From Maricaulis maris (GTDB lineage Bacteria > Pseudomonadota > Alphaproteobacteria > Caulobacterales > Maricaulaceae), in NCBI RefSeq assembly GCF_036322705.1, contig NZ_AP027270.1, positions 1,427,501-1,491,500 of the forward strand: a stretch of 64,000 nt of DNA, written 5' to 3'. Below the pieces are notes generated by a model. The model saw only the letters and a list, made by a program, of their open reading frames with translations, made no database searches and was not told the origin of the DNA. Each line of letters begins with the position of its first letter. Position 1 is the stretch's first letter. A program made the translations under genes and the position numbers. Of the stretch, positions 1 to 64,000 are shown piece by piece.

Positions 1-3000
1 GCCCGACGCGCGGCGACCCTGGCGAAGCTGGCCTCCGGAGCGCTGACCGGGACCACACTGGTGGTCACCACCGTCAACGCGATGGCCCAGCGCTGCCCGC
101 CGCGCGAAGTCCTGCAACAGGCCGGACTGTCTCTGCGGCCCGGCGGCACCGTCGATATCGACGAGCTGACCCGCCACTTCACGGTTAATGGCTATGCCCG
201 CACGGCGACGGTGATGGAGCCGGGCGATTTCGCGGTGCGCGGCGGTGTCGTCGACGTCTATCCCCCCGGCGCCGCCGAGCCGGTCCGTCTCGACTTCTTC
301 GGCGATACGCTCGAATCGATCCGCGCCTTCGACCCGGAGACCCAGCGCTCGCTGCGTCAGCTCAAGGGGATCGAATTCACACCGGTGAGTGAGGTCCTTC
401 TCGACGAAGCGAGCATTTCGCGTTTCCGCTCCGGTTTCGTGAAGACCTTTGGCGCCGTGCGCGGCGGCGACCCGGTCTATGAAGCGGTCAGCGCTGGCGC
501 CCGGCCGGCCGGCGTCGAGCACTGGATGCCGCTGTTCTATGATCAGCTGGAAACGCCCTTCGACTATCTGCCCGAAAACACCCTGATCTCGACCGACCAC
601 CTCGCTGATGAAGCGCTCGATGAGCGTCTCAGCCAGATCAAGGATTATCACGACTCGCGCATTGCGGCCGGTGAGACACGGCACGAATCGGCGCTCTCGG
701 CACCGGCCTATCGGGCCTTGCCGGCCGACGCCCTCTATTTTGCGACGGACGACTGGGAGCGCGCCCTCGGTGAACGTCCGGTCCGTCGCTACACGGCTTT
801 CCGCGAGCCCGGGCCGCAGAGCATTGATATCGGTGGCAAGCAGGGCCGCGGCTTCACGGCTGAGCGCAGCGCCGAGAACACCAATGTCTTTGACGCCGTG
901 GCCGGCCATATCAAGGCGCTGTGCGAGGCAGGCAAGACGGTCCTCCTGGCCTCCTGGACCGGTGGCGCCTCGGAACGTCTTTCAAGCGTTCTCGGCGATC
1001 ATGGCATTGCCCGGATCCCACTGGTCGAGAACTGGCGCGATGTCGCTTCCGGCGGCAAGGGCGGGGTGTGCCGCGCCGTGCTGCCTTTGGAGCGGGGCTT
1101 CGAGACCGAAACCCTTGCCGTCCTCTCGGAACAGGACATTCTCGGTGACCGGCTGGCCCGGCCCCGCAAGAAACGGCGATCCGCAGACATTATCGTTGAG
1201 GCCGGATCAATGTCGCCGGGCGATCTTGTCATCCATGCCGATCATGGCCTGGGACGCTTCATTGGTCTGAAGACCCTGCCGGTGCAGGACGCGCCACACG
1301 ATTGCATCGAGCTGGAATATGCCGGTCAGGCCAAGCTCTACCTGCCGGTGGAGAATATCGAGCTGCTGTCGCGCTATGGCGCCGACTCGGAGACCGCGCA
1401 GCTCGACAAGCTGGGCGGCGTTGCCTGGCAGGCACGCAAGGCCAAGGCCAAGAAGCGCCTGCGCGACATGGCCGACCAGCTGATCAAGATCGCGGCGGAA
1501 CGTCTGGCCCGCAAGGCCGATCCGATTGAGCCGGCGAGCGGCATTTTCGATGAGTTCTGCTCGGCCTTCCCCTATCCGGAAACCGACGACCAGCTCAACG
1601 CCATCGACGATGTCCTGACCGATCTCGGGCGGGGCGGGCCGATGGACCGTCTGATTTGCGGCGATGTCGGATTCGGCAAGACCGAAGTCGCCCTGCGCGC
1701 GGCTTTCGTGGTCGCCATGAGCGGCCAGCAGGTGGCCGTCGTGGCGCCAACGACCTTGCTTGCCCGGCAGCACTACAAGACCTTCAGCGATCGCTTCCGT
1801 GGCTGGCCGGTGAAGGTGCGCCTTCTCTCGCGTCTGGTGACGGCCAAGGAAGCCCAGGCCACCCGTGAGGAGTTGGCCGACGGCAAGGTCGAGATCGTGA
1901 TCGGTACGCATGCCCTGCTGGCCAAGACCGTGACGTTCAGCGATCTCGGCCTGCTGATCGTCGACGAGGAGCAGCATTTCGGGGTCAAGCACAAGGAAAG
2001 GCTGAAGGAATTACGTTCCGACGTACACGTCCTGACGCTCACTGCGACGCCGATTCCGCGGACCTTGCAGCTCGCTTTGACCGGGATTCGCGACCTTTCT
2101 ATCATCGCCACGCCACCGGTCGACCGTCTCGCGGTTCGTACCTATGTGGCGCCGTTTGACCCGGTCAGCGTCCGCGAGGCCCTGTTGCGCGAGAAATACC
2201 GGGGCGGACAGGCCTTCTTTGTCGTGCCGCGCATTGCCGACCTGGAAGACACCGTCAGCTATCTGCGCGAAAGCGTGCCCGAAGTGACCTTCGTCGCGGC
2301 CCATGGGCAGATGGCGGCCTCCCAGCTCGAGGACATCATGACCGCCTTCTATGAGGGCCGTTATGACGTGTTGCTGTCGACCACGATCGTTGAATCCGGG
2401 ATCGATATCCCGACCGCCAACACGCTGATCGTTCACCGCGCCGACCAGTTCGGCCTGTCCCAGCTCTACCAGCTGCGCGGCCGCGTCGGCCGGTCCAAGA
2501 CCCGGGCCTATGCCTATCTGACGACACCGATGCGCCGCAAGATCACCGAGAGTGCGGAGAAGCGTCTCAAGGTCATGCAATCGCTTGATTCGCTGGGTGC
2601 CGGCTTCACGCTGGCCTCGCACGATCTGGATCTGCGCGGCGGTGGCAACCTGCTCGGCGAGGAGCAGTCCGGTCACATCAAGGATGTTGGCGTGGAGCTC
2701 TATCAGTCCATGCTGGAGGAGGCGGTGGCCTCGCTGCGCTCTGGTGGTGACGAGAGTGACGAGAGCGACTGGTCGCCGCAGATCAATGCCGGCGGTGCCG
2801 TGCTGATCCCGGATTACTACGTGCCCGACCTCGATGTGCGCCTGCAACTCTATCGCCGTCTGTCATCACTGGAGAACAAGACCGAGCGCGAATCCTACGC
2901 CGCCGAGCTGATTGACCGCTTTGGTCCGTTGCCGCGTGAGGTCGAGACCCTGCTGCGTGTGGTCGCCGTCAAGGCGCTGTGCAAGACGGCCGGGGTCGAG

Positions 3001-3246
3001 AAGGTCGATGCCGGACCGAAGGGTGCGGTCATCCATCTGCGCAATGACAGCTTTATCGATCCGGCGGGGCTGATCGCCCACATCTCGGCCAATCCTGCCC
3101 TGTTCAAGGTCCGTCCCGATCGCAAGATTGTCCTGCGCGCGGAATGGGATGAGCCGGAAGACCGGTTGCGGGCCATCGAGCGGGCACTGGCACCGCTCGC
3201 CGACCTTGCCATGCGTGCACGACAAGCCGAAACGGCTGGCGCCTAG
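1..3246 (+). CDS. mfd: Transcription-repair coupling factor Mfd (5' truncated by window edge)
   Basis: Mfd is an ATP-driven DNA translocase that removes RNA polymerase stalled at lesions and recruits UvrA. The frame is open from base 1, so the start lies upstream; 1081 residues are visible, about 70-90 short of a full protein. What remains is the UvrB-like N-terminal module, then the RNAP-interacting region (SPGDLVIHADHGLGRFIGL at about 1210-1266). The superfamily 2 helicase motor follows: Walker A GDVGFGKT near 1661-1684, Walker B DEEQ near 1963-1974, motif III TATPIPRT near 2043-2066, and motif VI QLRGRVGRS near 2470-2496. The C-terminal TRCF domain ends at the TAG at 3244-3246. The stop overlaps the tail of the convergent PopA-like gene by 4 bases. 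Identification is secure. Confidence 0.97.
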   Translation, partial: ARRAATLAKLASGALTGTTLVVTTVNAMAQRCPPREVLQQAGLSLRPGGTVDIDELTRHFTVNGYARTATVMEPGDFAVRGGVVDVYPPGAAEPVRLDFFGDTLESIRAFDPETQRSLRQLKGIEFTPVSEVLLDEASISRFRSGFVKTFGAVRGGDPVYEAVSAGARPAGVEHWMPLFYDQLETPFDYLPENTLISTDHLADEALDERLSQIKDYHDSRIAAGETRHESALSAPAYRALPADALYFATDDWERALGERPVRRYTAFREPGPQSIDIGGKQGRGFTAERSAENTNVFDAVAGHIKALCEAGKTVLLASWTGGASERLSSVLGDHGIARIPLVENWRDVASGGKGGVCRAVLPLERGFETETLAVLSEQDILGDRLARPRKKRRSADIIVEAGSMSPGDLVIHADHGLGRFIGLKTLPVQDAPHDCIELEYAGQAKLYLPVENIELLSRYGADSETAQLDKLGGVAWQARKAKAKKRLRDMADQLIKIAAERLARKADPIEPASGIFDEFCSAFPYPETDDQLNAIDDVLTDLGRGGPMDRLICGDVGFGKTEVALRAAFVVAMSGQQVAVVAPTTLLARQHYKTFSDRFRGWPVKVRLLSRLVTAKEAQATREELADGKVEIVIGTHALLAKTVTFSDLGLLIVDEEQHFGVKHKERLKELRSDVHVLTLTATPIPRTLQLALTGIRDLSIIATPPVDRLAVRTYVAPFDPVSVREALLREKYRGGQAFFVVPRIADLEDTVSYLRESVPEVTFVAAHGQMAASQLEDIMTAFYEGRYDVLLSTTIVESGIDIPTANTLIVHRADQFGLSQLYQLRGRVGRSKTRAYAYLTTPMRRKITESAEKRLKVMQSLDSLGAGFTLASHDLDLRGGGNLLGEEQSGHIKDVGVELYQSMLEEAVASLRSGGDESDESDWSPQINAGGAVLIPDYYVPDLDVRLQLYRRLSSLENKTERESYAAELIDRFGPLPREVETLLRVVAVKALCKTAGVEKVDAGPKGAVIHLRNDSFIDPAGLIAHISANPALFKVRPDRKIVLRAEWDEPEDRLRAIERALAPLADLAMRARQAETAGA

Positions 3247-4574
3247 GCGCTGGCGATAACCGGGTGAGGGCGGGCCAGGCTGCGCACGGCGCGCTCGACG
3301 AGTGCCTCCGCTGTCTCGCCCGGCCGGGTCTGGACCGGGGCCGCGCGGACGGTGAGACGGAAGGGCCGCAAGGGATCATCGCCTTCAAAGGCCGTGCATT
3401 CGGCGATCGCGGCAACGCGCGCTGCAACCGAATCAATCCCGGTCGCGTCCGTGAACGGCAGGGCTGCGAGGAAGACGTCCTCGTCAAACCGGGCAGCGGC
3501 GTCCTCGGTCCGCAGCAAGTGCCGGAGCATGGCGGCAAACTGACGACGCGCTTTCTCGGCCGAAACATCGTCAGGACGCTCGCGGCCTTCCGGCAGCATG
3601 ACCTGGAGAGCGATGACCGAGAAGTTCAGCTCGTCACGCGCACTCGCCTGCAGCAGGTCCTGCAGATGCGAGATCAGATAGCCGGCGTGAAAAAGCCCGG
3701 TTTCGATATCGAGGGAGCGCGTGTCGCGGCACGCCTCGAGGGTCGCCTTGGCTTCGCGCCGACGGCGACGCTCGGCGGTCAGGGTGAGCACCCGTTCGCG
3801 CAGCTCGTCATCAGGCGTCTGCGGCGGCAGAAGGTCGGAGACGCCGCGGGCAAAGGCTTCCTCGGCGGTGTCCGGATCGACATCATCGGTGAGCAGCAGG
3901 ACGGGCGTGTGATAGAGGCGCGCATTGCGGCGCATCGCCGACGAGATCGTGAAGGCGATATCGCGCTTGCCGGCCGCGTTCAGCACGACGGCGTCAAAGG
4001 CGCGCTCGTGGAGATAGTCAAAGGCGGAATAGGATGAGAAGGCAGCAACAATCTCCGCATTGGCCGAGGCCAGCGTGTGTTGCAGCGCCATGAAGCGCGG
4101 TGAAGCGTCACCGACATAAAGCACGCAGGGCGGCTGGTCCTGACGTTCGACGAGACCGGGCTTCTGCCCATAGAGCGCGCTGACTGCGGTCCGGCGGCGG
4201 GCCATGATCTCCATTGTATGCAAGCGGAACAGGGCCCGGATGCGCGCCGCGATCTGGACGGCCGGCGCCGGTTCGCGGATCCAGGCATCGACCTGGTCAT
4301 CCGTCCCGAAACTCTCCGGTCCGACGACGAGCGTCGGACGTTCGCCCGGGGCAAAGCGCTGGAAGGCCTTGAGGCCGTCTTCAACATCGCGGTCGCATTC
4401 GGCGAGGATGACGCCGACCGACCAGTAGTGATGCCGACGCGCCGGCGGGCTGTCGGCCCGCACCAGGCGACAATTCAGTGCGAGGCGGCCAAGCTGTTCA
4501 GCAAGCGCTCCCACACGGTCGGACAAACCGAATACCAGGACGTCGAGTTCGCGTCCCATACGTCCCCCAGCCAT
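3243..4574 (-). CDS. popA: PopA-like regulator: two receiver-like domains plus degenerate GGDEF with intact I-site
   Basis: The 443-residue product has two receiver-like halves (about 5-120 and 145-265) and a C-terminal GGDEF-like domain (about 285-440), the PleD/PopA layout. The usual GGDEF active site reads DEDVF (364-368), so cyclase activity is unlikely. The inhibitory-site motif RxxD is kept as RTED (355-358) at the canonical five-residue spacing, so c-di-GMP binding is plausible. In Caulobacter, PopA binds c-di-GMP in this way and helps deliver CtrA to ClpXP at the swarmer-to-stalked transition; orthology here is inferred from architecture. An ATG at 4617-4619 opens the frame, but the ATG at 4572-4574 has GGAGG 10 bases upstream and is preferred. 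It is divergent from the racemase gene across 80 bases. Confidence 0.72.
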   Translation of the reverse strand: MAGGRMGRELDVLVFGLSDRVGALAEQLGRLALNCRLVRADSPPARRHHYWSVGVILAECDRDVEDGLKAFQRFAPGERPTLVVGPESFGTDDQVDAWIREPAPAVQIAARIRALFRLHTMEIMARRRTAVSALYGQKPGLVERQDQPPCVLYVGDASPRFMALQHTLASANAEIVAAFSSYSAFDYLHERAFDAVVLNAAGKRDIAFTISSAMRRNARLYHTPVLLLTDDVDPDTAEEAFARGVSDLLPPQTPDDELRERVLTLTAERRRRREAKATLEACRDTRSLDIETGLFHAGYLISHLQDLLQASARDELNFSVIALQVMLPEGRERPDDVSAEKARRQFAAMLRHLLRTEDAAARFDEDVFLAALPFTDATGIDSVAARVAAIAECTAFEGDDPLRPFRLTVRAAPVQTRPGETAEALVERAVRSLARPHPVIASA

Positions 4575-4654
4575 GATCCCCGGTCCTCCGGTGTTTCGCG
4601 AGTTTGTCACAAGTGCCACGCTTTCAAAACAATCGATTCGAGAGGTGATCCCCC

Positions 4655-5746
4655 ATGAAAGCCCAAGGTCCTCTAAAAGGGGTTAAAGTGCTGGAGTTTG
4701 TCGGTCTGGGGCCGGCGCCGTTCTGCGCCATGATGCTGTCCGACATGGGCGCAGACGTGGTCCGTATCGACCGGCCCGGCGCCCACGGCCTCGGCGCCGC
4801 AGACGTGCTTGGCCGCGGCCGGCGCTCGGTGGCGCTCAATCTCAAGGATGAGGACGAGCTGGAAACCGCGCGGCAGCTGATCGCCAGCGCCGATATCCTG
4901 CTGGAAGGCTACCGGCCGGGCGTGATGGAACGGCTGGGTCTGGGCCCCGATATCGCGCTCGCGCGGAACCCGGCGCTGGTCTATGGCCGGATGACGGGCT
5001 GGGGCCAGTATGGCCCGCTGGCCCATGCCGCCGGCCACGATCTCAACTATATCGCCCTGACCGGTGCACTGGGTGCAATCGGTGATATCGAGAAGCCGGC
5101 CATTCCGCTCAATCTCGTCGGTGATTTCGGCGGCGGCGCCATGTATCTCGGCTTTGGCGTTCTGGCCGCGCTGCACCATGCCCGCGCCACGGGCGAGGGA
5201 CAGGTCGTCGATGCCGCCATTGTCGATGGCGCGACCTCGCTGATGGCCTCGCAACACCAGCTGGCGGCAGTCGGTCTGTGGTCACCCGAACGGGGCACCA
5301 ATCTGCTCGACGGCGCCGCGCACTTCTACAGCGTCTATGAATGCGCCGATGGCGGCTTCATTTCGGTCGGTCCTCTGGAGCCGGAGTTCTATGCCCTGCT
5401 GTGCGAGAAGACCGGGTTTGACGGTCAGGCCTGGCCGGCTGACTGGTCCGGCAAGGGCTGGGCCGAGGCCAAAAAGGAATTGGCGGCCCTGTTCAACTCC
5501 CAGCCACGCCAGCACTGGTGCGACCTCTTGGAAGGCAGCGATGCCTGTTTCGCGCCGGTCCTGACCTATGCCGAGTCTGCCGAGCATCCGCACATGGTCG
5601 AGCGGGGCGTTTATGTCGAGGTTGAGGGTGTCCGTCAGGCCGCACCGGCCCCGCGCTTCTCCCGGACGCCGGGCGCGATCCAGGGGATTGCCCCGACACC
5701 GGGTGCTGACCGCGAGGCGGTTCTGGCCGACTGGCTCAAAGGCTAG
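4655..5746 (+). CDS. Alpha-methylacyl-CoA racemase / CoA-transferase family III (CaiB/BaiF)
   Basis: A 363-residue member of the class III CoA-transferase fold. The features match alpha-methylacyl-CoA racemases more than true transferases: the catalytic AGHDLNY segment (His128-Asp129), GRMTGWGQYGP just before it, and NLVGDFGGG with Asp157, equivalent to the His126/Asp156 pair of the mycobacterial enzyme. Racemases of this type interconvert (R)- and (S)-2-methylacyl-CoA so that branched chains can enter beta-oxidation. The start is an ATG preceded by GAGAGGTGAT. It stands alone, divergent from the PopA-like gene. The substrate cannot be read from sequence, and a formyl- or succinyl-CoA transferase role is the main alternative. 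Confidence 0.85.
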   Translation: MKAQGPLKGVKVLEFVGLGPAPFCAMMLSDMGADVVRIDRPGAHGLGAADVLGRGRRSVALNLKDEDELETARQLIASADILLEGYRPGVMERLGLGPDIALARNPALVYGRMTGWGQYGPLAHAAGHDLNYIALTGALGAIGDIEKPAIPLNLVGDFGGGAMYLGFGVLAALHHARATGEGQVVDAAIVDGATSLMASQHQLAAVGLWSPERGTNLLDGAAHFYSVYECADGGFISVGPLEPEFYALLCEKTGFDGQAWPADWSGKGWAEAKKELAALFNSQPRQHWCDLLEGSDACFAPVLTYAESAEHPHMVERGVYVEVEGVRQAAPAPRFSRTPGAIQGIAPTPGADREAVLADWLKG

Positions 5747-5772
5747 CCCCCGATACAAGCGATCCGGTCGGG

Positions 5773-6951
5773 TCAGGCCGGGTCGCGACGGGCGTGCAGG
5801 AAATCAGCGCCTTCGGTCCGCGCCTCGACGAGGCGGGTGCCGCGCAGGTCACAGAACCGCAGGCGGGCGCCGGTCAGGTTGGTGGCCAGGTTGCGTCCGC
5901 CGCCCAGGGTCAGTGGATCGAGCCGGGCACCGACAAGCCTCGCATGGCTGAGATTGGCTCCGGAAAGGTCGGCGCCGCGCAGGTCTGCCCCGCTCAGGTC
6001 ACAGCGCCGCAAATCGGCTCCGGAGAGGCGCGCGCCCTGAAGCTCGGCCCCATGAAGGTCGAGCCCGGACAGATTGGCTCCGACGGCATGCAAGGCGGTC
6101 AGCGGGCTGCCCGCCAGGCCCTCGACCGCGCGCAGATCGAGCCCGTCCAGTCGCGCCGGCTGACCCTCGCGGCCATCGGTTCTGACGCGGCGGACATGGT
6201 CATCGATGCGCTGTTGCGGCGAACGCGGATCTGTATCGGGTGGAAGCTCTGAGCGCTCGGGTTGATCAGGAAGGGCGCCGGTCAGCAGGCCGGTCGTCTT
6301 GGCCATCATCATCGCGGCCTGATCCAGATCGGTATTGCGGCAATCGGCCTGCGACAGGTCGGCGCTTGCGAATCCGGTGCCGGCGAAGACGGCATTGACG
6401 AACACCGCGCCGGTCAGATCGGCGCGGCTGAAGCGGGTGCTGGCAAGGCTGGCCTCGTCGAACTGTGCCCCGCGGGCGCTCACTCCGGCGAGGCGCGCAC
6501 CATCAAGGCGCGATCCCGACAGCTGTGCGCCGTCGAGCCGGGCCGGCCGGCTCTTGGCCACCGGGTGTCCGTCAACGGGGGTGAGGTCGGCCAGTTCCCG
6601 GAAATCGGCGCCTTCACACTGGCTGGCCGTCATGTCTGCGCTGGTGAAATCACAGCCGCGCAGATCCGCTCCGTCGAGCAGGCAGGCAATCAGTCGAGCC
6701 TCGACCAGATTGGCGCCGGCCAGGCGGGCGCCGCGCAGATCCGTTTCCGTGAGGTCCGCCCCGGTCAGGTTTGCCCCGGCAAGGTCGGCATCGCGCAAAT
6801 CGCGGCCGGCCAGTGACAGACCGCTCAGATCAAGACCGGCGAGGACAGCGAGTTTCCCGCCCTCGACGCCCGCGAGCAACCGGCGGTGCGCCTCGCAGAT
6901 CCGGTCCAGGGCGGGCTGGTCGACAGGAGGGGAGGCGGCAGTCTGGGGCAA
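5773..6951 (-). CDS. Pentapeptide-repeat protein with two repeat blocks
   Basis: The 392-residue product consists largely of A(D/N)LxG-type pentapeptides, which fold as a right-handed quadrilateral beta-helix. Block one covers roughly residues 40-215 and block two about 280-385. A non-repeat linker lies between them (about 220-275, Pro/Asp/Arg rich). A short helical N-terminus (about 10-35) precedes block one. There is no signal peptide or membrane segment, so it is probably cytoplasmic. Some pentapeptide proteins mimic DNA and protect gyrase; nothing in this sequence shows such a role. No ATG is available near the N-terminus and the best start is a TTG at 6949-6951, so the start is uncertain. 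It is convergent with the racemase gene. Confidence 0.8.
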   Translation of the reverse strand: MPQTAASPPVDQPALDRICEAHRRLLAGVEGGKLAVLAGLDLSGLSLAGRDLRDADLAGANLTGADLTETDLRGARLAGANLVEARLIACLLDGADLRGCDFTSADMTASQCEGADFRELADLTPVDGHPVAKSRPARLDGAQLSGSRLDGARLAGVSARGAQFDEASLASTRFSRADLTGAVFVNAVFAGTGFASADLSQADCRNTDLDQAAMMMAKTTGLLTGALPDQPERSELPPDTDPRSPQQRIDDHVRRVRTDGREGQPARLDGLDLRAVEGLAGSPLTALHAVGANLSGLDLHGAELQGARLSGADLRRCDLSGADLRGADLSGANLSHARLVGARLDPLTLGGGRNLATNLTGARLRFCDLRGTRLVEARTEGADFLHARRDPA

Positions 6952-7280
6952 GCACGGGTCCGGTTCGACAAGGTTTGAAATCAGGGCATTACCGCAAGAG
7001 AATAGACGACCGGTAAACGTTCAGGAAAGCGTTCATGTCGGGTTCAGGGCCGCTGCGCCATCTTCAACCTCGAGATCAGCGGACACCTTTTAGTCCCTCG
7101 CTCGTTCGCTGGGCTCGGTATCGTAAAGAATACCCCCGAAGCGCCGGTCGCCCCCAACGACCGGCGTTTCTTTATGCGGTCCGGCCCCATGCAGCCGGGC
7201 CCCAGGTGGGGTGACAGGTTTTGTCCGGGTGCCCTGTCATTGTGATCCTCAACGAAGCGAAAGCCGACGGAGAGATCAAA
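6952..7280. other. Gene-poor interval between pentapeptide gene and small unknown gene
   Basis: These 329 bases hold the upstream region of the minus-strand pentapeptide gene and a strong plus-strand terminator near 7142-7173. A 59-codon open frame (7035-7214, ATG after AGGAAAG) runs straight through the terminator hairpin, so I do not call it a gene. The plus-strand transcript that the terminator would end has no recognised product, which leaves a small RNA of up to about 150 bases as a possibility. Confidence 0.5.
7142..7173 (+). terminator. Rho-independent terminator (orphan)
   Basis: A perfect 9-bp stem CGCCGGTCG / CGACCGGCG (7142-7150 and 7158-7166) with a 7-base loop is followed by TTTCTTT. 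The U-tract side shows it acts on plus-strand transcripts. No plus-strand gene lies immediately upstream. Confidence 0.8.
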
Positions 7281-7529
7281 ATGGCCATTGCAATCAATGC
7301 TTATGTCGAGGGTGTCAGCGGGCTGCGCAATGTGGTGCCGCACCGGTTCCGCGATGGGTTCTACCGCATGCAGCGTCCCGGCGACGAGATCGACTGCCTG
7401 CATGTGGAAGACCTGCGCTCGGTCTGCCGCTATTTGAACAAGGGCTACCAGCTGGCGATGAGCACCTCGGACGGCCATTCCATGCCGTCCTGGCAGCCGG
7501 CCGAGACCGTCCGCATCGCGATTCGCTGA
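7281..7529 (+). CDS. Small hypothetical protein (82 aa)
   Basis: An 82-residue product that I do not recognise. The ATG at 7281 follows GGAGAG by 6 bases. It starts MAIAINAYVEG and contains two Cys residues, several aromatic residues and no signal or membrane segment. A conserved-looking segment PHRFRDGFYRMQRPGDEI suggests a folded cytoplasmic domain. The frame could be extended upstream to 7221, but the ribosome-binding site favours 7281. It lies just after an orphan terminator and is convergent with the WYL regulator gene 22 bases away. Codon use looks like that of its neighbours. Confidence 0.6.
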   Translation: MAIAINAYVEGVSGLRNVVPHRFRDGFYRMQRPGDEIDCLHVEDLRSVCRYLNKGYQLAMSTSDGHSMPSWQPAETVRIAIR

Positions 7530-7551
7530 GATCCGCCGGCCGTCGGTGTGA

Positions 7552-8544
7552 TCAGGGCAGGCCGGGAAAATCGCTGCGGCGGTGATCCCGGACCATGTCC
7601 GCGAGGGCCTGCGGCGCCAACACCTCGACCTGATCACCCCAGGCATAGAGATGCCAGCACATCTCGAGCCAGCCACAGGCCATGAAACGCACGGTGAGGG
7701 ACCCATCCGCCCCGGTCTCGCTGGTCTGGGCCGGGTGGAAGCGATAGCGGGCCGCATGTGGTGCGGCAGCAGGCGTGAAGCGCCAGACCACCTCGCCGAA
7801 CTCGCGCTCGTCCTGGAACACCCCGAAAGCGCGATTGGCATAGGCGTCAAAGTCAAACCCGTCCTCGCGGGCAAACCAGTCGGCGGTGACTTCGGCCTGC
7901 TCGATATCCTCGACGCGGAAATGCCGCATATGACCGTCTTCGCGATTGCGGTCGCGCCCGACCAGGTAGCGCCGGGCACCGAGCAACAGTCCATAGGGCT
8001 CGATCCAGCGTTCCTTGGCCGCCTCGTCGCGGCGTCCGCGATAACGCAGTCTCAGCACGAAGGGTCCCTTGAGCGCTTCGGCAATCGCCGCATCCACCTG
8101 CGGGTCGGAGGCCGGTTGCGGGCCGGGGCGGGCGGCATGGCCCATGGCTTCCAGCAGCGCTTCCTCGTCGGCCTCGAGACCAGCGCGACGCTTGTCCGGC
8201 ATCAGCAGGTCAATGGTGTTGCGCAAATTGCGCAATTGCCCGGCCTCGCGGGTCAGGCCCTCTCGTTCCAGGGTCGAAAAGGCCAGCTCGAGAGCGGCGA
8301 CCTCGTCGGCCTGCGGGGCGAAGAACTCGCCCACGCGCCGTCGCGGCACCCGCCAGCGCTTGACGCCCTCGCCATCGACATGATCCTCGGTGTCCGGGAA
8401 GACCTGCTCGAGCGCCTGGGTCATGCGCTGGGCGGTGCGCCGGACGCAGCCGAACTCGGCCTCGATCTCAGTCAGTGAGACGCCGCCGAAATTGCTGGCC
8501 ATCCGCGCCAGGCGGAGCAGATCAACGGCTTTGGAAAAAGACAT
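7552..8544 (-). CDS. WYL-domain transcriptional regulator (DeoR/YafY-like)
   Basis: A 330-residue regulator with an N-terminal winged helix-turn-helix (about 5-60, GGVSLTEIEAEFGCVRRTAQR) and a central WYL domain (about 140-220, LRLRYRGRRDE then EPYGLLLGARRYLVGRDR). A WYL C-terminal extension (WCX, about 235-325) follows. WYL proteins bind ligands or nucleic acid and often control DNA-damage, phage-defence or metabolic genes; the target here is unknown. The ATG at 8542-8544 has AGGAAAG 5 bases upstream; an upstream in-frame start at 8583 lacks this. It is divergent from the BrkB-like gene across 80 bases, so that gene is a candidate target. Confidence 0.88.
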   Translation of the reverse strand: MSFSKAVDLLRLARMASNFGGVSLTEIEAEFGCVRRTAQRMTQALEQVFPDTEDHVDGEGVKRWRVPRRRVGEFFAPQADEVAALELAFSTLEREGLTREAGQLRNLRNTIDLLMPDKRRAGLEADEEALLEAMGHAARPGPQPASDPQVDAAIAEALKGPFVLRLRYRGRRDEAAKERWIEPYGLLLGARRYLVGRDRNREDGHMRHFRVEDIEQAEVTADWFAREDGFDFDAYANRAFGVFQDEREFGEVVWRFTPAAAPHAARYRFHPAQTSETGADGSLTVRFMACGWLEMCWHLYAWGDQVEVLAPQALADMVRDHRRSDFPGLP

Positions 8545-8624
8545 GCAGCTTTCCTGATTTCCGGGCGCGCCCGAGGCGAGCAATCTGGTAGACTCAGCGG
8601 CGCGTCAATTGCATTCGACAAGAC

Positions 8625-9539
8625 ATGAACCCGCCACTCAACCCGCTTCCTCCCTATCTGCAGCCCGTGATCCGCGTCGTGCGGGTCATCATTGCCGCCA
8701 TCAGCCGCGCGATGGCGCGCGATGTCATGCTGTTTGCGGGCGGCGCGTCCTTTTTCGGGATGCTCGCACTGTTCCCGGCGATCGCGCTGGCGATGTCGGT
8801 CTATGGCCTCCTGTTCTCGGTCGAGGACGCCGAGCAGCAGATTGGCCGTCTGGCGGAGATCATGCCCGCCGGCGCCCAGGACTTTGTCCTGGGACAGATG
8901 GGCCGGCTCGCCGACGCCCCGATTGCAGCCCTGTCCTTCAACGGCGCCATTGCCCTGGCGATCGCCCTGTTCGCGGCCTCGCGTGGTGCCAAGGCAATCA
9001 TTGCCGGGCTCAATCACATGGCCGAGGACCGCGACATCCGCAATATCCTGCACTTCAACATCCTTGCGATGCTCAGCGTCCTGGTCGGAGGCGCGCTGCT
9101 GACTGCGGCCAATCTCGCCGTACTGCTCATCCCGGTCCTGCTGGCTCGGCTGTTTGTCATGCTGGGGCTGGATCCGCTCGACCTCGGCTTTGTGGTCAAT
9201 GAATGGACCTCGTCGGCGGCCTTCATGTTCATCGCGCTCGAGCTGCTCTATCGTGTCACCATGCGCAAACGCAGTGAAGCGGTGGGTTGGCGGGCGTCCA
9301 CGGTCGCCGCCCTGGTCGCGACGGGCTTGTGGCTCGGCTTGTCCAAGGGCTTTTCCGCCTATGTCGGCCAGGTGATCGATTTCAGCGTCTATGGCTCGCT
9401 TGGTGCCCTTGTCGTCTTCCTGCTGTGGATTTATTGGTCCGCCTATGCGGTCTTCTTCGGCGGTGCGCTGGCGATCGAGATCGACACCCGCATTCGCGCC
9501 GCGCGCGAGGCGCGTGTCGCGCTGACAGTGTCGGGCTAG
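8625..9539 (+). CDS. YihY/BrkB family inner-membrane protein
   Basis: A 304-residue integral membrane protein with about six hydrophobic segments (near 35-65, 95-118, 140-170, 185-210, 225-245 and 250-275). It has the family hallmarks of YihY/virulence factor BrkB: an early ASFFGMLALFPAIA segment, FAASRGAKAIIAGLN in the middle, and YGSLGALVVFLLWIYWSAY near the end. The family was once thought to be RNase BN, which is now known to be wrong; its real function is unresolved, with transport suggested. The cytoplasmic tail is short and arginine-rich. It is divergent from the WYL regulator gene. Confidence 0.88.
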   Translation: MNPPLNPLPPYLQPVIRVVRVIIAAISRAMARDVMLFAGGASFFGMLALFPAIALAMSVYGLLFSVEDAEQQIGRLAEIMPAGAQDFVLGQMGRLADAPIAALSFNGAIALAIALFAASRGAKAIIAGLNHMAEDRDIRNILHFNILAMLSVLVGGALLTAANLAVLLIPVLLARLFVMLGLDPLDLGFVVNEWTSSAAFMFIALELLYRVTMRKRSEAVGWRASTVAALVATGLWLGLSKGFSAYVGQVIDFSVYGSLGALVVFLLWIYWSAYAVFFGGALAIEIDTRIRAAREARVALTVSG

Positions 9540-9599
9540 CTATTTGGCGCTGTCGCGATATAAACATGAACCGAATATCAACTTCGAAACGGGGTTCGC

Positions 9600-10304
9600 A
9601 TGAAAAAGGTATTTGCCGACGCCCAGGCCGCGCTTGACGGTCTGGTCTTCGACGGGATGACGCTGATGGCCGGAGGGTTCGGCCTGTGTGGCATTCCGGA
9701 AAATTCCATCGCCGCCTTGCACAAGGCTGGCGTCAAGGACCTGACCGTGATCTCGAATAATTGCGGGGTCGACGGCTTCGGCCTCGGCGTGCTGCTGGAC
9801 GCCAAGCAGATCCGGAAAATGATCTCCTCCTACGTCGGTGAGAACAAGGAGTTCGAGCGTCAATTCCTGTCTGGTGAGCTGGAGCTGGAATTCAACCCGC
9901 AGGGCACGCTGGCCGAGCGCATCCGCGCTGGCGGCGCAGGCATTCCGGGCTTCTTCACCAAGACCGGCGTCGGCACGCTGATCGCCGAGGGCAAGGAGCA
10001 TCGCGAGTTCGACGGCGAGACCTATATCATGGAGACCGGACTGAAGGCCGACGTCTCCATCGTCAAGGCCTGGAAGGCCGACCCGCAGGGCAATCTCGTC
10101 TTCCGCAAGACTGCGCGCAATTTCAACCCGATGATGGCGACGGCCGGCAAGGTCACCGTGGCCGAGGTCGAGGAAATCGTCGAGCTGGGTGAGCTGAACC
10201 CGGACGAGATCCACACGCCGGGCATCTTCGTCCAGCGCCTGTTTGTCGGCAGTTTCGAAAAGCGCATCGAGCAACGCACCATTCGCGAAAGGGAGGTCGC
10301 ATAA
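9600..10304 (+). CDS. scoA: 3-oxoacid (succinyl-CoA:acetoacetate) CoA-transferase subunit A
   Basis: The 234-residue alpha subunit of the heteromeric class I CoA-transferase that moves CoA from succinyl-CoA to acetoacetate. This allows growth on ketone bodies or turnover of polyhydroxybutyrate-derived acetoacetate. The family signature [16 protein letters not shown] lies near residue 18, with [11 protein letters not shown] further along. It is followed by subunit B with a TAATG overlap of one base, indicating translational coupling. The start is an ATG after an AACGGGG sequence. Length matches the family. An alternative 3-oxoadipate substrate cannot be fully excluded, but the sequence resembles the SCOT pair more closely. 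Confidence 0.93.
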
Positions 10305-10963
10305 TGGCCTGGACCCGTGATGAAATGGCGGCTCGTGCCGCCCGGGAACTGAAGGACGGTTTCTACGTCAATCTCGGCATCGGCATCCCGACGCTGGTCG
10401 CCAACCATATTGCCGAGGATATCGACGTCACCCTGCAGTCGGAAAACGGCATGCTGGGCATGGGGCCGTTCCCCTATGACGACGAGGTCGATGCCGACCT
10501 GATCAATGCCGGCAAGCAGACCATCACCGAGCTGCGCCGCACGAGCTATTTCTCCTCGGCCGACAGCTTTGCCATGATCCGCGGCGGTCATATCGATCTT
10601 TCGATCCTGGGTGCAATGGAGATCTCCGAGACCGGCGATATCGCCAACTGGATGATCCCCGGCAAGCTGGTCAAGGGCATGGGCGGCGCGATGGATCTCG
10701 TCGCCGGCGTCAAGCGGGTTGTGGTGATCATGGATCACGCCAACAAGGCCGGTGAGCCCAAGCTGCTCAAGGAATGCACCCTGCCGCTGACCGGTCAGGC
10801 CTGCGTCCACCGCATCATCACCACGCTGGGCGTGTTTGATGTGGTCGAGGATGGTCTGGAACTGATCGAGCTGGCGCCTGACGCAACGCTGGAGCTTGTC
10901 GCCGAGCAGACCGAGGCGAAGTACCGGGTTTCCGGTTCGCTGGTCCAGCACGAAGCGGCCTGA
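10304..10963 (+). CDS. scoB: 3-oxoacid (succinyl-CoA:acetoacetate) CoA-transferase subunit B
   Basis: The 219-residue beta subunit, which carries the catalytic glutamate that forms the CoA thioester. It shows the SENGMLG motif (Glu47) and the early LGIGIPTLVANH segment typical of family I CoA-transferases. It overlaps the scoA stop by one base, with GGGAGG 5 bases before its ATG. A strong terminator follows about 50 bases downstream, so scoAB appears to be a complete two-gene operon. Confidence 0.94.
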   Translation: MAWTRDEMAARAARELKDGFYVNLGIGIPTLVANHIAEDIDVTLQSENGMLGMGPFPYDDEVDADLINAGKQTITELRRTSYFSSADSFAMIRGGHIDLSILGAMEISETGDIANWMIPGKLVKGMGGAMDLVAGVKRVVVIMDHANKAGEPKLLKECTLPLTGQACVHRIITTLGVFDVVEDGLELIELAPDATLELVAEQTEAKYRVSGSLVQHEAA

Positions 10964-11013
10964 GCCTTACCCACATTGCCGGCGGGCCTCCCAGTCAGGC
11001 CTGAAATGACAGG

Positions 11014-11047
11014 AAAGGGTTGCTCCGCCTTGCGGGGCGACCCTTTT
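11014..11047. terminator. Bidirectional terminator between scoB and sdaA
   Basis: AAAGGGTTGCTCCGC pairs with GCGGGGCGACCCTTTT, including two G-T pairs, giving a stem of about 12-14 bp flanked by A and T runs. It lies between the convergent scoB and sdaA genes and can serve both. Confidence 0.8.
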
Positions 11048-11094
11048 GCATGCGGCCAGTCCCAAAACCAGGCGAGCCTGTCGGCGCGACAGAA

Positions 11095-12480
11095 TCAGCA
11101 CGCAACCACATTGACGGCCAGCCCGCCCTGGCTGGTTTCCTTGTACTTTTCCTGCATGTCGACGCCGGTCTGACGCATGGTCTCGATAACCTGGTCGAGC
11201 GAAACCTTCATGTCCGACGAGGTCGCCCGGAGCGCCAGTCGCGCGGCATCGATCGCCTTGATCGCACCGATGGCGTTGCGCTCGATGCACGGGATCTGCA
11301 CCAGGCCACCGACCGGGTCACAGGTCAGGCCGAGATTGTGCTCCATGCCGATCTCGGCGGCATCCTCGATCTGGGCGTTGTTGGCACCCATCGCGGCGGC
11401 GAGGGCGGCGGCGGCCATCGAGCAGGCGACACCGACTTCCCCCTGACAACCGGCTTCGGCGCCGGAGATGGAGGCGTTCTTCTTGTAGAGCGAGCCGATG
11501 GCGGCAGCGGTCAGGAAGAAACGCTGAAGGGCTTCCTCATCGTCCTGATCGCGATGGTATTTGTCGAAATAGCGGGCCACCGCCGGAATGATGCCGGCCG
11601 CGCCATTGGTCGGCGCTGTCACCACGCGTCCGCCGGCAGCGTTTTCCTCATTGACCGCCATCGCCCAGAGATTGATCCAGTCCATCGCCGCGAGCGGGTC
11701 CTTCTTGGGATCGACCGGCTCGGCGACCAAATCACGGTACAGCTTCGGCGCACGCCGCCTCACGTTCAGCCCGCCGGGCAGGATGCCATCCTGCTTCAGG
11801 CCCCGGTCGATACAGTCCTCCATGGCCCGCCACAGACCATCAACGCCGGCGCGAATGGTGTCCTCGGGCAGGAAGGTGCGCTCGTTTGCGAGCATGATGC
11901 GGTGGATCGAGAGGCCCTCGCGCTCGCCGATTTCCAGCAGTTCGGCGGCCGAGTTGAAGGGGAAGGGTTCGCCTTCCTTCACGTCCGCGGCCGAATTGCG
12001 TCCGGCCTCCTGTTCGTCGATGACAAAGCCGCCGCCGATGGAATACCAGATCTCCTCGCGCAGGACGTCGCCAGCCTCGTCGAGGGCCCGGAATTTCATG
12101 GCATTGGAGTGGAAGGGGAGACGGATATCGCCCCGGAAATCGAGATCGGCCCGTTCGTTGAAGGCGACCACCTGGCCATCAGTCAGCTTGAGGGTTTTCT
12201 CCTCGCGGATCCGGGCGAGACGGTCGGCGATCGTGTCCGGGTTGATCCGCGCCGGATCGCTGCCCTCCAGACCGAGGAGAACCGCCGTGTCCGTGCCATG
12301 GCCCAGCCCGGTCAGCGCGAGCGAGCCATAAAGTTCGGTCTCGATCCGCGCGACGGCCTTGCCGTTGGCCTCGGCCAGCACCCGTTCAACAAAGACCTTG
12401 GCCGCCTTCATCGGCCCCACCGTGTGGGAGCTCGACGGGCCGATACCGATCTTGAAGAGGTCGAAAACACCGAAATGCAT
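11095..12480 (-). CDS. sdaA: L-serine dehydratase (iron-sulfur, single chain)
   Basis: A 461-residue enzyme that deaminates L-serine to pyruvate and ammonia using a [4Fe-4S] cluster. The N-terminal beta domain (about 1-150) begins FDLFKIGIGPSSSHTVGPMKAA. The C-terminal alpha domain carries the cluster cysteines in SGAEAGCQGEVGVACS and CDPVGGLVQIPCIERNA. The chain ends in a cysteine (NVVAC), as the E. coli enzymes do; this tail can insert in the active site. The enzyme is fused beta-alpha, unlike the split Bacillus type. It lies 51 bases after a RAM-domain protein gene on the same strand and is probably cotranscribed with it. Confidence 0.95.
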   Translation of the reverse strand: MHFGVFDLFKIGIGPSSSHTVGPMKAAKVFVERVLAEANGKAVARIETELYGSLALTGLGHGTDTAVLLGLEGSDPARINPDTIADRLARIREEKTLKLTDGQVVAFNERADLDFRGDIRLPFHSNAMKFRALDEAGDVLREEIWYSIGGGFVIDEQEAGRNSAADVKEGEPFPFNSAAELLEIGEREGLSIHRIMLANERTFLPEDTIRAGVDGLWRAMEDCIDRGLKQDGILPGGLNVRRRAPKLYRDLVAEPVDPKKDPLAAMDWINLWAMAVNEENAAGGRVVTAPTNGAAGIIPAVARYFDKYHRDQDDEEALQRFFLTAAAIGSLYKKNASISGAEAGCQGEVGVACSMAAAALAAAMGANNAQIEDAAEIGMEHNLGLTCDPVGGLVQIPCIERNAIGAIKAIDAARLALRATSSDMKVSLDQVIETMRQTGVDMQEKYKETSQGGLAVNVVAC

Positions 12481-12531
12481 GGCAGGGGCTCTCTGGGTCT
12501 GGACGGGACGAGGCGATAAGGGCAGTACGGC

Positions 12532-12798
12532 CTAGCTGTCGCCGAGTCCCTGATCGCGGGTGAAGGCGTTGAAGCAGATGATGGTCTGCGTGTCCTTGAT
12601 CCCGGCGATGGTCTGGACCTTCTGGTTCACGAAGCGGCCGATATCGGTCTCGTCCTGAAGCGTGAAGCGGGCCAGCAGATCGAAGGCACCGGAGATCGAA
12701 TGCACCATCGGCGCCTCGTCGAGATTGTCGACGAGTTTGGCCGCCACATCATAGGTGTGGCCCAGCTCGCATTTGATGAAAACGTAGAATTGACGCAT
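12532..12798 (-). CDS. Stand-alone Lrp/AsnC ligand-binding (RAM) domain protein
   Basis: An 88-residue protein matching only the C-terminal RAM/AsnC effector domain of Lrp-type regulators (FVFIKC-like first strand, then GAFDLLARF and a final TQTIICFNAF strand). No helix-turn-helix is present upstream in the frame. The ATG at 12796-12798 has AAGGAG 7 bases upstream, which fixes the short form. Such stand-alone RAM proteins bind amino acids and assemble as octamers. The position between the tryptophan-catabolic operon and sdaA suggests a link to amino-acid sensing, but this is inference. Confidence 0.85.
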   Translation of the reverse strand: MRQFYVFIKCELGHTYDVAAKLVDNLDEAPMVHSISGAFDLLARFTLQDETDIGRFVNQKVQTIAGIKDTQTIICFNAFTRDQGLGDS

Positions 12799-12933
12799 GG
12801 CAAACTCCTTCGGATCGGCCGCTTGGCCGCGTGCGCAGCAAAGGTTGCCGAGCACAGTATCGACAAGTGATGACGGGTTGAACCGCTGGTGATCAGACCG
12901 GGCCGGCCTTCGCCAGTGCGAAGACGGTCAGGC

Positions 12934-14163
12934 TCAGGTCACAGCAGAGCGGACCGAGAAGCGCTCCTGCCGCCATTCACCGCTCTGCATGACCCCGGCG
13001 AGGGTATCCACGGCGGTCCAGACATCTTCATGGCTCACATAAAGGGGCGTGAAGCCGAAGCGCAGGATGTCCGGCGCCCGGAAATCACCGATCACGCCGC
13101 GGGCGATCAGCGCCTGCATGATGGCATAGCCGTCAGGGTGGGCGATCGAGACCTGGGAACCGCGCTCGGCCGCATTGCGGGGACTGCGCAGCTCGAACCC
13201 GTCGAGACGGGCTTCCACCAGCTCGATGAAGAGATCGCCCAGGGCCTGCGATTTGGCGCGGACATCGTCCATATCGGCTTCGAGCATGATGTCGAGCCCG
13301 ACCTCGAGTGCCGCCATGCCGAGAATGCCGGGCGTGCCGCACTGGAAGCGGTCAATCCCGGGTGCGGCTTCATAACCATCATCGAAGGCAAAGGGACGGG
13401 CATGGCCGAGCCAGCCGGACAGGACCGGGAAGATCTTGTCGTGATGGCGCTTGGCCGCAAACAGGAAGGCCGGCGCGCCGGGCCCCCCATTGAGATATTT
13501 GTAGCCGCAGCCGACCGCAAAATCGGCCTCGAAAGCATTGAGCGATACCGGCATCGCGCCGGCGCTGTGACTGAGATCCCAGATCACCGGAATACCCTTG
13601 GCGTGCGCCTTGCGGGTCAGGGCGGCCATGTCGTGCAACTGGCCCGACTTGTAGTGCGTATGGGTCAGAAGGAGGGCGGCGACATCCTCGGTCAGGGCGT
13701 CCTCTATCGCCTCGCGGGCGACCAGGGACTGCCGGATACGGCCACCGGAGAAGGCTGCAATGCCCTCCATCATATAGGCGTCAGTCGGGAAGTTGCCGGC
13801 CTCGGAGAGGATGATGGAACGCCCGGGGGAGAGTTGAATACATGCGCACAAGGCCTTGAAGATGTTCACGGATGTCGATTCACCCGCGATCACCTCATCA
13901 TCTCCGGCGCCGATCAGGCGGGCGATCTTGGCGCCGAGGCGGCCGGGCGCGTTGATCCAGTCATTGGTGTTCCAGGAGCGGATCAGGTCCTCGCCCCATT
14001 CGCGCCGGATCACATCCTCCATCCGCGCCGGCACGTCGACCGGCAGGGCACCCAGTGAATTGCCGTCCAGATAGATGACGCCGTCCGGCAGGGTGAAGCG
14101 CGCGCGGAAACCGGCCAGCGGATCAGCGGCGTCGAGCGCCCGTATGTCGGCGAGGGTTTTCAT
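12934..14163 (-). CDS. kynU: Kynureninase
   Basis: A 409-residue PLP enzyme that cleaves L-kynurenine to anthranilate and L-alanine. Family marks include the N-terminal YLDGNSLGALP segment, the ESTSVNIFKAL cofactor-phosphate region, WDLSHSAG with the PLP-binding aspartate, and the Schiff-base lysine in GCGYKYLNGGPGAP. The length is normal. Its ATG overlaps the kynB stop by 4 bases (ATGA), so the two are translationally coupled. It is the last gene of kynA-kynB-kynU. No kynurenine 3-monooxygenase is visible here, which fits the anthranilate route. Confidence 0.96.
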   Translation of the reverse strand: MKTLADIRALDAADPLAGFRARFTLPDGVIYLDGNSLGALPVDVPARMEDVIRREWGEDLIRSWNTNDWINAPGRLGAKIARLIGAGDDEVIAGESTSVNIFKALCACIQLSPGRSIILSEAGNFPTDAYMMEGIAAFSGGRIRQSLVAREAIEDALTEDVAALLLTHTHYKSGQLHDMAALTRKAHAKGIPVIWDLSHSAGAMPVSLNAFEADFAVGCGYKYLNGGPGAPAFLFAAKRHHDKIFPVLSGWLGHARPFAFDDGYEAAPGIDRFQCGTPGILGMAALEVGLDIMLEADMDDVRAKSQALGDLFIELVEARLDGFELRSPRNAAERGSQVSIAHPDGYAIMQALIARGVIGDFRAPDILRFGFTPLYVSHEDVWTAVDTLAGVMQSGEWRQERFSVRSAVT

Positions 14164-14795
14164 GGCAGCTCTCTCAGAATGGCGCGAACCGGGGCCGCGT
14201 CGGCGCCGGCGATTTTCAGGGGCAGGGCGATCAGTTCGTAGGCGCCGTCCGGGACATCATCAAGCACCAGGCCTTCGAGGATCCGCATGTCATGCCGGCG
14301 GACCGTATGATGAGCGTCGAGCGTCTTGGAGGTTTCCGGGTCGAGCGAGGCTGCATCGACGCCGATCAGGCGGCAGCCGCACGCGGCGAGACGTTCGATC
14401 GTCTCGGCCTGAATGGCCCGGAAGCCGGAGTCCCAGCGGTCATGGGGAAAGTCGGAATAGGTCCGGATCAATACCCGCTCGGCGCTACCGATCGCGGCCC
14501 AGTCAAGGTCCTCGGGGCACACGTGCGGGCCGTCACCGCGGGCGGTCACCACCACACAGCGGCCCAGATAGGGGGCCAGATCCGTCCCCGCGATATCAAG
14601 GCCGTCCGGATCGTAATGACCGGGCGCATCGGCATGGGCACCGCTATGGGTGGACAGGGTGAGGCGGGACACCTTGACCGGACACTCCGGACCAATCGAC
14701 CAGACCGCCTCGCAGGCGAACGCGGTATCTCCCGGCCAGACCGGGAGGCCGGGCCGCAGCGTTTGCGAAATGTCCCACATCCTGCGCATCGCCAT
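14160..14795 (-). CDS. kynB: Kynurenine formamidase (arylformamidase)
   Basis: A 211-residue metal-dependent cyclase-family hydrolase that converts N-formylkynurenine to kynurenine. The metal-binding motif reads HSGAHADAPGHYD (near residues 46-58), the HxGxHxDxPxH signature of the family. The start is MWDISQTLRPGLPVWPG-like, typical for KynB. It sits between kynA (4 bases away) and kynU (4-base overlap), which gives functional confirmation by context. The true start could be one of two close ATG codons; 14795 is the longer. Confidence 0.95.
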   Translation of the reverse strand: MAMRRMWDISQTLRPGLPVWPGDTAFACEAVWSIGPECPVKVSRLTLSTHSGAHADAPGHYDPDGLDIAGTDLAPYLGRCVVVTARGDGPHVCPEDLDWAAIGSAERVLIRTYSDFPHDRWDSGFRAIQAETIERLAACGCRLIGVDAASLDPETSKTLDAHHTVRRHDMRILEGLVLDDVPDGAYELIALPLKIAGADAAPVRAILRELP

Positions 14796-14799
14796 CCGC

Positions 14800-15648
14800 C
14801 TAGAGCGAGGTCCGGACGGTCCAGATCTCCGGGAAGAAACGCAGATCGAGCGCCTTGACCAGGTAGGACACGCCGCCGGTCCCGCCGGTCCCGCGGCGAT
14901 ACCCGATGATGCGCTCCACGGTCTTCATGTGATTGAATCGCCATTGCTGGAACTTGTGCTCAAGATCAACCAGCTTCTCGCCGAGTTCATAGGCTTCCCA
15001 GTGGGTCTCGCTGTCGCGATAGATCATGCGCCAGACGTCCTCGACAGCGGCGCTGGCCTCATAGGGCTCCGACCAGTCACGCTCGAGCTTGTCGGCGGGC
15101 AGGTCATAGCCCTTGCGGGCCAGCCAGCGCAGCGCCTCGTCCCACAGGCTGGGGCTTTGCAGCGCTTCATTGACCATCTTGAAGGCCGGCGGATTGCTGG
15201 CATGGACGCGGGCGAGGGCGGCGTTCTTGTTGCCGAGCCGGTATTCCAGCGTGCGATACTGGAAGGACTGGAAACCGGACGAGGCACCCAGCTTGTCGCG
15301 GAAGGCGAGATAATCGGCCGGCGTCATCGTCGCGAGCACGTCCCAGGCCTTGATCAGCTGTTCCTGGATACGGCTCACCCGGGCGAACTTTTTCAGCGCC
15401 GGGCCGGCATTGTCGGCCCGCAGATCGGCCAGTCCGCCGGCGGTCTCGTGCAGCAGCAGCTTCATCCACAATTCGGCGACGTGATGGATCACCACGAAGA
15501 GCATTTCGTCATGCTCGTCGGTCAGCGGTTTTTGTGCCGCGAGGAGCGTGTCCAGGGCGAGATAGCCGCCATAGGACATCTCGTCCTTGAAGTCCCAGTG
15601 GATATCCTCGCCGGATACATCCACACGGGACGAGAATGTCTCGCTCAT
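14800..15648 (-). CDS. kynA: Tryptophan 2,3-dioxygenase
   Basis: A 282-residue heme enzyme that opens the indole ring of L-tryptophan to N-formylkynurenine, the first step of the pathway. It shows MSYGGYLALDTLLAAQ near the start, HDEMLFVVIHHVAELWMKL in the substrate/heme region, SSGFQSFQYRTLEYRLG in the middle, and QQWRFNHMKTVERIIG followed by GTGGTGG near the C-terminus. The histidine of WRFNH is the proximal heme ligand in the family. It is the first gene of the operon, divergent from a HupE-like gene across 162 bases that should hold the promoter. Confidence 0.97.
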   Translation of the reverse strand: MSETFSSRVDVSGEDIHWDFKDEMSYGGYLALDTLLAAQKPLTDEHDEMLFVVIHHVAELWMKLLLHETAGGLADLRADNAGPALKKFARVSRIQEQLIKAWDVLATMTPADYLAFRDKLGASSGFQSFQYRTLEYRLGNKNAALARVHASNPPAFKMVNEALQSPSLWDEALRWLARKGYDLPADKLERDWSEPYEASAAVEDVWRMIYRDSETHWEAYELGEKLVDLEHKFQQWRFNHMKTVERIIGYRRGTGGTGGVSYLVKALDLRFFPEIWTVRTSL

Positions 15649-15810
15649 GCCGCAACTCCCCGTTCTCCGGCGGCGGGTCGGATCGACTCGCCAGCGCCGT
15701 CGTCGTTGCCCTGAGGTTTAGGGGTTAAGCAGCCCGACTGGCAACCGCGCGGCTCGCTTGAAGCGGGCGCGCGCCGTGCCTAGTTTGCGCTCAGACATGG
15801 GGAGAGCAGT

Positions 15811-16395
15811 ATGGAAGCCGCTGTTGAACAGACGGTCTGGGACGTGATCGCGCTCTATCTGCGCCAAGGCTATCTCCACATCCTGCCGATGGGGCTGGAT
15901 CATATCCTGTTCGTGCTGGCGCTGTTCTTTGCCTCGACCCGGCTCAAGCCGCTGATCTGGCAGATCTCCGCCTTCACCCTTGCGCATGCGCTGACCCTCG
16001 GCCTCGCGACGCTGGGTTATCTGCGTCTCGACCCCGCCATCGTCGAGCCGATCATCGCGCTCTCGATTGCGTTCGTGGCGATCGAGAACCTCGTCTTCAA
16101 GGACATGACCCGCTGGCGCCCCGCCATCGTCTTCGGCTTTGGCCTGTTCCACGGCCTCGGCTTTGCCGGCGTGCTGGCCGATTACGGTTTGCCGCAGGAC
16201 CAGATCCTGCCCTCGCTGCTCAGCTTCAATGTCGGGGTCGAGGCGGGCCAGTTGACCATTATCGGCACCTGCTGGCTGATCCTGCACCGCTTTGCCGATG
16301 CGGACTGGTATCCGTGGCTGGTCCGCCTCGCTTCGGGTGCCATCGCGCTGATGGCCCTGTGGTGGACCGTTGAGCGGGTTTTCCTTGGCGGCTAG
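15811..16395 (+). CDS. HupE/UreJ-like membrane protein
   Basis: A 194-residue hydrophobic protein with five or six membrane segments and the HupE/UreJ-type core: HILPMGLDHILFVLALFF (about 24-41), then FTLAHALTLGLA and a third histidine-rich segment FGLFHGLGFAGVL. HupE and UreJ proteins are linked to nickel entry. No hydrogenase, urease or other nickel enzyme is visible nearby, so the metal or function is open. Many related alphaproteobacterial proteins carry an N-terminal exported domain that is absent here. The ATG follows GGGGAGAG. A terminator follows. Confidence 0.82.
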   Translation: MEAAVEQTVWDVIALYLRQGYLHILPMGLDHILFVLALFFASTRLKPLIWQISAFTLAHALTLGLATLGYLRLDPAIVEPIIALSIAFVAIENLVFKDMTRWRPAIVFGFGLFHGLGFAGVLADYGLPQDQILPSLLSFNVGVEAGQLTIIGTCWLILHRFADADWYPWLVRLASGAIALMALWWTVERVFLGG

Positions 16396-16416
16396 CGACA
16401 CAGCGTTCGAAACATG

Positions 16417-16446
16417 AAAAAGGCGGCCCCGATGGAGCCGCCTTTT
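16417..16446. terminator. Bidirectional terminator between HupE-like gene and M2 peptidase gene
   Basis: A 10-bp stem AAAGGCGGC(C) / GCCGCCTTTT at 16418-16427 and 16437-16446, with A and T runs on both flanks. It lies between convergent genes. Confidence 0.85.
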
Positions 16447-16481
16447 CCGTGTCACACGCGTGTCAGTCCAGATCGAACCGA

Positions 16482-18347
16482 TCAGTCCCAACCGCAATCG
16501 CGGGTCGCGTTCTGCTCCTGCAGGTGGAGCATCAGCGGCTCGAAATAGGCGATGATGGCCGAGCCATCCATTTCGCGGGTCCCGGTGAAGGCTTCCAGCG
16601 CGTCCGGCCAGGGCTGCGATGCCCCCATTTCCATCATGGCGTTGAAGCGCGCGCCGACTTCCTCATTGCCGTAAATCGAGCAGCGGTGCAGCGGGCCTTC
16701 CCAGCCGGCCATCTCGCAGGCCGCCTGGTGGAACTGGAACTGCATGATGAAGCTCAGGAAGTAGCGCAGGTAAGGCACATTGTTGGCGATGTGGTATTTC
16801 GAGCCCGGATCGAAGGCGTTCTCGCCGCGCTCGGTCGGCGGCACGATGCCCTGATAGCTCTGGCGAAGCTCCCACCAGGCCTCGTTATAATCCTCCGGCT
16901 GAATCTCGCCGCGCAGCACCTGCCAGCGCCACTGGTCCATCATGATGGCGAACGGCAGGAAGGCGATCTTGTCGAGCGCGGTATCCATCAACAGGCCGAG
17001 ATCCGCTGACGCGTCGGGCACATCGGCCGGATCGAGCAGACCAATCTGGACCAGATAATCCGGCGTCACCGACAGGGCGATGAAGTCGCCGATTGCCTCG
17101 TGGAAGCCGTCATGGGCACCGTTCTGGAACAGGAAATCCTGCTGGTTATAGGCCCGCTGGTAGAAATTGTGGCCGAGCTCGTGGTGCACGGTGACGAAGT
17201 CGTCGGCGGTGACGCGCGTGCACATCTTGATGCGCAGATCGTCGACACTGTCGAGATTCCAGGCTGAAGCGTGGCAGGCGACCTGGCGATCGCGCGGCTG
17301 CACGATCAGGGAGCGCTCCCAGAAGGTGTCCGGCAGCTCTTCCATGCCGAGGGAGGTAAAGAAACTCTCCGCCGTCTCGGTCATGCGGATCGGGTCATAA
17401 TCGGCATCGACCAGAAGCTGGGTCAGGTCATAGGCCGGCCCGGCATCGCTCACGGAGGCGACATCGGCCAGCGCGGCCCAGGACTGGGCCCACATATTGC
17501 CCAGCAGGTCGGCGCGGATCGGTCCCTCGGCGGGCTGGACTTCATCGCCATAAAGACCGTTCAGCTCGGCCCGGACCGTACAATGCAGCTGCTCGTAGAG
17601 CGGCTCGACCTGGCCCCACAGGCGTTCGACTTCGGCTTCCATCTCGGCGGCCGGCATGTCGTAGTTGGAGAGCCACATTTCGGCGAGATCGGAGAAGCCG
17701 AGATCGCGGGCGCCGGCATTGGCGATCTCGACCATTTCGGCATAGTCGGTGGCCATCTGCTCGGGGTCATAGCTGTCACGCCAGCCGGTCCAGACATGCG
17801 ACAGGAATTCCGGGTCGCGGCTGGTCCGCATGATGTTTTCCAGCTCGTTATGGTCGACCATCTCGCCGTCGATTTCCATCAGCCCGGTTGAATAGGCCGA
17901 ACCCATGCGCGTCGTCAGCTCTGACAGGCGCGCGGCGGCAGCGCTGTCAGACGGGGCGGGCAGGGTGATGCCGGCCCGCAGGACATTCATCTTGCGCGAC
18001 ATCTCGGTAGTCAGGTCGAGATCATTGAAGCGCGCGGTCTCGGTGGCGAGGCGCACGGACATCTCGGTGCCCTGCGTCGACATGCGCTCAAGCAGCCAGT
18101 TGGTGTCATAGGTGATGAAGTTGTTCTGAACCCAGGCGGTGCGGCTGCCGAACTCGCTGAATGCGCGCAGCTCGTCTTCCGCATCGCTGAGGAATTGCGC
18201 CGCATCCGCGACGGTTGGTGCGGCGGCACCCGAATCAGGGGTTGCGGTCGCCGCGCTGTCGGCGGCCGGATCGGTGCCCGGCGCGCTGCATCCGGCCAGA
18301 AGGACCAGAAGGGCGCCGGAAGCGACGCCCGTCATCAAACGTTTCAT
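16482..18347 (-). CDS. M2 family peptidyl-dipeptidase (ACE-like) lipoprotein
   Basis: A 621-residue zinc metallopeptidase of the angiotensin-converting-enzyme family. The preferred ATG (18345-18347, GGGGAGAG just upstream) begins MKRLMTGVASGALLVLLAGC, a lipoprotein signal with lipobox LAGC. A Ser/Ala/Pro/Asp-rich linker and then the M2 catalytic domain (about 55-615) follow. The zinc motif is HELGH within HHELGHNFYQRAYN, with the downstream glutamate in GFHEAIGDFIALS. It should remove dipeptides from peptide C-termini, probably at the outer membrane or in the periplasm. An in-frame extension upstream to 18554 has no signal-like sequence and is rejected. Confidence 0.92.
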   Translation of the reverse strand: MKRLMTGVASGALLVLLAGCSAPGTDPAADSAATATPDSGAAAPTVADAAQFLSDAEDELRAFSEFGSRTAWVQNNFITYDTNWLLERMSTQGTEMSVRLATETARFNDLDLTTEMSRKMNVLRAGITLPAPSDSAAAARLSELTTRMGSAYSTGLMEIDGEMVDHNELENIMRTSRDPEFLSHVWTGWRDSYDPEQMATDYAEMVEIANAGARDLGFSDLAEMWLSNYDMPAAEMEAEVERLWGQVEPLYEQLHCTVRAELNGLYGDEVQPAEGPIRADLLGNMWAQSWAALADVASVSDAGPAYDLTQLLVDADYDPIRMTETAESFFTSLGMEELPDTFWERSLIVQPRDRQVACHASAWNLDSVDDLRIKMCTRVTADDFVTVHHELGHNFYQRAYNQQDFLFQNGAHDGFHEAIGDFIALSVTPDYLVQIGLLDPADVPDASADLGLLMDTALDKIAFLPFAIMMDQWRWQVLRGEIQPEDYNEAWWELRQSYQGIVPPTERGENAFDPGSKYHIANNVPYLRYFLSFIMQFQFHQAACEMAGWEGPLHRCSIYGNEEVGARFNAMMEMGASQPWPDALEAFTGTREMDGSAIIAYFEPLMLHLQEQNATRDCGWD

Positions 18348-18468
18348 GATTTCTCTCCCCGTCTGCCGCCAAGCGGCAGGAATAATTACCGGCCACCATC
18401 CTGCGATGCTGGGCATGCAGGTCAAGTAATCTTGCCGCGATTGCGGACCCGGAGCGCCAAAACCGGCG

Positions 18469-18915
18469 CTATCCGGCCGCTGCCGCGCGCATGACGCGTT
18501 CCATGCCGTCGAGAAAGGCCGAACGGTCCTTCGGGCCGAAAGGCTTGGCCCCACTGGTCACGGCCCCGGCCTCCCGCAGGTCTGTCATCAAGTTCCGGGT
18601 CGCCAAAGAGGCGCCGATATTATCCGCCGTCCAGGCCTTGCCGCGCGGATCAATCCCGATCGCCCCGGCCTTGATGCAGCGATCCGCCAGCGGAATATCG
18701 GCGGTCACGAAGACATCGCCCGGCCCTATATTTTCGGCGATCCAGTCATCGGCCGCATCCAGCCGCCCTTCGACGATCACCAGCCGCGCCCATTGCGAAT
18801 TCGGTCGGCGCAGGCCGCCGTCGCAGACAAACAGCATCTCGGTCTGGTGGCGTTCGCCCACCCGGATGATCTCGTCCTTCACCGGACAGGCATCGGCATC
18901 GACATAAATCGTCAT
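18469..18915 (-). CDS. YaiI/YqxD family protein (UPF0178, DUF188)
   Basis: A 148-residue protein of the conserved UPF0178 family, with the hallmark N-terminus [31 protein letters not shown] in the middle and [14 protein letters not shown] near the end. The aspartate pattern suggests a PIN-like, metal-dependent nuclease fold; biochemical function is not established. It lies 3 bases after the M14 peptidase gene on the same strand, so the two are probably cotranscribed. Confidence 0.93.
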
Positions 18916-18918
18916 CGT

Positions 18919-20049
18919 CTAGAGCTCGGTCACCAGGGCCAGCATGGCATCGAGATTGGCAGCGCCGAGCTTGCGGCAACGCTCGGGTGACCAGCCGTAT
19001 TCCGGGTCGGGCAGGTCTGCATTGTCCTTGAAGGGCATTTCCAGCGTCATCGCCAGGCATTTGAATTCATTGGCGAGATAATTGGTGCAGACCGAGAGGT
19101 TGGCGGTGCCCGGCGCGTCGACATCATAGCCATGCTCGGTCTGGAAGTCCGGGCTGGCGAGGCAAAGGGCGTCCTTGTAGCCATCGAGCAGGTCCTGTCC
19201 GCGCTGGTCGAAATTGGGCGCACCTTCGCCGCCGGCGATGAAGTTGTAGGGCAGGGCCTCGTCACCGTGGACGTCGAGCGCCAGATCGATCCCGGTTGCG
19301 CGCATGCGATTGAGGACGTGAAAGACCTCCGGCGAGTTTTCCAGGCTGGCCTTGTCCCATTCCCGGTTGAGATTGATGCCCTTGGCATTGGTGCGCAGAT
19401 GGCCGCGCTTCGAGCCGTCCGGGTTCATGTTGGGCACGATATGGAAGACCGCGTGACCGCGCAGCTTGCGCGCGACCGGATCATCATCATCGAGCAGTCG
19501 GGCGAGGAAGCCCTCCATCCACCATTCCGCCATGGTCTCGCCGGGATGCTGGCGCGCCGTGACCCAGATCGTCCGGGTCGCGCTGTCTGCCTCACCCACC
19601 GTCAACAGGTCGATGGGCTGACCGTCGAGGGTCTCGCCGAGCACTTCCAGCTCGACCGCATGGTGGAGCTGGGCCGAGGCGATCAGGTCCTGGTGACGCT
19701 CCATCGAGAAAGGTGCAAAATAGGCAAACCAGACCGTGTCGGCCTCGGCCAGATGGTGCAGGGTGAGGACCCCGTCGGCATACTCGGTGTCGACCCGGAA
19801 CCAGGTCTCGCGGTCATAGGACGCACAGGCGCGATAGTCAGGCCAGCCTTCCAGATAGGCGGCGCCACCGGCATTCTCGATCGCCATGGAAAGCTGTTCG
19901 CCCATCGCGCCGGTGACCCGGAAATGGAACCACTGATAGAAGTCCGAGCCGTTATCCTTGCGAATCTCGAGCCGGATCCGGCGGGGATCGGCCGCGTCGA
20001 GGACCTCGATATTGCCGCTGTCGAAGGCGTCGGTGATGTGCAGGCCCAT
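18919..20049 (-). CDS. M14 family zinc carboxypeptidase (cytosolic carboxypeptidase-like)
   Basis: A 376-residue protein with an N-terminal beta-sandwich domain (about 1-120) and a carboxypeptidase domain (about 125-375), the layout of CCP-type M14 peptidases that in eukaryotes deglutamylate tubulin. Zinc ligands are in ARQHPGETMAEWW (HxxE) and LDVHGDE (His). The arginine pair of NLNREWD binds the substrate carboxylate, and the catalytic glutamate is in TLEMPFKD. There is no signal peptide, so it is cytoplasmic. The ATG at 20047-20049 has GGAGA upstream; an extension to 20154 is unsupported. The bacterial substrate is unknown. Confidence 0.9.
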   Translation of the reverse strand: MGLHITDAFDSGNIEVLDAADPRRIRLEIRKDNGSDFYQWFHFRVTGAMGEQLSMAIENAGGAAYLEGWPDYRACASYDRETWFRVDTEYADGVLTLHHLAEADTVWFAYFAPFSMERHQDLIASAQLHHAVELEVLGETLDGQPIDLLTVGEADSATRTIWVTARQHPGETMAEWWMEGFLARLLDDDDPVARKLRGHAVFHIVPNMNPDGSKRGHLRTNAKGINLNREWDKASLENSPEVFHVLNRMRATGIDLALDVHGDEALPYNFIAGGEGAPNFDQRGQDLLDGYKDALCLASPDFQTEHGYDVDAPGTANLSVCTNYLANEFKCLAMTLEMPFKDNADLPDPEYGWSPERCRKLGAANLDAMLALVTEL

Positions 20050-20156
20050 AATGGTCTCCGATTTCTCGCTAAAGCGTGACTCGCTTGTGAGGTTGATAGA
20101 CCATATCCCGCCGTCAATCGACGGCGCGCCTGCGTCGAGGCTCGGGAGATACATAC

Positions 20157-20642
20157 ATGATGATCTGGCTATCCCGCGCAGTCCGCTTTGGACTGCCGCT
20201 TTTCATTTCGGCGATCTTTCTTGACTCGCTGCGCTACAAGTTCACCGACGCGCCCGAAACCCGGGTGATCTTCGGGCGTCTCGACGACTGGGCCGCCAGC
20301 CTCGGTGCGCCGGGCCTGTTTGATCACACCGGCCTCTTCAGCCAATACGTGATCGGATCGGCAGAACTCATTGCTTCGGCATTGCTATTGATTGGATTTA
20401 TACCGGCCTTCCGGCGGTTTCAGGTGCTGGGCAGTGCACTCGGTCTTGCCATCATGAGCGGCGCAATCAGCTTCCACCTGTTCACGCCGCTTGGCATTGA
20501 TCCCAATTCAGATGGCGGCGGGCTTTTCGTGGCGGCTTGCCTCGTCTGGCTGTCCTGCCTGACCTTGCTGACCCTCAAGCGTCAGGAAGCCCTGGCGCTC
20601 GGATGCGGGCTTTTGCGTGCGATCATCCCGACCAGTCGATAG
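20157..20642 (+). CDS. DoxX-like small membrane protein
   Basis: A 161-residue protein with four predicted membrane segments (near 8-22, 62-85, 92-112 and 122-142), resembling DoxX/DUF-type quinol-linked membrane proteins. The segment LDSLRYKFTDAPETRVIF after the first helix is seen in a conserved proteobacterial subgroup of unknown function. The ATG follows GGGAG by 9 bases and is divergent from the M14 gene. Its 3' end overlaps the convergent msrQ gene by 61 bases, so the last 20 residues are encoded opposite the end of MsrQ. Confidence 0.7.
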   Translation: MMIWLSRAVRFGLPLFISAIFLDSLRYKFTDAPETRVIFGRLDDWAASLGAPGLFDHTGLFSQYVIGSAELIASALLLIGFIPAFRRFQVLGSALGLAIMSGAISFHLFTPLGIDPNSDGGGLFVAACLVWLSCLTLLTLKRQEALALGCGLLRAIIPTSR

Positions 20643-21256
20643 CCGAGCAGGACGGCCAGAATGCCGCCATGGATCCAGGGGCCGAGCTGGTTGCCCTTGA
20701 CCATGAAGCCGTGGTGAAAGACCGCCAGAATGGCGAGCGGGTAGACGAGGCGGTGCAGGCCTTGCCAGCGTTGCCCGCCGAGCCAGCGCTGCATCCGGTT
20801 GAATGAGGTGATCGCCAGCGGGATCAGCAGCACGAAGGCGCTCATGCCGAGCGTGATGTAGATGCGGTCGGTCACATCGCGCCACAGGGCGGCCAGGGCG
20901 CCGGTTGCCGTGCCGGCCTCGATGAAGAGGTCGAGCACCAGATAGGCGAGGATGTGCAGCAGGGCGTACCAGAAAGCGGCCAGCCCGATGCGGCGCCGGA
21001 TCATCATGACCGGACCCCACCGCGTAAGATCGCGTACCGGTGTCACCGCCAGTGAAATCAGCAGGATGAGGATCGCCGTATCGCCCAGAAAGCGGTGGGT
21101 GGTCTCGATCGGATTGAAACCGAGATCATGTGCCTGCCTGGTCAGGAGCAGCGTCCACTGCCAGCCCAGCCACAGGCCAGGCATGGCCAGCAGCCAGAAG
21201 ACCAGCGGCTTCATGATATGGCGGCGGAATGTCCGCAGGGCGGGATGACGGGCCAT
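20582..21256 (-). CDS. msrQ: MsrQ, heme b membrane subunit of periplasmic methionine-sulfoxide reductase
   Basis: A 224-residue ferric-reductase-like membrane protein with six hydrophobic segments. It passes electrons from the quinone pool to periplasmic MsrP, which repairs oxidised methionine. Family marks include a first-helix WLLAMPGLWLGW, THRFLGDTAILILLISLAVTP with a heme-ligand histidine, RRRIGLAAFWYALLHILAY, and HRLVYPLAILAVFHHGFMVKG. The gene follows msrP by 23 bases, the standard msrPQ order. The start may be the ATG at 21256 or the Met at residue 15. Confidence 0.93.
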   Translation of the reverse strand: MARHPALRTFRRHIMKPLVFWLLAMPGLWLGWQWTLLLTRQAHDLGFNPIETTHRFLGDTAILILLISLAVTPVRDLTRWGPVMMIRRRIGLAAFWYALLHILAYLVLDLFIEAGTATGALAALWRDVTDRIYITLGMSAFVLLIPLAITSFNRMQRWLGGQRWQGLHRLVYPLAILAVFHHGFMVKGNQLGPWIHGGILAVLLGYRLVGMIARKSPHPSARAS

Positions 21257-21279
21257 GCCTTTGCCTGATCCGGTCCGGC

Positions 21280-22272
21280 CTAATGGTTCTCGATCAGGTC
21301 CATGCCCGCATACATGTGAGCGACCTGCTCGGAATAGCCGTTGAACATCTCGGTATCACGTCGGGCAAACACATTGCCGCCGATGACACGCTCCGACGAC
21401 TGGCTCCAGCGCGGGTGGGCGCGGTTCGGATTCACGTTGGAATAAAAGCCGTATTCATGCGGCGCCGACAGGTTCCAGCTGGTATCCGGCTGCTCGGAGA
21501 CAAAGCGGATCCTGGAAATCGACTTGATCGACTTGTAGCCATATTTCCACGGCACCACGAGACGAACCGGAGCGCCGTTCTGGTTGGGCAGAACCTCGCC
21601 ATAGAGGCCAACCGCGAGGAAGGCGAGCTCGTTCATCGCCTCATCCATGCGCAGACCCTCGACATAGGGCCAGTCAAGCACGCGATAGCGTGTGCCCCGC
21701 ATCTCGTCGCGATCCAGATGGGTTTCGAACTGGATATAACGGGCGTCCGAGGTCGGTTCGAAAGAGGCCAGCACACGCGACAGCGGAACGCCGACCCAGG
21801 GCACGACCATCGACCAGGCCTCGACACAGCGCAGGCGATAGATCCGCTCTTCAAGATTGGTGAAATCGACCACATCCTCAAGCGCAAACCGGCCCGTGCG
21901 CCCGGCATGGCCCTCGACCTCGATCGACCACGGATCGGTGGTCATCGCGCCGGCATAGCGGGCCGGCTCATCCTTGCCGATGCCGAATTCGTAGAAATTG
22001 TTATAGCCGGTAACGGCGGGATAGGGAGTCTGGGGATCGGCGACGGTGTAGTCGGTCGCGCGATAGTCCAGGGCGCCGGATGTTGGCCGGGTCCCCGTGG
22101 CTGCGGGTGCCTGAGCCGTGCTCGATCCGCCCGATTGGGCCTCGCAGCCTGCCAGACCGGTCAACGCCAGAGCGCCGCCGGAGGCAATGATGCTGCGCCG
22201 GTTGAGATAGAGGCCTTTCGGGGTGACATCGGCCTCGCGGCTCTGCCAGGGGCGGTTCTTGCGAATGAACAT
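21280..22272 (-). CDS. msrP: MsrP, periplasmic molybdopterin methionine-sulfoxide reductase
   Basis: A 330-residue molybdoenzyme exported by the Tat path: twin arginines at 25-26 in LNRRSIIASGGALALTG, followed by a LAGC sequence that could also be read as a lipobox. The molybdopterin cysteine is in RLRCVEAWSMVVPW, within the sulfite-oxidase-like fold (about 90-300). GLYGEVLPNQNGAPVRLVVP and WKYGYKSIKSI are family signatures. It reduces protein-bound Met sulfoxide, both R and S forms, with electrons from MsrQ. It is divergent from the GNAT-nitrilase operon across 274 bases. Confidence 0.95.
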   Translation of the reverse strand: MFIRKNRPWQSREADVTPKGLYLNRRSIIASGGALALTGLAGCEAQSGGSSTAQAPAATGTRPTSGALDYRATDYTVADPQTPYPAVTGYNNFYEFGIGKDEPARYAGAMTTDPWSIEVEGHAGRTGRFALEDVVDFTNLEERIYRLRCVEAWSMVVPWVGVPLSRVLASFEPTSDARYIQFETHLDRDEMRGTRYRVLDWPYVEGLRMDEAMNELAFLAVGLYGEVLPNQNGAPVRLVVPWKYGYKSIKSISRIRFVSEQPDTSWNLSAPHEYGFYSNVNPNRAHPRWSQSSERVIGGNVFARRDTEMFNGYSEQVAHMYAGMDLIENH

Positions 22273-22546
22273 GGGTTGGTATCCGTGCCTGCTTTCACCT
22301 GAAACTAGGGCAATTCCCGCTGACGTCTTCCCCCTCCACGGATTTGTGATGTTTCCGTGCAGTCACGTCATCCCGACGCGCCTCGATTTGACCGCGGCGA
22401 GGGCCATTTTGCCGGGCCTGAAACCCTCGTGCCAGACGGGTCGCACCACATTAGACATTGACGTCACCGTTGAATCCATGCGGCAACAACGAACCATACC
22501 GGCGCGTCACCCTGGACGCCCGCCAGCCGCCTGACAGAGGTCTTCC

Positions 22547-24091
22547 TTGCCCAGCCAACCCGGTCGTTCCACGCTCAATGTTCGCAATGCCACCCTCGAC
22601 GACATCCCGCGCATCATCGCGCTTGTCGGCAAGGTCTATCCCGAGATGGGCGCTTATTCCGCCGGCATGCTGCAAGGCCAGATCAGCAATTTCTCCGACG
22701 GCCAGGTCGTGGTCGAGTATGACGGCGACATTGTCGGCTATGCGGCCAGCTTCATCATCGACGGGGACACTGCCCTGAAGCCGCATACCTGGGACGCCAT
22801 CACCGGCGGGGGGTATGCCTCGCGGCATAATCCCAAGGGCGAGTGGCTCTATGGCATGGAAGTCTGTGTCGATCCCGACCGTCGTCGCCTGCGCATCGGC
22901 CAGCGTCTCTACGATGCCCGCAAGGAACTCGCCGAGCGCTATGAGCTCGAGGGCATCGTCTTTGGCGGCCGGATGCCGAACTGGCAGCGCAAGCGCAAGC
23001 AATTCCCCACCGCCAAGGCCTATCTTGATGCGGTCATGGCGCAGGAGATCGCCGATCCGGTGATCCGCTTCCAGGCTCGCATGGGCTTCGAGCCGATCGG
23101 CGTCCTCAAGGGCTATCTGCCCAGCGACAAGGCCTCCCGCGGCTGGGCCAGTCACATGGTCTGGCGCAATCCCTACGCCGTGGAACAAAAGCTCAGCGCC
23201 AATGCCCCGCCGGGCCAGAAGGACATCGTCCGGGTCGCGACGGTCCAGTTCCAGCAGCGCCGGGTCGAGAGCTTCGACGAGTTCATGAGCAATATCGAGT
23301 ATTTCGTCGATGTGACCTCGGACTATCGCTGCGACTTTGTGGTCTTCCCGGAGCTGTTCACCCTGCAGCTGCTGGCGCTCGAGGAAACCCGCCTGACGCC
23401 GGCCCAGTCGATCGAGCGACTGACCGAATACACGCCGCATTTCGTCGAGAAGATGCGCGAGCTGGCGATCAGCTACAACATCAACATCATCGGCGGCTCC
23501 CACCCGACGCGGACCGAGGACGACGACATCCAGAATGTCGCCTATGTCTTCCTGCGCGACGGCTCGGTGCACGCCCAGGAAAAGATCCACCCGACCCCGT
23601 CCGAGCGTCATTGGTGGAACATTCTCGGCGGCGACGAGATCATCACCATCCCGACCGATTGCGGGCCGATCGGTGTGCTGATCTGCTATGACAGCGAATT
23701 CCCGGAACTGGCTCGCAAGCTGGTTGATGCCGGGGCAAAACTCCTCTTTGTGCCCTTCTGCACCGATAACCGGCAGGGCTATCTGCGCGTGCGCTATTGC
23801 GCCCAGGCGCGGGCGATCGAGAACCAGTGCTATGTGGTGATGTCCGGCAATGTGGGAAATCTGCCGGGTGTGGAAAACATGGACATCCAGTATGCCCAGT
23901 CCTGCATCCTGACCCCGTGCGACTTCCGCTTCGCCCGCGACGGTATTGCCGCCGAGTGTACCGAGAATGTCGAGACCGTCGCCATTGCCGACCTTGATCT
24001 CACCGATCTCGACTGGGCCCGCCAGGAGGGCACGGTCCGCAATCTGCGTGACCGCCGCTTCGATCTCTACAAGGTCGACTGGAAAGCCTGA
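22547..24091 (+). CDS. GNAT acetyltransferase-carbon-nitrogen hydrolase (nitrilase) fusion
   Basis: A 514-residue two-domain protein. The N-terminal GNAT domain (about 10-205) has an acetyl-CoA loop region VCVDPDRRRLRIGQRLYD. The C-terminal nitrilase-superfamily domain (about 226-510) has an intact Glu-Lys-Cys triad: Glu269 in VFPELF, Lys346 in EKIHPTPSE and Cys380 in LICYDSEFPE. It therefore probably hydrolyses an amide or transfers an acyl group and acylates an amine. The start is a TTG at 22547 with AGAGG 7 bases upstream. The stop overlaps the next GNAT gene by one base (TGATG), and a RimK-like ligase follows, so the three products likely act in one pathway. The substrate is unknown. Confidence 0.9.
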   Translation: MPSQPGRSTLNVRNATLDDIPRIIALVGKVYPEMGAYSAGMLQGQISNFSDGQVVVEYDGDIVGYAASFIIDGDTALKPHTWDAITGGGYASRHNPKGEWLYGMEVCVDPDRRRLRIGQRLYDARKELAERYELEGIVFGGRMPNWQRKRKQFPTAKAYLDAVMAQEIADPVIRFQARMGFEPIGVLKGYLPSDKASRGWASHMVWRNPYAVEQKLSANAPPGQKDIVRVATVQFQQRRVESFDEFMSNIEYFVDVTSDYRCDFVVFPELFTLQLLALEETRLTPAQSIERLTEYTPHFVEKMRELAISYNINIIGGSHPTRTEDDDIQNVAYVFLRDGSVHAQEKIHPTPSERHWWNILGGDEIITIPTDCGPIGVLICYDSEFPELARKLVDAGAKLLFVPFCTDNRQGYLRVRYCAQARAIENQCYVVMSGNVGNLPGVENMDIQYAQSCILTPCDFRFARDGIAAECTENVETVAIADLDLTDLDWARQEGTVRNLRDRRFDLYKVDWKA

Positions 24092-24579
24092 TGTCCGTCA
24101 CGGTTCGCCAGGCCGGACCGCAGGATATCGACCGCATCGATGCGATCGAGGCGGCCAGCTTCAGCGCCGATCGTTTCGCGCGCCGCAATCTGCGCCGGAT
24201 GCTGATCGGCGGACGAACGCTCTTCCTGCTGGCCGATGCGCCAGCGGGCGAGGGCGGTTACCTCGCCCTCAGCCTGCGCAGGGGAAGCCAGGTGGCCCGT
24301 ATCTATTCGCTGGCCGTTGATCCGGGATCGCGGCGGCAGGGTCTGGGCGAGGCCCTTCTGGCCGCGGCGGCGCAACTCGCAGCGGCGCGCGCCTGTCGCG
24401 TGATGCGGCTCGAAGTGCGGGCCTCGAACGGGGCCGCGATCAAACTCTATGAACGCCGTGGATTTCGCTTGCATGACAGGCGAAATGCCTATTACGAGGA
24501 CGGCGAAACAGCCTTGGTTCTGGAGGCACCAATTGGTGCCGTCTCCCGATCCGACCCGACGGAGCATGGCCGATTGTGA
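24091..24579 (+). CDS. GNAT family N-acetyltransferase (RimI-like)
   Basis: A 162-residue single-domain GNAT. The acetyl-CoA P-loop is RRQGLG within SLAVDPGSRRQGLGEALL (about 73-90), and the C-terminal strand region NGAAIKLYERRGF is typical of RimI/peptide N-acetyltransferases. It is the middle gene of the operon, overlapping the GNAT-nitrilase stop by one base and the RimK-like GTG start by 4 bases. The context suggests a peptide or amino-acid derivative as substrate rather than ribosomal protein S18, but this is inference. Confidence 0.9.
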   Translation: MSVTVRQAGPQDIDRIDAIEAASFSADRFARRNLRRMLIGGRTLFLLADAPAGEGGYLALSLRRGSQVARIYSLAVDPGSRRQGLGEALLAAAAQLAAARACRVMRLEVRASNGAAIKLYERRGFRLHDRRNAYYEDGETALVLEAPIGAVSRSDPTEHGRL

Positions 24580-26051
24580 GCGACTGGCTCATCCTTGTTG
24601 AATACCCCAATGATCTCGCCCAGCACGAGACACCGCACAAAGTCCTGCGCATCCGCGATTACCTCGCCAATCCAGGACTGTTCACCCAGCGCCGCCCCAA
24701 CATCCTCAACCTGGCCCGCTCCTATGGCTACCAGACCCAGGGCTATTACGCGTCGCTGTTCGCCGAGGCGCGTGGCCACCGCATCGCGCCGACGGCCCAG
24801 ACCATGGTCGAGCTGTCGCGCAAGACGCTCTATGCCCAGGCGTTGCCCGAGCTGAATGCGGCCCTGGCGCGGGATCGCCAGGACGGCGCGGTCCTGCCGT
24901 CCACCCTCACGGTCGCTTTCGGTCGCGTCGACCAGCCCGGCCTGGCCCGCTTCGGCAAGCTGCTGTTCGACTGGTTCCGCGTTCCGGTGCTGGACGTGAC
25001 GCTCAGCAAGTCCGGCCAGGCCATCGAGCGGATCCGGCCGCTGGCCCCCAATGCGCTGAAGGGCGAGGCCCGCGCTTTCTTCCTCGACGCCATGGCCCGC
25101 CATACCCAGCGCGGCTGGTCGGACCGCAAGGAGCGGGCTCCGGCGCGCTGGTCCCTGGCCGTGCTGACCGATCCGGCCGAGGCAATGCCGCCCTCCAAGC
25201 CGTCCTCGCTGAAACGCCTCGCCAGCGTGGCCGCACGGATGGGCGTCGAGGTCGCGCCGATCGGCCCGAATGATCTGGCCAGCCTGGCCGAATACGATGC
25301 GCTTTTCATCCGCATGACCACCGCGATCGACAATGTAACCTATCGCTTTGCCCGCCGTGCCGAGCAGGAGGGGATGCCGGTCATTGACGACACTGCCTCG
25401 ATGATCCGCTGCACCAACAAGGTCTTCCTCAAGGAATTGCTCGAACTGGGCGGTGTCCCGGCGCCGCGCACCGAGATCATCGACGAGAACCAGTCGCTCG
25501 ACGGCCTGCTCGACCGCCTCGGCACGCCGGTCGTCCTCAAGGCCCCGGACGGCTCCTTCTCGCGCTCGGTCCACAAGGTCTCGACCGAAGCCGAATTGCG
25601 CAGCCGTGCCAAACAATTGTTCGAGGATACGGCGCTGATCATCGCGCAGGAATACCTGCCGACCAGTTTCGACTGGCGCGTCGGCGTGCTCGATGGCGAG
25701 GCGTTGTTTGCCTGCCAGTACAAGATGGCGCGCGGGCATTGGCAGATCATCAAGCATCGCGATGACGGCAAGTCGCTGGAGGGCGGGTCGGCCACCTTCG
25801 ATGTCGCAGACGCGCCACCCGCCGTGATCGATACAGCCCTGGCTGCCGCCCGTCTCATCGGCCGCGGCCTGTACGGGATCGATCTCAAGGAAACACCCGA
25901 CGGGGTCTATGTCATCGAGATCAACGACAATCCCAATCTGGAAAGCGATGTCGAGGGGCTGGTCCTCAAGGACAGGCTCTGGGAAGCGATCATCGGCTGG
26001 TTTGCCAGGCGTCTCGAGGCGCGCATGTCGCATCCGGCTTCGCGTAGCTGA
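24576..26051 (+). CDS. RimK-like ATP-grasp ligase with RLAN N-terminal domain
   Basis: A 491-residue protein. The N-terminal part (about 1-180) matches the RimK-like ATP-grasp N-terminal (RLAN) domain, with HETPHKVLRIRDYLANP and LARSYGYQTQGYYASLFAEA. A pre-ATP-grasp domain (about 200-290) is followed by an ATP-grasp domain (about 290-475), with PVVLKAPDGSFSRSVHKV, DWRVGVLDGEALFACQYKMA and the metal-binding VIEINDNPNLESD. Such enzymes ligate a carboxylate to an amine, often adding glutamate or other amino acids. The GTG start overlaps the previous TGA stop (GTGA). It ends the three-gene operon and is followed by a terminator at 26081. Confidence 0.92.
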   Translation: MSDWLILVEYPNDLAQHETPHKVLRIRDYLANPGLFTQRRPNILNLARSYGYQTQGYYASLFAEARGHRIAPTAQTMVELSRKTLYAQALPELNAALARDRQDGAVLPSTLTVAFGRVDQPGLARFGKLLFDWFRVPVLDVTLSKSGQAIERIRPLAPNALKGEARAFFLDAMARHTQRGWSDRKERAPARWSLAVLTDPAEAMPPSKPSSLKRLASVAARMGVEVAPIGPNDLASLAEYDALFIRMTTAIDNVTYRFARRAEQEGMPVIDDTASMIRCTNKVFLKELLELGGVPAPRTEIIDENQSLDGLLDRLGTPVVLKAPDGSFSRSVHKVSTEAELRSRAKQLFEDTALIIAQEYLPTSFDWRVGVLDGEALFACQYKMARGHWQIIKHRDDGKSLEGGSATFDVADAPPAVIDTALAAARLIGRGLYGIDLKETPDGVYVIEINDNPNLESDVEGLVLKDRLWEAIIGWFARRLEARMSHPASRS

Positions 26052-26080
26052 CGTCTCGGCTGATCCCGCCCCCCCGCAAG

Positions 26081-26117
26081 AAAAAGGGCCCGGCAATCAG
26101 TTGCCGGGCCCCTTTTA
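26081..26117. terminator. Bidirectional terminator between RimK-like and entericidin genes
   Basis: A perfect 11-bp stem GGGCCCGGCAA / TTGCCGGGCCC (26086-26096 and 26101-26111) with a TCAG loop, five A before and CTTTTATT after. It serves the convergent RimK-like and entericidin-like genes. Confidence 0.92.
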
Positions 26118-26144
26118 TTCAGACGTTTGGTGTCAGGCGCAGGG

Positions 26145-26273
26145 TCAGGAACCCGCATCCTGGATCACTTCGCCGGCGTCCTCGATATCCTGACCCGCGC
26201 CGCGAATGGTGTTGCAACCTGCAAGACCGAGCGCGAGGAGGGTGACTGTCAGACATGCAATGAACGTCTTCAT
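26145..26273 (-). CDS. Entericidin-like small lipoprotein
   Basis: A 42-residue lipoprotein. The product begins MKTFIACLTVTLLALGLAGC, a signal peptide with lipobox LAGC (cysteine 20), followed by NTIRGAGQDIEDAGEVIQDAGS. The mature part of about 23 residues fits the entericidin A/B family (short, GxGxDI(E/Q) motif). Entericidins are membrane-associated lipopeptides described as a toxin/antidote pair in E. coli; here only one copy is visible. AAAGGG lies upstream of the ATG. The gene ends at a strong terminator. Confidence 0.85.
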   Translation of the reverse strand: MKTFIACLTVTLLALGLAGCNTIRGAGQDIEDAGEVIQDAGS

Positions 26274-26678
26274 GATTGAGCCCTTTCCGGTGCATCGCTG
26301 CCATCATGCACGAAATCGCCTTTTGCAGCAATGAAATCGGGGAAATCCGGCATCGTGCAACCCCGGGTAATGGCCGGGCGATAGCCGGGCAATAACTGCG
26401 ACCGGCACACATTCCTGCGCGGCCGGGACACGCTGACAAATGTGCCTGTCCCGATTTTCCCCTAAGCTCCCTCCCACCCCTTCGGCGCAACAGCGTGCGG
26501 AGCCGGAACACGTGGGCGCGCTGGCAAGCGTCCAATGGTGAAGTTTGTGCTTGGGCGCGGGGAATGAGGTTGATTTATTGTGTCTCTCCCGGTTTCTTCC
26601 CCGGTTTCTTCCGGGGCTCGCTTGATCAAGCGATCACAGCGTGGACGTTGGCCCTCTTGATTGTGAACGGAGAGGCAT
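26274..26678. other. 405-base intergenic region upstream of entericidin and Imm-HIRAN genes
   Basis: This divergent spacer should contain promoters for both flanking genes. It holds a tandem 12-base duplication (CCGGTTTCTTCC at 26589-26600 and 26601-26612) and a 16-bp perfect palindrome at 26618-26633. No credible open frame is present. Confidence 0.6.
26618..26633. promoter_or_regulatory. 16-bp perfect palindrome, candidate operator
   Basis: TCGCTTGATCAAGCGA is a perfect palindrome ending 45 bases before the ATG of the Imm-HIRAN gene, a position suited to repressor binding. No regulator can be named from sequence. Confidence 0.4.
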
Positions 26679-27248
26679 ATGGATGGCGCAGGGCTCCTGA
26701 TTGTTGTCGTGCTGGCCTATTTCCTACCGGCGGTGATTGCGGGGCTAAGGCAGCACCATAATGCCGGGGCGATTTTCCTGACCAATCTGCTGCTGGGCTG
26801 GACCTTTCTTGGCTGGGTCATCGCGCTGGTATGGTCGGCTACGGCGACGCGCCGCTCTGATGGTGAACACCTATCCGGGCGGCGCCCGCATGGGAGGATG
26901 GGCGTTGGCATGTCGATCCCGGAGCGGCGCCCTGTTGCTCAGGAACTGCGTATTGCGCTGACGGGGGAGGATTTCGCCAATCCGAACGGTGTGGAGCGGC
27001 AATCGCTGATCGCCGGTCTGCAGGCAGGCTACACCCTGAGCCTGGCGGCCGATCCGGAGAATGTCTTTGATCCGCGTGCCGTGGCAGTGATGTCGGCAAC
27101 CGGCGTGATCGGATATTTGCCGGATGACTATGAAGATGTGCGCGCTGCCATTCGCCGTGGCCGGGTCTATCCGGCGCGCGTGGCGATGATCGACCGCAAG
27201 TCCAATGGCAAGCTGGGGGTCGTGGTCGGTCTGACGCCGCCGGATTAG
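26679..27248 (+). CDS. Superinfection-immunity-like membrane domain fused to a HIRAN-like domain
   Basis: A 189-residue protein in two parts. Residues 5-56 form two membrane helices (AGLLIVVVLAYFLPAVIAGL and IFLTNLLLGWTFLGWVIALV) around the short loop RQHHNAG. This is the pattern of the T4 Imm-like superinfection immunity family. After an Arg/Gly-rich linker (about 57-88), residues 89-187 resemble a HIRAN domain: LQAGYTLSLAADPENVFDPRAVAV then TGVIGYLPDD. HIRAN domains bind DNA 3' ends in HLTF/Rad5-type helicases and occur alone in bacteria. The topology would leave the HIRAN part cytoplasmic. The ATG has GGAGAGG 3 bases upstream. A role in blocking phage DNA entry is a hypothesis only. Confidence 0.75.
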   Translation: MDGAGLLIVVVLAYFLPAVIAGLRQHHNAGAIFLTNLLLGWTFLGWVIALVWSATATRRSDGEHLSGRRPHGRMGVGMSIPERRPVAQELRIALTGEDFANPNGVERQSLIAGLQAGYTLSLAADPENVFDPRAVAVMSATGVIGYLPDDYEDVRAAIRRGRVYPARVAMIDRKSNGKLGVVVGLTPPD

Positions 27249-27328
27249 GGCGCGACATGGGCTTAGGCGTGGCGGGGCAAGCGAAGAAAAAGACCACACT
27301 GGCGTAAGAGAAAAACGGGCACCCGTAC

Positions 27329-27416
27329 CCATTTCCAGATCCGGAAAAATGGGAACAGGCACCATTATCGGGCAGGTTCGGTGCGTCCGTACCAACGGAA
27401 ATTGGTGCCTGTCCCC
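27329..27416. repeat. REP-like palindrome cluster
   Basis: Two nested inverted repeats. The first is CCCATTTCC / GGAAAAATGGG around 27329-27352. The second has imperfect 16-17-base arms GGGAACAGGCACCATT (27351-27366) and AATTGGTGCCTGTCCCC (27400-27416). The GGTGCCTGTCCC core resembles REP sequences that accompany REP-associated tyrosine transposases in many proteobacteria. No transposase gene is present here. The rest of 27249-27547 shows nothing I can assign. Confidence 0.55.
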
Positions 27417-27547
27417 GTTAATTTAGCGCGTTAGAACGCCTTGCTCGGGCATCAGAGGAAGCGGACCCTCTGCAAGCGACGGAAACCTGGCGGGAGTTTG
27501 GAAGGTCGTTGGATCCGGTCCAGAAAACGGGATCCGGGGCAGGGCAG

Positions 27548-27635
27548 TGGCGGAGGGGGAGGGATTCGAACCCCCGGAACCTCGCGGCTCAACGGTTTTC
27601 AAGACCGCCGCAATCGACCACTCTGCCACCCCTCC
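27548..27635 (-). tRNA. tRNA-Ser(UGA)
   Basis: On the minus strand the sequence folds as a class II tRNA. The acceptor stem GGAGGGG pairs with CCCCTCC (27629-27635 and 27552-27558). The anticodon loop CTTGAAA contains TGA, a long variable arm follows, and the T arm has GGTTCGAATCC. CCA is encoded at 27548-27550. The long variable arm and UGA anticodon identify tRNA-Ser. Confidence 0.96.
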
Positions 27636-27766
27636 GTCGCGTCCAATTAGCCGCGATGCCGGGCGGTGCGCAACTGGCCAGATGCAGCTTACCCTCCTTT
27701 CACTATTCTGCGCTAAGGTGCGCCTGGTAGATGGATTGCGAGCGGAGTGGACCCGTCGTGCAGACA

Positions 27767-28705
27767 ATGCGGCTTATCCTGATCGGCCTGTCCGTGTGCC
27801 TGGTCGCGGCGTGTTCGTCGACACCGGAGCGGATGCGCTCCTTCTCCGGCAGCGGCTCGGCGAGCGTGGGCTCCAGCGGCAGCTGGGCACCGGCATCGAC
27901 GTCCTCGACACGGGCCCGCGGCGCGGTTGACGCGACCGGGCTGATTGCCGCGTCCAGTGATCATCAAAAGGTCGGGCGCGCCTATACCGTGGCCGGACGG
28001 ACCTATCGCCCGCAACGCAATGACCGCTATGACGAGACCGGGATCGCGTCCTGGTACGGACCCAATTTCCATGGCCGCCCGACGGCCAATGGCGAGGTCT
28101 TCGACCAGAACGCGATGACCGCCGCGCACACGACCCTGCCCATTCCCTCGATCGTCGAGGTCACCAATCTGGAAAATGGCCGCTCGGTCATCGTCCGCGT
28201 CAATGATCGCGGCCCGTTCGTCGATGACCGACTGATTGATATGAGCCGGGCGGCGGCGACGGAGCTGGATTTCATCGGCACGGGCCTGGCCCGCGTGCGC
28301 GTGCGCTATCTGGGCCCGGCCCATGAAAACGGCTCACCGCCGAACCGGGTCTATCAGGCCAATGCCGCCCCGACGCAGGTACCAACGCAGGTTCTGGCGC
28401 AGGCCGAGCCGCCAAGGATGCAGCCCGCAACCATCGAACCGACCCCGGCCTGGCAGCCGGCGAGCGCCGCGTCCGGCCAGTTCTCGCTCCAGATCGGGGC
28501 CTTTTCCGATCCCGACAATGCGCGGGCCTTTGCGCAGCGACTGGACCGGGCGGGCGAGGTCTGGGTCGAGGCCGGGGCCTCCCAGCGAGGGCAGGTCTGG
28601 CGGGTGTTTTTCGGGCGCTGGGCCGACCGCACGGCGGCGCAGGCGGCGATGGGCTCGCTGGTTGACTGGGGCGTTTACGACGCCCGGATCGTGGCCACCA
28701 ACTAG
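27767..28705 (+). CDS. rlpA: RlpA-like septal lytic transglycosylase lipoprotein with SPOR domain
   Basis: A protein of about 312 residues starting MRLILIGLSVCLVAAC, a lipoprotein signal with cysteine at the lipobox. The double-psi beta-barrel catalytic domain (about 95-185) has GIASWYGPNFHGRPTANGE, the catalytic-region aspartate in RVNDRGPF and a conserved DMSRAAA. A Pro/Gln-rich linker leads to a SPOR domain (about 235-310, FSLQIGAFSDPDNARAFAQRL) that binds denuded glycan at the septum. RlpA cleaves naked glycan strands in daughter-cell separation. A GTG at 27758 with GGAG upstream or an ATG at 27731 are alternative starts. Confidence 0.93.
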   Translation: MRLILIGLSVCLVAACSSTPERMRSFSGSGSASVGSSGSWAPASTSSTRARGAVDATGLIAASSDHQKVGRAYTVAGRTYRPQRNDRYDETGIASWYGPNFHGRPTANGEVFDQNAMTAAHTTLPIPSIVEVTNLENGRSVIVRVNDRGPFVDDRLIDMSRAAATELDFIGTGLARVRVRYLGPAHENGSPPNRVYQANAAPTQVPTQVLAQAEPPRMQPATIEPTPAWQPASAASGQFSLQIGAFSDPDNARAFAQRLDRAGEVWVEAGASQRGQVWRVFFGRWADRTAAQAAMGSLVDWGVYDARIVATN

Positions 28706-28818
28706 ACGCGCCTGACTGCCGTAATCGTGACCGCGGCGCTGGACGCCATCGTCTTGCCGCGCTTCAATGCTCCTCTCGCCTCGAAGCAGTACCGATTCCG
28801 GCCAGGGAGCGTATCGAC

Positions 28819-29964
28819 GTGCGCGTTTTTTCAGCATTAGCCTTCACCCTTTCACTCGCGATCACGGCGCCCTTGGCGGCGCAGACCACGTATCAGACCA
28901 ATGCCAGTCACGCCGTCATCCTCGACGCGGAGACCGGTGAGGTCTTCTTCTCGCTCAACGGCGAGGAGGCGATGCCGCCGGCCTCGATGAGCAAGATGAT
29001 GACCGTGCTGATGCTGATCGAGGCGCTCGAGGCCGGTTCACTGTCGCTGGATGACGAATTGCCGGTCTCCGAACACGCCTGGCGCACCGGTGGCGCGGCC
29101 TCGGGCTCCTCGACCATGTTCCTCGAGGTCAATTCGCGCGCCCGGGTCGAGGACCTGCTGCGCGGGATCATCATCCAGTCTGGCAATGATGCCTGCATCG
29201 TCGTCGCCGAAGCGATCGGCGGCAGCGAGGAAGCCTTTGCCGACATGATGACCGACCGCGCCCACGAGCTCGGCCTGGCCAGCGCCAGCTTTGCCAATGC
29301 GACCGGCTGGCCCGATCCCGATCACCGCATCAGCGCGCTCGACCTGGCCCGTCTCGCCCGCATCCTGATCGAGGACCACCCCGATTATTACGGCATCTGG
29401 TCGGAGCGCGAGTTTACCTATAACGGCATTCGCCAGTTCAACCGCAATCCGCTTCTTGGCGTGTTTTCCGGGGCCGACGGTCTCAAGACCGGACACACCC
29501 AGGAGAGTGGCTATGGCCTGGTCGGGTCGGCCGAGCGCGATGGCGAGCGCCGGATCATCGTCTTCAACGGCATGGACTCCAACGCCGACCGCGCCACCGA
29601 AGCCGAGCGCATGATGCGGGCCGCGCTGAGTGATTACGGCCTGTATCGCCTGTTTGAGGCCGGCGACGCAGTCGATGCGCGAGCGGAGGTCTTCATGGGT
29701 GAGGCGGACAGTGTGGCCCTGCGCGTCGACACCGATATCACCGCCGGACTGCACCGCCGCGCCCGCCGCGATCTCAGCGTCACGGTGAATTATGACGGCC
29801 CGCTGGTCGCTCCGATTGTCGAGGGTGATGTGGTCGGCACGCTGGTCGTCGAGGCGCCGGATTACGGCCCGCGGACCTATGATCTGGTCGCCGCTGAAAG
29901 CGTGGCGGAAAAGGGCCTGATGGGCCGCATCGGGGCAGCGATCGCCCATATGCTGCGGGGCTGA
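28819..29964 (+). CDS. dacC: D-alanyl-D-alanine carboxypeptidase (PBP5/6 family)
   Basis: A 381-residue penicillin-binding protein that trims the terminal D-Ala of peptidoglycan stem peptides. A signal peptide (about 1-21) is followed by the S11 peptidase domain with SxxK as SMSK (Ser56), SGN at 121-123 in IIIQSGNDA, and KTG in DGLKTGHTQESGYG. A C-terminal beta domain (about 270-360) and an amphipathic C-terminal helix (GLMGRIGAAIAHMLRG), the membrane anchor of this family, complete it. The start is GTG at 28819. It follows rlpA and precedes tmk by 5 bases; the cell-wall genes fit together. Confidence 0.95.
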   Translation: MRVFSALAFTLSLAITAPLAAQTTYQTNASHAVILDAETGEVFFSLNGEEAMPPASMSKMMTVLMLIEALEAGSLSLDDELPVSEHAWRTGGAASGSSTMFLEVNSRARVEDLLRGIIIQSGNDACIVVAEAIGGSEEAFADMMTDRAHELGLASASFANATGWPDPDHRISALDLARLARILIEDHPDYYGIWSEREFTYNGIRQFNRNPLLGVFSGADGLKTGHTQESGYGLVGSAERDGERRIIVFNGMDSNADRATEAERMMRAALSDYGLYRLFEAGDAVDARAEVFMGEADSVALRVDTDITAGLHRRARRDLSVTVNYDGPLVAPIVEGDVVGTLVVEAPDYGPRTYDLVAAESVAEKGLMGRIGAAIAHMLRG

Positions 29965-29969
29965 TCGCC

Positions 29970-30605
29970 ATGGCGCGGGGGAAGCTGATTACGCTGGAAG
30001 GCGGTGAGGGCGCTGGCAAGACGACGCTCATCCGCGGCCTGACAAAAGCTTTGGCCGCGCGCGGGATCGACGTCGTCGTGACTCGCGAACCGGGCGGCAC
30101 ACCCGGCGCCGAGTTGCTGCGCGACATCCTTTTGAATGGTGACGTCCAGCGCTGGTCCTCCCGCACCGAAGCCCTGTTGATGTACGCCGCCCGCGTCGAT
30201 CATGTCGAACGCCGGATCAAGCCGGCACTCGACTGCGGCGCGTGGGTGATCTGTGACCGCTTCGCCGATTCAACGCGCGCCTATCAGGGCGTTGGCGGCG
30301 GGCTGAAGGCCGAGGAGATCGAGGAGCTTCGCCATTTCGCCCTCGGTGAGTTCGGTGCCGATCTGACCCTGATCGTCGATATCGATCCGGAGGAGGGGCT
30401 TGCGCGCACCCTGGCCCGCGGTGAAAAGGCGACCCGGTTCGAGAAATTCGATTCCGGCTATCATGCCCGTCTGCGTCAGGCCTTCCTCGACATCGCAGCA
30501 GAAGAGCCGGAACGCTGCGCCGTTCTGGATGGCATGCAGCCCGCCGAGGCTGTCCTGGAAAACGCCATGGCGCTCATTGATGCGCGTCTGTCGACAGCGG
30601 CATGA
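29970..30605 (+). CDS. tmk: Thymidylate kinase
   Basis: A 211-residue kinase that phosphorylates dTMP to dTDP. The P-loop is EGGEGAGKTTLI near residues 8-19. The substrate-binding motif TREPGGTPGAELLRDILL follows, and the DR(Y/F)xDS-like CDRFADSTRAYQG and a lid arginine region RGEKATRFEKFD are present. The order dacC-tmk-holB-tatD-MBL is common in alphaproteobacteria. The stop overlaps the holB start by 4 bases. Confidence 0.97.
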   Translation: MARGKLITLEGGEGAGKTTLIRGLTKALAARGIDVVVTREPGGTPGAELLRDILLNGDVQRWSSRTEALLMYAARVDHVERRIKPALDCGAWVICDRFADSTRAYQGVGGGLKAEEIEELRHFALGEFGADLTLIVDIDPEEGLARTLARGEKATRFEKFDSGYHARLRQAFLDIAAEEPERCAVLDGMQPAEAVLENAMALIDARLSTAA

Positions 30606-31651
30606 GTACCGATCCGGATATCGGCTCGGACGTCCAGCCCGGCTGCCTAGCACCGCGAGAACGCTATGACCTGTTTGGCCATGACGCTGCCGAGCAGGCC
30701 TTTGCCGACGCCTGGGACAGTGGCCGCCTGCACCACGCCTGGATGATCACCGGCCCGCGCGGCGTCGGCAAGGCTAGCCTGGCCTGGCGGGCGGCGCGGC
30801 GTGTGCTCGGTGCGCGACCGATGCCGGAAGCCGGTCCGCTTGGCGCTTCGGCCCAGGATCCGGTCTGCAAACTCATTGAATCCCAGGCGACACCGGACCT
30901 GTTGCTGCTACGCCGCCCGTGGGATGACAAACGCAAGCGCTGGCGCGCCGAGATCACCGTCGAGGAAGCGCGTCGGGCGCCGCATTTCTTCGAGATGAGT
31001 TCCGGGGGCGGCGGCTGGCGGGTCTGTATCGTCGACAGTGCCGATGACATGAACAACAACGCCGCCAATGCCTTGCTCAAGACCCTTGAGGAACCCCCCA
31101 AGCGCGGCGTGCTGTTTCTGGTGACCCATACGCCGGGGCGCTTGCCGGCCACCATCCGGTCGCGCTGCCGGCGCTTGACCTTGCGGGCGTCCTCGGTCGA
31201 GGCGACAGCCGGCTGGCTGGAAGAGACGGGGTCAGCCCGCGATTCCGGTTCAGCGCTGGCCGCTTCGAAACTGGCCGGCGGCGCGCCGGGGCGGGCGCTG
31301 ACCCTGATTGCCGGCGGTGGTGTTGATCTCGCGGCGGAGGTCAATCTGCTGGTTGATCGCGGCGCGGCGGCCAGCGACGCCGATATTCGCCGTCTTGCTG
31401 AACGTCTCAGCCTGAAGGGCCAGGAGGAGATGCGCGACCTTTTCTATGAAGTTCTGGCCAATGCCATTCGCGGCCAGGCCCGCGATCGCGCCGAAGCCGG
31501 ACGCGACGCCACCGGCTGGCTGGACAGCTGGCGTGACCTCAACACGCTTGTCCGGGACGCCAACGCCCTCTATCTCGATCCCAGACAGACGATATTGAGC
31601 GCGCTCGGCCAGGTCCGCGATGTGGCGCGCAAGGAAAAGGCCGGCGCCTGA
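30602..31651 (+). CDS. holB: DNA polymerase III delta' subunit
   Basis: A 349-residue clamp-loader subunit. The AAA+ fold is recognisable from HHAWMITGPRGVGKASLAW (Walker A-like, about 38-56) and IVDSADDMNNNAANALLKTLEEPP (Walker B/sensor region). The SRC-type finger is seen in IRSRCRRLTL. Delta' helps load the sliding clamp and usually does not hydrolyse ATP. It overlaps tmk by 4 bases and is 2 bases from tatD. Confidence 0.94.
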   Translation: MSTDPDIGSDVQPGCLAPRERYDLFGHDAAEQAFADAWDSGRLHHAWMITGPRGVGKASLAWRAARRVLGARPMPEAGPLGASAQDPVCKLIESQATPDLLLLRRPWDDKRKRWRAEITVEEARRAPHFFEMSSGGGGWRVCIVDSADDMNNNAANALLKTLEEPPKRGVLFLVTHTPGRLPATIRSRCRRLTLRASSVEATAGWLEETGSARDSGSALAASKLAGGAPGRALTLIAGGGVDLAAEVNLLVDRGAAASDADIRRLAERLSLKGQEEMRDLFYEVLANAIRGQARDRAEAGRDATGWLDSWRDLNTLVRDANALYLDPRQTILSALGQVRDVARKEKAGA

Positions 31652-31653
31652 AC

Positions 31654-32436
31654 ATGTTGATCGACAGTCACGTCAACCTGCACGGTGAGCAATTCGCCGA
31701 GGATCTCGATGATGTCATCGAGCGTGCCCGCGCGGCCGGGGTTGGCCGGATGATCACGATCTGCTGCCAACTCACCGATTTTGAAGCGGTTTCCGCGATC
31801 GCCGAACGCCATGACGATATCTGGTGCACGATTGGCGCGCATCCCCATCACGCCAAGGATCGTCCAGACATCACGGCTGACGAACTCATTGAAATCGCTC
31901 AGCATCCCAAAGTGGTCGGGATTGGCGAGACCGGTCTGGACTTCCACTACGGCTATTCGCCGCGAGAGGACCAGTTCCGCTCGCTGACCGCCCATGTCGA
32001 GGCCGCCAGGCGCACCGATCTGCCCTTGATCCTGCATACGCGCGACGCCGACGACGCCATGGCGGATCTGCTTGAAGTGGAAATGGGGAAGGGGGCGTTT
32101 CGTCCGCTTTTGCATTGCTACACAGGCGGTTCCGGCATGGCACAGCGCGCCTCGCGGCTCGGCGCCTATTTCGCCGCGTCCGGGATCATCACCTTCAAGA
32201 AGGCCGAGGAGGTCCGCGCCGTCTTTCGTGATGACGTCGCCGACGACCGGGTCATCATCGAGACCGATTGCCCGTATCTCGCGCCAATCCCGCATCGCGG
32301 CCGTCGCTGCGAACCGGCTTTCCTGCCGGATGTTGCGCGCGGCCTGGCCGCCGTCAAAGGGTGGAGCGAGGACGAGGTCGCGGAAAAAACCACCGCCAAC
32401 TTCTTCCGCCTTTTTGACCGGGTGCCGCAGCCATGA
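31654..32436 (+). CDS. TatD family metal-dependent DNase
   Basis: A 260-residue TIM-barrel hydrolase of the TatD family. Metal-binding motifs are DSHVNLH near the start (in place of the more usual DxHxH, with Asn/His variation), VGIGETGLDFHYG with the conserved Glu, RTDLPLILHTRDADDA, LLHCYTGGSG and ETDCPYLAP with the final Asp. The family shows 3'-5' exonuclease activity on DNA and RNA. It lies between holB and an MBL-fold gene, with an ATGA overlap to the latter. Confidence 0.95.
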   Translation: MLIDSHVNLHGEQFAEDLDDVIERARAAGVGRMITICCQLTDFEAVSAIAERHDDIWCTIGAHPHHAKDRPDITADELIEIAQHPKVVGIGETGLDFHYGYSPREDQFRSLTAHVEAARRTDLPLILHTRDADDAMADLLEVEMGKGAFRPLLHCYTGGSGMAQRASRLGAYFAASGIITFKKAEEVRAVFRDDVADDRVIIETDCPYLAPIPHRGRRCEPAFLPDVARGLAAVKGWSEDEVAEKTTANFFRLFDRVPQP

Positions 32437-33284
32437 CCGGGATCACCCGGCTGACGCTACTGGGAACCGGCTCCTCGGGCGGTGTGCCGCGATCAAATGG
32501 CGACTGGGGCGTTTGCGATCCGGACAATCCGCGCAATCGCCGTCGGCGCTGCTCGGCCCTGATCGAGCACGCGCGAACAGAAGCTGACCTGAGCGATGGC
32601 GAGTACGTGACCCGAGTGGTCATCGATACCTCTCCGGATTTTCGCGAGCAGATGCTGTCCGCCAAGGTTCGCCGGATCGACGGTGTGGTGATGACCCACG
32701 ACCATGCCGACCAGACCCATGGCATCGACGATCTGCGTGCCTTTGCCTATCTCCAGCGCCAGCGTATCCCGGTCTGGATGGATAAGGTGACCGCCGGCTC
32801 TCTGACCCGACGCTTCGGCTACACTTTTCAGGCGCCGCCTAATTCAGGCTATCCACCGATCCTCGACCAACGTCCGATGCCGGGCTTTGGCGAGGTTGTT
32901 GATGTTGACGGCCCGGGTGGCTGTGTCGCGATCATCCCGTTTGACCAGGAACACGGTCCGATACGCTCGCTTGGTTTCCGGGTCGGTGATTTGGCGTATT
33001 CCGCCGACATCAACGGTTTGCCCGATGACAGCGCCGCGATCCTGTCGGGCGTGAAATGCTGGGTCGTCGATGCCTTGCGCGACGAACCACACCCGACGCA
33101 TTTCCACCTCGACGACGCGCTCGAAGCGATCGCACGGGTTGGGCAGCCGCTCGGTGTCCTGACCAATCTCCACAACACGCTCGATTACGAGACGCTCGCC
33201 GCGCGACTGCCGGAGGGTGTCCGACCAGCCCATGACGGGATCCGGATTGAGCAGAGCGGCGACAGGATTTCCATCCTCGATTGA
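32433..33284 (+). CDS. MBL-fold metal-dependent hydrolase (PhnP-like)
   Basis: A 283-residue metallo-beta-lactamase-fold protein. The metal motif is MTHDHADQTHGIDDLR (HxHxDH type) near residues 89-104. The early segment LGTGSSGGVPRSNGDWGVCD, followed by a paired-cysteine site (NRRRRCS), is typical of PhnP-like phosphodiesterases. A later FHLDDALEAI and DGIRIEQ tail completes the fold. It is the last gene of the rlpA-dacC-tmk-holB-tatD run. PhnP acts on cyclic phosphodiesters in phosphonate metabolism, but no phn genes are visible here, so the substrate is open. Confidence 0.9.
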   Translation: MTGITRLTLLGTGSSGGVPRSNGDWGVCDPDNPRNRRRRCSALIEHARTEADLSDGEYVTRVVIDTSPDFREQMLSAKVRRIDGVVMTHDHADQTHGIDDLRAFAYLQRQRIPVWMDKVTAGSLTRRFGYTFQAPPNSGYPPILDQRPMPGFGEVVDVDGPGGCVAIIPFDQEHGPIRSLGFRVGDLAYSADINGLPDDSAAILSGVKCWVVDALRDEPHPTHFHLDDALEAIARVGQPLGVLTNLHNTLDYETLAARLPEGVRPAHDGIRIEQSGDRISILD

Positions 33285-33614
33285 GGGTCGCCGACGTTTT
33301 TGTGGCCACCGGGCTCAGTTTGGGCCGGCTCGATAATCCGCTCTTGCATTTCTCATAATATTTATTATGCGCGTTATTGATGCGTGTCTGTTCGCGTGCC
33401 CCATGCGCTCCTCTTCCGCCCCCATCTCATTTTCTCCATGTAAATTCATATATATAAGAGCGATGCTTAATCGCTCACTTTACTCGGGCTTTCGTTCGCG
33501 TGGTATGAGAGGTCGGAAATGCCTTCCTGCTTTAAGTATCAATCGCCCGACGCAATCCGCGCAAATCGGATTAGGCTCGGCGCGATTCCCCGCTGGCCAC
33601 ATTCCGGAGCCGAG
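33285..33614. promoter_or_regulatory. 330-base AT-rich intergenic region upstream of mazG
   Basis: Between the MBL gene and mazG the base composition drops sharply, most clearly at 33345-33480. It contains a 7-2-7 perfect inverted repeat CATAATA-TT-TATTATG (33354-33369), an AT run ATTCATATATATAAG near 33444-33458, and a second hairpin GAGCGAT / ATCGCTC (33458-33476). No open frame is credible. It probably holds the mazG promoter and regulator sites. Confidence 0.5.
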
Positions 33615-34436
33615 ATGTCCACGCCGCCCGAAACCCTGCCCCCGATCGACCGCCTGATTGCCATCATGGCGAAGCTGCGTGATCCCGACGGAGGATGCCC
33701 GTGGGACCTGGAACAGGATTTCGCCAGCATCGCGCCCTACACGATCGAGGAAGCCTATGAAGTTGCCGATGCGATTGAGCGGAAGCGTTATGACGAGCTC
33801 AAGGACGAGCTGGGCGATCTCTTGCTCCAGGTCGTGTTTCACAGCCGCATGGCCGAGGAAGACGGATTGTTCCGTTTCGATGACGTCGCAGCGGCGATCA
33901 ACGACAAGATGATCCGCCGACACCCGCACGTTTTCGGTGATCTCGCGACCCGTGATTCAGAGACGCAAACGGCGGAATGGGAAGCGATCAAGGCCCGCGA
34001 GCGCAAGGCGTCAGACAAGGGCACCAGCCTTCTGGACGATGTGCCGATCGCCCTTCCCGCGCTCAAGCGCGCCCAGAAGCTGCAAAAGCGCGCCGCCACC
34101 GTCGGCTTCGACTGGCCAACCGCGAACCATGTTCTGGCCAAGGTGGATGAGGAATTGGCTGAGGTTCGCGAGGCCATGGCGGCCGGCGATCAGGAGGCTG
34201 TCGCCGAGGAGATCGGCGATCTGATCTTCGTGTGCACCAATCTCGGTCGCAAGATGAAGATTGATGTCGAGGCCGCGACCCGCGGTGCGAATGCCAAGTT
34301 CGAACGCCGCTTCCGGCATATCGAGGACACGCTGTCAGCTCGGGGAAAAAGGCCCCAGGACACGCCACTGGACGAGATGGAAGCCCTGTGGAACGACGCC
34401 AAACGGATCGAAAAATCGACGCCGGTCTCGGGCTGA
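33615..34436 (+). CDS. mazG: Nucleoside triphosphate pyrophosphohydrolase MazG
   Basis: A 273-residue tandem-domain MazG that hydrolyses NTPs and dNTPs to monophosphates and pyrophosphate, limiting misincorporation and in E. coli lowering ppGpp stress. It shows two MazG domains: the first with DPDGGCPWDLEQ, EEAYEVADAIE and ELGDLLLQVVFHS, the second with KVDEELAEVREAM and EEIGDLIFVCTNL. The KRAATVGFDWP signature lies between. The ATG at 33615 has GGAG 6 bases upstream; the frame opens earlier but without a better start. It is convergent with hflX with no gap. Confidence 0.95.
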   Translation: MSTPPETLPPIDRLIAIMAKLRDPDGGCPWDLEQDFASIAPYTIEEAYEVADAIERKRYDELKDELGDLLLQVVFHSRMAEEDGLFRFDDVAAAINDKMIRRHPHVFGDLATRDSETQTAEWEAIKARERKASDKGTSLLDDVPIALPALKRAQKLQKRAATVGFDWPTANHVLAKVDEELAEVREAMAAGDQEAVAEEIGDLIFVCTNLGRKMKIDVEAATRGANAKFERRFRHIEDTLSARGKRPQDTPLDEMEALWNDAKRIEKSTPVSG

Positions 34437-35789
34437 TCAGAAGTCGTCTTCGTCCTCGACCTCGCCAATCCCCTGCGGGATGGCCAGTTCCGGGAATTGC
34501 GAGCGGAAGCGCCCGGCCTCGACCGGGTGCAGGCGGACCTGAAGCGTGGTCGCCCCGGTCTCGGGATTGACCTTGCTGGCCAGCACATCGCCATGAGCAT
34601 GCAACCAGGCCAGCGCCCGGGCATCCTGCGGCGGAATGTGGATTTCAACCCGCTCATCCTCGGTCGAAAGCGCCCGTTCAATCGCCTCAATGAAGGTCTC
34701 GACACCCATTCCGGTAATCGCTGAGAGGGCCAGCTTTATCGGCCGGCCGGCCTTCAGATTGGCCATCTGGACGGTGATCGCGAGGTCTTCACTGTCTTCC
34801 TCGTCGAGCCGGTCGGCCTTGTTCCAGGCTTCAATCATGGCCTGGTCATGGCTGGGCCCGGCTTCAATCGCATCGAGCACGCTCTCGACATCCTGGATCC
34901 GCCCGACCCGGTCCGGATCCGAGGCGTCGATCACATGGACGAGCAGGTCGGCTTCACGCACTTCCTCGAGGGTGGCGCGGAAGGCCGCAATCAGCTCGGT
35001 CGGCAGGTCGGTGATGAACCCCACCGTGTCGGACAGCAGGATGCGGGTGCCACCAGGCAGGTCGACCGCCCTCACCGTCGGGTCCAGGGTCGCGAAAGGC
35101 ATGTCCTGTGCGAACACGCCTGCCCCGGTCAACGCATTGAACAAGGTGGACTTTCCGGCGTTGGTATAGCCGACGAAGGCGACCGTCGGGAACGGTACAT
35201 CCTGGCGCTGGGCACGGTGCAGGGTCCGGGTACGGCGGACCTCGTCGAGCTGGCGACGCAGCTTCGCCATCTTCTCGTTGAGGAGGCGCCGGTCGGTCTC
35301 GATCTGGGTCTCGCCGGGGCCGGCCAGGAAGCCGCGACCGCCACGCTGGCGTTCAAGGTGGGTCCAGGTCCGCACGAGCCTGGAGCGCTCATAGGCCAGG
35401 CGGGCCAGCTCGACTTGCAGCACGCCTTCCTTGGTCCGGGCGCGCTGACCGAAAATCTCAAGGATCAGACCGGTCCGGTCGATCACTTTCACATTCCAGG
35501 CTTTTTCCAGATTGCGCTGCTGGATCGGAGACAGGGCTGTATCGATGACCGCGACATTGGCCTCAAGCTCGGTGATCAGGTCACCGATTTCAGCCATCTT
35601 GCCGCGGCCGAAATAGCGTCCGCTGTCGATCTTTCGCGTTTGCAGGATGAAGGCGTCCGCGACCTCAAGATCAAGGGCTTCAGCCAGACCGGACGCTTCT
35701 TCAAGACGCGCGTCCGCACGCGCCATGTCGGCGCGGCTGGCGGGATGTATGACAAGGGCGCGCGATACCGGCGCCTCGCGCTCAATCAA
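34437..35789 (-). CDS. hflX: GTPase HflX
   Basis: A 450-residue ribosome-associated GTPase that splits stalled or hibernating ribosomes. The HflX N-terminal domain (about 20-190) contains [17 protein letters not shown] and [12 protein letters not shown]. The G domain (about 205-365) has the P-loop [12 protein letters not shown], switch-[16 protein letters not shown] and NKAD. Its ATG overlaps the hfq stop by 4 bases; the hfq-hflX pair is conserved in proteobacteria. A C-terminal domain of about 75 residues follows. Confidence 0.97.
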
Positions 35790-36058
35790 TCCGTGGCGCT
35801 CTCTTCCACTGCGTCGTCATCCGCCTTGTCATCCTCGAACAGGGAGACCGGAGCTGCCGGCATGATGGTCGAGATGGCGTGCTTGTAGACGAGCTGGGAC
35901 AGCCCGTCGCGACGGAGCAGGACACAGAAATTGTCGAACCAGGTCACAACGCCCTGCAGCTTTACCCCGTTGACGAGGAAGATGGTCAGAGGCGTCTTCG
36001 TTTTACGCACAGAGTTCAGGAAGACATCCTGGAGGTTTTGTTTTTTATCGTGCGACAT
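35786..36058 (-). CDS. hfq: RNA chaperone Hfq
   Basis: A 90-residue Sm-like hexameric RNA chaperone that helps small RNAs pair with mRNAs. The Sm1 motif includes [20 protein letters not shown] and [16 protein letters not shown]. The Sm2 motif [11 protein letters not shown] is intact. A short acidic tail ([17 protein letters not shown]) ends the protein. It is coupled to hflX by a 4-base overlap. Confidence 0.98.
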
Positions 36059-36164
36059 GTTGGCTCCGCAGGCGTCGCTTTGATCAGCGATTCATGCCTA
36101 GGGTATACAGGCCCTGCCTTAAGCTGCAACCACTTCATTTTGCATGGGAAGCTCGGCTTCGCGC

Positions 36165-37010
36165 TCAGGCCTCGGCGAGGTAGGTCTCGCGCAGGGCCCG
36201 GGCCAGCGAGCCGGGGGCGCCATTGGCTACCGTCTTGCCATCGATCGACACCACCGGGGTCACGAATGAGGTTGCCGAGGTGAGGAAAGCCTCACGCGCA
36301 TCGAGCGCCTCCGCAGGGGTGAAGGCCCTCTCCTCAATTTCCAGGCCAAGTCGTTGGGCACAATCAAGAATTCGTGCCCGCGTGATGCCGTGCAGGATGC
36401 CGTTATCGGCCTGACGGGTCAGCAGTTTTCCGGCCTTGGTGACGATCCAGGCATTGGTCGAGCTGCCCTCGGTGACATATCCGTCCGCGTCAACCTGCCA
36501 GGCCTCGGCAGCGCCCGCCTCGTAAGCCGCCTGCTTGGCGAGGACATTCGGCAACAGGTTGACGGTTTTGATATCACAGCGTGCCCAGCGCTGGTCCGGC
36601 ACCGTAATGACGCCAATACCGGTCTCGGCCCGCCTGTCCGCCGCTGCGAAGTCGAGCCGTTTGCAGGTCAGCACGATGGTCGGGGTGATCGCCTGTTTCG
36701 GGAAGGCATGATCGCGGCGGGCCTGGCCGCGGGAAATCTGGAGATAGACCAGCCCGTTGCTGACCCGGTTCCGCCGCAGCAATTCGCGAATGATGCGCTC
36801 GAGCGCGGGGCGCGAGCGGGGTTCCGGAATCCGCAGCTCTGCCAGCGAGCGTGACAGGCGCTGGAAATGCCCGTCGGCATCCATCAGACGTCCGTCGCGG
36901 ACACTCCAGACCTCATAGACCGCATCGGCAAACTGAAAGCCGCGATCCTCGACATGGATGGCGGCGTCAGGGTGCGCACAAAAGCGGCCGTTTACATAAG
37001 CGAAGCGCAT
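36165..37010 (-). CDS. dat: D-amino acid aminotransferase (class IV)
   Basis: A 281-residue fold-type IV PLP aminotransferase. The early segment HVEDRGFQFADAVYEVW, the catalytic lysine in CDIKTVNLLPNVLAKQ, EGSSTNAWIV, and GITRARIL are typical of D-alanine/D-amino acid aminotransferases rather than branched-chain ones. It supplies D-glutamate or D-alanine. The ATG at 37008-37010 has GGAAAG upstream and lies 10 bases after trkH. It is part of the trkA-trkH-dat-hfq-hflX run. Confidence 0.9.
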   Translation of the reverse strand: MRFAYVNGRFCAHPDAAIHVEDRGFQFADAVYEVWSVRDGRLMDADGHFQRLSRSLAELRIPEPRSRPALERIIRELLRRNRVSNGLVYLQISRGQARRDHAFPKQAITPTIVLTCKRLDFAAADRRAETGIGVITVPDQRWARCDIKTVNLLPNVLAKQAAYEAGAAEAWQVDADGYVTEGSSTNAWIVTKAGKLLTRQADNGILHGITRARILDCAQRLGLEIEERAFTPAEALDAREAFLTSATSFVTPVVSIDGKTVANGAPGSLARALRETYLAEA

Positions 37011-37020
37011 CAGCTTTCCG

Positions 37021-38424
37021 TCATTTCCTGAAGAAGAGAGCCCAGATGGCGGCGACGGCCGCAAGGACCTCCAGACGCCCGAGGATCATGGCTGAAATAA
37101 GGATGGGTTTGGTCTGGTCCGGCAATTGGTTCCAGCTCGTCAGCGGTTGCGACTGGTTGAGCATGGGACCGATATTGGCGAGGGCCGATGTCATGGCAAT
37201 GAAGGCCGTTTCGAAGTCGAGGCCGGCGCCCGTCAGCGCCATCGTCCCGAGCCCGATCGCCGCCACGAAGGCCAGCACATAGGACCAGATACCGACCAAG
37301 GCCCCCTCGTGAACCCGGCGCCCCCGGAAGGTCACCGGGACCATGCTGCGGGGGTCCGACAGGACAGCAAGTTCGGCCCCCATCCGCTTCCACAATAGCA
37401 GGATGCGCGAGACCTTGATGCCGCCGGTCGTCGACGCTGCCGAACCGCCGATCAGGGCGACAAAAATCGAGGCGGCCAGAGCGGGGATCACCCCGCCACC
37501 GGCGGAAAATCCGCTGGTCGACACGATGAAGGCCGCGTCCATGAGGTCGGAGAACGGGGTGCCGGGGCGCGCCAGGATGAAGAAGCCGCCAAGCCCGATC
37601 ACCAGCGCGCCGATCCCGAGAATGTCGGGATCCCGCAGCACGGAGCGGTCACGGATGACATCCCAGAACAGGGCGATATTGAGTGATCCGACGAGACAGC
37701 CGATCACGATCCAGCCGGTCGAGACCGGGCCTATAGTCGCCAGCAGACCGCCGTCGGTGACCGTGTAACCGCTGGTCGAAATCGCACTCATGGCCAGCAC
37801 AGTGGATGCAAACAAGCCGTTGCCAGCGAACAGCAGGCCGAGCCAGATCACCGAGGTCATGACGGCATAGATCATGCCGACACGGCGCGCCGCGACCGGA
37901 AGGTGCGAGAACACGTCGTCGGACCGAAGGGTCAGGAGAGCGGACTTGCGGATCGCGGGCACATCCCGGTCGAGGGCTGCGAAGATGCCGATGGCAAGCA
38001 GAAGCGTCGCATAGCCCCCGAGCCAGGCGAGGATCGCCCGCCAGAAGATCAGCGAGCGCGGCAGGTCATCGGCCGGCAGCAGGGTCGCACCGGTTGTGGT
38101 GACCGCGGAATAAGCCTCGAACACGGCGTCCAGGGGATCGAAATACCCGGTCAGCCAGAACGGTAGCGCGGCCATCGCGGGCGCCGTGATCCAGGACAGG
38201 AGGGCCAGTCCCAGCGCGTCCAGAGCACTCGCCTTCGAGCGCATGCCGCGGGTCGCGGCGAGGATGAAGACACCCGGGATGAAGGCAATCAGTGCTGTGG
38301 TCGCAAACAGTGGTGCCAGATGCGGCTCGCCGATGGCGACCGCAACGAAGGCCGCAAACAGCGCTACGCCGGCCAGGAGAACCCAGAGCGCACCCAGCGG
38401 CCGGAGGAAGGCGACAGGCGTCAT
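37021..38424 (-). CDS. trkH: Potassium uptake protein TrkH
   Basis: A 467-residue channel-like membrane subunit of the Trk potassium system, with about ten hydrophobic segments and four P-loop-like repeats. The first has SAVTTTGATLLP, the second MSAISTSGYTVTDGG, the third IVSTSGFSAGGGVIP and the fourth MTSALANIGPML. These selectivity-filter regions follow the TrkH pattern. The gene lies 3 bases after trkA on the same strand, giving both parts of the uptake system. Confidence 0.96.
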   Translation of the reverse strand: MTPVAFLRPLGALWVLLAGVALFAAFVAVAIGEPHLAPLFATTALIAFIPGVFILAATRGMRSKASALDALGLALLSWITAPAMAALPFWLTGYFDPLDAVFEAYSAVTTTGATLLPADDLPRSLIFWRAILAWLGGYATLLLAIGIFAALDRDVPAIRKSALLTLRSDDVFSHLPVAARRVGMIYAVMTSVIWLGLLFAGNGLFASTVLAMSAISTSGYTVTDGGLLATIGPVSTGWIVIGCLVGSLNIALFWDVIRDRSVLRDPDILGIGALVIGLGGFFILARPGTPFSDLMDAAFIVSTSGFSAGGGVIPALAASIFVALIGGSAASTTGGIKVSRILLLWKRMGAELAVLSDPRSMVPVTFRGRRVHEGALVGIWSYVLAFVAAIGLGTMALTGAGLDFETAFIAMTSALANIGPMLNQSQPLTSWNQLPDQTKPILISAMILGRLEVLAAVAAIWALFFRK

Positions 38425-38427
38425 CGA

Positions 38428-39801
38428 TCAGAAATATTCGAGGCTGACGCGGAAGAGGTGCTCGACCTTGGGGATCAGCGCGGTGTTGCAGAACAGCAGA
38501 ACGCGATCATTCTCGCGGATCCGGCCGTCATCACAGGGCAGGATGACCTTGTCCCCGCGAACCACGGCGCCGAGCGCCACACCATCGGGCAATTCCAGCT
38601 CGTCCAGCGTCTTGCCGACCAGCGGCGAGGTCGACAGCGCGACGCCTTCCAGCGCTTCCGCCTGCCCGCCGCCCAGACTTTGCAGCCCGGTAATGCGTCC
38701 GCGGCGGATATGCTGGAGGATGGTCGAAACCGTGGTCGCCCGCGGATCAATCAGGACGTCGATACCGAGCGCGTCGCGCAGGTTTTCGAAGGCCCGGTCA
38801 TTGATCAGCGACAGGGCGCGCTCGGCCCCTTCCCGCTTGGCCATGACCGCAGACAGCATGTTGACCTTGTCGTCATTGGTCACACAGACCACGAGCTCGG
38901 CCTCGCTGACGCCGGCTTCACGCATCAGCTTGGCATCAAGCCCGTCACCGTGCAGGACAACGGTCTTCTTCAGGCTCTCGGCTGCCGCTTCGGCCCGCGA
39001 CTTGTCGGCTTCGATCAGGCGGACCTTGACCCCGCCGGCGCGTTCCAGCGCCCGGGCGACATAGACGCCGATATTGCCGGCCCCGACCACCACCACACGG
39101 CGGATCTGTTCCGAGCTGCGTCCGAAGATATCGAGGATGCGACGGACCTGGCGGCTTTCGGTGACGACATAGACGTCATCCCCGGCGAGCAGCGGGTCAT
39201 GTAGTTTGGGAATGAAAAGCGTTTGTTCGCGCTGCACCCCGACCACGGCCAGACGCAGGTCCGGGAAGAGCTCCATTACCTGCTCGGTCGTGGAGCCGGC
39301 CACCGGCGAGTTCTCGTCCAGGCGCAGGCCGAGCAGCTGCACCCGTCCGCCGGAGAAGACCGCGGTGTTGAATGCGCCCGGTGTTTCCACCCGCTGGAGA
39401 ATGGCCCGACCGACCTCGAGCTCGGGCGAAATCACCACATCAACCGGCATGTTGCCGGTCGAGAACAGGTCGCCCCAGGCCGGGTCGAGATAGTTCTGGG
39501 CCCGAACCCGCGCGATCCGCATCGGCGTGTGGAAGAGCGAGTGGGCGACCTGGCAGGCCACCATGTTGGTCTCGTCCGAGTGCGTCACCGCAACGATCAG
39601 GTCAGCCTGCCGCGCGCCGGCCCGTTCGAGCACATCAGGGTGCGAGCCGTGGCCGACAACACCCTGCACGTCCAGATCGGTGACGACATTGTCGACCAGC
39701 TCGGTCGACCAGTCGACGACGGTCACCGCATTTCCCTCGCGGGCAAGGGCGCGGGCAATCCCGACGCCAACCTGCCCTGCTCCGCAGACAATCGCTTTCA
39801 T
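38428..39801 (-). CDS. trkA: Trk potassium system NAD-binding regulator TrkA
   Basis: A 457-residue peripheral protein with two RCK units. Each has an NAD-binding Rossmann motif: AGQVGVGIARALAREG at the start and VGAGNIGVYVARALERAGG near the middle. Each is followed by a TrkA-C domain (about 145-220 and 370-455). It gates TrkH in response to nucleotides. Adjacent to trkH and downstream of ntrX, a common alphaproteobacterial arrangement. Confidence 0.97.
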   Translation of the reverse strand: MKAIVCGAGQVGVGIARALAREGNAVTVVDWSTELVDNVVTDLDVQGVVGHGSHPDVLERAGARQADLIVAVTHSDETNMVACQVAHSLFHTPMRIARVRAQNYLDPAWGDLFSTGNMPVDVVISPELEVGRAILQRVETPGAFNTAVFSGGRVQLLGLRLDENSPVAGSTTEQVMELFPDLRLAVVGVQREQTLFIPKLHDPLLAGDDVYVVTESRQVRRILDIFGRSSEQIRRVVVVGAGNIGVYVARALERAGGVKVRLIEADKSRAEAAAESLKKTVVLHGDGLDAKLMREAGVSEAELVVCVTNDDKVNMLSAVMAKREGAERALSLINDRAFENLRDALGIDVLIDPRATTVSTILQHIRRGRITGLQSLGGGQAEALEGVALSTSPLVGKTLDELELPDGVALGAVVRGDKVILPCDDGRIRENDRVLLFCNTALIPKVEHLFRVSLEYF

Positions 39802-39822
39802 GTCAGATCCATCCGTTCGGCG

Positions 39823-41211
39823 CTAGGCCGCGCCTTCGCGTTGCACGCTGCCAACCCCGAGCGATTTGAGTTTCCGATGCAAGGCCGAGCGCTCCATGCC
39901 GATGAAGGCTGCCGTGCGTGAAATATTGCCGCCAAAGCGGTCGATCTGGGCCTTGAGATACTCGCGCTCGAAATTCTCCCGCGCTTCGCGCAGAGACAAG
40001 GCGATCATCTTCTCCGCGTCAAACCCGACATCCTGGTTCTCGCGCGTCACGACTTCCGAGGGCAGCGAGTCGAGGGTGATCGGCTCATCCAGCGAGCCGG
40101 TCGCCAAAATGAGGAGCCGCTCGATATTATTGCGCAACTGACGCACATTGCCCGGCCAGCCATGCGCCTGCAGGGCTGCCATCACGTCATCGCCGAAGCG
40201 CCGTCGCGGAAGCCCGGCCGACGCTGTCAGCCGATCGACAAAGTGCGCGACCAGCGAGGGAATATCCTCGCGGCGGTCGGCCAGCGGCGGGACCTGGACC
40301 GGGACAACCGCGAGGCGGTGATAGAGGTCCTCGCGGAACAGCCCGCCCTGGATCCGACCGGCAAGGTCCTGAGCGGTCGAGGAGATGACGCGCACATTGA
40401 CCTGAACGTCGGCGGCGCCGCCGATCCGCCGGAACCGTTGCTCGACCAGCAGGCGCAGCAGCTTGGTCTGCGTGTCCTTGGGCATATCAGCGATTTCGTC
40501 GAGATAGAGCGTGCCGCCATGCGCGCGTTCGAGCAGGCCGACATGCTTGACGCTGCCATCCTCGTTCTCGCGCCCGAACAACTCTTCCTCGACGCCTTCC
40601 GGCGACATGCCCGGCGCACTGACGGCAACGAAGTCCGACTGCGCCCGGGGCGAGCTCTCATGGATCAGCCGGGCGACCAGCTCCTTGCCGGCGCCCGACG
40701 GGCCGCGGATCAGGACCCGACTATTGGTCGGTGCGACGCGGTCGATCAACTGGCGCACCTGGGTGATACCGCTGGACTCGCCGATCAGCGAAGCCTGGCC
40801 ATCACCCCGCGCGCGCAATTGCGCGTTTTCCTGACGAAGGCGGCTGGTTTCCAGCGCCCGCGTCACCGTCAGCAACAGCTTGTCGCTCTTGAACGGCTTC
40901 TCGAGGAAGTCATACGCCCCCTTGCGGATTGCCGCGACCGCCGTCTCGATCGTGCCATGTCCGGAGATCACAATGACCGGCATGTTGGCATCAATCGAGC
41001 GGAACTCGTCGAGCAGCTCGATCCCGTCCAACCGGCTGCCCTGCAGCCAGACGTCGAGGATGACCAGCGACGGCTTGCGCGCGCGGATTTCGGCCAAGGC
41101 CCCGTCTGCATCCGCAGCCTCCCGGGTCTCATAGCCGTCGTCTTCGAGCAGGCCGCCGATCAGTTCACGGATATCCGCCTCATCATCCACGATCAGTATG
41201 TCGCGAGCCAT
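39823..41211 (-). CDS. ntrX: Response regulator NtrX (AAA+ domain without GAFTGA loop)
   Basis: A 462-residue regulator paired with NtrY. The receiver domain (1-120) has phosphoacceptor Asp53 and Lys106 in FLEKPF. The AAA+ domain (about 140-370) has Walker A GPSGAGKE (170-177) and a good Walker B GGTLYLDEIAD (232-242). The L1 loop, where sigma54 activators carry GAFTGA, reads FGRENEDGSVKHVG, so direct sigma54 activation is doubtful. A Fis-type helix-turn-helix ends the protein (NISRTAAFIGMERSALHRKL). It lies 3 bases after ntrY. Confidence 0.95.
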   Translation of the reverse strand: MARDILIVDDEADIRELIGGLLEDDGYETREAADADGALAEIRARKPSLVILDVWLQGSRLDGIELLDEFRSIDANMPVIVISGHGTIETAVAAIRKGAYDFLEKPFKSDKLLLTVTRALETSRLRQENAQLRARGDGQASLIGESSGITQVRQLIDRVAPTNSRVLIRGPSGAGKELVARLIHESSPRAQSDFVAVSAPGMSPEGVEEELFGRENEDGSVKHVGLLERAHGGTLYLDEIADMPKDTQTKLLRLLVEQRFRRIGGAADVQVNVRVISSTAQDLAGRIQGGLFREDLYHRLAVVPVQVPPLADRREDIPSLVAHFVDRLTASAGLPRRRFGDDVMAALQAHGWPGNVRQLRNNIERLLILATGSLDEPITLDSLPSEVVTRENQDVGFDAEKMIALSLREARENFEREYLKAQIDRFGGNISRTAAFIGMERSALHRKLKSLGVGSVQREGAA

Positions 41212-41214
41212 GGA

Positions 41215-43440
41215 TCAGGCCTCCTGTACGTTTTGAAGTTCTTGTTCCGGCGTTTCCGCCAGCGGGAAGATCAAGCGCACGACCGCCCCCGGCCCGCTCG
41301 CTGGCAGGTCAAGTTCGAGCCGTCCCTTGTGGTCTTCCATCACGCGCTTGACGATCGCCAGGCCCAGCCCGGTCCCTTTCTCGCGCGTGGTCATGTAGGG
41401 CTCTGTCAGACGTTCACGGTTCGGCGTTGGCCAGCCAAGCCCGTTATCGGTGACTTCAATCACGGCGAAACCGTCCTGCTCGGTCAGCTCGACCGCGATG
41501 GTGCCGGGTGCGCCATCCTTCTCCATCCGCGCGTCGACGCTCTCCGACGCATTCTTGAGAATATTCGCGAGCGCCTGCCCGGACAGGCGCGAGTCGCACA
41601 ATCCCAGAACCGGCCTGGACGGCTTGTCGAAGGTGACATCGATCGAGGGCGAGGCCACCCGCCGCGCGAAGACGGCGGACTTGGTCAGCTCGCCCAGCTC
41701 GACCTCCTCGACCTTGGGCTGGGGCATGCGCGCGAAGGAGGAGAACTCATCGACCATGCGGCCGATGTCACTGACCTGCCGGATAATGGTCTCGGTACAG
41801 CGGTCGAAGGTTTCCAGATCGCTCTGGATCTCGGCGCGATACTTCCGCTTGATCCGCTCGGCCGAGAGCTGGATCGGGGTCAGCGGATTCTTGATCTCGT
41901 GGGCGATCCGGCGCGCGACCTCGCGCCAGGCTGCATTCCGCTGGGCGGTGACGAGACGGGTGACATCATCGAAGGTGATGACCAGCCCGGCCTCCTCGTC
42001 CATCGAGGCACGCGCGGTGATATGGCGGATCTGCTCGTCCGGTGTTTCCAGGTCAATCTGCGCTTCTGCGACCACCCCCGGTCGGCGCCGCGCATCCAGC
42101 ACAAGATCGGTCAGGGCGGGTGAGATGTCCTCAAGGCGCGTGCCGATCTGGTCATCCGAGCCGGGCGACAGCATGCCGATCGCCGAGCGGTTGATCAGCG
42201 TTACCTTGTTGTCCTTGTCGAGGCCAATCACCCCGGCGCGGACACCGGCCAGAATGGCTTCGATAAAGGCGCGGCGCTGCTCGCTCTCGGCGTGACTCTC
42301 TATCAATTCGCGGCGCTGGCTGCGAAGCTGACGGGTCATCCGGTTGAAGGCCCGCGCCAGGGCCGCGATTTCGTCATCATCGCGGCCCATCTGGACACGC
42401 GCTTCCAGATCACCGCGACGCACCCGTTCGGCGGCTGCAACCAGCCGTGAAATCGGGGTCACAACGCGGGTCGCGGCACTCAGGCCGAGCCAGACCGAGC
42501 CGATCAGGATCAGCGCGGCAACCTCGAAATAGAGCAGGAAGAAGGTTTGCCGGATCGTGCTTTCCTGTTCGTCAGCCCGGCGCAGCGCCACCCGCGCTTC
42601 CTCCATCTGGCGGAACAGGTCCACATTCATCGGGATCGAGACGTAGAGATAGGCGTCCTCATACCCTTCCAGCTGGTGCAGCAGGCGGACGACATCGGTG
42701 CCGACCGGGGTGAACTCCGGCGTCGAGACGGCCACACCGCCCTCGCCGGCCAGTTCGTAGAGCCGCGTGGACGGCGCAACATAAGGCTCGTTTTCCTGAA
42801 ACCGTGTCCGCGCCAGCAAATTGCCGCGACCATCGACGATATAGGCCGCAGAGAAACGCTGTTCGGCGGCGAGCGAGCTCAGCCCCCAGACATACTGGAT
42901 CCGGCTGGAACTGAAGGCCTCGACCGCGTCGGGCTGATTGAGCGCTTCAGCCATGGCGCTCAGCTTGTAGCCGGCCTCGCTGGTCTCACGCTCGTAAATC
43001 TCGCGCGCCACGGTCGCAGTGCCGTCGACAACTGTGGCAATGCGCTCACCAAACCAGTAATCGACCCCGCGATTGAGGACGGCGCCCAGAAACAGCGCCG
43101 CCAGAACCGCCGGCGCCGCTGCCGCAAGCGAGAACAGGGCCACAAAGCGCAGATGCAGTCGCGGGGTCGGCTCGCCAAAGCGGCGCGCCCGTACCCGCCG
43201 GATAAAACGGACCACCACAACGCAGCCCAACCCGAAAATGAGAACAGCATTGCCGATCAGGAGCGCGGTCGCTGACCGGTCGCTCAGCCGCATCAAACCG
43301 TTGTCACCAAGCAGTCCGGTAGCAGCGACGGTGAGGAAGATGGCAGATGTGACAAAGCCAATGCCGAACAAGGCGGCAGATCGCGGCGAGATATTGCGGA
43401 TCAGTGGCTTCGTGGCAGTGGTCGGCAAGTGTGAGCTCAC
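41215..43440 (-). CDS. ntrY: Sensor histidine kinase NtrY
   Basis: A membrane kinase of about 741 residues. Two or three N-terminal helices (starting IGFVTSAIFLTVAATGLL) lead to a large sensor region (about 110-290), a further membrane segment, HAMP (about 310-365) and PAS (about 375-490). The kinase core has the H-box RRIAHEIKNPLTPIQLS and the ATP-binding VTDNGLGWP and TGLGLAIVKRV. It signals to NtrX for nitrogen, redox or cell-envelope control. The start is uncertain: I favour a GTG at 43438-43440 without a clear ribosome-binding site. The open frame extends to a TTG at 43536 inside ntrC. Confidence 0.93.
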   Translation of the reverse strand: MSSHLPTTATKPLIRNISPRSAALFGIGFVTSAIFLTVAATGLLGDNGLMRLSDRSATALLIGNAVLIFGLGCVVVVRFIRRVRARRFGEPTPRLHLRFVALFSLAAAAPAVLAALFLGAVLNRGVDYWFGERIATVVDGTATVAREIYERETSEAGYKLSAMAEALNQPDAVEAFSSSRIQYVWGLSSLAAEQRFSAAYIVDGRGNLLARTRFQENEPYVAPSTRLYELAGEGGVAVSTPEFTPVGTDVVRLLHQLEGYEDAYLYVSIPMNVDLFRQMEEARVALRRADEQESTIRQTFFLLYFEVAALILIGSVWLGLSAATRVVTPISRLVAAAERVRRGDLEARVQMGRDDDEIAALARAFNRMTRQLRSQRRELIESHAESEQRRAFIEAILAGVRAGVIGLDKDNKVTLINRSAIGMLSPGSDDQIGTRLEDISPALTDLVLDARRRPGVVAEAQIDLETPDEQIRHITARASMDEEAGLVITFDDVTRLVTAQRNAAWREVARRIAHEIKNPLTPIQLSAERIKRKYRAEIQSDLETFDRCTETIIRQVSDIGRMVDEFSSFARMPQPKVEEVELGELTKSAVFARRVASPSIDVTFDKPSRPVLGLCDSRLSGQALANILKNASESVDARMEKDGAPGTIAVELTEQDGFAVIEVTDNGLGWPTPNRERLTEPYMTTREKGTGLGLAIVKRVMEDHKGRLELDLPASGPGAVVRLIFPLAETPEQELQNVQEA

Positions 43441-43501
43441 GTGTTGCAGATGCGCATCATTACTCCGTTGTTGCGCCCAATCAACACCCGTGATGCAGAG
43501 G

Positions 43502-44767
43502 TCACATATCGCGCGTTTCCTCGCCCAGCTCCGCAAGCCGGCGCGCCAGCGTATTGCGGTTCAAACCCAGCATTTCGGCCGCTCTTGAGCGGTTTCCACC
43601 ACAGCGGTCGAGGGCTTGGCTGAACAGGGCCCGATCAACCGCGTCGATGGCAACGGTCCGGGCGTTGTCGCGACTCAGGGAAAGCGCCGCGATCGCATTG
43701 GCGTGGACGTCGAGGTCCTCGCGCGCATCACCGGCGTCAGCCGTGAAGGCCGAGAGCACGTCTTCTAGGCCGGCAACACGGCCGCGAGTTGCCAGCGACA
43801 GGCGCGACAGGACAGAGCGCAATTCGACCACATTGCCGGTCCAGGCCGAGCCCTGGAGATACTGGATCGCGTCCTTCGAGAGGCGCACCACCTCCTGCTT
43901 GTCGCGGCGCGCGAACTGGCCGAGGAAGGTTTCACACAGAGCCGGGATGTCACTGCGGCGTTCACGCAGTGGCGGGACCGAGATCACGCATTCCGACAGA
44001 CGCGCCACCAGCCGGCTATCCAGGCCCGCGTCCGGCGAATGCGAGGCCGTGGCGATCACGCGACCGATACCGGCATCAAGCGCGTCGCGTGCCGCCCTTT
44101 GCTGTTCGGCATTCCACTCTTCCAGTCGCAGCCAGACCACCTGGCGGGCCGCCTGCGTCGAGCGGAACACGTCAGACGCCGGATTGGAGGGGGTGACGAC
44201 AATCGCGTCGTCCGAGGCGATCCCGCGGGCCCGCAGCAGGGCTTCGGCCGCCTGTCGCTTGCCGACGCCCGGTTCGCCAGTGATCATGACATGGGCCTGG
44301 CTCGTCGCGGCCCGGGCAATCGCCTTGAAGGCGGACTGCATGGCCGCCGATTGACCGATAAAGCCGGTTGGCTCCTCCGCCGGCCTGGTCCGGCCGGCCT
44401 TGGTCTCCTCGCCCAGCGCTGCCGCGACGGCGGCGATCATATCATCGAGGTCGAAGGGTTTGGGCAGATACTCGAACACCCCGCCCTTGGCCGCACTGAT
44501 CGCCGTCGAGGCCGTCGCCTGCGCGCTCATCACGATGACCGGCAATTGCGGGCGCAGGCGCGAGACGAGGCCGAGATTTTCGAGGAAATTCGTCCCGTCC
44601 AGCAGGACGTCCGCGAGCAGGAGGTCGCCCTCGCCATTGCGGATCCAGTTCAGCGCCGTGTCCGGCGATGCGGTCGCCCGGACCTGGTAGCCGGCAGACC
44701 CGAGCGCGCGCGACAGGATCAGCTTGAGACTGTCATCATCTTCCAAAAGCAGGATGCGAGCGGTCAC
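43502..44767 (-). CDS. ntrC: Response regulator NtrC with degenerate AAA+ domain (no GAFTGA)
   Basis: A 421-residue regulator, about 50 shorter than a typical NtrC. The receiver has Asp53 and Lys103. Walker A GEPGVGKR (164-171) survives, but the Walker B region reads VVWLRLEEWN (210-219) where canonical proteins have GGTLFLDEIGD. The segment that would hold GAFTGA is missing: only about 40 residues separate the two motifs. A Fis-type helix-turn-helix remains (GGNRSRAAEMLGLNRNTLARRL). Rhodobacter capsulatus NtrC also lacks GAFTGA and works with sigma70, so this protein may do the same. It lies in order after ntrB with a 4-base overlap. Confidence 0.92.
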   Translation of the reverse strand: MTARILLLEDDDSLKLILSRALGSAGYQVRATASPDTALNWIRNGEGDLLLADVLLDGTNFLENLGLVSRLRPQLPVIVMSAQATASTAISAAKGGVFEYLPKPFDLDDMIAAVAAALGEETKAGRTRPAEEPTGFIGQSAAMQSAFKAIARAATSQAHVMITGEPGVGKRQAAEALLRARGIASDDAIVVTPSNPASDVFRSTQAARQVVWLRLEEWNAEQQRAARDALDAGIGRVIATASHSPDAGLDSRLVARLSECVISVPPLRERRSDIPALCETFLGQFARRDKQEVVRLSKDAIQYLQGSAWTGNVVELRSVLSRLSLATRGRVAGLEDVLSAFTADAGDAREDLDVHANAIAALSLSRDNARTVAIDAVDRALFSQALDRCGGNRSRAAEMLGLNRNTLARRLAELGEETRDM

Positions 44768-45825
44768 GGCAGGTCCCTCTTGGCTATCGGCAGGCGGATA
44801 TTGAAAACGGTTCGACCCGGATGGCTCTCGAAATCGATCTGCCCGTCGTGCAGGGCAGCAATCCGGGCCGCAAACGCCAGGCCGAGCCCCTCGCCGGCAG
44901 GCTTGGTGGTCACGAAGGGAGTGAAGATACCCGATCCGAGCGTTTCGGGAATGCCCGGTCCATTGTCGCGGACCGACAGGACGAGCGGGGTCGGATTGCC
45001 CCCGGTACGGCTTTTCGGCCCGGCATCGAAGCGCGTCTCGATGACGATTTCAGCGGCCGGGTCCGAGCGAACGGCGTCGAGCGCATTTTGCAGCAGGTTG
45101 AGAACGACCTGCATCAACAGGTCCGGATCGCCCTTGATGGTCGGCAGGGAGGGGTCAAAATTCTCGCGCAGCACACCCCTCGTGGCGGCATCGGCGCGGT
45201 GCAGGCTGTCCATCGCGTTGACAGCCAGCAGGTTGAGATTGATCTCGGATTGCACGCCAAGCTGGATATCCCCGACCCGGCTCCAGTGATCGGCCAGGCG
45301 GGTGATCCGGTCGACATCCTGGATGATCAGCCGGGCCAGGTCGCGCGCGCCCTCGATCCCGGTCTCACGCCGGATCAGCTGGGCAGCGCCGCGGACGCTG
45401 GCCAGCGGATTCTTGAGCTCGTGCGCCAGCATGCGACCAAAACCCAGCGCCGGCGCTTCGGACGCCTTGGCCCCCATTTCCTGATGCGGCAGCACCGAGA
45501 GAACCAGCTGGCCGTGCTCCTCAGACCAGCGGGCATGAACATCGAAGGGCCCGCCGCCGCCGAGCATGCGTCCAAGAGCGACAACGGTACGTTGGCTGCC
45601 GCACGCCTGCTCGATGATATCGGCCAGCTGGGCGCAGGTTGCCGACAGGGTGTCGAACCGGCCCTTGCCCATATGGCGCATGGACAGGCCAAGCCATTCC
45701 TCGGCCTGGGTATTGGCCCAGACGCAGCGGGCCGCACCGGAGAAGACGAGAATCGGGATCGCGGCCTGGTCGGCGGCCAGGGAGGCGGCCAGGGAGGCGG
45801 CGCCGGGCGCCGCTGCGGGGCTCAT
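44764..45825 (-). CDS. ntrB: Nitrogen regulation histidine kinase NtrB
   Basis: A 353-residue soluble kinase/phosphatase that controls NtrC according to PII protein state. A PAS-like N-terminal domain (about 15-115) is followed by the H-box [20 protein letters not shown] (His135), an N-box [16 protein letters not shown], and G1/G2 boxes VRDNGPGIP and [12 protein letters not shown]. There is no membrane segment. It overlaps dusB and ntrC by 4 bases each, so dusB-ntrB-ntrC form a coupled unit. Confidence 0.95.
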
Positions 45826-46847
45826 GCGACCGCACGTCCGTCAAGCTGGCGCAGGCCATCGAGCGCCGCGTGAATATCCGCCGGCCGCTCGGACCGGCAC
45901 AGGCTGGCGCGCTGGGCGCGGACCCAGTCGGCATCCCCGGCGCCGCACTCGACGTCGCAGAAGCTGGCAAAATGTTTGCGGATCATGCGGATACCGAGAT
46001 TTTCGCCATAATGCAGAAGGCTGTCCTCGAACTGGGCGGCGAGCGCGTCGATCTTGTCGGACCAGGGCGTTTCCACTGCGGCCTGGCCAAGCAGTTCGCG
46101 GCCGACCTCGCCGAGGAGCCAGGGGCGTCCCTGCGCGGCGCGCCCGATCATCACGGCGGCAGCGCCGGACTTTTCCAGCGCGCTGCGGGCGTCGGCAGTG
46201 GTGTGGATATCGCCATTGACGATGACCGGCAGATCAACCGCCTCGACGACGGCGCGAACGGCCGACCAGTCGGCCTGACCCTTGTAGAATTGCTGGCGGG
46301 TCCGGCCGTGCACCGTGATCAGCTGGACGCCGGCATCGCGGGCCCGGCGGGCGAGGTCAGGTGCGTTGAGACTGTCATGGTCCCAGCCCAGCCGCATCTT
46401 CAGGGTGACCGGGCGGCTGGTCGCCCCGACAGTCGCTTCGATCAGGGTCAGGGCATGGTCGAGATCACGCATCAGGGCCGAGCCGGACAGTCCCTTGGTG
46501 ACCTGGCGGGCCGGACATCCCATATTGATATCAATGACCTGCGCCCCGGCATCCTCGGCGATCCGGGCCCCTTCGGACATCCAGTGGGCCTCGCGGCCGG
46601 CGAGCTGGATGACGCAGGGCTGCAACGAGGCATCGAGCGCGGCCTTGCGGACCATGTCGCGGCGACCGGCGGCCAGGGCGTCGGAGGCGACCATTTCAGA
46701 CACCACCATGCCAGCCCCGAAACGCTGCGCCTGGCGACGAAACGGCAGATCCGTCACCCCGGACATCGGCGCCAGGATGGTCGGGATTTCAATGCTGTGC
46801 GTTGCGATCGAGAAGCGCATGCGGCTGGACACATCCTTGGTGGACAT
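45822..46847 (-). CDS. dusB: tRNA-dihydrouridine synthase B
   Basis: A 341-residue flavoenzyme that reduces uridine to dihydrouridine in tRNA D-loops. It has the FMN-binding TIM barrel opening [20 protein letters not shown], the catalytic cysteine in [27 protein letters not shown], and IVNGDIHT. The ATG at 46845-46847 is preferred; the frame opens to 46982 but overlaps the divergent ispDF. It is the first gene of the dusB-ntrBC(YX) operon, the order seen in many proteobacteria. Confidence 0.95.
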
Positions 46848-46903
46848 CGTAATCCCGAAAGCTAGCGATCTTGCTGCGCTGCGGCAATGGACGAGGCCTG
46901 TTG

Positions 46904-48058
46904 ATGAAGATCGGAGCTGTGATCGTGGCCGCCGGGCGCGGCGAACGGGCCGGTGGCGGCGTGCCGAAACAGTATCGCGCACTGGCCGGTTCCAGTGTGC
47001 TTCATCGTAGTGTTCATGCCCTGCTTCATCATGACCGGATCATGGGTATCATCGTGGTGGTCAATCCGGACGACCGCGACCACCTGACCGCCGTCGAACA
47101 GGCACTCGGCCAGACCCTGACCACCGTCGCCGGTGGCGCGACCCGCACCGCCTCGGTCCGGGCCGGACTGGACGCCGCCCAAGCAGCCGGTTTTGATGCC
47201 GTCCTGATCCATGACGCCGCCCGTCCCTTTGTCAGCCCGGCGCTGCTCGACCGGCTCACCGACGCCCTCGCCGAGCATTCGGCGGTCATTCCGGCGCTGC
47301 CGATCGCCGATGCCCTGTTTCGCGGTGACGAGGCCGGCATGACCATGGGTGATCCGGTGTCGCGCGACGGGCTGTACGCCGCACAGACGCCGCAGGCCTT
47401 TCATCTGGCGCCGCTGCTGGCAGCCTATGACAGGCTCGGTGACACCGCCCTGCCCGATGATGCGGCGGTGATCCGGGCGGCGGGCGGCACGGTTGCACTG
47501 ATGACCGGCGAGGCCGACAATTTCAAACTGACGACGCCGGCGGATTTCGCGCGGGCCGAGAGGATGCTGATGCCCGACGCGATCACCGTCACCGGACAGG
47601 GTTTTGACGTGCACCGTCTCGAAGCGGCCGACAGCATGTGGCTGTGCGGGATCGAGATCCGGGAGGGTCTGGGACTGGTCGGCCATTCCGACGCCGATGC
47701 CGGCCTGCATGCCCTGACCGACGCCATACTGGGCGCGGCGGGAGCCGGCGATATCGGCCAGCATTTCCCGCCGTCGGATCCACAATGGAAGGGCGCCGCC
47801 TCCGACGCCTTCCTGCTGCATGCCCTCAAACTGCTCGCCGAGGCCGGCGGACGCATCGTCCATGCCGACCTGACCCTGATCGCCGAACGGCCCAGGATCG
47901 GACCGTATCGCGACGCCATGCGGGCACGGGTGGCAGCACTGCTCGACCTGCCGCAGGCGCGGGTCAACATCAAGGCGACGACGACCGAGAAACTTGGATT
48001 TACCGGCCGCGGCGAAGGACTTGCCGCCCAGGCCATCATCACTGCGAGACTGTCATGA
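46904..48058 (+). CDS. ispDF: Bifunctional IspD/IspF (MEP isoprenoid pathway)
   Basis: A 384-residue fusion of two MEP-pathway enzymes. Residues 1-225 are IspD (2-C-methyl-D-erythritol 4-phosphate cytidylyltransferase), with the nucleotide loop [17 protein letters not shown] and HDAARPFV. Residues 226-384 are IspF (2,4-cyclodiphosphate synthase), with GQGFDVHRL (metal Asp-x-His), [20 protein letters not shown] and [17 protein letters not shown]. The fusion is common in alphaproteobacteria. The ATG at 46904 has GAGG 8 bases upstream. It is divergent from dusB and overlaps the pncC gene. Confidence 0.97.
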
Positions 48059-48555
48059 TGTTCACCCATTCCCTGATCGAGCAGGCCGAAACGCTGATCG
48101 ATCGCGCCCGCACTGCCGGCGTGATGATCGCCACCGCGGAAAGCTGCACCGGCGGGCTGGTCAGCGCGCTGCTGACCGAGATCCCCGGCTCCTCCGATGT
48201 CGTCGATCGTGGTTTCGTGACCTATTCCAACGCCGCCAAGACCGAGATGCTGGGCGTTCCGGCGCGGGTCATCGAGGCCAATGGCGCGGTCTCGGTCGAA
48301 GTCGCCCGGCGCATGGCCGATGAAGCCCTGCTGCGATCAAACGCCGATATCGCGGTCTCGATCACCGGCGTGGCGGGGCCCGGCGGCTCCGAACACAAGC
48401 CGGCCGGACTGGTCCATTTCGCCCTCGCCCGCCGTGACGGCCCGACCAGGACCGAGGTCCACCGCTTTGGCGACCGGGGCCGCGATGCGGTCCGGCTGGC
48501 CAGCGTGGCGACGGCGCTGGACCTATTGGCCGATGGCGTTGATTTCTTCGGTTAG
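48055..48555 (+). CDS. pncC: CinA C-terminal domain protein, nicotinamide-nucleotide amidase PncC
   Basis: A 166-residue single-domain CinA_C protein that deamidates nicotinamide mononucleotide in the pyridine nucleotide cycle. It carries ATAESCTGGLVSALLTEIPGSS with the active-site serine/cysteine region, FVTYSNAAKTEMLGV and SITGVAGPGG. The N-terminal CinA domain is absent, as in many proteobacterial PncC proteins. The ATG overlaps the ispDF stop by 4 bases. Its last 33 bases overlap the convergent RatA-like gene. Confidence 0.94.
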   Translation: MMFTHSLIEQAETLIDRARTAGVMIATAESCTGGLVSALLTEIPGSSDVVDRGFVTYSNAAKTEMLGVPARVIEANGAVSVEVARRMADEALLRSNADIAVSITGVAGPGGSEHKPAGLVHFALARRDGPTRTEVHRFGDRGRDAVRLASVATALDLLADGVDFFG

Positions 48556-49026
48556 GGCCAGACCGGGATCGCCGACGCGGGCATAGCGCCGCTCGGCCTC
48601 GGCGGAGAATTTCTGCACCAGGACCCGACCGGCGCGCTCGCGATTGCTGTCGAGCAGCAATTGCAGGATGGCGTTGCGAAACTCGGCCCGGATCGAGAAA
48701 TCGACCAGGCAGGACCCGTCGGATAGCGCACTGAACCGCCAGTGGTTCTCCAGCACCCGGAAGGGCCCGGCGACGAAACCGACATCGATTGCGCGATGGG
48801 GCGCATCGGCCCGCACTTTCGAGGTGAAGCGCTCGGTGACGAATTTATAGCGCACGCGCGCTTCCGCGGTCAGCTCGGTTACCCCGTCCGCACGGCGCTC
48901 GTCCTGCACGCGCATTGCGGTGATCTGGGGAATGAATTCGGGATAGCGGCGCACATCACTGACCAGGGCGAACAGATCGTCCGCCGCGTGAAACAAGCGC
49001 AAGCGTTCGCGAACCTCGACAACCAT
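48523..49026 (-). CDS. RatA/Coq10-like START-domain protein
   Basis: A 167-residue START/polyketide-cyclase-like protein. The N-terminus FHAADDLFALVSDVRRYPEFIP and the central RYKFVTERFTSKV match the Coq10/RatA family. In bacteria the family is named RatA from reported ribosome effects; in mitochondria Coq10 binds ubiquinone. Which applies here cannot be told. The ATG at 49024-49026 is preferred over an in-frame extension to 49119. It lies 37 bases after lipA on the same strand, a frequent alphaproteobacterial pair. Confidence 0.9.
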   Translation of the reverse strand: MVVEVRERLRLFHAADDLFALVSDVRRYPEFIPQITAMRVQDERRADGVTELTAEARVRYKFVTERFTSKVRADAPHRAIDVGFVAGPFRVLENHWRFSALSDGSCLVDFSIRAEFRNAILQLLLDSNRERAGRVLVQKFSAEAERRYARVGDPGLALTEEINAIGQ

Positions 49027-49063
49027 GGCTACTGCCCCTGCCCCTGCCCGGATAAAGGCGCGA

Positions 49064-50041
49064 TCAGCCGCGCGCCAGCTGCTGGTCGCGCGCTGCGCGC
49101 AGCTTCGCGAAATCATCACCGGCGTGATAGCTCGACCGGGTCAACGGCGTCGCCGAGACCATCAGGAAACCCTTGGCGCGGGCGATGGTCTCATAGGCCT
49201 TGAACTCGTCAGGATGCACGAACCGGTCGACGGCGGCGTGCTTGCGGGTCGGCTGGAGATACTGGCCGATGGTCAGGAAATCGATGCCGGCGGAGCGCAT
49301 GTCGTCCATCACCTGCATGACTTCTTCCTTGGTCTCACCGAGGCCGACCATGATGCCCGACTTGGTGAATTGCGACGGATCGCGTTCCTTGACCCGCTCC
49401 AAAAGGCGCATCGAGTGGTAATAGCGCGCGCCCGGCCGGATCGAGAGATACAGGCGCGGCACGGTCTCGAGATTATGGTTGAAGACGTCCGGACGGGCGT
49501 CGATCACCGCTTCCGCGGCGCCCGGCTTGCGCAGGAAATCCGGCGTCAGGATCTCGATCGTGGTCCCCGGCGCGGCGCGGCGGATGGACTCGATCACGTC
49601 GACGAAATGCTGCGCCCCGCCATCATCGAGATCATCGCGGTCGACCGATGTGATGACGACATGATTGAGCCCCATCTGGGCGACCGCCTCGGCCACACGG
49701 CGCGGCTCATCGGTATCGACGGCGCCCGGCAGGCCGGTCTTGACGTTGCAGAAGGAACAGGCCCGGGTGCAGGTATCGCCCAGGATCATGAAGGTGGCGT
49801 GCTTCTGCTCCCAGCATTCCCCGATATTGGGACAGCCCGCCTCCTCGCACACCGTCACCAGACCGCCTTCCTTGACGATCTTCTGGGTCTCGGAAAACGT
49901 CTTGCCCAGAGGCGCCTTGACGCGGATCCAGTCCGGCTTGCGCAGCACCGGCGTATCCGCCCGCTTCTGCTTCTCCGGATGGCGAGCCGCGCGTGCGTCA
50001 GAGGCGGCGGAACGGGAGGATGTGTCGATCAGATTGGCCAT
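49064..50041 (-). CDS. lipA: Lipoyl synthase
   Basis: A 325-residue radical SAM enzyme that inserts two sulfur atoms into octanoyl-protein to make lipoyl groups for E2 subunits. The auxiliary cluster cysteines are [13 protein letters not shown], and the radical SAM cluster is [13 protein letters not shown]. The ATG at 50039-50041 begins MANLIDTSS; a longer frame to 50209 would run through a palindromic repeat and is not favoured. Its product matures the dehydrogenase complexes that use lpdA, also in this window. Confidence 0.97.
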
Positions 50042-50100
50042 GGGGGCGATGTATGACGCGGCGGGGGTTGTGGCAAGGTTGGGGGGCTGTGGTGGTGGCA

Positions 50101-50124
50101 TTCCTTCTCCCTCGGGAGAAGGAA
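50101..50124. repeat. 24-base palindromic repeat upstream of lipA
   Basis: TTCCTTCTCCC and GGGAGAAGGAA form perfect 11-bp arms around TC (50101-50111 and 50114-50124). This purine/pyrimidine palindrome resembles dispersed REP-like elements of alphaproteobacterial genomes. A related CCTCTCCC / GGGAGAGG palindrome lies near 50708-50726. Confidence 0.55.
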
Positions 50125-50249
50125 AGTCGCGATGCATAGGTCTGAAGGCGTTGCCTGAGCGGCGTCGCGCAACGGGTTCGTCACTCGACAATCTCGAACC
50201 AGCGGTCAACAGTCACCCCGTATACCGATGATCATCCAAGGTAGAGTCA

Positions 50250-50651
50250 TTGACCGCCAATTTCCCGCCCACAAACGCACTGACGCAGGTCAGCATCACG
50301 TTCTCGTTCACAAATACGACAGGATGCATATCGGAATTCGAGGCCTGCATCGGACGAAAGGCGACAAAGTTCACCAAGAGGCCGGGTAGCCCCTTCCATC
50401 TCTGGGTCTGGGAGAAAAGGGCGTCGGATTGCGACGAGGCAACCATCAAGGCATTGGAGCACGAGCTGGTGGGCTTTCTCGCGACCATTCACGACAACGC
50501 CAAAGCTTATCTAAAACGCCATGCGACTAACATCGATGTAGAGCTTTTTGTGCGAGTGGGACCTGACGTTTATGTCGTCCAACAATTTTCTACGGAATGC
50601 TTGCGGACCCTCGCGGACTTGAACGCGACACTATGGGTGAAAGCGCTCTGA
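50250..50651 (+). CDS. DUF4279-like hypothetical protein
   Basis: A 133-residue product resembling the DUF4279 family: an early VSITFSFTNTTGCISEFEACIG strand/helix, then PFHLWVWEKRA, a central helical region, and a VELFVRVGPDVYVVQQFSTECL near the end. DUF4279 proteins are often neighbours of immunity or accessory genes; their function is unknown. The start is TTG at 50250 after AAGGTAG. The composition is clearly less GC-rich than neighbours. It is flanked by palindromic repeats on both sides, which suggests an acquired gene. The family match is tentative. Confidence 0.6.
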   Translation: MTANFPPTNALTQVSITFSFTNTTGCISEFEACIGRKATKFTKRPGSPFHLWVWEKRASDCDEATIKALEHELVGFLATIHDNAKAYLKRHATNIDVELFVRVGPDVYVVQQFSTECLRTLADLNATLWVKAL

Positions 50652-50919
50652 TCAATAACAGGTCAGATGGGGTAAGCTCTCGCCCCCTCACCCGGCCTTC
50701 GGCCACCCTCTCCCCTGGGAGAGGGAAAGGCGCGGCCGCCTTTTTCCCCACTTGTGGGGAAGTGGGCCGGCGCGCAGCGTCGGGTCGATGGGGCCGAGCG
50801 TCAGCGAGGAGGCGCGTGGCATTCCGCCTGCGGCGGCCCCTCCGTCTCGCCCTGGCGGGCGACTCACCTACCCACGATGTGGGGAGGAAAGACGTGCGTT
50901 CTGCACTCGGCAACAAAAG

Positions 50920-51019
50920 CATTTTTCCCGGACGTGCGTCAGCGCGATCCGGGACCGACGGGGGACTCACCGCTGCAAGGCGGGGTTAGTTGGTCCCGGG
51001 TCTTCGCCCGGGAAAAATG
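50920..51019. repeat. 100-bp element with 12-bp terminal inverted repeats, copy 1
   Basis: CATTTTTCCCGG at 50920-50931 and CCGGGAAAAATG at 51008-51019 are perfect inverted arms around 76 bases. An internal hairpin TCCCGGG-TCTTCG-CCCGGGA lies next to the right arm. The element is part of the 283-bp unit. Confidence 0.75.
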
Positions 51020-51202
51020 ATGAGGATGGGCGCGGACATCTGTGAACCGCTGCGTTGTTTTTTTCTCTCCTCAAAGAGTAAAGGCGGTGCCTCTCCGTCT
51101 TTCCCACAGCGAGGACAGGCCCCTCCGTCTCGCCCTGGCGGGCGCCCCACCTCCCCACGATGTGGGGAGGCAAGACGAGCGTTCTGCACTCCGCAACAAT
51201 AG

Positions 51203-51302
51203 CATTTTTCCCGGACGCGCGTCGGCGCGATCCGGGACCGACAGGGGACTCACCGCTGCAAGGCGGGGTCAGTTGGTCCCGGGTCTTCGCCCGGGAAAAA
51301 TG
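51203..51302. repeat. 100-bp element with 12-bp terminal inverted repeats, copy 2
   Basis: The same arms at 51203-51214 and 51291-51302. A separate hairpin CCTCCCCAC-GAT-GTGGGGAGG (51150-51170) precedes it in the unit. Confidence 0.75.
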
Positions 51303-51485
51303 GTGGGGATGGCCGCGGACATCTATGAACCGCTGCGTTGTTTTTGTCTCTCCTCAAAGAGTAAAGGCGGTGCCTCTCCGTCTTCCCCACAGCGAGGACA
51401 GGCCCCTCCGTCTCGCCCTGGCGGGCGACCCACCTCCCCACGATGTGGGGAGGAAAAACGAGCGTTCTGCACTCCGCAACAAAAG

Positions 51486-51585
51486 CATTTTTCCCGGACG
51501 CGCGTCAGCGCGATCCGGGACCGACGGGGGACTCAGCGCTGCAAGGCGGGTCCGGTTGGTCCCGGGTCTTCGCCCGGGAAAAATG
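51486..51585. repeat. 100-bp element with 12-bp terminal inverted repeats, copy 3
   Basis: The same arms at 51486-51497 and 51574-51585. The 100-base length is the same in all three copies although internal bases differ. Confidence 0.75.
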
Positions 51586-51821
51586 ATGGGGGTGGGCGCC
51601 GAAATTGCCGATCCGCCGTGCGGCCTTTCTTTTCTTCCCCACCGCGTGGGCAGGCCTCTCCGCCTGCGGCACCCCGCCTCCGTCTCGCCCTGGCGGGCGA
51701 TCCACCTCCCCATGATGTGGTGCGGGAAAGCGGACCGCACTCTGGCACCAACCACAGCTTGCATGGTATTGCGAACCCGCTAACCTCCCCTCACCTTATT
51801 GTTTGTGTTGAGGTTTTGGGG

Positions 51822-52574
51822 ATGGTTGAGTTTCTTGGGGCTACCAGGCCGGCGGGGGTGACGGTTCATCTCATCGGGTTTCATGCCGCGGCGGACGGGG
51901 TCCGGCTTTATGACCGGATGGCGCTGGTGATGGATGGCGAAGGCCGGGTCTCGGGGACGCTGGACCGGATTGCCGAACGGGACGGCGTGGCGCGCGCTGG
52001 CGCTGTGCGCGGGCTCTGGGCCGGGGGACGACTGGCGCTGATGCTGGAATTTGCCGAGGACGGAACGACGGCGTCCGCGACCGGGGTGATGCTCGACCTG
52101 GCACCCGAGACGCGCAGCCATGGCGCTGCCCTGGTCGGACGGATTGCCGGCCAAGGGGCCCGGCCGGGCGGTGCGGCGGGCGCACAGGCGCAGCCCTATG
52201 TACTGGCCCATGCCCCCGCGGTACGGCTCGACCGCTCATCGACCCATGGCTGGGGCAGCGTGCTGGACTGTGCCGTAAAGCAGGGCGAGACCGTGCTCGG
52301 CATTCATGGTCCGGTCGGCCCGCGCCAGACGCCCTATTCCTTCAGCACCGATGATGGTCTGCATGTCGAGCCGACGGGCTATGGCCATTTCGTCAATCAT
52401 GCCTGCGAGCCGAGCTGCGAGATCGTCTATGACGACGCGACCGCCCTGCCCACCCTGGTGGCGCTGCGCGATCTGGCGGCCGGGGATGAGGTGACGTTCG
52501 ACTATACCCAGACCGAGGGCGATCTGGCCGGCAGCTTCGTGTGTCGCTGTCCGGCCAGGCTTCACAAGGTCTAG
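51822..52574 (+). CDS. SET-domain protein (putative protein-lysine methyltransferase)
   Basis: A 250-residue protein whose C-terminal part (about 128-248) is a SET domain. It has GWGSVLD (the G-x-G SAM-binding motif, 143-149), the pseudoknot motif FVNHACEPSCEI (190-201), GDEVTFDYTQTE (221-232), and a short post-SET cysteine pair CRC (241-243). The N-terminal 120 residues look beta-rich and I do not recognise them. SET proteins methylate protein lysines with SAM; the target here is unknown. The ATG at 51822 has GAGG about 9 bases upstream. The frame stays open through the repeat array upstream, but that part is non-coding in character. Confidence 0.85.
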   Translation: MVEFLGATRPAGVTVHLIGFHAAADGVRLYDRMALVMDGEGRVSGTLDRIAERDGVARAGAVRGLWAGGRLALMLEFAEDGTTASATGVMLDLAPETRSHGAALVGRIAGQGARPGGAAGAQAQPYVLAHAPAVRLDRSSTHGWGSVLDCAVKQGETVLGIHGPVGPRQTPYSFSTDDGLHVEPTGYGHFVNHACEPSCEIVYDDATALPTLVALRDLAAGDEVTFDYTQTEGDLAGSFVCRCPARLHKV

Positions 52575-52602
52575 GCCGTCAGCCGCTCAGCCCGGCCGGG
52601 GC

Positions 52603-53118
52603 TCAATCGGAGAAGCGAACCCGGACCGGCGCGCGTCGTCCGGGCCCCTGCATGGCCGTGCGGACCCGCGAGTCAAAGCGCAGGTTGGTCATCATCACCT
52701 GGTCGTCGAATGTCTCCGAAAGCAGGTCATTATCGACGATGAAGGCGTTCTGCTCGGCCGGGACCGGCGCGGCGTAATAGATCCAGGCGTATTCGCCATC
52801 GGCCTCGGCGCCGACATAGGCGAGCTCCATCAGCTCGCCTTCGCTGTCGGCCATGCGAAACAGCGGGCCGGCATAGGCAGCGACGGCGGCGAGACCTTCC
52901 GGCGTGGCCAGGAAGGCGCTGGCGTCGAGCTCGGTGCGGTCGAGCGCTTCCATCAGATCGTGACCATAGACGCGGTGGATGATCTCCATCTCGCCGGTGC
53001 GCTCATTGACGGCGATCTCGGTGACGCCGGCATGCATGCGGTGAGCCGCCGACGGGGCTGTCACAAGGGACAGCCCCGCCAGGGCGATCAGGAGGGTGAG
53101 GCCGAAACGCAGGGTCAT
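52603..53118 (-). CDS. DUF6702-like exported protein
   Basis: A 171-residue protein with a signal peptide (MTLRFGLTLLIALAGLSLVTAPSAAH) and then HAGVTEIAVNERTGEMEIIHRVYGHDLMEAL. The pattern of a short beta-rich domain starting with a histidine and assessing growth on acid-base residues fits DUF6702, a family I recall as a frequent neighbour of M1 peptidases. Here it lies 17 bases downstream of the M1 peptidase gene on the same strand, which agrees. Its function is unknown; the family match is moderate. Confidence 0.7.
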   Translation of the reverse strand: MTLRFGLTLLIALAGLSLVTAPSAAHRMHAGVTEIAVNERTGEMEIIHRVYGHDLMEALDRTELDASAFLATPEGLAAVAAYAGPLFRMADSEGELMELAYVGAEADGEYAWIYYAAPVPAEQNAFIVDNDLLSETFDDQVMMTNLRFDSRVRTAMQGPGRRAPVRVRFSD

Positions 53119-53135
53119 GGCGCCCTCCCCGATCC

Positions 53136-55571
53136 CTATTGCGGCCGCGTGCGGACGCTGTCGCGGGTCACCCGCAGGTCCTGGTCCGCCATCATGCTCG
53201 AGGGTGACGAGCTGGAGCGGTACAGCTCCAGACGGGTCGGCTCGATACGCGGCGGGAAGTAGTTGTCGGTGCGGTCAGCATCGGCAGTTTCCCACAGCGG
53301 GTCGAGTTCGACCGAGACCACCTGGCGGTCGGTGAGATAGGTCCAGGTCACGCTGTGCGGGTCATAGCGCCAGACTTCGGCCGGGATCCGGACAAGGTCG
53401 GTGGAGCCATCCGCGAAGGTGAATTCGAGGATGATCGGCATGACCACGCCGCCCTCATTGGTGAAGTCGAGATAATAGACCCGGTCACCGCTGTCGAGAA
53501 TCTCCGCTTCCCAGTCCTCGAGCTCCTCACGCAGGTTCTCATAGGCTTCGCGCTCGCGATTGGTGACGGTGAATTGATCGTTCTCGGAATAGTAGTCGAG
53601 GACTTCCGGATTGCGCGAGGCATAGGTCGAGATGCCGTCCGCCCGGTTGGAGGCCTGCGTCAGGCTTTCCGGGTCGTTCGCCCCCTCGGTGCGCTCGAGC
53701 ATGTTCTCGATTTCCGGGTTCTCGGTGTTGAAGCTGCCCTCGATGACGCGGTCGAGCGAAATGTCGACATGGTCGGTCGAGTAGAACCAACCGCGCCAGA
53801 ACCAGTCGAGATCGACGCCGGACACTTCTTCCATCGTGCGGAAGAAGTCATAGGGCGTCGGGCGGCGGAAGCGCCAGCGACGGGAATAGGTGCGGAAAGC
53901 CTCGTCGAACAGCTCACGGCCGAGCACCGTCTCGCGCAGGATGACCAGCGCGATGGTCGGCTTGGAGTAGGCGTTCGGTCCGAACTGCACGATCGAGTCC
54001 GACTGGGTCATGATCGGCATCTGGTTGCTCGACACCATGTAGGAGGTGATCGAGTGGGGATCGCCGCGGCGGACCGGGAAATCCTCCTCCCACTGCCGCT
54101 CGGCCTGGAATTGCAGGAAGGAGTTCAGGCCCTCGTCCATCCAGGTCCACTGGCGCTCGTCGGAATTGACCGTCATCGGGAAATAGATGTGGCCGATCTC
54201 GTGGATGATCACGCCGATCAGGCCGCGCTTGGAGCCCAGCGAATAGGTCAGATTGCCGTCATCATCGACCGACGGACGGCCATAGGTGCCGCCATTGAAG
54301 GTGATCATCGGGTATTCCATCCCGCCCTGCGGACCGGCGATCGATTGCGCGACCGGATAGGGATAGGGGAAGGCGAAGCTGTTGTAGACGGCAAGCGTGT
54401 GCTCGATCGCCCGGGTCGAGAAGGTCGACCAAAGCGGCTCGCTCTCATTGGGGTAGAAGGACATCGCCATGACGAGGTTGGGGGCATCGCCCTCCCCGTC
54501 CTGCTCGACGCCGACCGCGTCCCAGATGAATTTGCGCGACCCGGCCCAGGCAAAGTCACGGACATTCTCGGCCCGGAACTCCCAGGTCGCCATCGACCGG
54601 GTGCCGCGGCGCTCATTGGCGCGGGCTTCGGCCGGGGTCACGATAAAGACCGGCTCGTCGGCGTCACGCGCCTGATCCAGACGGTCACGTTGCGGCTGGG
54701 TCAGGACCTCGTCGGCATTCTGCAGTACGCCGGTCGCCGAGACGATGAAGTCCTGCGGCACGGTGATGGAGACGTCGTAATCGCCGAATTCGAGACCGAA
54801 TTCGCCGCGGCCGAGGAAGGCCTTGTTGTGCCAGCCCTCATAGTCGGAGAAGACCGCAGCGCGGGGGAACCACTGGGCGATCTGGTAGATGCAGTCACCG
54901 CCGGTATCGTCGCCCTCTTCAAAGCATTCCCAGCCGGCCCGGCCGCCAACGACCTGGGTCTCGATCAGGCGGTAGTCCCACTCAATGGTGAAGGTGACGC
55001 TGTCGCCGGTCTCCAGCACCTCATCGAGGTCGAGGCGCAGGAGCGTGTCGACGATGGTGAAGTCCATCGGCTCGCCATTGGCGTCGGTGACACCGGTGAT
55101 GTTGAAGCCGTAGCCGTCATTCTCCAGCATCTGGCGGCGACGCACTGCGCTGGCCGAGATGCCGTCCGGGAAGGAGCCGCCGACCCGGCCGGCCGAGCGA
55201 CCACCGCCGCCGACCGTCTCGGTCATCACGGCAATGGAGTCAGGGCGGAAGCGGTTCTGGTCGAGCAGGAACCACAGGAAGTCGAGGGTATCGGGCGCGT
55301 TGTTGGTGTAGGTGACCGTCTCGGTACCGAAGAGATGCTTGGCCTCTTCGTCGAGACGGATGTCGATGTCGTAATCGACCTGCTGCTGCCAGTAGTCCGG
55401 ACCCGGTGCGCCGGTCGCCCGGCGCTCGCGGTTCGGCGACGGCCAGTCCTCGTCCTCGAGCTGACGGAAAGCGTCACGCCAGTCATTGACGGTCTGCTGG
55501 ACAGGCTGGGCGACCGCGACGTTGAACGTCGCAGTTGCCGCAGCGAGAGCAATGAGAGTGAGAGTGCGCAT
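53136..55571 (-). CDS. M1 family metallopeptidase, exported
   Basis: An 811-residue zinc peptidase with a signal peptide (MRTLTLIALAAATATFNVAVAQ, cleaved near 22). The active-site motif is HEIGH in VIIHEIGHIYFPM, with the third zinc ligand 18 residues on in WMDEGLNSF. The usual aminopeptidase GxMEN motif appears as QGGMEYPMITF, so the free N-terminus contact may differ. A long C-terminal part (about 560-811) follows the catalytic domain and includes beta-rich segments. It is probably periplasmic or surface-bound. The ATG at 55569-55571 is preferred over an upstream extension to 55640. Confidence 0.9.
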   Translation of the reverse strand: MRTLTLIALAAATATFNVAVAQPVQQTVNDWRDAFRQLEDEDWPSPNRERRATGAPGPDYWQQQVDYDIDIRLDEEAKHLFGTETVTYTNNAPDTLDFLWFLLDQNRFRPDSIAVMTETVGGGGRSAGRVGGSFPDGISASAVRRRQMLENDGYGFNITGVTDANGEPMDFTIVDTLLRLDLDEVLETGDSVTFTIEWDYRLIETQVVGGRAGWECFEEGDDTGGDCIYQIAQWFPRAAVFSDYEGWHNKAFLGRGEFGLEFGDYDVSITVPQDFIVSATGVLQNADEVLTQPQRDRLDQARDADEPVFIVTPAEARANERRGTRSMATWEFRAENVRDFAWAGSRKFIWDAVGVEQDGEGDAPNLVMAMSFYPNESEPLWSTFSTRAIEHTLAVYNSFAFPYPYPVAQSIAGPQGGMEYPMITFNGGTYGRPSVDDDGNLTYSLGSKRGLIGVIIHEIGHIYFPMTVNSDERQWTWMDEGLNSFLQFQAERQWEEDFPVRRGDPHSITSYMVSSNQMPIMTQSDSIVQFGPNAYSKPTIALVILRETVLGRELFDEAFRTYSRRWRFRRPTPYDFFRTMEEVSGVDLDWFWRGWFYSTDHVDISLDRVIEGSFNTENPEIENMLERTEGANDPESLTQASNRADGISTYASRNPEVLDYYSENDQFTVTNREREAYENLREELEDWEAEILDSGDRVYYLDFTNEGGVVMPIILEFTFADGSTDLVRIPAEVWRYDPHSVTWTYLTDRQVVSVELDPLWETADADRTDNYFPPRIEPTRLELYRSSSSPSSMMADQDLRVTRDSVRTRPQ

Positions 55572-55684
55572 TATTCCCCGATACCCCTGTTTTGGGACTA
55601 GATCGGGACGTGATTTAGCGCGCACGCCCGGCGAGGTCACCCCCGGCTTTCTGCATTGTCATGATGCATCTTGCCACCGGATGA

Positions 55685-56983
55685 TCAGACCGCCGCGTCG
55701 GAGGCCAGCGCCGGTGTCACGTCGCGGCGCTTGCCGAGCGACAGCAACCAGGCCCCGAAGCCGATGAAGAGAAGGACAAAACCGGTCAGGACGCCGAGCA
55801 CAGGAACAGCACCGAGGGCCGCGAAAACCGCGACAACGACGAAGGTCGAGAGCAAGCGCATCCCCAGGTTCAGCGTCTTCTCGTCCGGCCGGCGATTGAA
55901 CGCCATGTCACCAATGGCAACAGCGCCAAAACCCATGCAGAGGAGCATGAACGGCCAGAACACGATCCACATGATCGGGATCAGCAGGATGCCCACGACG
56001 GTGATGGCCAGCAGCACGGTCATGGTGATCAGGAAGATCGGCGAAAGGGCGAAGCCGATAAAGCCGATAAAGCCGCTGACCACCGGACGCTCACGGAAGC
56101 GCCGTGCCACCGATGCGGTTCCGCCCGGAGCGACCAGACAGGCAAGGGCCGCCAGAAGAAAGACCGCGCCGGGGATGAAGAGCCCGAATATGCCGGTCGG
56201 GGCGTTGAAATCGACGTCAAAATCAACGTTTTCCCAGTCCTTGGCGCCGAAATTGAAATCGGAATACTCGTATTCGTAACTGCCGAAGCTGGTCCCGTCG
56301 GCGATCACCGGCTCCTGCCCGGACTGCACGGTCAGCGCGCCGACAATCCGGGTGCCTTCGAGAATGTAGACTTCCTCTGCCGTGATATCGACATCGTCCA
56401 GGAACACACCCGACAGATGGATTTCCCCACCCTCGATCTCGACCCGGCCGGAGATCTCGCCGGCGAGATGGACTTCGCCGCCGACGACTTCGGCGGTTCC
56501 GCCGACTCGGCTTGCGCGGCTGGTCTCGACATAGCCCCCGGCCAGCTTGGCGGCGCCGGCGACCTGGCTGTCAATCTCGACATTGCCAGCGGCGGCATTC
56601 AGCATGCCACCGATCGCGCCCGAGACCTCGATATCACCGCCTGCGAAATTGGCGTCACCGGAGACATTGGAACGGGACTGAAGATCGCCACCGGCGAGAT
56701 CCAGATCCTCGCCAATCGTCCCCGCCACATCGATCTCACCGCCGGCCAGCTGGACCGAGCCGGTCACATCCGCATTGACGCGAATACTGCCGGCAACGCC
56801 CTTGATGTCACCATTGATCTGGCCGCGAACATCAATCTCCCCGCCGAGGAAGATCACGTCATCATTGCTGCCGTCGATCGCCACATCGCCGCCAATCACC
56901 TGGGCGGTGGCGGAGCCTGCGAACATGGATATGGCCAGCCCCCCGGCCATGATCCATTTCTTCATTGAGTTGAAATCCATCAT
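55685..56983 (-). CDS. Exported bactofilin-like repeat protein with C-terminal membrane domain
   Basis: A 432-residue protein. After a signal peptide (about 5-28, ending GSATAQ), residues 30-235 consist of short beta-helical repeats of the type GGxIxVxGxIxGD with many LAGG/VAGG turns, like bactofilins, but here extracytoplasmic. An acidic, Tyr/Asp-rich linker (about 240-275) is followed by about four membrane helices (about 278-410). The polymer-forming part would face the periplasm while anchored in the inner membrane. It lies 60 bases after a lipoprotein built of similar repeats. The start is ATG at 56981-56983 with GGGAGA upstream. Confidence 0.8.
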   Translation of the reverse strand: MMDFNSMKKWIMAGGLAISMFAGSATAQVIGGDVAIDGSNDDVIFLGGEIDVRGQINGDIKGVAGSIRVNADVTGSVQLAGGEIDVAGTIGEDLDLAGGDLQSRSNVSGDANFAGGDIEVSGAIGGMLNAAAGNVEIDSQVAGAAKLAGGYVETSRASRVGGTAEVVGGEVHLAGEISGRVEIEGGEIHLSGVFLDDVDITAEEVYILEGTRIVGALTVQSGQEPVIADGTSFGSYEYEYSDFNFGAKDWENVDFDVDFNAPTGIFGLFIPGAVFLLAALACLVAPGGTASVARRFRERPVVSGFIGFIGFALSPIFLITMTVLLAITVVGILLIPIMWIVFWPFMLLCMGFGAVAIGDMAFNRRPDEKTLNLGMRLLSTFVVVAVFAALGAVPVLGVLTGFVLLFIGFGAWLLSLGKRRDVTPALASDAAV

Positions 56984-57043
56984 CAAATCTCCCTGCGCCC
57001 CCCGGCGGTCAGGTCAAGGTTGAAAGCACGGTGTGTGACAGGA

Positions 57044-57820
57044 TCAGCTTTGCACCAGATCGTCACAGTCGCGACCATTGCGGGGACGGTAGTCCAGTCC
57101 GGAGACGCGGGCCCCCGATTCGGTCGTCGGTGCCGTTTCGGCCCAGACGATCAGACCGTCGCGAACCTGGCTGGTGCCGGAGAACACGACCGAGATCGCG
57201 CAGATTTCTCCGCCCCCGGCGAGAACGCCGCTGACCTCGACAAGGCCGCGCTGATTGCCGCGGCGCGAATTGCGCAACTCTTCTGCCGCAACCAGCCGGA
57301 CCGGGCCCGTGGCCTCGCCGGAAAAGCGGATCTGGTCTGCCTGGGCGTTCAGCACGTCGCCGAACCAGCCACCGACTTCCATCTCACCCGCCGCCAGGGC
57401 GGCTTCGCCGTGAACCCGGCCCGAGAACGTGATTTCGCCACCGGCCAGGCTGAGATCATTGCCGACCTCCGCCGAGAACACGATGTCGCCACCGGCAATG
57501 GAGGCTTCGCGGCCAACCCGGCCGGAGAAATTGATGTCACCGCCCGCGATAGAGGCATCACCACCGATATCGAGATCATCGATATCGACATCGCCCGCCA
57601 CCAGGCTGAGGTCGCCGCCAAGACGGCCCCGGAGATTCACATCACCGGCGAGACGGCTGTAATCGCCGTCCCGGTCCAGCACCACATAGCCGTCGGCTGT
57701 GCGAACGGTATGGGTCCGCAGCATCTTGCTGTCGTCACCATCATCCGCCACGACGATGACGCAACCGGATGTCATCAGGGCGGTGGTCAGGGCCGAAGCG
57801 GCCAGCAGGACCTTTTGCAT
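57044..57820 (-). CDS. Bactofilin-like repeat lipoprotein
   Basis: A 258-residue lipoprotein: MQKVLLAASALTTALMTSGC is a signal peptide with cysteine at the lipobox. Residues about 50-190 are short repeats such as LGGDLSLVAGDVDI and GREASIAGGDIVF, the same AGG(D/E)I-turn pattern as the next gene. The last 60 residues differ and contain two cysteines (EICAISV and GRDCDDL). It probably sits in the periplasmic leaflet of a membrane and may co-assemble with the adjacent repeat protein. Cytoplasmic bactofilins polymerise without nucleotide; no function is known for this exported form. Confidence 0.8.
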   Translation of the reverse strand: MQKVLLAASALTTALMTSGCVIVVADDGDDSKMLRTHTVRTADGYVVLDRDGDYSRLAGDVNLRGRLGGDLSLVAGDVDIDDLDIGGDASIAGGDINFSGRVGREASIAGGDIVFSAEVGNDLSLAGGEITFSGRVHGEAALAAGEMEVGGWFGDVLNAQADQIRFSGEATGPVRLVAAEELRNSRRGNQRGLVEVSGVLAGGGEICAISVVFSGTSQVRDGLIVWAETAPTTESGARVSGLDYRPRNGRDCDDLVQS

Positions 57821-57894
57821 GTCAGTCTCCGTACAATTCAGGGCTGTTCGAAGCCCCGGTCAAACGCTCCCCAGCGATCAGTCGAAGCTTACAT

Positions 57895-57959
57895 TATCGA
57901 AATTCGATATCAACCAGTTTTTTCGTTATTCGATAAATTATTTCCGTATATCGCGATAT
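57895..57959. promoter_or_regulatory. Cluster of AT-rich palindromes, candidate operators for the acyl-CoA synthetase gene
   Basis: TATCGAA-A-TTCGATA is a 7-1-7 perfect inverted repeat at 57895-57909. ATTCGATA recurs at 57928-57935. ATATCGCGATAT is a 12-bp perfect palindrome at 57948-57959. They lie 115-180 bases before the synthetase ATG and about 75-140 bases upstream of the divergent lipoprotein gene. Confidence 0.45.
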
Positions 57960-58072
57960 GAAGGCTCCGAATGCATGTGAATCAGGCCTCCCCCTTCCCT
58001 ATGCGTCAGCCCTGCGTAATATCGCTGTCGATACGAGCGTCCACACAAGAAGGACGCCGATGGGAGGATCAC

Positions 58073-59725
58073 ATGGTTGACACGACTGCCGCCGGAATGG
58101 CTCCGGACGAGACCCGCTTGCCGGAGATCGGACACGTCTTTTCGGGCCCCGACTTCAACCTGGCCCGTATCCGCAAGTCGGTGTTCGCAGCCCTGCTTGA
58201 TTCAAAGCGGCGGTATGGTGGCAAGAAGCTGGCGACCATCGATGCTGACGGACGTGAGCTCACTTATGGTGACCTGACCAAGGCCGCCTTCGCGCTTGGC
58301 CATGCGCTCAAGGCGGGCACGGAATCCGGCGAAGCCGTGGGCGTCCTGCTCCCGACCGGCGCCGGGGCGATCATCTCGTTTTACGCCATCTCCGCCTATG
58401 GCCGGGTCCCGGCAATGCTCAATTTCACGGCTGGCGAACGCGCCCTCAAGGCTGCTTGCCGGGCCTGCAAGGCCAAGCGGATCGTCACGGCGCGCCGGTT
58501 CATCGAACTGGGCGAGCTGCAGGAGCTTGAGGCGGCCCTCAAGGAAGATCATGAGCTGATCTATCTCGAGGATGTCCGCGAGAATCTCTCGACCATGGAC
58601 AAGGTTGCCGCCGCCGTCGGGCTGGTCGCGCCCTTCCTGGTGCATGCGCATCCCGATCCCGACAGCCCGGCCGTCTACCTCTTCACCTCCGGTACGGAAG
58701 GCGACCCGAAGGGCGTCGTTCTCAGCCACGCCAACCTGCTCGCCAATGTCGAGCAGGTTCGCGACCACATCGAGATCTATCCGACCGACAAGGTGTTCAA
58801 CCCGATGCCCACCTTCCACTGCTTTGGCTTGACCGGCGGCGTCCTGGTGCCGCTGGGGCTCGGGGTTCCGGCGATCTGCCACCCGACACCGCTCCAGGCC
58901 AAGACCATCGTCAAACGCATCGCCGAGACGCAGGCGACCATCCTGTTCGCTACCGACACCTTCATGAACCAGTATGCCCGCGCTGCCGATGGTGAGGACC
59001 TGTCCTCCCTGCGCATGGCGGTCTGCGGGGCCGAGCGGGTCAAGGACGAGACCCGTTCCTCGCTGCGTCGCCGTTTCAATCTGGAGATCGTCGAGGGCTA
59101 TGGCCTGACCGAGGCCGCACCGGTCTTCTCCGTCAACCAGCCGAACAATAACCGCCCGGGCACGGTCGGCCAGATCATGCCCGGCTGCCAGGCCAAGCTG
59201 GTTTCCGTCCCGGGGATCGACAATGGCGGCCAGCTGCACATCAAGGGGCCGAACATCATGAAGGGCTATATCCGCCCCGATGCGCCGCTGGTGCTGGAGG
59301 CTCCCGAGGACGGCTGGCACGATACCGGCGATATCGTGTCGATCGACGAGGACGGCTTCATCTCGATCCGCGGGCGCGTCAAGCGTTTCGCCAAGATGGG
59401 CGGCGAGATGGTGTCGCTGGCGGTGGTGGAGAACTGTGCGACCTCGCTCTGGCCCGACAATATGCACGCTGCCGCGGCCATTCCGGACAAACGCAAGGGC
59501 GAGCAGATCATCCTGCTCACCGATTACGACAAGGCCGATCGCGCCGACCTCGTGGCCTTCGCCCGCAATCACGGCATCTCCGATCTCGCCATTCCGCGCA
59601 AGATCATCCGGGTCGACTCGATCCCGGTTCTGGGAACCGGCAAGACCGATTACGGAACGGTGCAGAAAACGGTCGAGACGATGATGGCCGAGGACGCCAA
59701 ACCGGTGGCACAGCCGGCGGAGTAG
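58073..59725 (+). CDS. AMP-forming acyl-CoA/acyl-ACP synthetase (Aas-like synthetase domain)
   Basis: A 550-residue adenylate-forming enzyme. The ATP-binding P-loop is YLFTSGTEGDPKGVVLSHAN, the A5 motif is EGYGLTEAAPV, and A7/A8 are WHDTGDIV and IRGRVKRFAKMGGEMV. A C-terminal catalytic lysine is in GTGKTDY. Its closest resemblance is to the acyl-ACP synthetase half of Aas, with FNPMPTFHCFGLTGGVLVPL; the acyltransferase half is not present. It probably activates fatty acids, perhaps from membrane turnover. The ATG has GGGAGG 6 bases upstream. A hydrolase gene follows 41 bases on. Confidence 0.88.
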   Translation: MVDTTAAGMAPDETRLPEIGHVFSGPDFNLARIRKSVFAALLDSKRRYGGKKLATIDADGRELTYGDLTKAAFALGHALKAGTESGEAVGVLLPTGAGAIISFYAISAYGRVPAMLNFTAGERALKAACRACKAKRIVTARRFIELGELQELEAALKEDHELIYLEDVRENLSTMDKVAAAVGLVAPFLVHAHPDPDSPAVYLFTSGTEGDPKGVVLSHANLLANVEQVRDHIEIYPTDKVFNPMPTFHCFGLTGGVLVPLGLGVPAICHPTPLQAKTIVKRIAETQATILFATDTFMNQYARAADGEDLSSLRMAVCGAERVKDETRSSLRRRFNLEIVEGYGLTEAAPVFSVNQPNNNRPGTVGQIMPGCQAKLVSVPGIDNGGQLHIKGPNIMKGYIRPDAPLVLEAPEDGWHDTGDIVSIDEDGFISIRGRVKRFAKMGGEMVSLAVVENCATSLWPDNMHAAAAIPDKRKGEQIILLTDYDKADRADLVAFARNHGISDLAIPRKIIRVDSIPVLGTGKTDYGTVQKTVETMMAEDAKPVAQPAE

Positions 59726-59766
59726 CCGCTCGCCGCCCCAAGCCCCTGTCCGTTCGGAGAGACGCC

Positions 59767-60669
59767 ATGACGCTTGAAGCGAAACGCACACCGGATGACC
59801 GTTTCGACGGGCTGCCGGACTGGCCCTATGCACCGCACTATGTCGAGGACCTCGCGGGCTATGAGGGGCTGCGCCTGCACTATGTCGACGAAGGCCCGCG
59901 ATCCGGCGCGCCCGTTTTCCTGTGCCTGCACGGCGAACCAAGCTGGGCCTATCTCTATCGCAAGATGATACCGGTCTTTCTGGAGGCCGGTGCCCGCGTC
60001 ATCGCGCCGGATTTCTTCGGGTTCGGACGGTCGGACAAGCCGGTCGACAATGCGGCCTACACCTTCGACTTTCATCGCAACGCCCTGAAAGCCTTCTTCG
60101 AGCGGATGGATGTGCAGGATGTCTGCCTGGTCTGTCAGGACTGGGGCGGGCTGCTCGGCCTGACCATCCCGATGGATTATCCGGACCGCTTCACCCGCCT
60201 GCTGGTCATGAATACCGGTCTCGGGATCGGTCAACCGGCCGGGCCCGGGTTCGACGCCTGGCGCGATTATGTCGCCAATACGCCGAATTTCGACATCGGC
60301 GCCCTGATGAAACGTGCCACATCCATTCTGACCGATGCGGAAGTGGAGGCTTACAACGCCCCCTTCCCCGACAACAGCTACAAGGCCGGGGCGCGAACCT
60401 TCCCCAGCCTCGTCCCGACCGATCCGGCGATGGATGGCGTTGACACCAGCAAACGCGCCGCGACCTTCTGGAATACCCAGTGGTCCGGCGACAGCTTCAT
60501 GGCGATCGGGATGCAGGACCCGGTCCTTGGCCCGCCGGCCATGACGGCCCTGTCCAAGCTGATCCGCAATTGCCCGCCGCCGATGGAAATCGCCGATGGC
60601 GGGCATTTCGTGCAGGAATGGGGCGAGCCGATCGCCCGCGCAGCGCTCAAACGGTTCGCGCTGGCCTGA
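59767..60669 (+). CDS. Haloalkane dehalogenase-like alpha/beta hydrolase (HLD-I type)
   Basis: A 300-residue alpha/beta hydrolase. The catalytic nucleophile is Asp125 in CQDWGG, next to Trp126, and the halide-binding glutamate/Trp pattern is HGEPSW (Glu57). This combination, plus the C-terminal catalytic histidine in GGHFVQEWGEP, is characteristic of subfamily I haloalkane dehalogenases such as DhlA. These hydrolyse carbon-halogen bonds to alcohols and halide. The natural substrate is unknown; marine bacteria meet halogenated organics. It is the second gene after the acyl-CoA synthetase and may be cotranscribed. Confidence 0.88.
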   Translation: MTLEAKRTPDDRFDGLPDWPYAPHYVEDLAGYEGLRLHYVDEGPRSGAPVFLCLHGEPSWAYLYRKMIPVFLEAGARVIAPDFFGFGRSDKPVDNAAYTFDFHRNALKAFFERMDVQDVCLVCQDWGGLLGLTIPMDYPDRFTRLLVMNTGLGIGQPAGPGFDAWRDYVANTPNFDIGALMKRATSILTDAEVEAYNAPFPDNSYKAGARTFPSLVPTDPAMDGVDTSKRAATFWNTQWSGDSFMAIGMQDPVLGPPAMTALSKLIRNCPPPMEIADGGHFVQEWGEPIARAALKRFALA

Positions 60670-60707
60670 CCACGTTCCGCGAACGGGTCGGACACCTTCC
60701 CAACCCG

Positions 60708-62108
60708 CTAAATGTGCAGCGCGCGCCCATAGGCGTCGAGCACGCTCTCATGCATCATTTCCGACAGGGTCGGATGCGGGAAGACCGTGTGCATGAGTTC
60801 GGCCTCGGTGGTCTCCAGCTGACGTCCGACAACATAGCCCTGGATCATCTCGGTCACTTCCGGACCGACCATGTGGGCGCCCAGGAGCTCCCCGGTCTTG
60901 GCATCAAAAATGGTCTTCACCAGACCCTGATCATCGCCCAGGGCAATCGCCTTGCCATTGCCCACGAAGGGGAAGCGGCCAACCTTGACCTCGTGTCCGG
61001 CCGCCTTGGCCTTGTCCTCGGTCAGCCCGACCGACGCCACCTGCGGGTGGCAATAGGTACAGCCGGGGATATTCCCGGTTTCGAAGGGATGGACCTGCTC
61101 GCCGGCGATCTTCTCGATACACACGACGCCTTCATGGCTCGCCTTGTGCGCCAGCCAGGGCGGACCGGCGACATCACCGATGGCATAGAGGCCTTTGACA
61201 TTGGTCCGTCCGAACCCGTCATTGACGACATGGCCGCGCTCGATCTTCACGCCGAGTGCTTCCAGCCCCATATTCTCGATATTGGCGACGATACCGACGG
61301 CCATGATGACCTTCTCGACCTCGATGATCTCGACCTTGCCCTTGGCGTTCATGACGTGGACCTTCACCGTCCTGGCGGTTTTCTCGAGCTTCTCGACCTG
61401 GGCCGAGACCAGCAGGTTCATGCCCTGCTTCTTGAAGCTCTTGGCGGCAAGGGCGGAGATTTCCGCATCCTCGACCGGCAGGACCCGGTCCATCATCTCG
61501 ACCACCGTGACCTCGGCCCCCATGGTCCGGTAGAAGCTGGCGAACTCGATACCGATCGCGCCCGAGCCAATGACCAGCAGGGATTTGGGCATCTCGCTGG
61601 GCACCATCGCCTCACGATAGGTCCAGATCTTGTCACCATCGGGCTCCAGTCCGGCGGCCGGGATGGTGCGCGCGCGTGCGCCGGTGGCGAGGATCACGTG
61701 TTTGGCTGTGTAGCGGTCCTTGCCGACCACAACCTCCGGCGCGTCCTTGCCCTTGTCGAGCTTGGCGCTGCCCTCGATCACCGTGATCTTGTGCTTCTTC
61801 ATCAACGAGCCGATCCCGCCGGTCAGGCGCGAGGAGACCTTGCGGGAGCGCTTGACGACGGCCTCGATGTCAAAACCGATCTTTTCCGCCGACAGGCCGA
61901 AATCGGCGGCGTGCTGCATCAGGTGATAGACCTCGGCCGAGCGCAGCAGCGCCTTGGTCGGGATGCAGCCCCAGTTGAGGCAGATGCCCCCCAACTGGTC
62001 ACGTTCGACAACCGCCGTCTTGAAGCCAAGCTGGGCGGCGCGAATCGCCGCCACATAGCCGCCCGGACCACCACCGATCACAATTACGTCGAAAGCCCCT
62101 GCGCTCAT
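60708..62108 (-). CDS. lpdA: Dihydrolipoyl dehydrogenase (E3)
   Basis: A 466-residue flavoprotein that reoxidises lipoyl groups in pyruvate and 2-oxoglutarate dehydrogenase complexes with NAD+. It has the FAD motif IGGGPGGYVAAIRAAQLG, the redox disulfide in GGICLNWGCIPTK (Cys43 and Cys48), the NAD-binding GSGAIGIEFASFY, and the C-terminal dimer-interface HPTLSEMMHE. The start at 62108 has GAGGA 6 bases upstream; an ATG at 62120 is 4 codons longer. lipA lies about 10 kb away on the same strand. Confidence 0.97.
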   Translation of the reverse strand: MSAGAFDVIVIGGGPGGYVAAIRAAQLGFKTAVVERDQLGGICLNWGCIPTKALLRSAEVYHLMQHAADFGLSAEKIGFDIEAVVKRSRKVSSRLTGGIGSLMKKHKITVIEGSAKLDKGKDAPEVVVGKDRYTAKHVILATGARARTIPAAGLEPDGDKIWTYREAMVPSEMPKSLLVIGSGAIGIEFASFYRTMGAEVTVVEMMDRVLPVEDAEISALAAKSFKKQGMNLLVSAQVEKLEKTARTVKVHVMNAKGKVEIIEVEKVIMAVGIVANIENMGLEALGVKIERGHVVNDGFGRTNVKGLYAIGDVAGPPWLAHKASHEGVVCIEKIAGEQVHPFETGNIPGCTYCHPQVASVGLTEDKAKAAGHEVKVGRFPFVGNGKAIALGDDQGLVKTIFDAKTGELLGAHMVGPEVTEMIQGYVVGRQLETTEAELMHTVFPHPTLSEMMHESVLDAYGRALHI

Positions 62109-62226
62109 GGTCGTCCTCATTTATTTTGCATACGAAATTTATGCGGGAAACCTGATTTCGGGATAGCAGCACGAGCGCATCGGATCAATGCGGCACACTC
62201 CGGGCAAACCGTCTGCGTCCTGACGT

Positions 62227-62829
62227 CTATTCCGCGGCCTCGCCGGCATCGGCATAGACCGAGCGCCGGGGACGGGCCAGGACCCGCCGGACCATGGGCT
62301 CGAAGACCGAGAGCGGCTCGCTGTCATAGTCCGGGTCGAATGCGGTCTGGTCATACTTGGCGCAGAATTCCTCACAAGCCGCGAAATGGGGGTGATCCCG
62401 ATATTGCTCCCGCATGTCGCGGTCACCGCCGATATGGTGGAAGAAATAATAGCCCTGGAAGATCCCGTGATGAGCGACGATCCAGTGGTTCTCCTCGCTG
62501 ATGAAGGGTTTGAGGATCGCGGCTGCAATGTCGGGGTGATTATAGCTGCCGAGCGTGTCGCCGACATCGTGCAGCAGGGCCATCACGACATACTCCTCAT
62601 CGCGCCCATCACGCATCGCCCGGGTCGCGGTCTGCAGGGAGTGCTGCATCCGGTCGATCGGGAACCCGCCGAAATCACCATCCAGAAGCCTCAGATGAGC
62701 CAGCACGCGGTCCGGCAGGTCTTTGGCAAAAGCGCCGAACTGGGTCGCGATCACGCTCCAGTCCTCTGCCGTGCCCTCGTCCATGGCCCTGAATTTTGCG
62801 CGCGGCGCGCTGGCGTCCTGATGCGACAT
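62227..62829 (-). CDS. HD-domain phosphohydrolase
   Basis: A 200-residue HD-fold protein. The motif set is MQHSLQTATRA (first His), ALLHDVGDTLGSYNHPDIAA (HD pair) and HWIVAHHGIFQGYYFFHHIG (later histidines). Homologues are annotated as HD-domain or phosphonate/inositol-oxygenase-like phosphohydrolases; the substrate is unknown. The ATG at 62827-62829 has GGGAGG 5 bases upstream. A cupin gene lies 75 bases upstream on the same strand. Confidence 0.85.
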   Translation of the reverse strand: MSHQDASAPRAKFRAMDEGTAEDWSVIATQFGAFAKDLPDRVLAHLRLLDGDFGGFPIDRMQHSLQTATRAMRDGRDEEYVVMALLHDVGDTLGSYNHPDIAAAILKPFISEENHWIVAHHGIFQGYYFFHHIGGDRDMREQYRDHPHFAACEEFCAKYDQTAFDPDYDSEPLSVFEPMVRRVLARPRRSVYADAGEAAE

Positions 62830-62904
62830 GATGACCTCCCGTTTGGGCATACCCTGACCTCGAAAGAAAGCCGAGACAAGGCCCGCCGCTGAGCGCGATC
62901 GGGT

Positions 62905-63276
62905 CTAGAGATCGACCAGGGTCTGGGTCAGGTCGCTGTCCGGATTGTCGCCGGTATTGGTCACGCCAGCCTTCTCGATCAGCAGGATATGAACGGTTTC
63001 GCTCTGGGTGACGGGGCGATGGCGGACCCCCTTGGGAATCACGCACAGCTCGCCCGGGCCGAGAATGACCGGGTCCTGACCGTCGATCTCGATCCGCAGA
63101 ATGCCCTGGGTAACGAGAAAGAGCTCGTCCTCCTCGACATGGCAGTGCCAGTCAAACGCACCGGCCCCCTTGGCCAATTTGACCTCGTAATCATCCAGCT
63201 TGGCGATGCGTTTGGGGGACCAGGCCTCGTCGAACTGGCTGTGTTTTTCCACCAGCGAGATCGTTTTCACCGCCAT
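62905..63276 (-). CDS. Cupin-domain protein
   Basis: A 123-residue single cupin. Metal-binding motif 1 is HCHVEEDELFLVTQG (His-x-His-x3-4-Glu) and motif 2 contains the PKGVRHRP histidine. It fits the small cupin-2 group seen beside many metabolic genes. The ATG at 63274-63276 has GGGGAG 6 bases upstream. No enzyme role can be assigned. Confidence 0.88.
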   Translation of the reverse strand: MAVKTISLVEKHSQFDEAWSPKRIAKLDDYEVKLAKGAGAFDWHCHVEEDELFLVTQGILRIEIDGQDPVILGPGELCVIPKGVRHRPVTQSETVHILLIEKAGVTNTGDNPDSDLTQTLVDL

Positions 63277-63354
63277 CCCAGTCTCCCCGTCTCGCGACTC
63301 GCGTTTCACTGCCGCCTCAGGCAATGAGACTAGCGGTTGGGGAGCAAAGTCAAA

Positions 63355-63771
63355 ATGGCGGGAATCAGCGATCTGAACGTGCTGCTTGCCGGATTGCGGC
63401 CAGAGCCGGATCCGGTGCGCTACGGCTTTGTCACTGGTCCGGCCGACCGGTTGGCTCCGTACGAGCACGCAGCCCTGATGCGCTTTGCCGAGGCCGAAGG
63501 GGTCACGCTCATCCTGCCGTTCGAACACGCCGAAGCCGCCGGGCTCTCGCCCGTCTTTCCCTGCCGGCGCATTACGCTGGCGATCCATTCCTCGCTGGAG
63601 GCCGTCGGTTTCATGGCTCATGTCGCCGCTGCCCTGGCGGCGGAGGGGATTGGTTGCAACCCGGTCGCCGGCTATTTCCATGATCATGTCTTCGTCCCGG
63701 AAGACCGGCTCGGTGATGCGCTGGCCGCCCTCAAGGCGCTGGCGCGCGCGAGCGGGCGCGAATTCGATTGA
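63355..63771 (+). CDS. ACT-domain protein (DUF2241-like)
   Basis: A 138-residue protein matching the ACT-domain family with DUF2241: MAGISDLNVLLAGLRPEPDP then YGFVTG at the start, CRRITLAIHSSLEAVGFMAHVAAALAAEGI in the middle, and YFHDHVFVPEDRLGDALAAL at the end. ACT domains bind amino acids or other small ligands. The ATG at 63355 has GGGGAG 10 bases upstream. It is divergent from the cupin gene. Confidence 0.88.
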   Translation: MAGISDLNVLLAGLRPEPDPVRYGFVTGPADRLAPYEHAALMRFAEAEGVTLILPFEHAEAAGLSPVFPCRRITLAIHSSLEAVGFMAHVAAALAAEGIGCNPVAGYFHDHVFVPEDRLGDALAALKALARASGREFD

Positions 63772-63826
63772 CCCGGGGCGGTCGCCAGCCTAACAGCGCG
63801 CTTCCTGACCGGATGGATCGTCCCGC

Positions 63827-64000
63827 GTGAGCCTATTGCCCTCAGGCCTGACCGGCCTGCCTGCCTTCGATATCGACCCGCTGTGCGACGCCCTCGCCGG
63901 TCCCGGATTTGCGGCCATGCGTCTGGTCGACACGGAGATGCTGACGGCGCTCCGGCACGAGGCGACCGAACTATGGCAGGACGAGGCGTTGACACCGGCC
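63827..64000 (+). CDS. Start of probable 2OG-Fe(II) oxygenase-like (SM-20-type) protein, 3' truncated
   Basis: A GTG at 63827-63829 opens a frame that runs off the window after 58 codons. The product begins MSLLPSGLTGLPAFDIDPLC and continues ALAGPGFAAMRLVDTEMLTAL, an N-terminal pattern seen in SM-20/2OG-Fe(II) oxygenase-like proteins (regulatory alpha helices before the jelly roll). The metal-binding HxD...H motif would lie beyond the window. The assignment is tentative. Confidence 0.5.
   Translation, partial: MSLLPSGLTGLPAFDIDPLCDALAGPGFAAMRLVDTEMLTALRHEATELWQDEALTPA

Follow-up and report, generated by a model that had tools for sequence, protein, structure and literature searches.

Within the 64,000-nucleotide stretch of Maricaulis maris DNA analyzed here (the window), we found a gene whose product joins an Imm_superinfect-type membrane domain to a HIRAN domain, and a second copy of the same fusion lies in a tailed prophage, co-oriented with and directly behind a gene for a Cro/C1-type regulator. 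Both modules of the fusion are known; their combination is rare and was not encountered in the literature we searched. We tentatively favor the interpretation that it is prophage-derived superinfection-exclusion cargo whose cytoplasmic HIRAN domain would sense phage DNA at the inner membrane.

A membrane hairpin is joined to a C-terminal domain by an arginine-rich linker

The reading frame of the fusion gene begins with ATG and ends at a stop after 189 codons, and its GC content by codon position (0.71/0.48/0.71) is gene-like. Its features are as follows.

26679..27248, plus strand: Imm_superinfect-HIRAN fusion gene, ORF of 189 aa with a full-length homolog in L131
26669..26675, plus strand: Shine-Dalgarno-like GGAGAGG, three bases 5' of the fusion gene start
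26691..26747, plus strand: hydrophobic segment 1, residues 5-23 (Kyte-Doolittle scan; helices in the full-length model)
26772..26828, plus strand: hydrophobic segment 2, residues 32-50 (Kyte-Doolittle scan; helices in the full-length model)
26718..26837, plus strand: PF14373 Imm_superinfect match, residues 14-53 (Pfam E 2.1e-17)
26844..26939, plus strand: Arg-rich linker, about residues 56-87 (Arg/Lys count; pLDDT near 50 at its center)
26940..27239, plus strand: HIRAN domain, about residues 88-187 (Pfam, PHROG, relatives, profile, and AlphaFold2 model)

A full-length AlphaFold2 model built from 19 sequences placed helices within residues 3-55, followed by a low-confidence linker and then the same domain as in the model of the C-terminal 109 residues described below. 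There are seven Arg/Lys in residues 54-88 versus one in residues 23-33, and by the positive-inside rule both ends of the protein, and hence the C-terminal domain, should be cytoplasmic. A first-pass annotation of the DNA had proposed the architecture of a membrane hairpin plus HIRAN; profile searches, the structure model, and one full-length homolog bear it out, and the existence of that homolog in L131 speaks against a sequencing or annotation error as the origin of the fusion.

The N-terminal half belongs to the Imm_superinfect family

The N-terminal half scored 63.2 bits against PF14373 in Pfam, where the cut-off is 27.9, and matched phrog_1039, 'immunity to superinfection', in PHROG (E 5.6e-23). 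Two membrane-spanning helices are predicted, both by the hydrophobicity scan and by the helical N-terminal region of the model, and the T4-like phage Imm proteins among the matches listed align with residues 3-63 at about 49-53% identity.

PF14373 is, in addition, widespread in bacteria as a two-helix module joined to unrelated domains. Across all fetched loci we counted 107 distinct ORFs with PF14373-type domains (distinct by sequence from domain to stop), 78 of which end no more than 30 residues past the domain. The module is joined elsewhere to VasI (L031, L044), to AAA+ (L078, with an Imm score just below the cut-off), and to zinc-ribbon-like stretches (L047, L104; the zinc ribbon is below the Pfam cut-off), and it carries tails in some proteins that we take to be SHOCT-like. 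Such joinings would be expected if the window gene arose by a chance domain shuffle in which a common two-helix module came to anchor a HIRAN for DNA repair, nucleoid-membrane contact, or another housekeeping purpose, with no anti-phage role. We consider this explanation rather unlikely and return to it below.

The VasI-type proteins (L031, 4995-6230; L044, 412-1704, minus strand) combine Imm_superinfect with a C-terminal domain of the Pfam type VI secretion system VasI, EvfG family; both are from Alphaproteobacteria, one of them from the genus of the window. A second phage-borne Imm combination, seen in L046, L047, L104, and L081, consists of the hairpin, a zinc-ribbon-like stretch, and a tail that, as in R656 gp065, is presumably SPOR-like. 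In Pseudomonas phage R656, Cronobacter phage S13, and Pseudomonas aeruginosa plasmid NZ_CP086015, tblastn matches spanned more than half the length of the window protein but were rejected as fusions because the extra coverage was zinc-ribbon-like or ran past the stop into a neighboring frame and was not HIRAN. An apparent match to residues 10-150 at G649:C1:2604108 was also rejected, as the Imm gene stops there and is followed by unrelated sequence.

The C-terminal half is a HIRAN domain

Taken by itself, the window protein matched PF08797 (HIRAN) in Pfam with an E of 0.0025 and 18.0 bits, below the cut-off of 24.7, and matched phrog_27141 over residues 88-188 in PHROG with an E of 1.2e-11. 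As a lone query it retrieved no HIRAN structure from the PDB, where the best match (E 0.087) was a different protein, and no HIRAN model from NCBIfam, where there was only a weak flavodoxin match (0.075). The PF08797 cut-off was passed by all eight of the HIRAN relatives scanned from genomes and plasmids (L037-L041, L043, L049, L050), most of which share with the window protein the motifs G-x-x-x-x-N-x-x-G-x-x-R-Q, P-x-N-x-[aromatic or His]-D, and I/V-G-[YW]. More broadly, our HIRAN set comprises 39 distinct ORFs when compared from domain to stop and 36 when deduplicated by domain alone; among the 36, N-x-aromatic/His-D is present in 19, R-Q or R-R near the start is likewise present in 19, and the domains without N-x-aromatic/His-D or R-Q/R-R are mostly low-scoring matches.

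A profile made from the window domain and the eight relatives matched the HIRAN of human HLTF in the PDB (E 7e-6, 43 profile positions), and we take F130-D131 of the window protein to correspond to Tyr93-Asp94 in HLTF numbering. An AlphaFold2 model of the C-terminal 109 residues, built from nine sequences, reached a pLDDT of 92.7 and a pTM of 0.84 and contained six strands and two helices. This predicted element count equals the description of the HLTF HIRAN, a six-stranded barrel covered by two helices in which Tyr72 and Tyr93 have a role (PMC4666394). With the relatives over the cut-off, the HLTF profile match, and the confident model, we regard the HIRAN assignment, which had first been made from the letters of the sequence, as good, although the Pfam score of the window protein itself is below the cut-off.

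A full-length homolog lies behind a regulator gene in a tailed prophage

L131, a locus from the viral collection, encodes a 181-aa homolog that is 41% identical (residues 8-181, E 1e-39) and scores above the Pfam cut-offs of both domains (Imm, 60.5 bits; HIRAN, 37.3 bits). It lies in a 38.1-kb viral record, a tailed prophage. The seven large genes scanned on its minus strand encode terminase, portal, major head, head-tail adaptor, tape measure, tail fiber, and antiterminator; the terminase is that of phrog_9, and phrog_2 terminase was not found in the record. An integrase is encoded on the plus strand at 37.6-38.0 kb. The fusion gene, likewise on the plus strand, is directed away from the late genes and lies 12 nt behind a gene for an HTH_3/HTH_26 Cro/C1-type regulator in the same orientation, whose likely start was placed from the position of the HTH domain. 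A divergent small repressor-like gene points toward the late genes; it matched phrog_35 weakly (E 0.008) and no Pfam family. Between this gene and the regulator gene, TTCTCA/TGAGAA repeats occur at 2337, 2346, 2363, and 2384, which are four of the eight plus-strand occurrences in the 6.3-kb L131 locus.

This arrangement resembles a C1/Cro switch in which the fusion gene would belong to the lysogenic side, the C1 identity being read from gene direction. In phage lambda, rexAB directly follows C1, and in Pseudomonas putida two genes separate a RexAB-type pair from the C1-like gene upstream of it (PMC12894663). By analogy, the L131 fusion gene may occupy the rexAB-like place of lambda; a position behind a C1-type repressor in a prophage is true of L131 if the HTH regulator is C1-type and is not found in the window. 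The place of the L131 gene directly behind a regulator gene would also suit a phage-autonomous factor, one that does not act in exclusion but holds DNA or replication intermediates of its own prophage at the membrane or adjusts the lysis-lysogeny switch, and lambda RexA itself is reported to modulate that switch (PMC12894663). We think this improbable, as the frame of the window copy is intact and no recognizable phage genes surround it.

The fusion is rare

The fusion was absent from all 18 other genomes of the genus searched. Matches were found in 29 of 61 genomes in the first search (the window's own included), 58 of 299 in the order sample, and 21 of 398 in the phylum sample, and each time the whole protein was present only in the genome of the window. 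A two-sequence profile matched 69 of 137 genomes of the family sample, with the whole fusion in one (the window's). The genus/first-search, order, phylum, and family samples overlap. In the class sample, the C-terminal half was matched in 6 of 385 genomes, including the window's own, and PF08797 at E 0.001 in 13 of 385, with 12 over the cut-off and the genome of the window not among them. In the fetched loci, 2/107 distinct Imm ORFs carry HIRAN and 2/39 distinct HIRAN ORFs carry Imm, in both cases the window and L131. Two further scans of viral contigs with the fusion as query yielded no additional fusion, a scan of genome contigs returned five loci with no fusion among them, and no description of an Imm_superinfect-HIRAN fusion was found in the titles and abstract starts of the papers listed from the open-licence PMC literature. 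Presence in 1 of 137 family genomes is a poor fit to a housekeeping role, as is the prophage location of L131 and of the G032 HIRAN described below.

In free trees, the halves of the window and L131 proteins had different neighbors, and the HIRAN of L131 grouped beside L071, from the bacterial family of the window, with support of 94/97. A joint window-L131 clade was not rejected, with p-AU values of 0.51 for HIRAN (24 rows) and 0.88 for Imm (103 rows, 54 columns), in trees with long branches. The HIRAN branch of the window measured 1.83 changes per column versus a median of 0.82. Such a branch might be expected of a decaying prophage leftover that is functionless in the window strain, and the fusion gene stands alone between an entericidin gene and a tRNA, as a leftover might. 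We nevertheless give this explanation little weight: the open frame is full-length, with a Shine-Dalgarno-like site and gene-like codon-position composition, and the motifs NVFD and RQ are kept in the window HIRAN.

The fusion gene lies in a segment of variable content beside a tRNA 3' end

The surroundings of the fusion gene are marked by the following features.

26145-26273, minus strand: entericidin gene, upstream of the fusion gene, passing PF08085
26619..26632, no strand: perfect 14-bp palindrome CGCTTGATCAAGCG, upstream of the fusion gene, single genome copy
27548-27635, minus strand: tRNA-Ser(TGA), with its 3' end toward the fusion gene and at the border of the variable segment

A RimK-like gene (PF14401, PF08443) also lies upstream of the fusion gene, and the fusion gene is alone between the entericidin gene and the 3' end of the tRNA-Ser. 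Family searches of ten neighbors between 21.3 and 32.4 kb gave ordinary bacterial functions throughout (oxidoreductase, hydrolase, acetyltransferase, rlpA-like, carboxypeptidase, thymidylate kinase, DNA polymerase III subunit, TatD, RimK-like, and entericidin) and no phage structural, lysis, or integration family, and housekeeping neighbors such as these are in keeping with a chance shuffle. A search for an att repeat of the tRNA-Ser 3' end found none; the last 12 bases of the tRNA occur once in the window.

No relative of the fusion is encoded in the 11 same-genus rimK regions that we fetched. In the seven of these with a tRNA in the fetched stretch (the other four were left out of the comparison), the gap from rimK to the tRNA ranged from 37 to 3425 nt. 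By eye, entericidin-like genes are present in the gap in four of the seven, all without the fusion (L120, L125 with two, L128, and L129), and the tRNA lies 66-97 nt away from the entericidin gene in L120, L128, and L129 versus 1274 nt in the window. Other cargo, also assigned by eye, includes a 650-aa TPR/cyclase-like gene in one relative and several genes in another. As the content differs among relatives, the fusion gene occupies a variable slot at the tRNA 3' end. Integrated elements often occupy tRNA 3' ends, and phage integration at this slot is plausible. The segment from the rimK-like gene to the 3' end of tRNA-Ser(TGA), 26052-27547, is perhaps a small integration hot spot.

Two local signs that the first-pass annotation had counted toward an accessory character did not hold up. 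Relatives without the fusion also have an entericidin-like gene between rimK and the tRNA, and the supposed palindromic operator, CGCTTGATCAAGCG, occurs once in the genome and is thus no repeated operator; 14-bp palindromes are found at six positions in the window. Between the fusion gene and the tRNA there is a 22-nt imperfect inverted repeat (27348-27369 and 27398-27419) with GGTGCCTGTCCC-type arms, which we take to be REP-like. The sequence TTGGTGCCTGTCCC occurs once in the genome.

Membrane anchors and prophage settings recur among HIRAN proteins

A hydrophobic stretch beyond the domain itself was seen in ten HIRAN ORFs. Two of these were set aside as not membrane-anchored, L098 because the stretch is signal-like and L180 because it is internal, which leaves a convincing segment in 8 of 39 distinct HIRAN ORFs, both fusions included. 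The membrane helix is N-terminal in L037, L041, and L139 and C-terminal in L134, L136, and L147; L131, L134, L136, L139, and L147 are from viral contigs, and L037 and L041 are from genomes. Membrane anchoring of HIRAN thus appears to recur with unrelated anchors, and the plain N- or C-terminal helices of the six proteins other than the fusions are a further point in favor of a chance shuffle. Since other anchors occur on HIRAN and other cargo on Imm, neither feature is unique to the window gene; it is their combination that is rare. The frame at 1333-1797 of L098 encodes a HIRAN relative with a signal-peptide-like N terminus, which suggests export and a non-DNA role for some HIRANs.

In G032, from the same family as the window, a stand-alone HIRAN gene (L079, 6346-6783) lies in a prophage early region near genes for a repressor (phrog_4), a RuvC-like resolvase, a DnaB-like helicase, and a methyltransferase. 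An IS-type transposase gene and, by eye, a malic-enzyme-like gene are also near this HIRAN gene. The PADLOC candidate PDC-M03B matched the HIRAN part of the window protein (best 8.4e-8), which likewise suggests a phage context for HIRAN.

A possible role in superinfection exclusion

The reading we tentatively favor is superinfection exclusion, for which we infer the topology, the DNA ligand, the descent of the window copy from a prophage, and the action against phage as follows. The fusion gene would be a prophage-derived accessory gene, now alone beside tRNA-Ser, and its product a small protein of the inner membrane that serves in superinfection exclusion. Its Imm-type hairpin would anchor it with both ends in the cytoplasm, and at the membrane the tethered HIRAN may detect or hold the ends of phage DNA or single-stranded intermediates of replication or recombination. 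This hold on the DNA would stop or abort a second infection, with the hairpin serving as anchor or effector and the HIRAN as DNA-side sensor or clamp. The place of the L131 gene in its prophage, behind a regulator gene, would by analogy lend the anti-phage idea indirect support. Several observations count against an exclusion role: the window neighbors are ordinary bacterial genes and the tRNA 3' end has no att repeat; PF14373 is generic, with HIRAN on so few of its ORFs; the signal-like N terminus of the L098 HIRAN is a hint that cytoplasmic DNA is not the target of every HIRAN; and the prophage context comes from one homolog, L131, in which the assignment as C1 rather than Cro is inferred. 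Among the family matches of the window protein there was no nuclease or other effector domain.

A more specific version, which we judge doubtful, would make the fusion a one-polypeptide counterpart of RexAB, in which the HIRAN acts as cytoplasmic sensor of single strands or of phage DNA ends, and infection is aborted by the Imm hairpin as membrane effector. Imm is reported to resemble a holin (PMC6832632), and the hairpin might open or reorganize once HIRAN binds DNA. If this counterpart reading were true, L037, L041, L134, L136, L139, and L147 would join a so far unnamed class of sensors. The Imm-HIRAN fusion is a small, expressible test case for both Imm and prokaryotic HIRAN, and if the outcome were positive, a domain familiar from fork reversal in eukaryotes would be connected with phage exclusion at the membrane.

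Comparison with known systems

The window protein shares with T4 Imm (PF14373, phrog_1039) the two-helix membrane domain, well above the Pfam cut-off; the T4-like matches end at the hairpin, whereas the window protein adds a folded domain of 100 residues. Imm together with Spackle brings about exclusion (PMC7677548), and how Imm stops phage DNA is described as still unclear (PMC6832632). Gp065 of Pseudomonas phage YMC11/02/R656, of which L047 is a closely similar plasmid copy, has a similar hairpin and a soluble C-terminal part and is encoded between phage tail genes, but this part is zinc-ribbon-like and then SPOR-like, not HIRAN, and the tblastn coverage beyond residue 60 is not homology.

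With lambda RexAB and RexAB-type exclusion, the fusion would have in common a DNA-side part and a membrane part, together with the location of the L131 gene behind a Cro/C1-type regulator. RexAB is two proteins, whereas the Imm-HIRAN fusion is one polypeptide. No Rex family was among the Pfam or PHROG matches of the window protein, and as there is no sequence relation to RexA or RexB, the likeness is at most one of working in a similar way.

HipN/HipL and PDC-M03B share the HIRAN domain with the window protein, which differs from HipN/HipL in being membrane-anchored; no HipA or HipS family was among its Pfam or NCBIfam matches. The bacterial HIRANs of HipL/HipN have been proposed as sensors of invading phage DNA ends (PMC8262856), and prokaryotic HIRANs are called uncharacterized (PMC11090510).

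Compared with the HIRAN of human HLTF, the window protein has, in NVFD, the aromatic-Asp motif where HLTF has NPYD. With regard to DNA-end binding, its motif residues are conserved in part. By eye, HLTF Phe142 has no evident counterpart in the window HIRAN; most bacterial HIRANs are without this residue (PMC8262856). In HLTF the HIRAN domain is combined with a helicase, whereas in the window protein it is combined with a membrane anchor.
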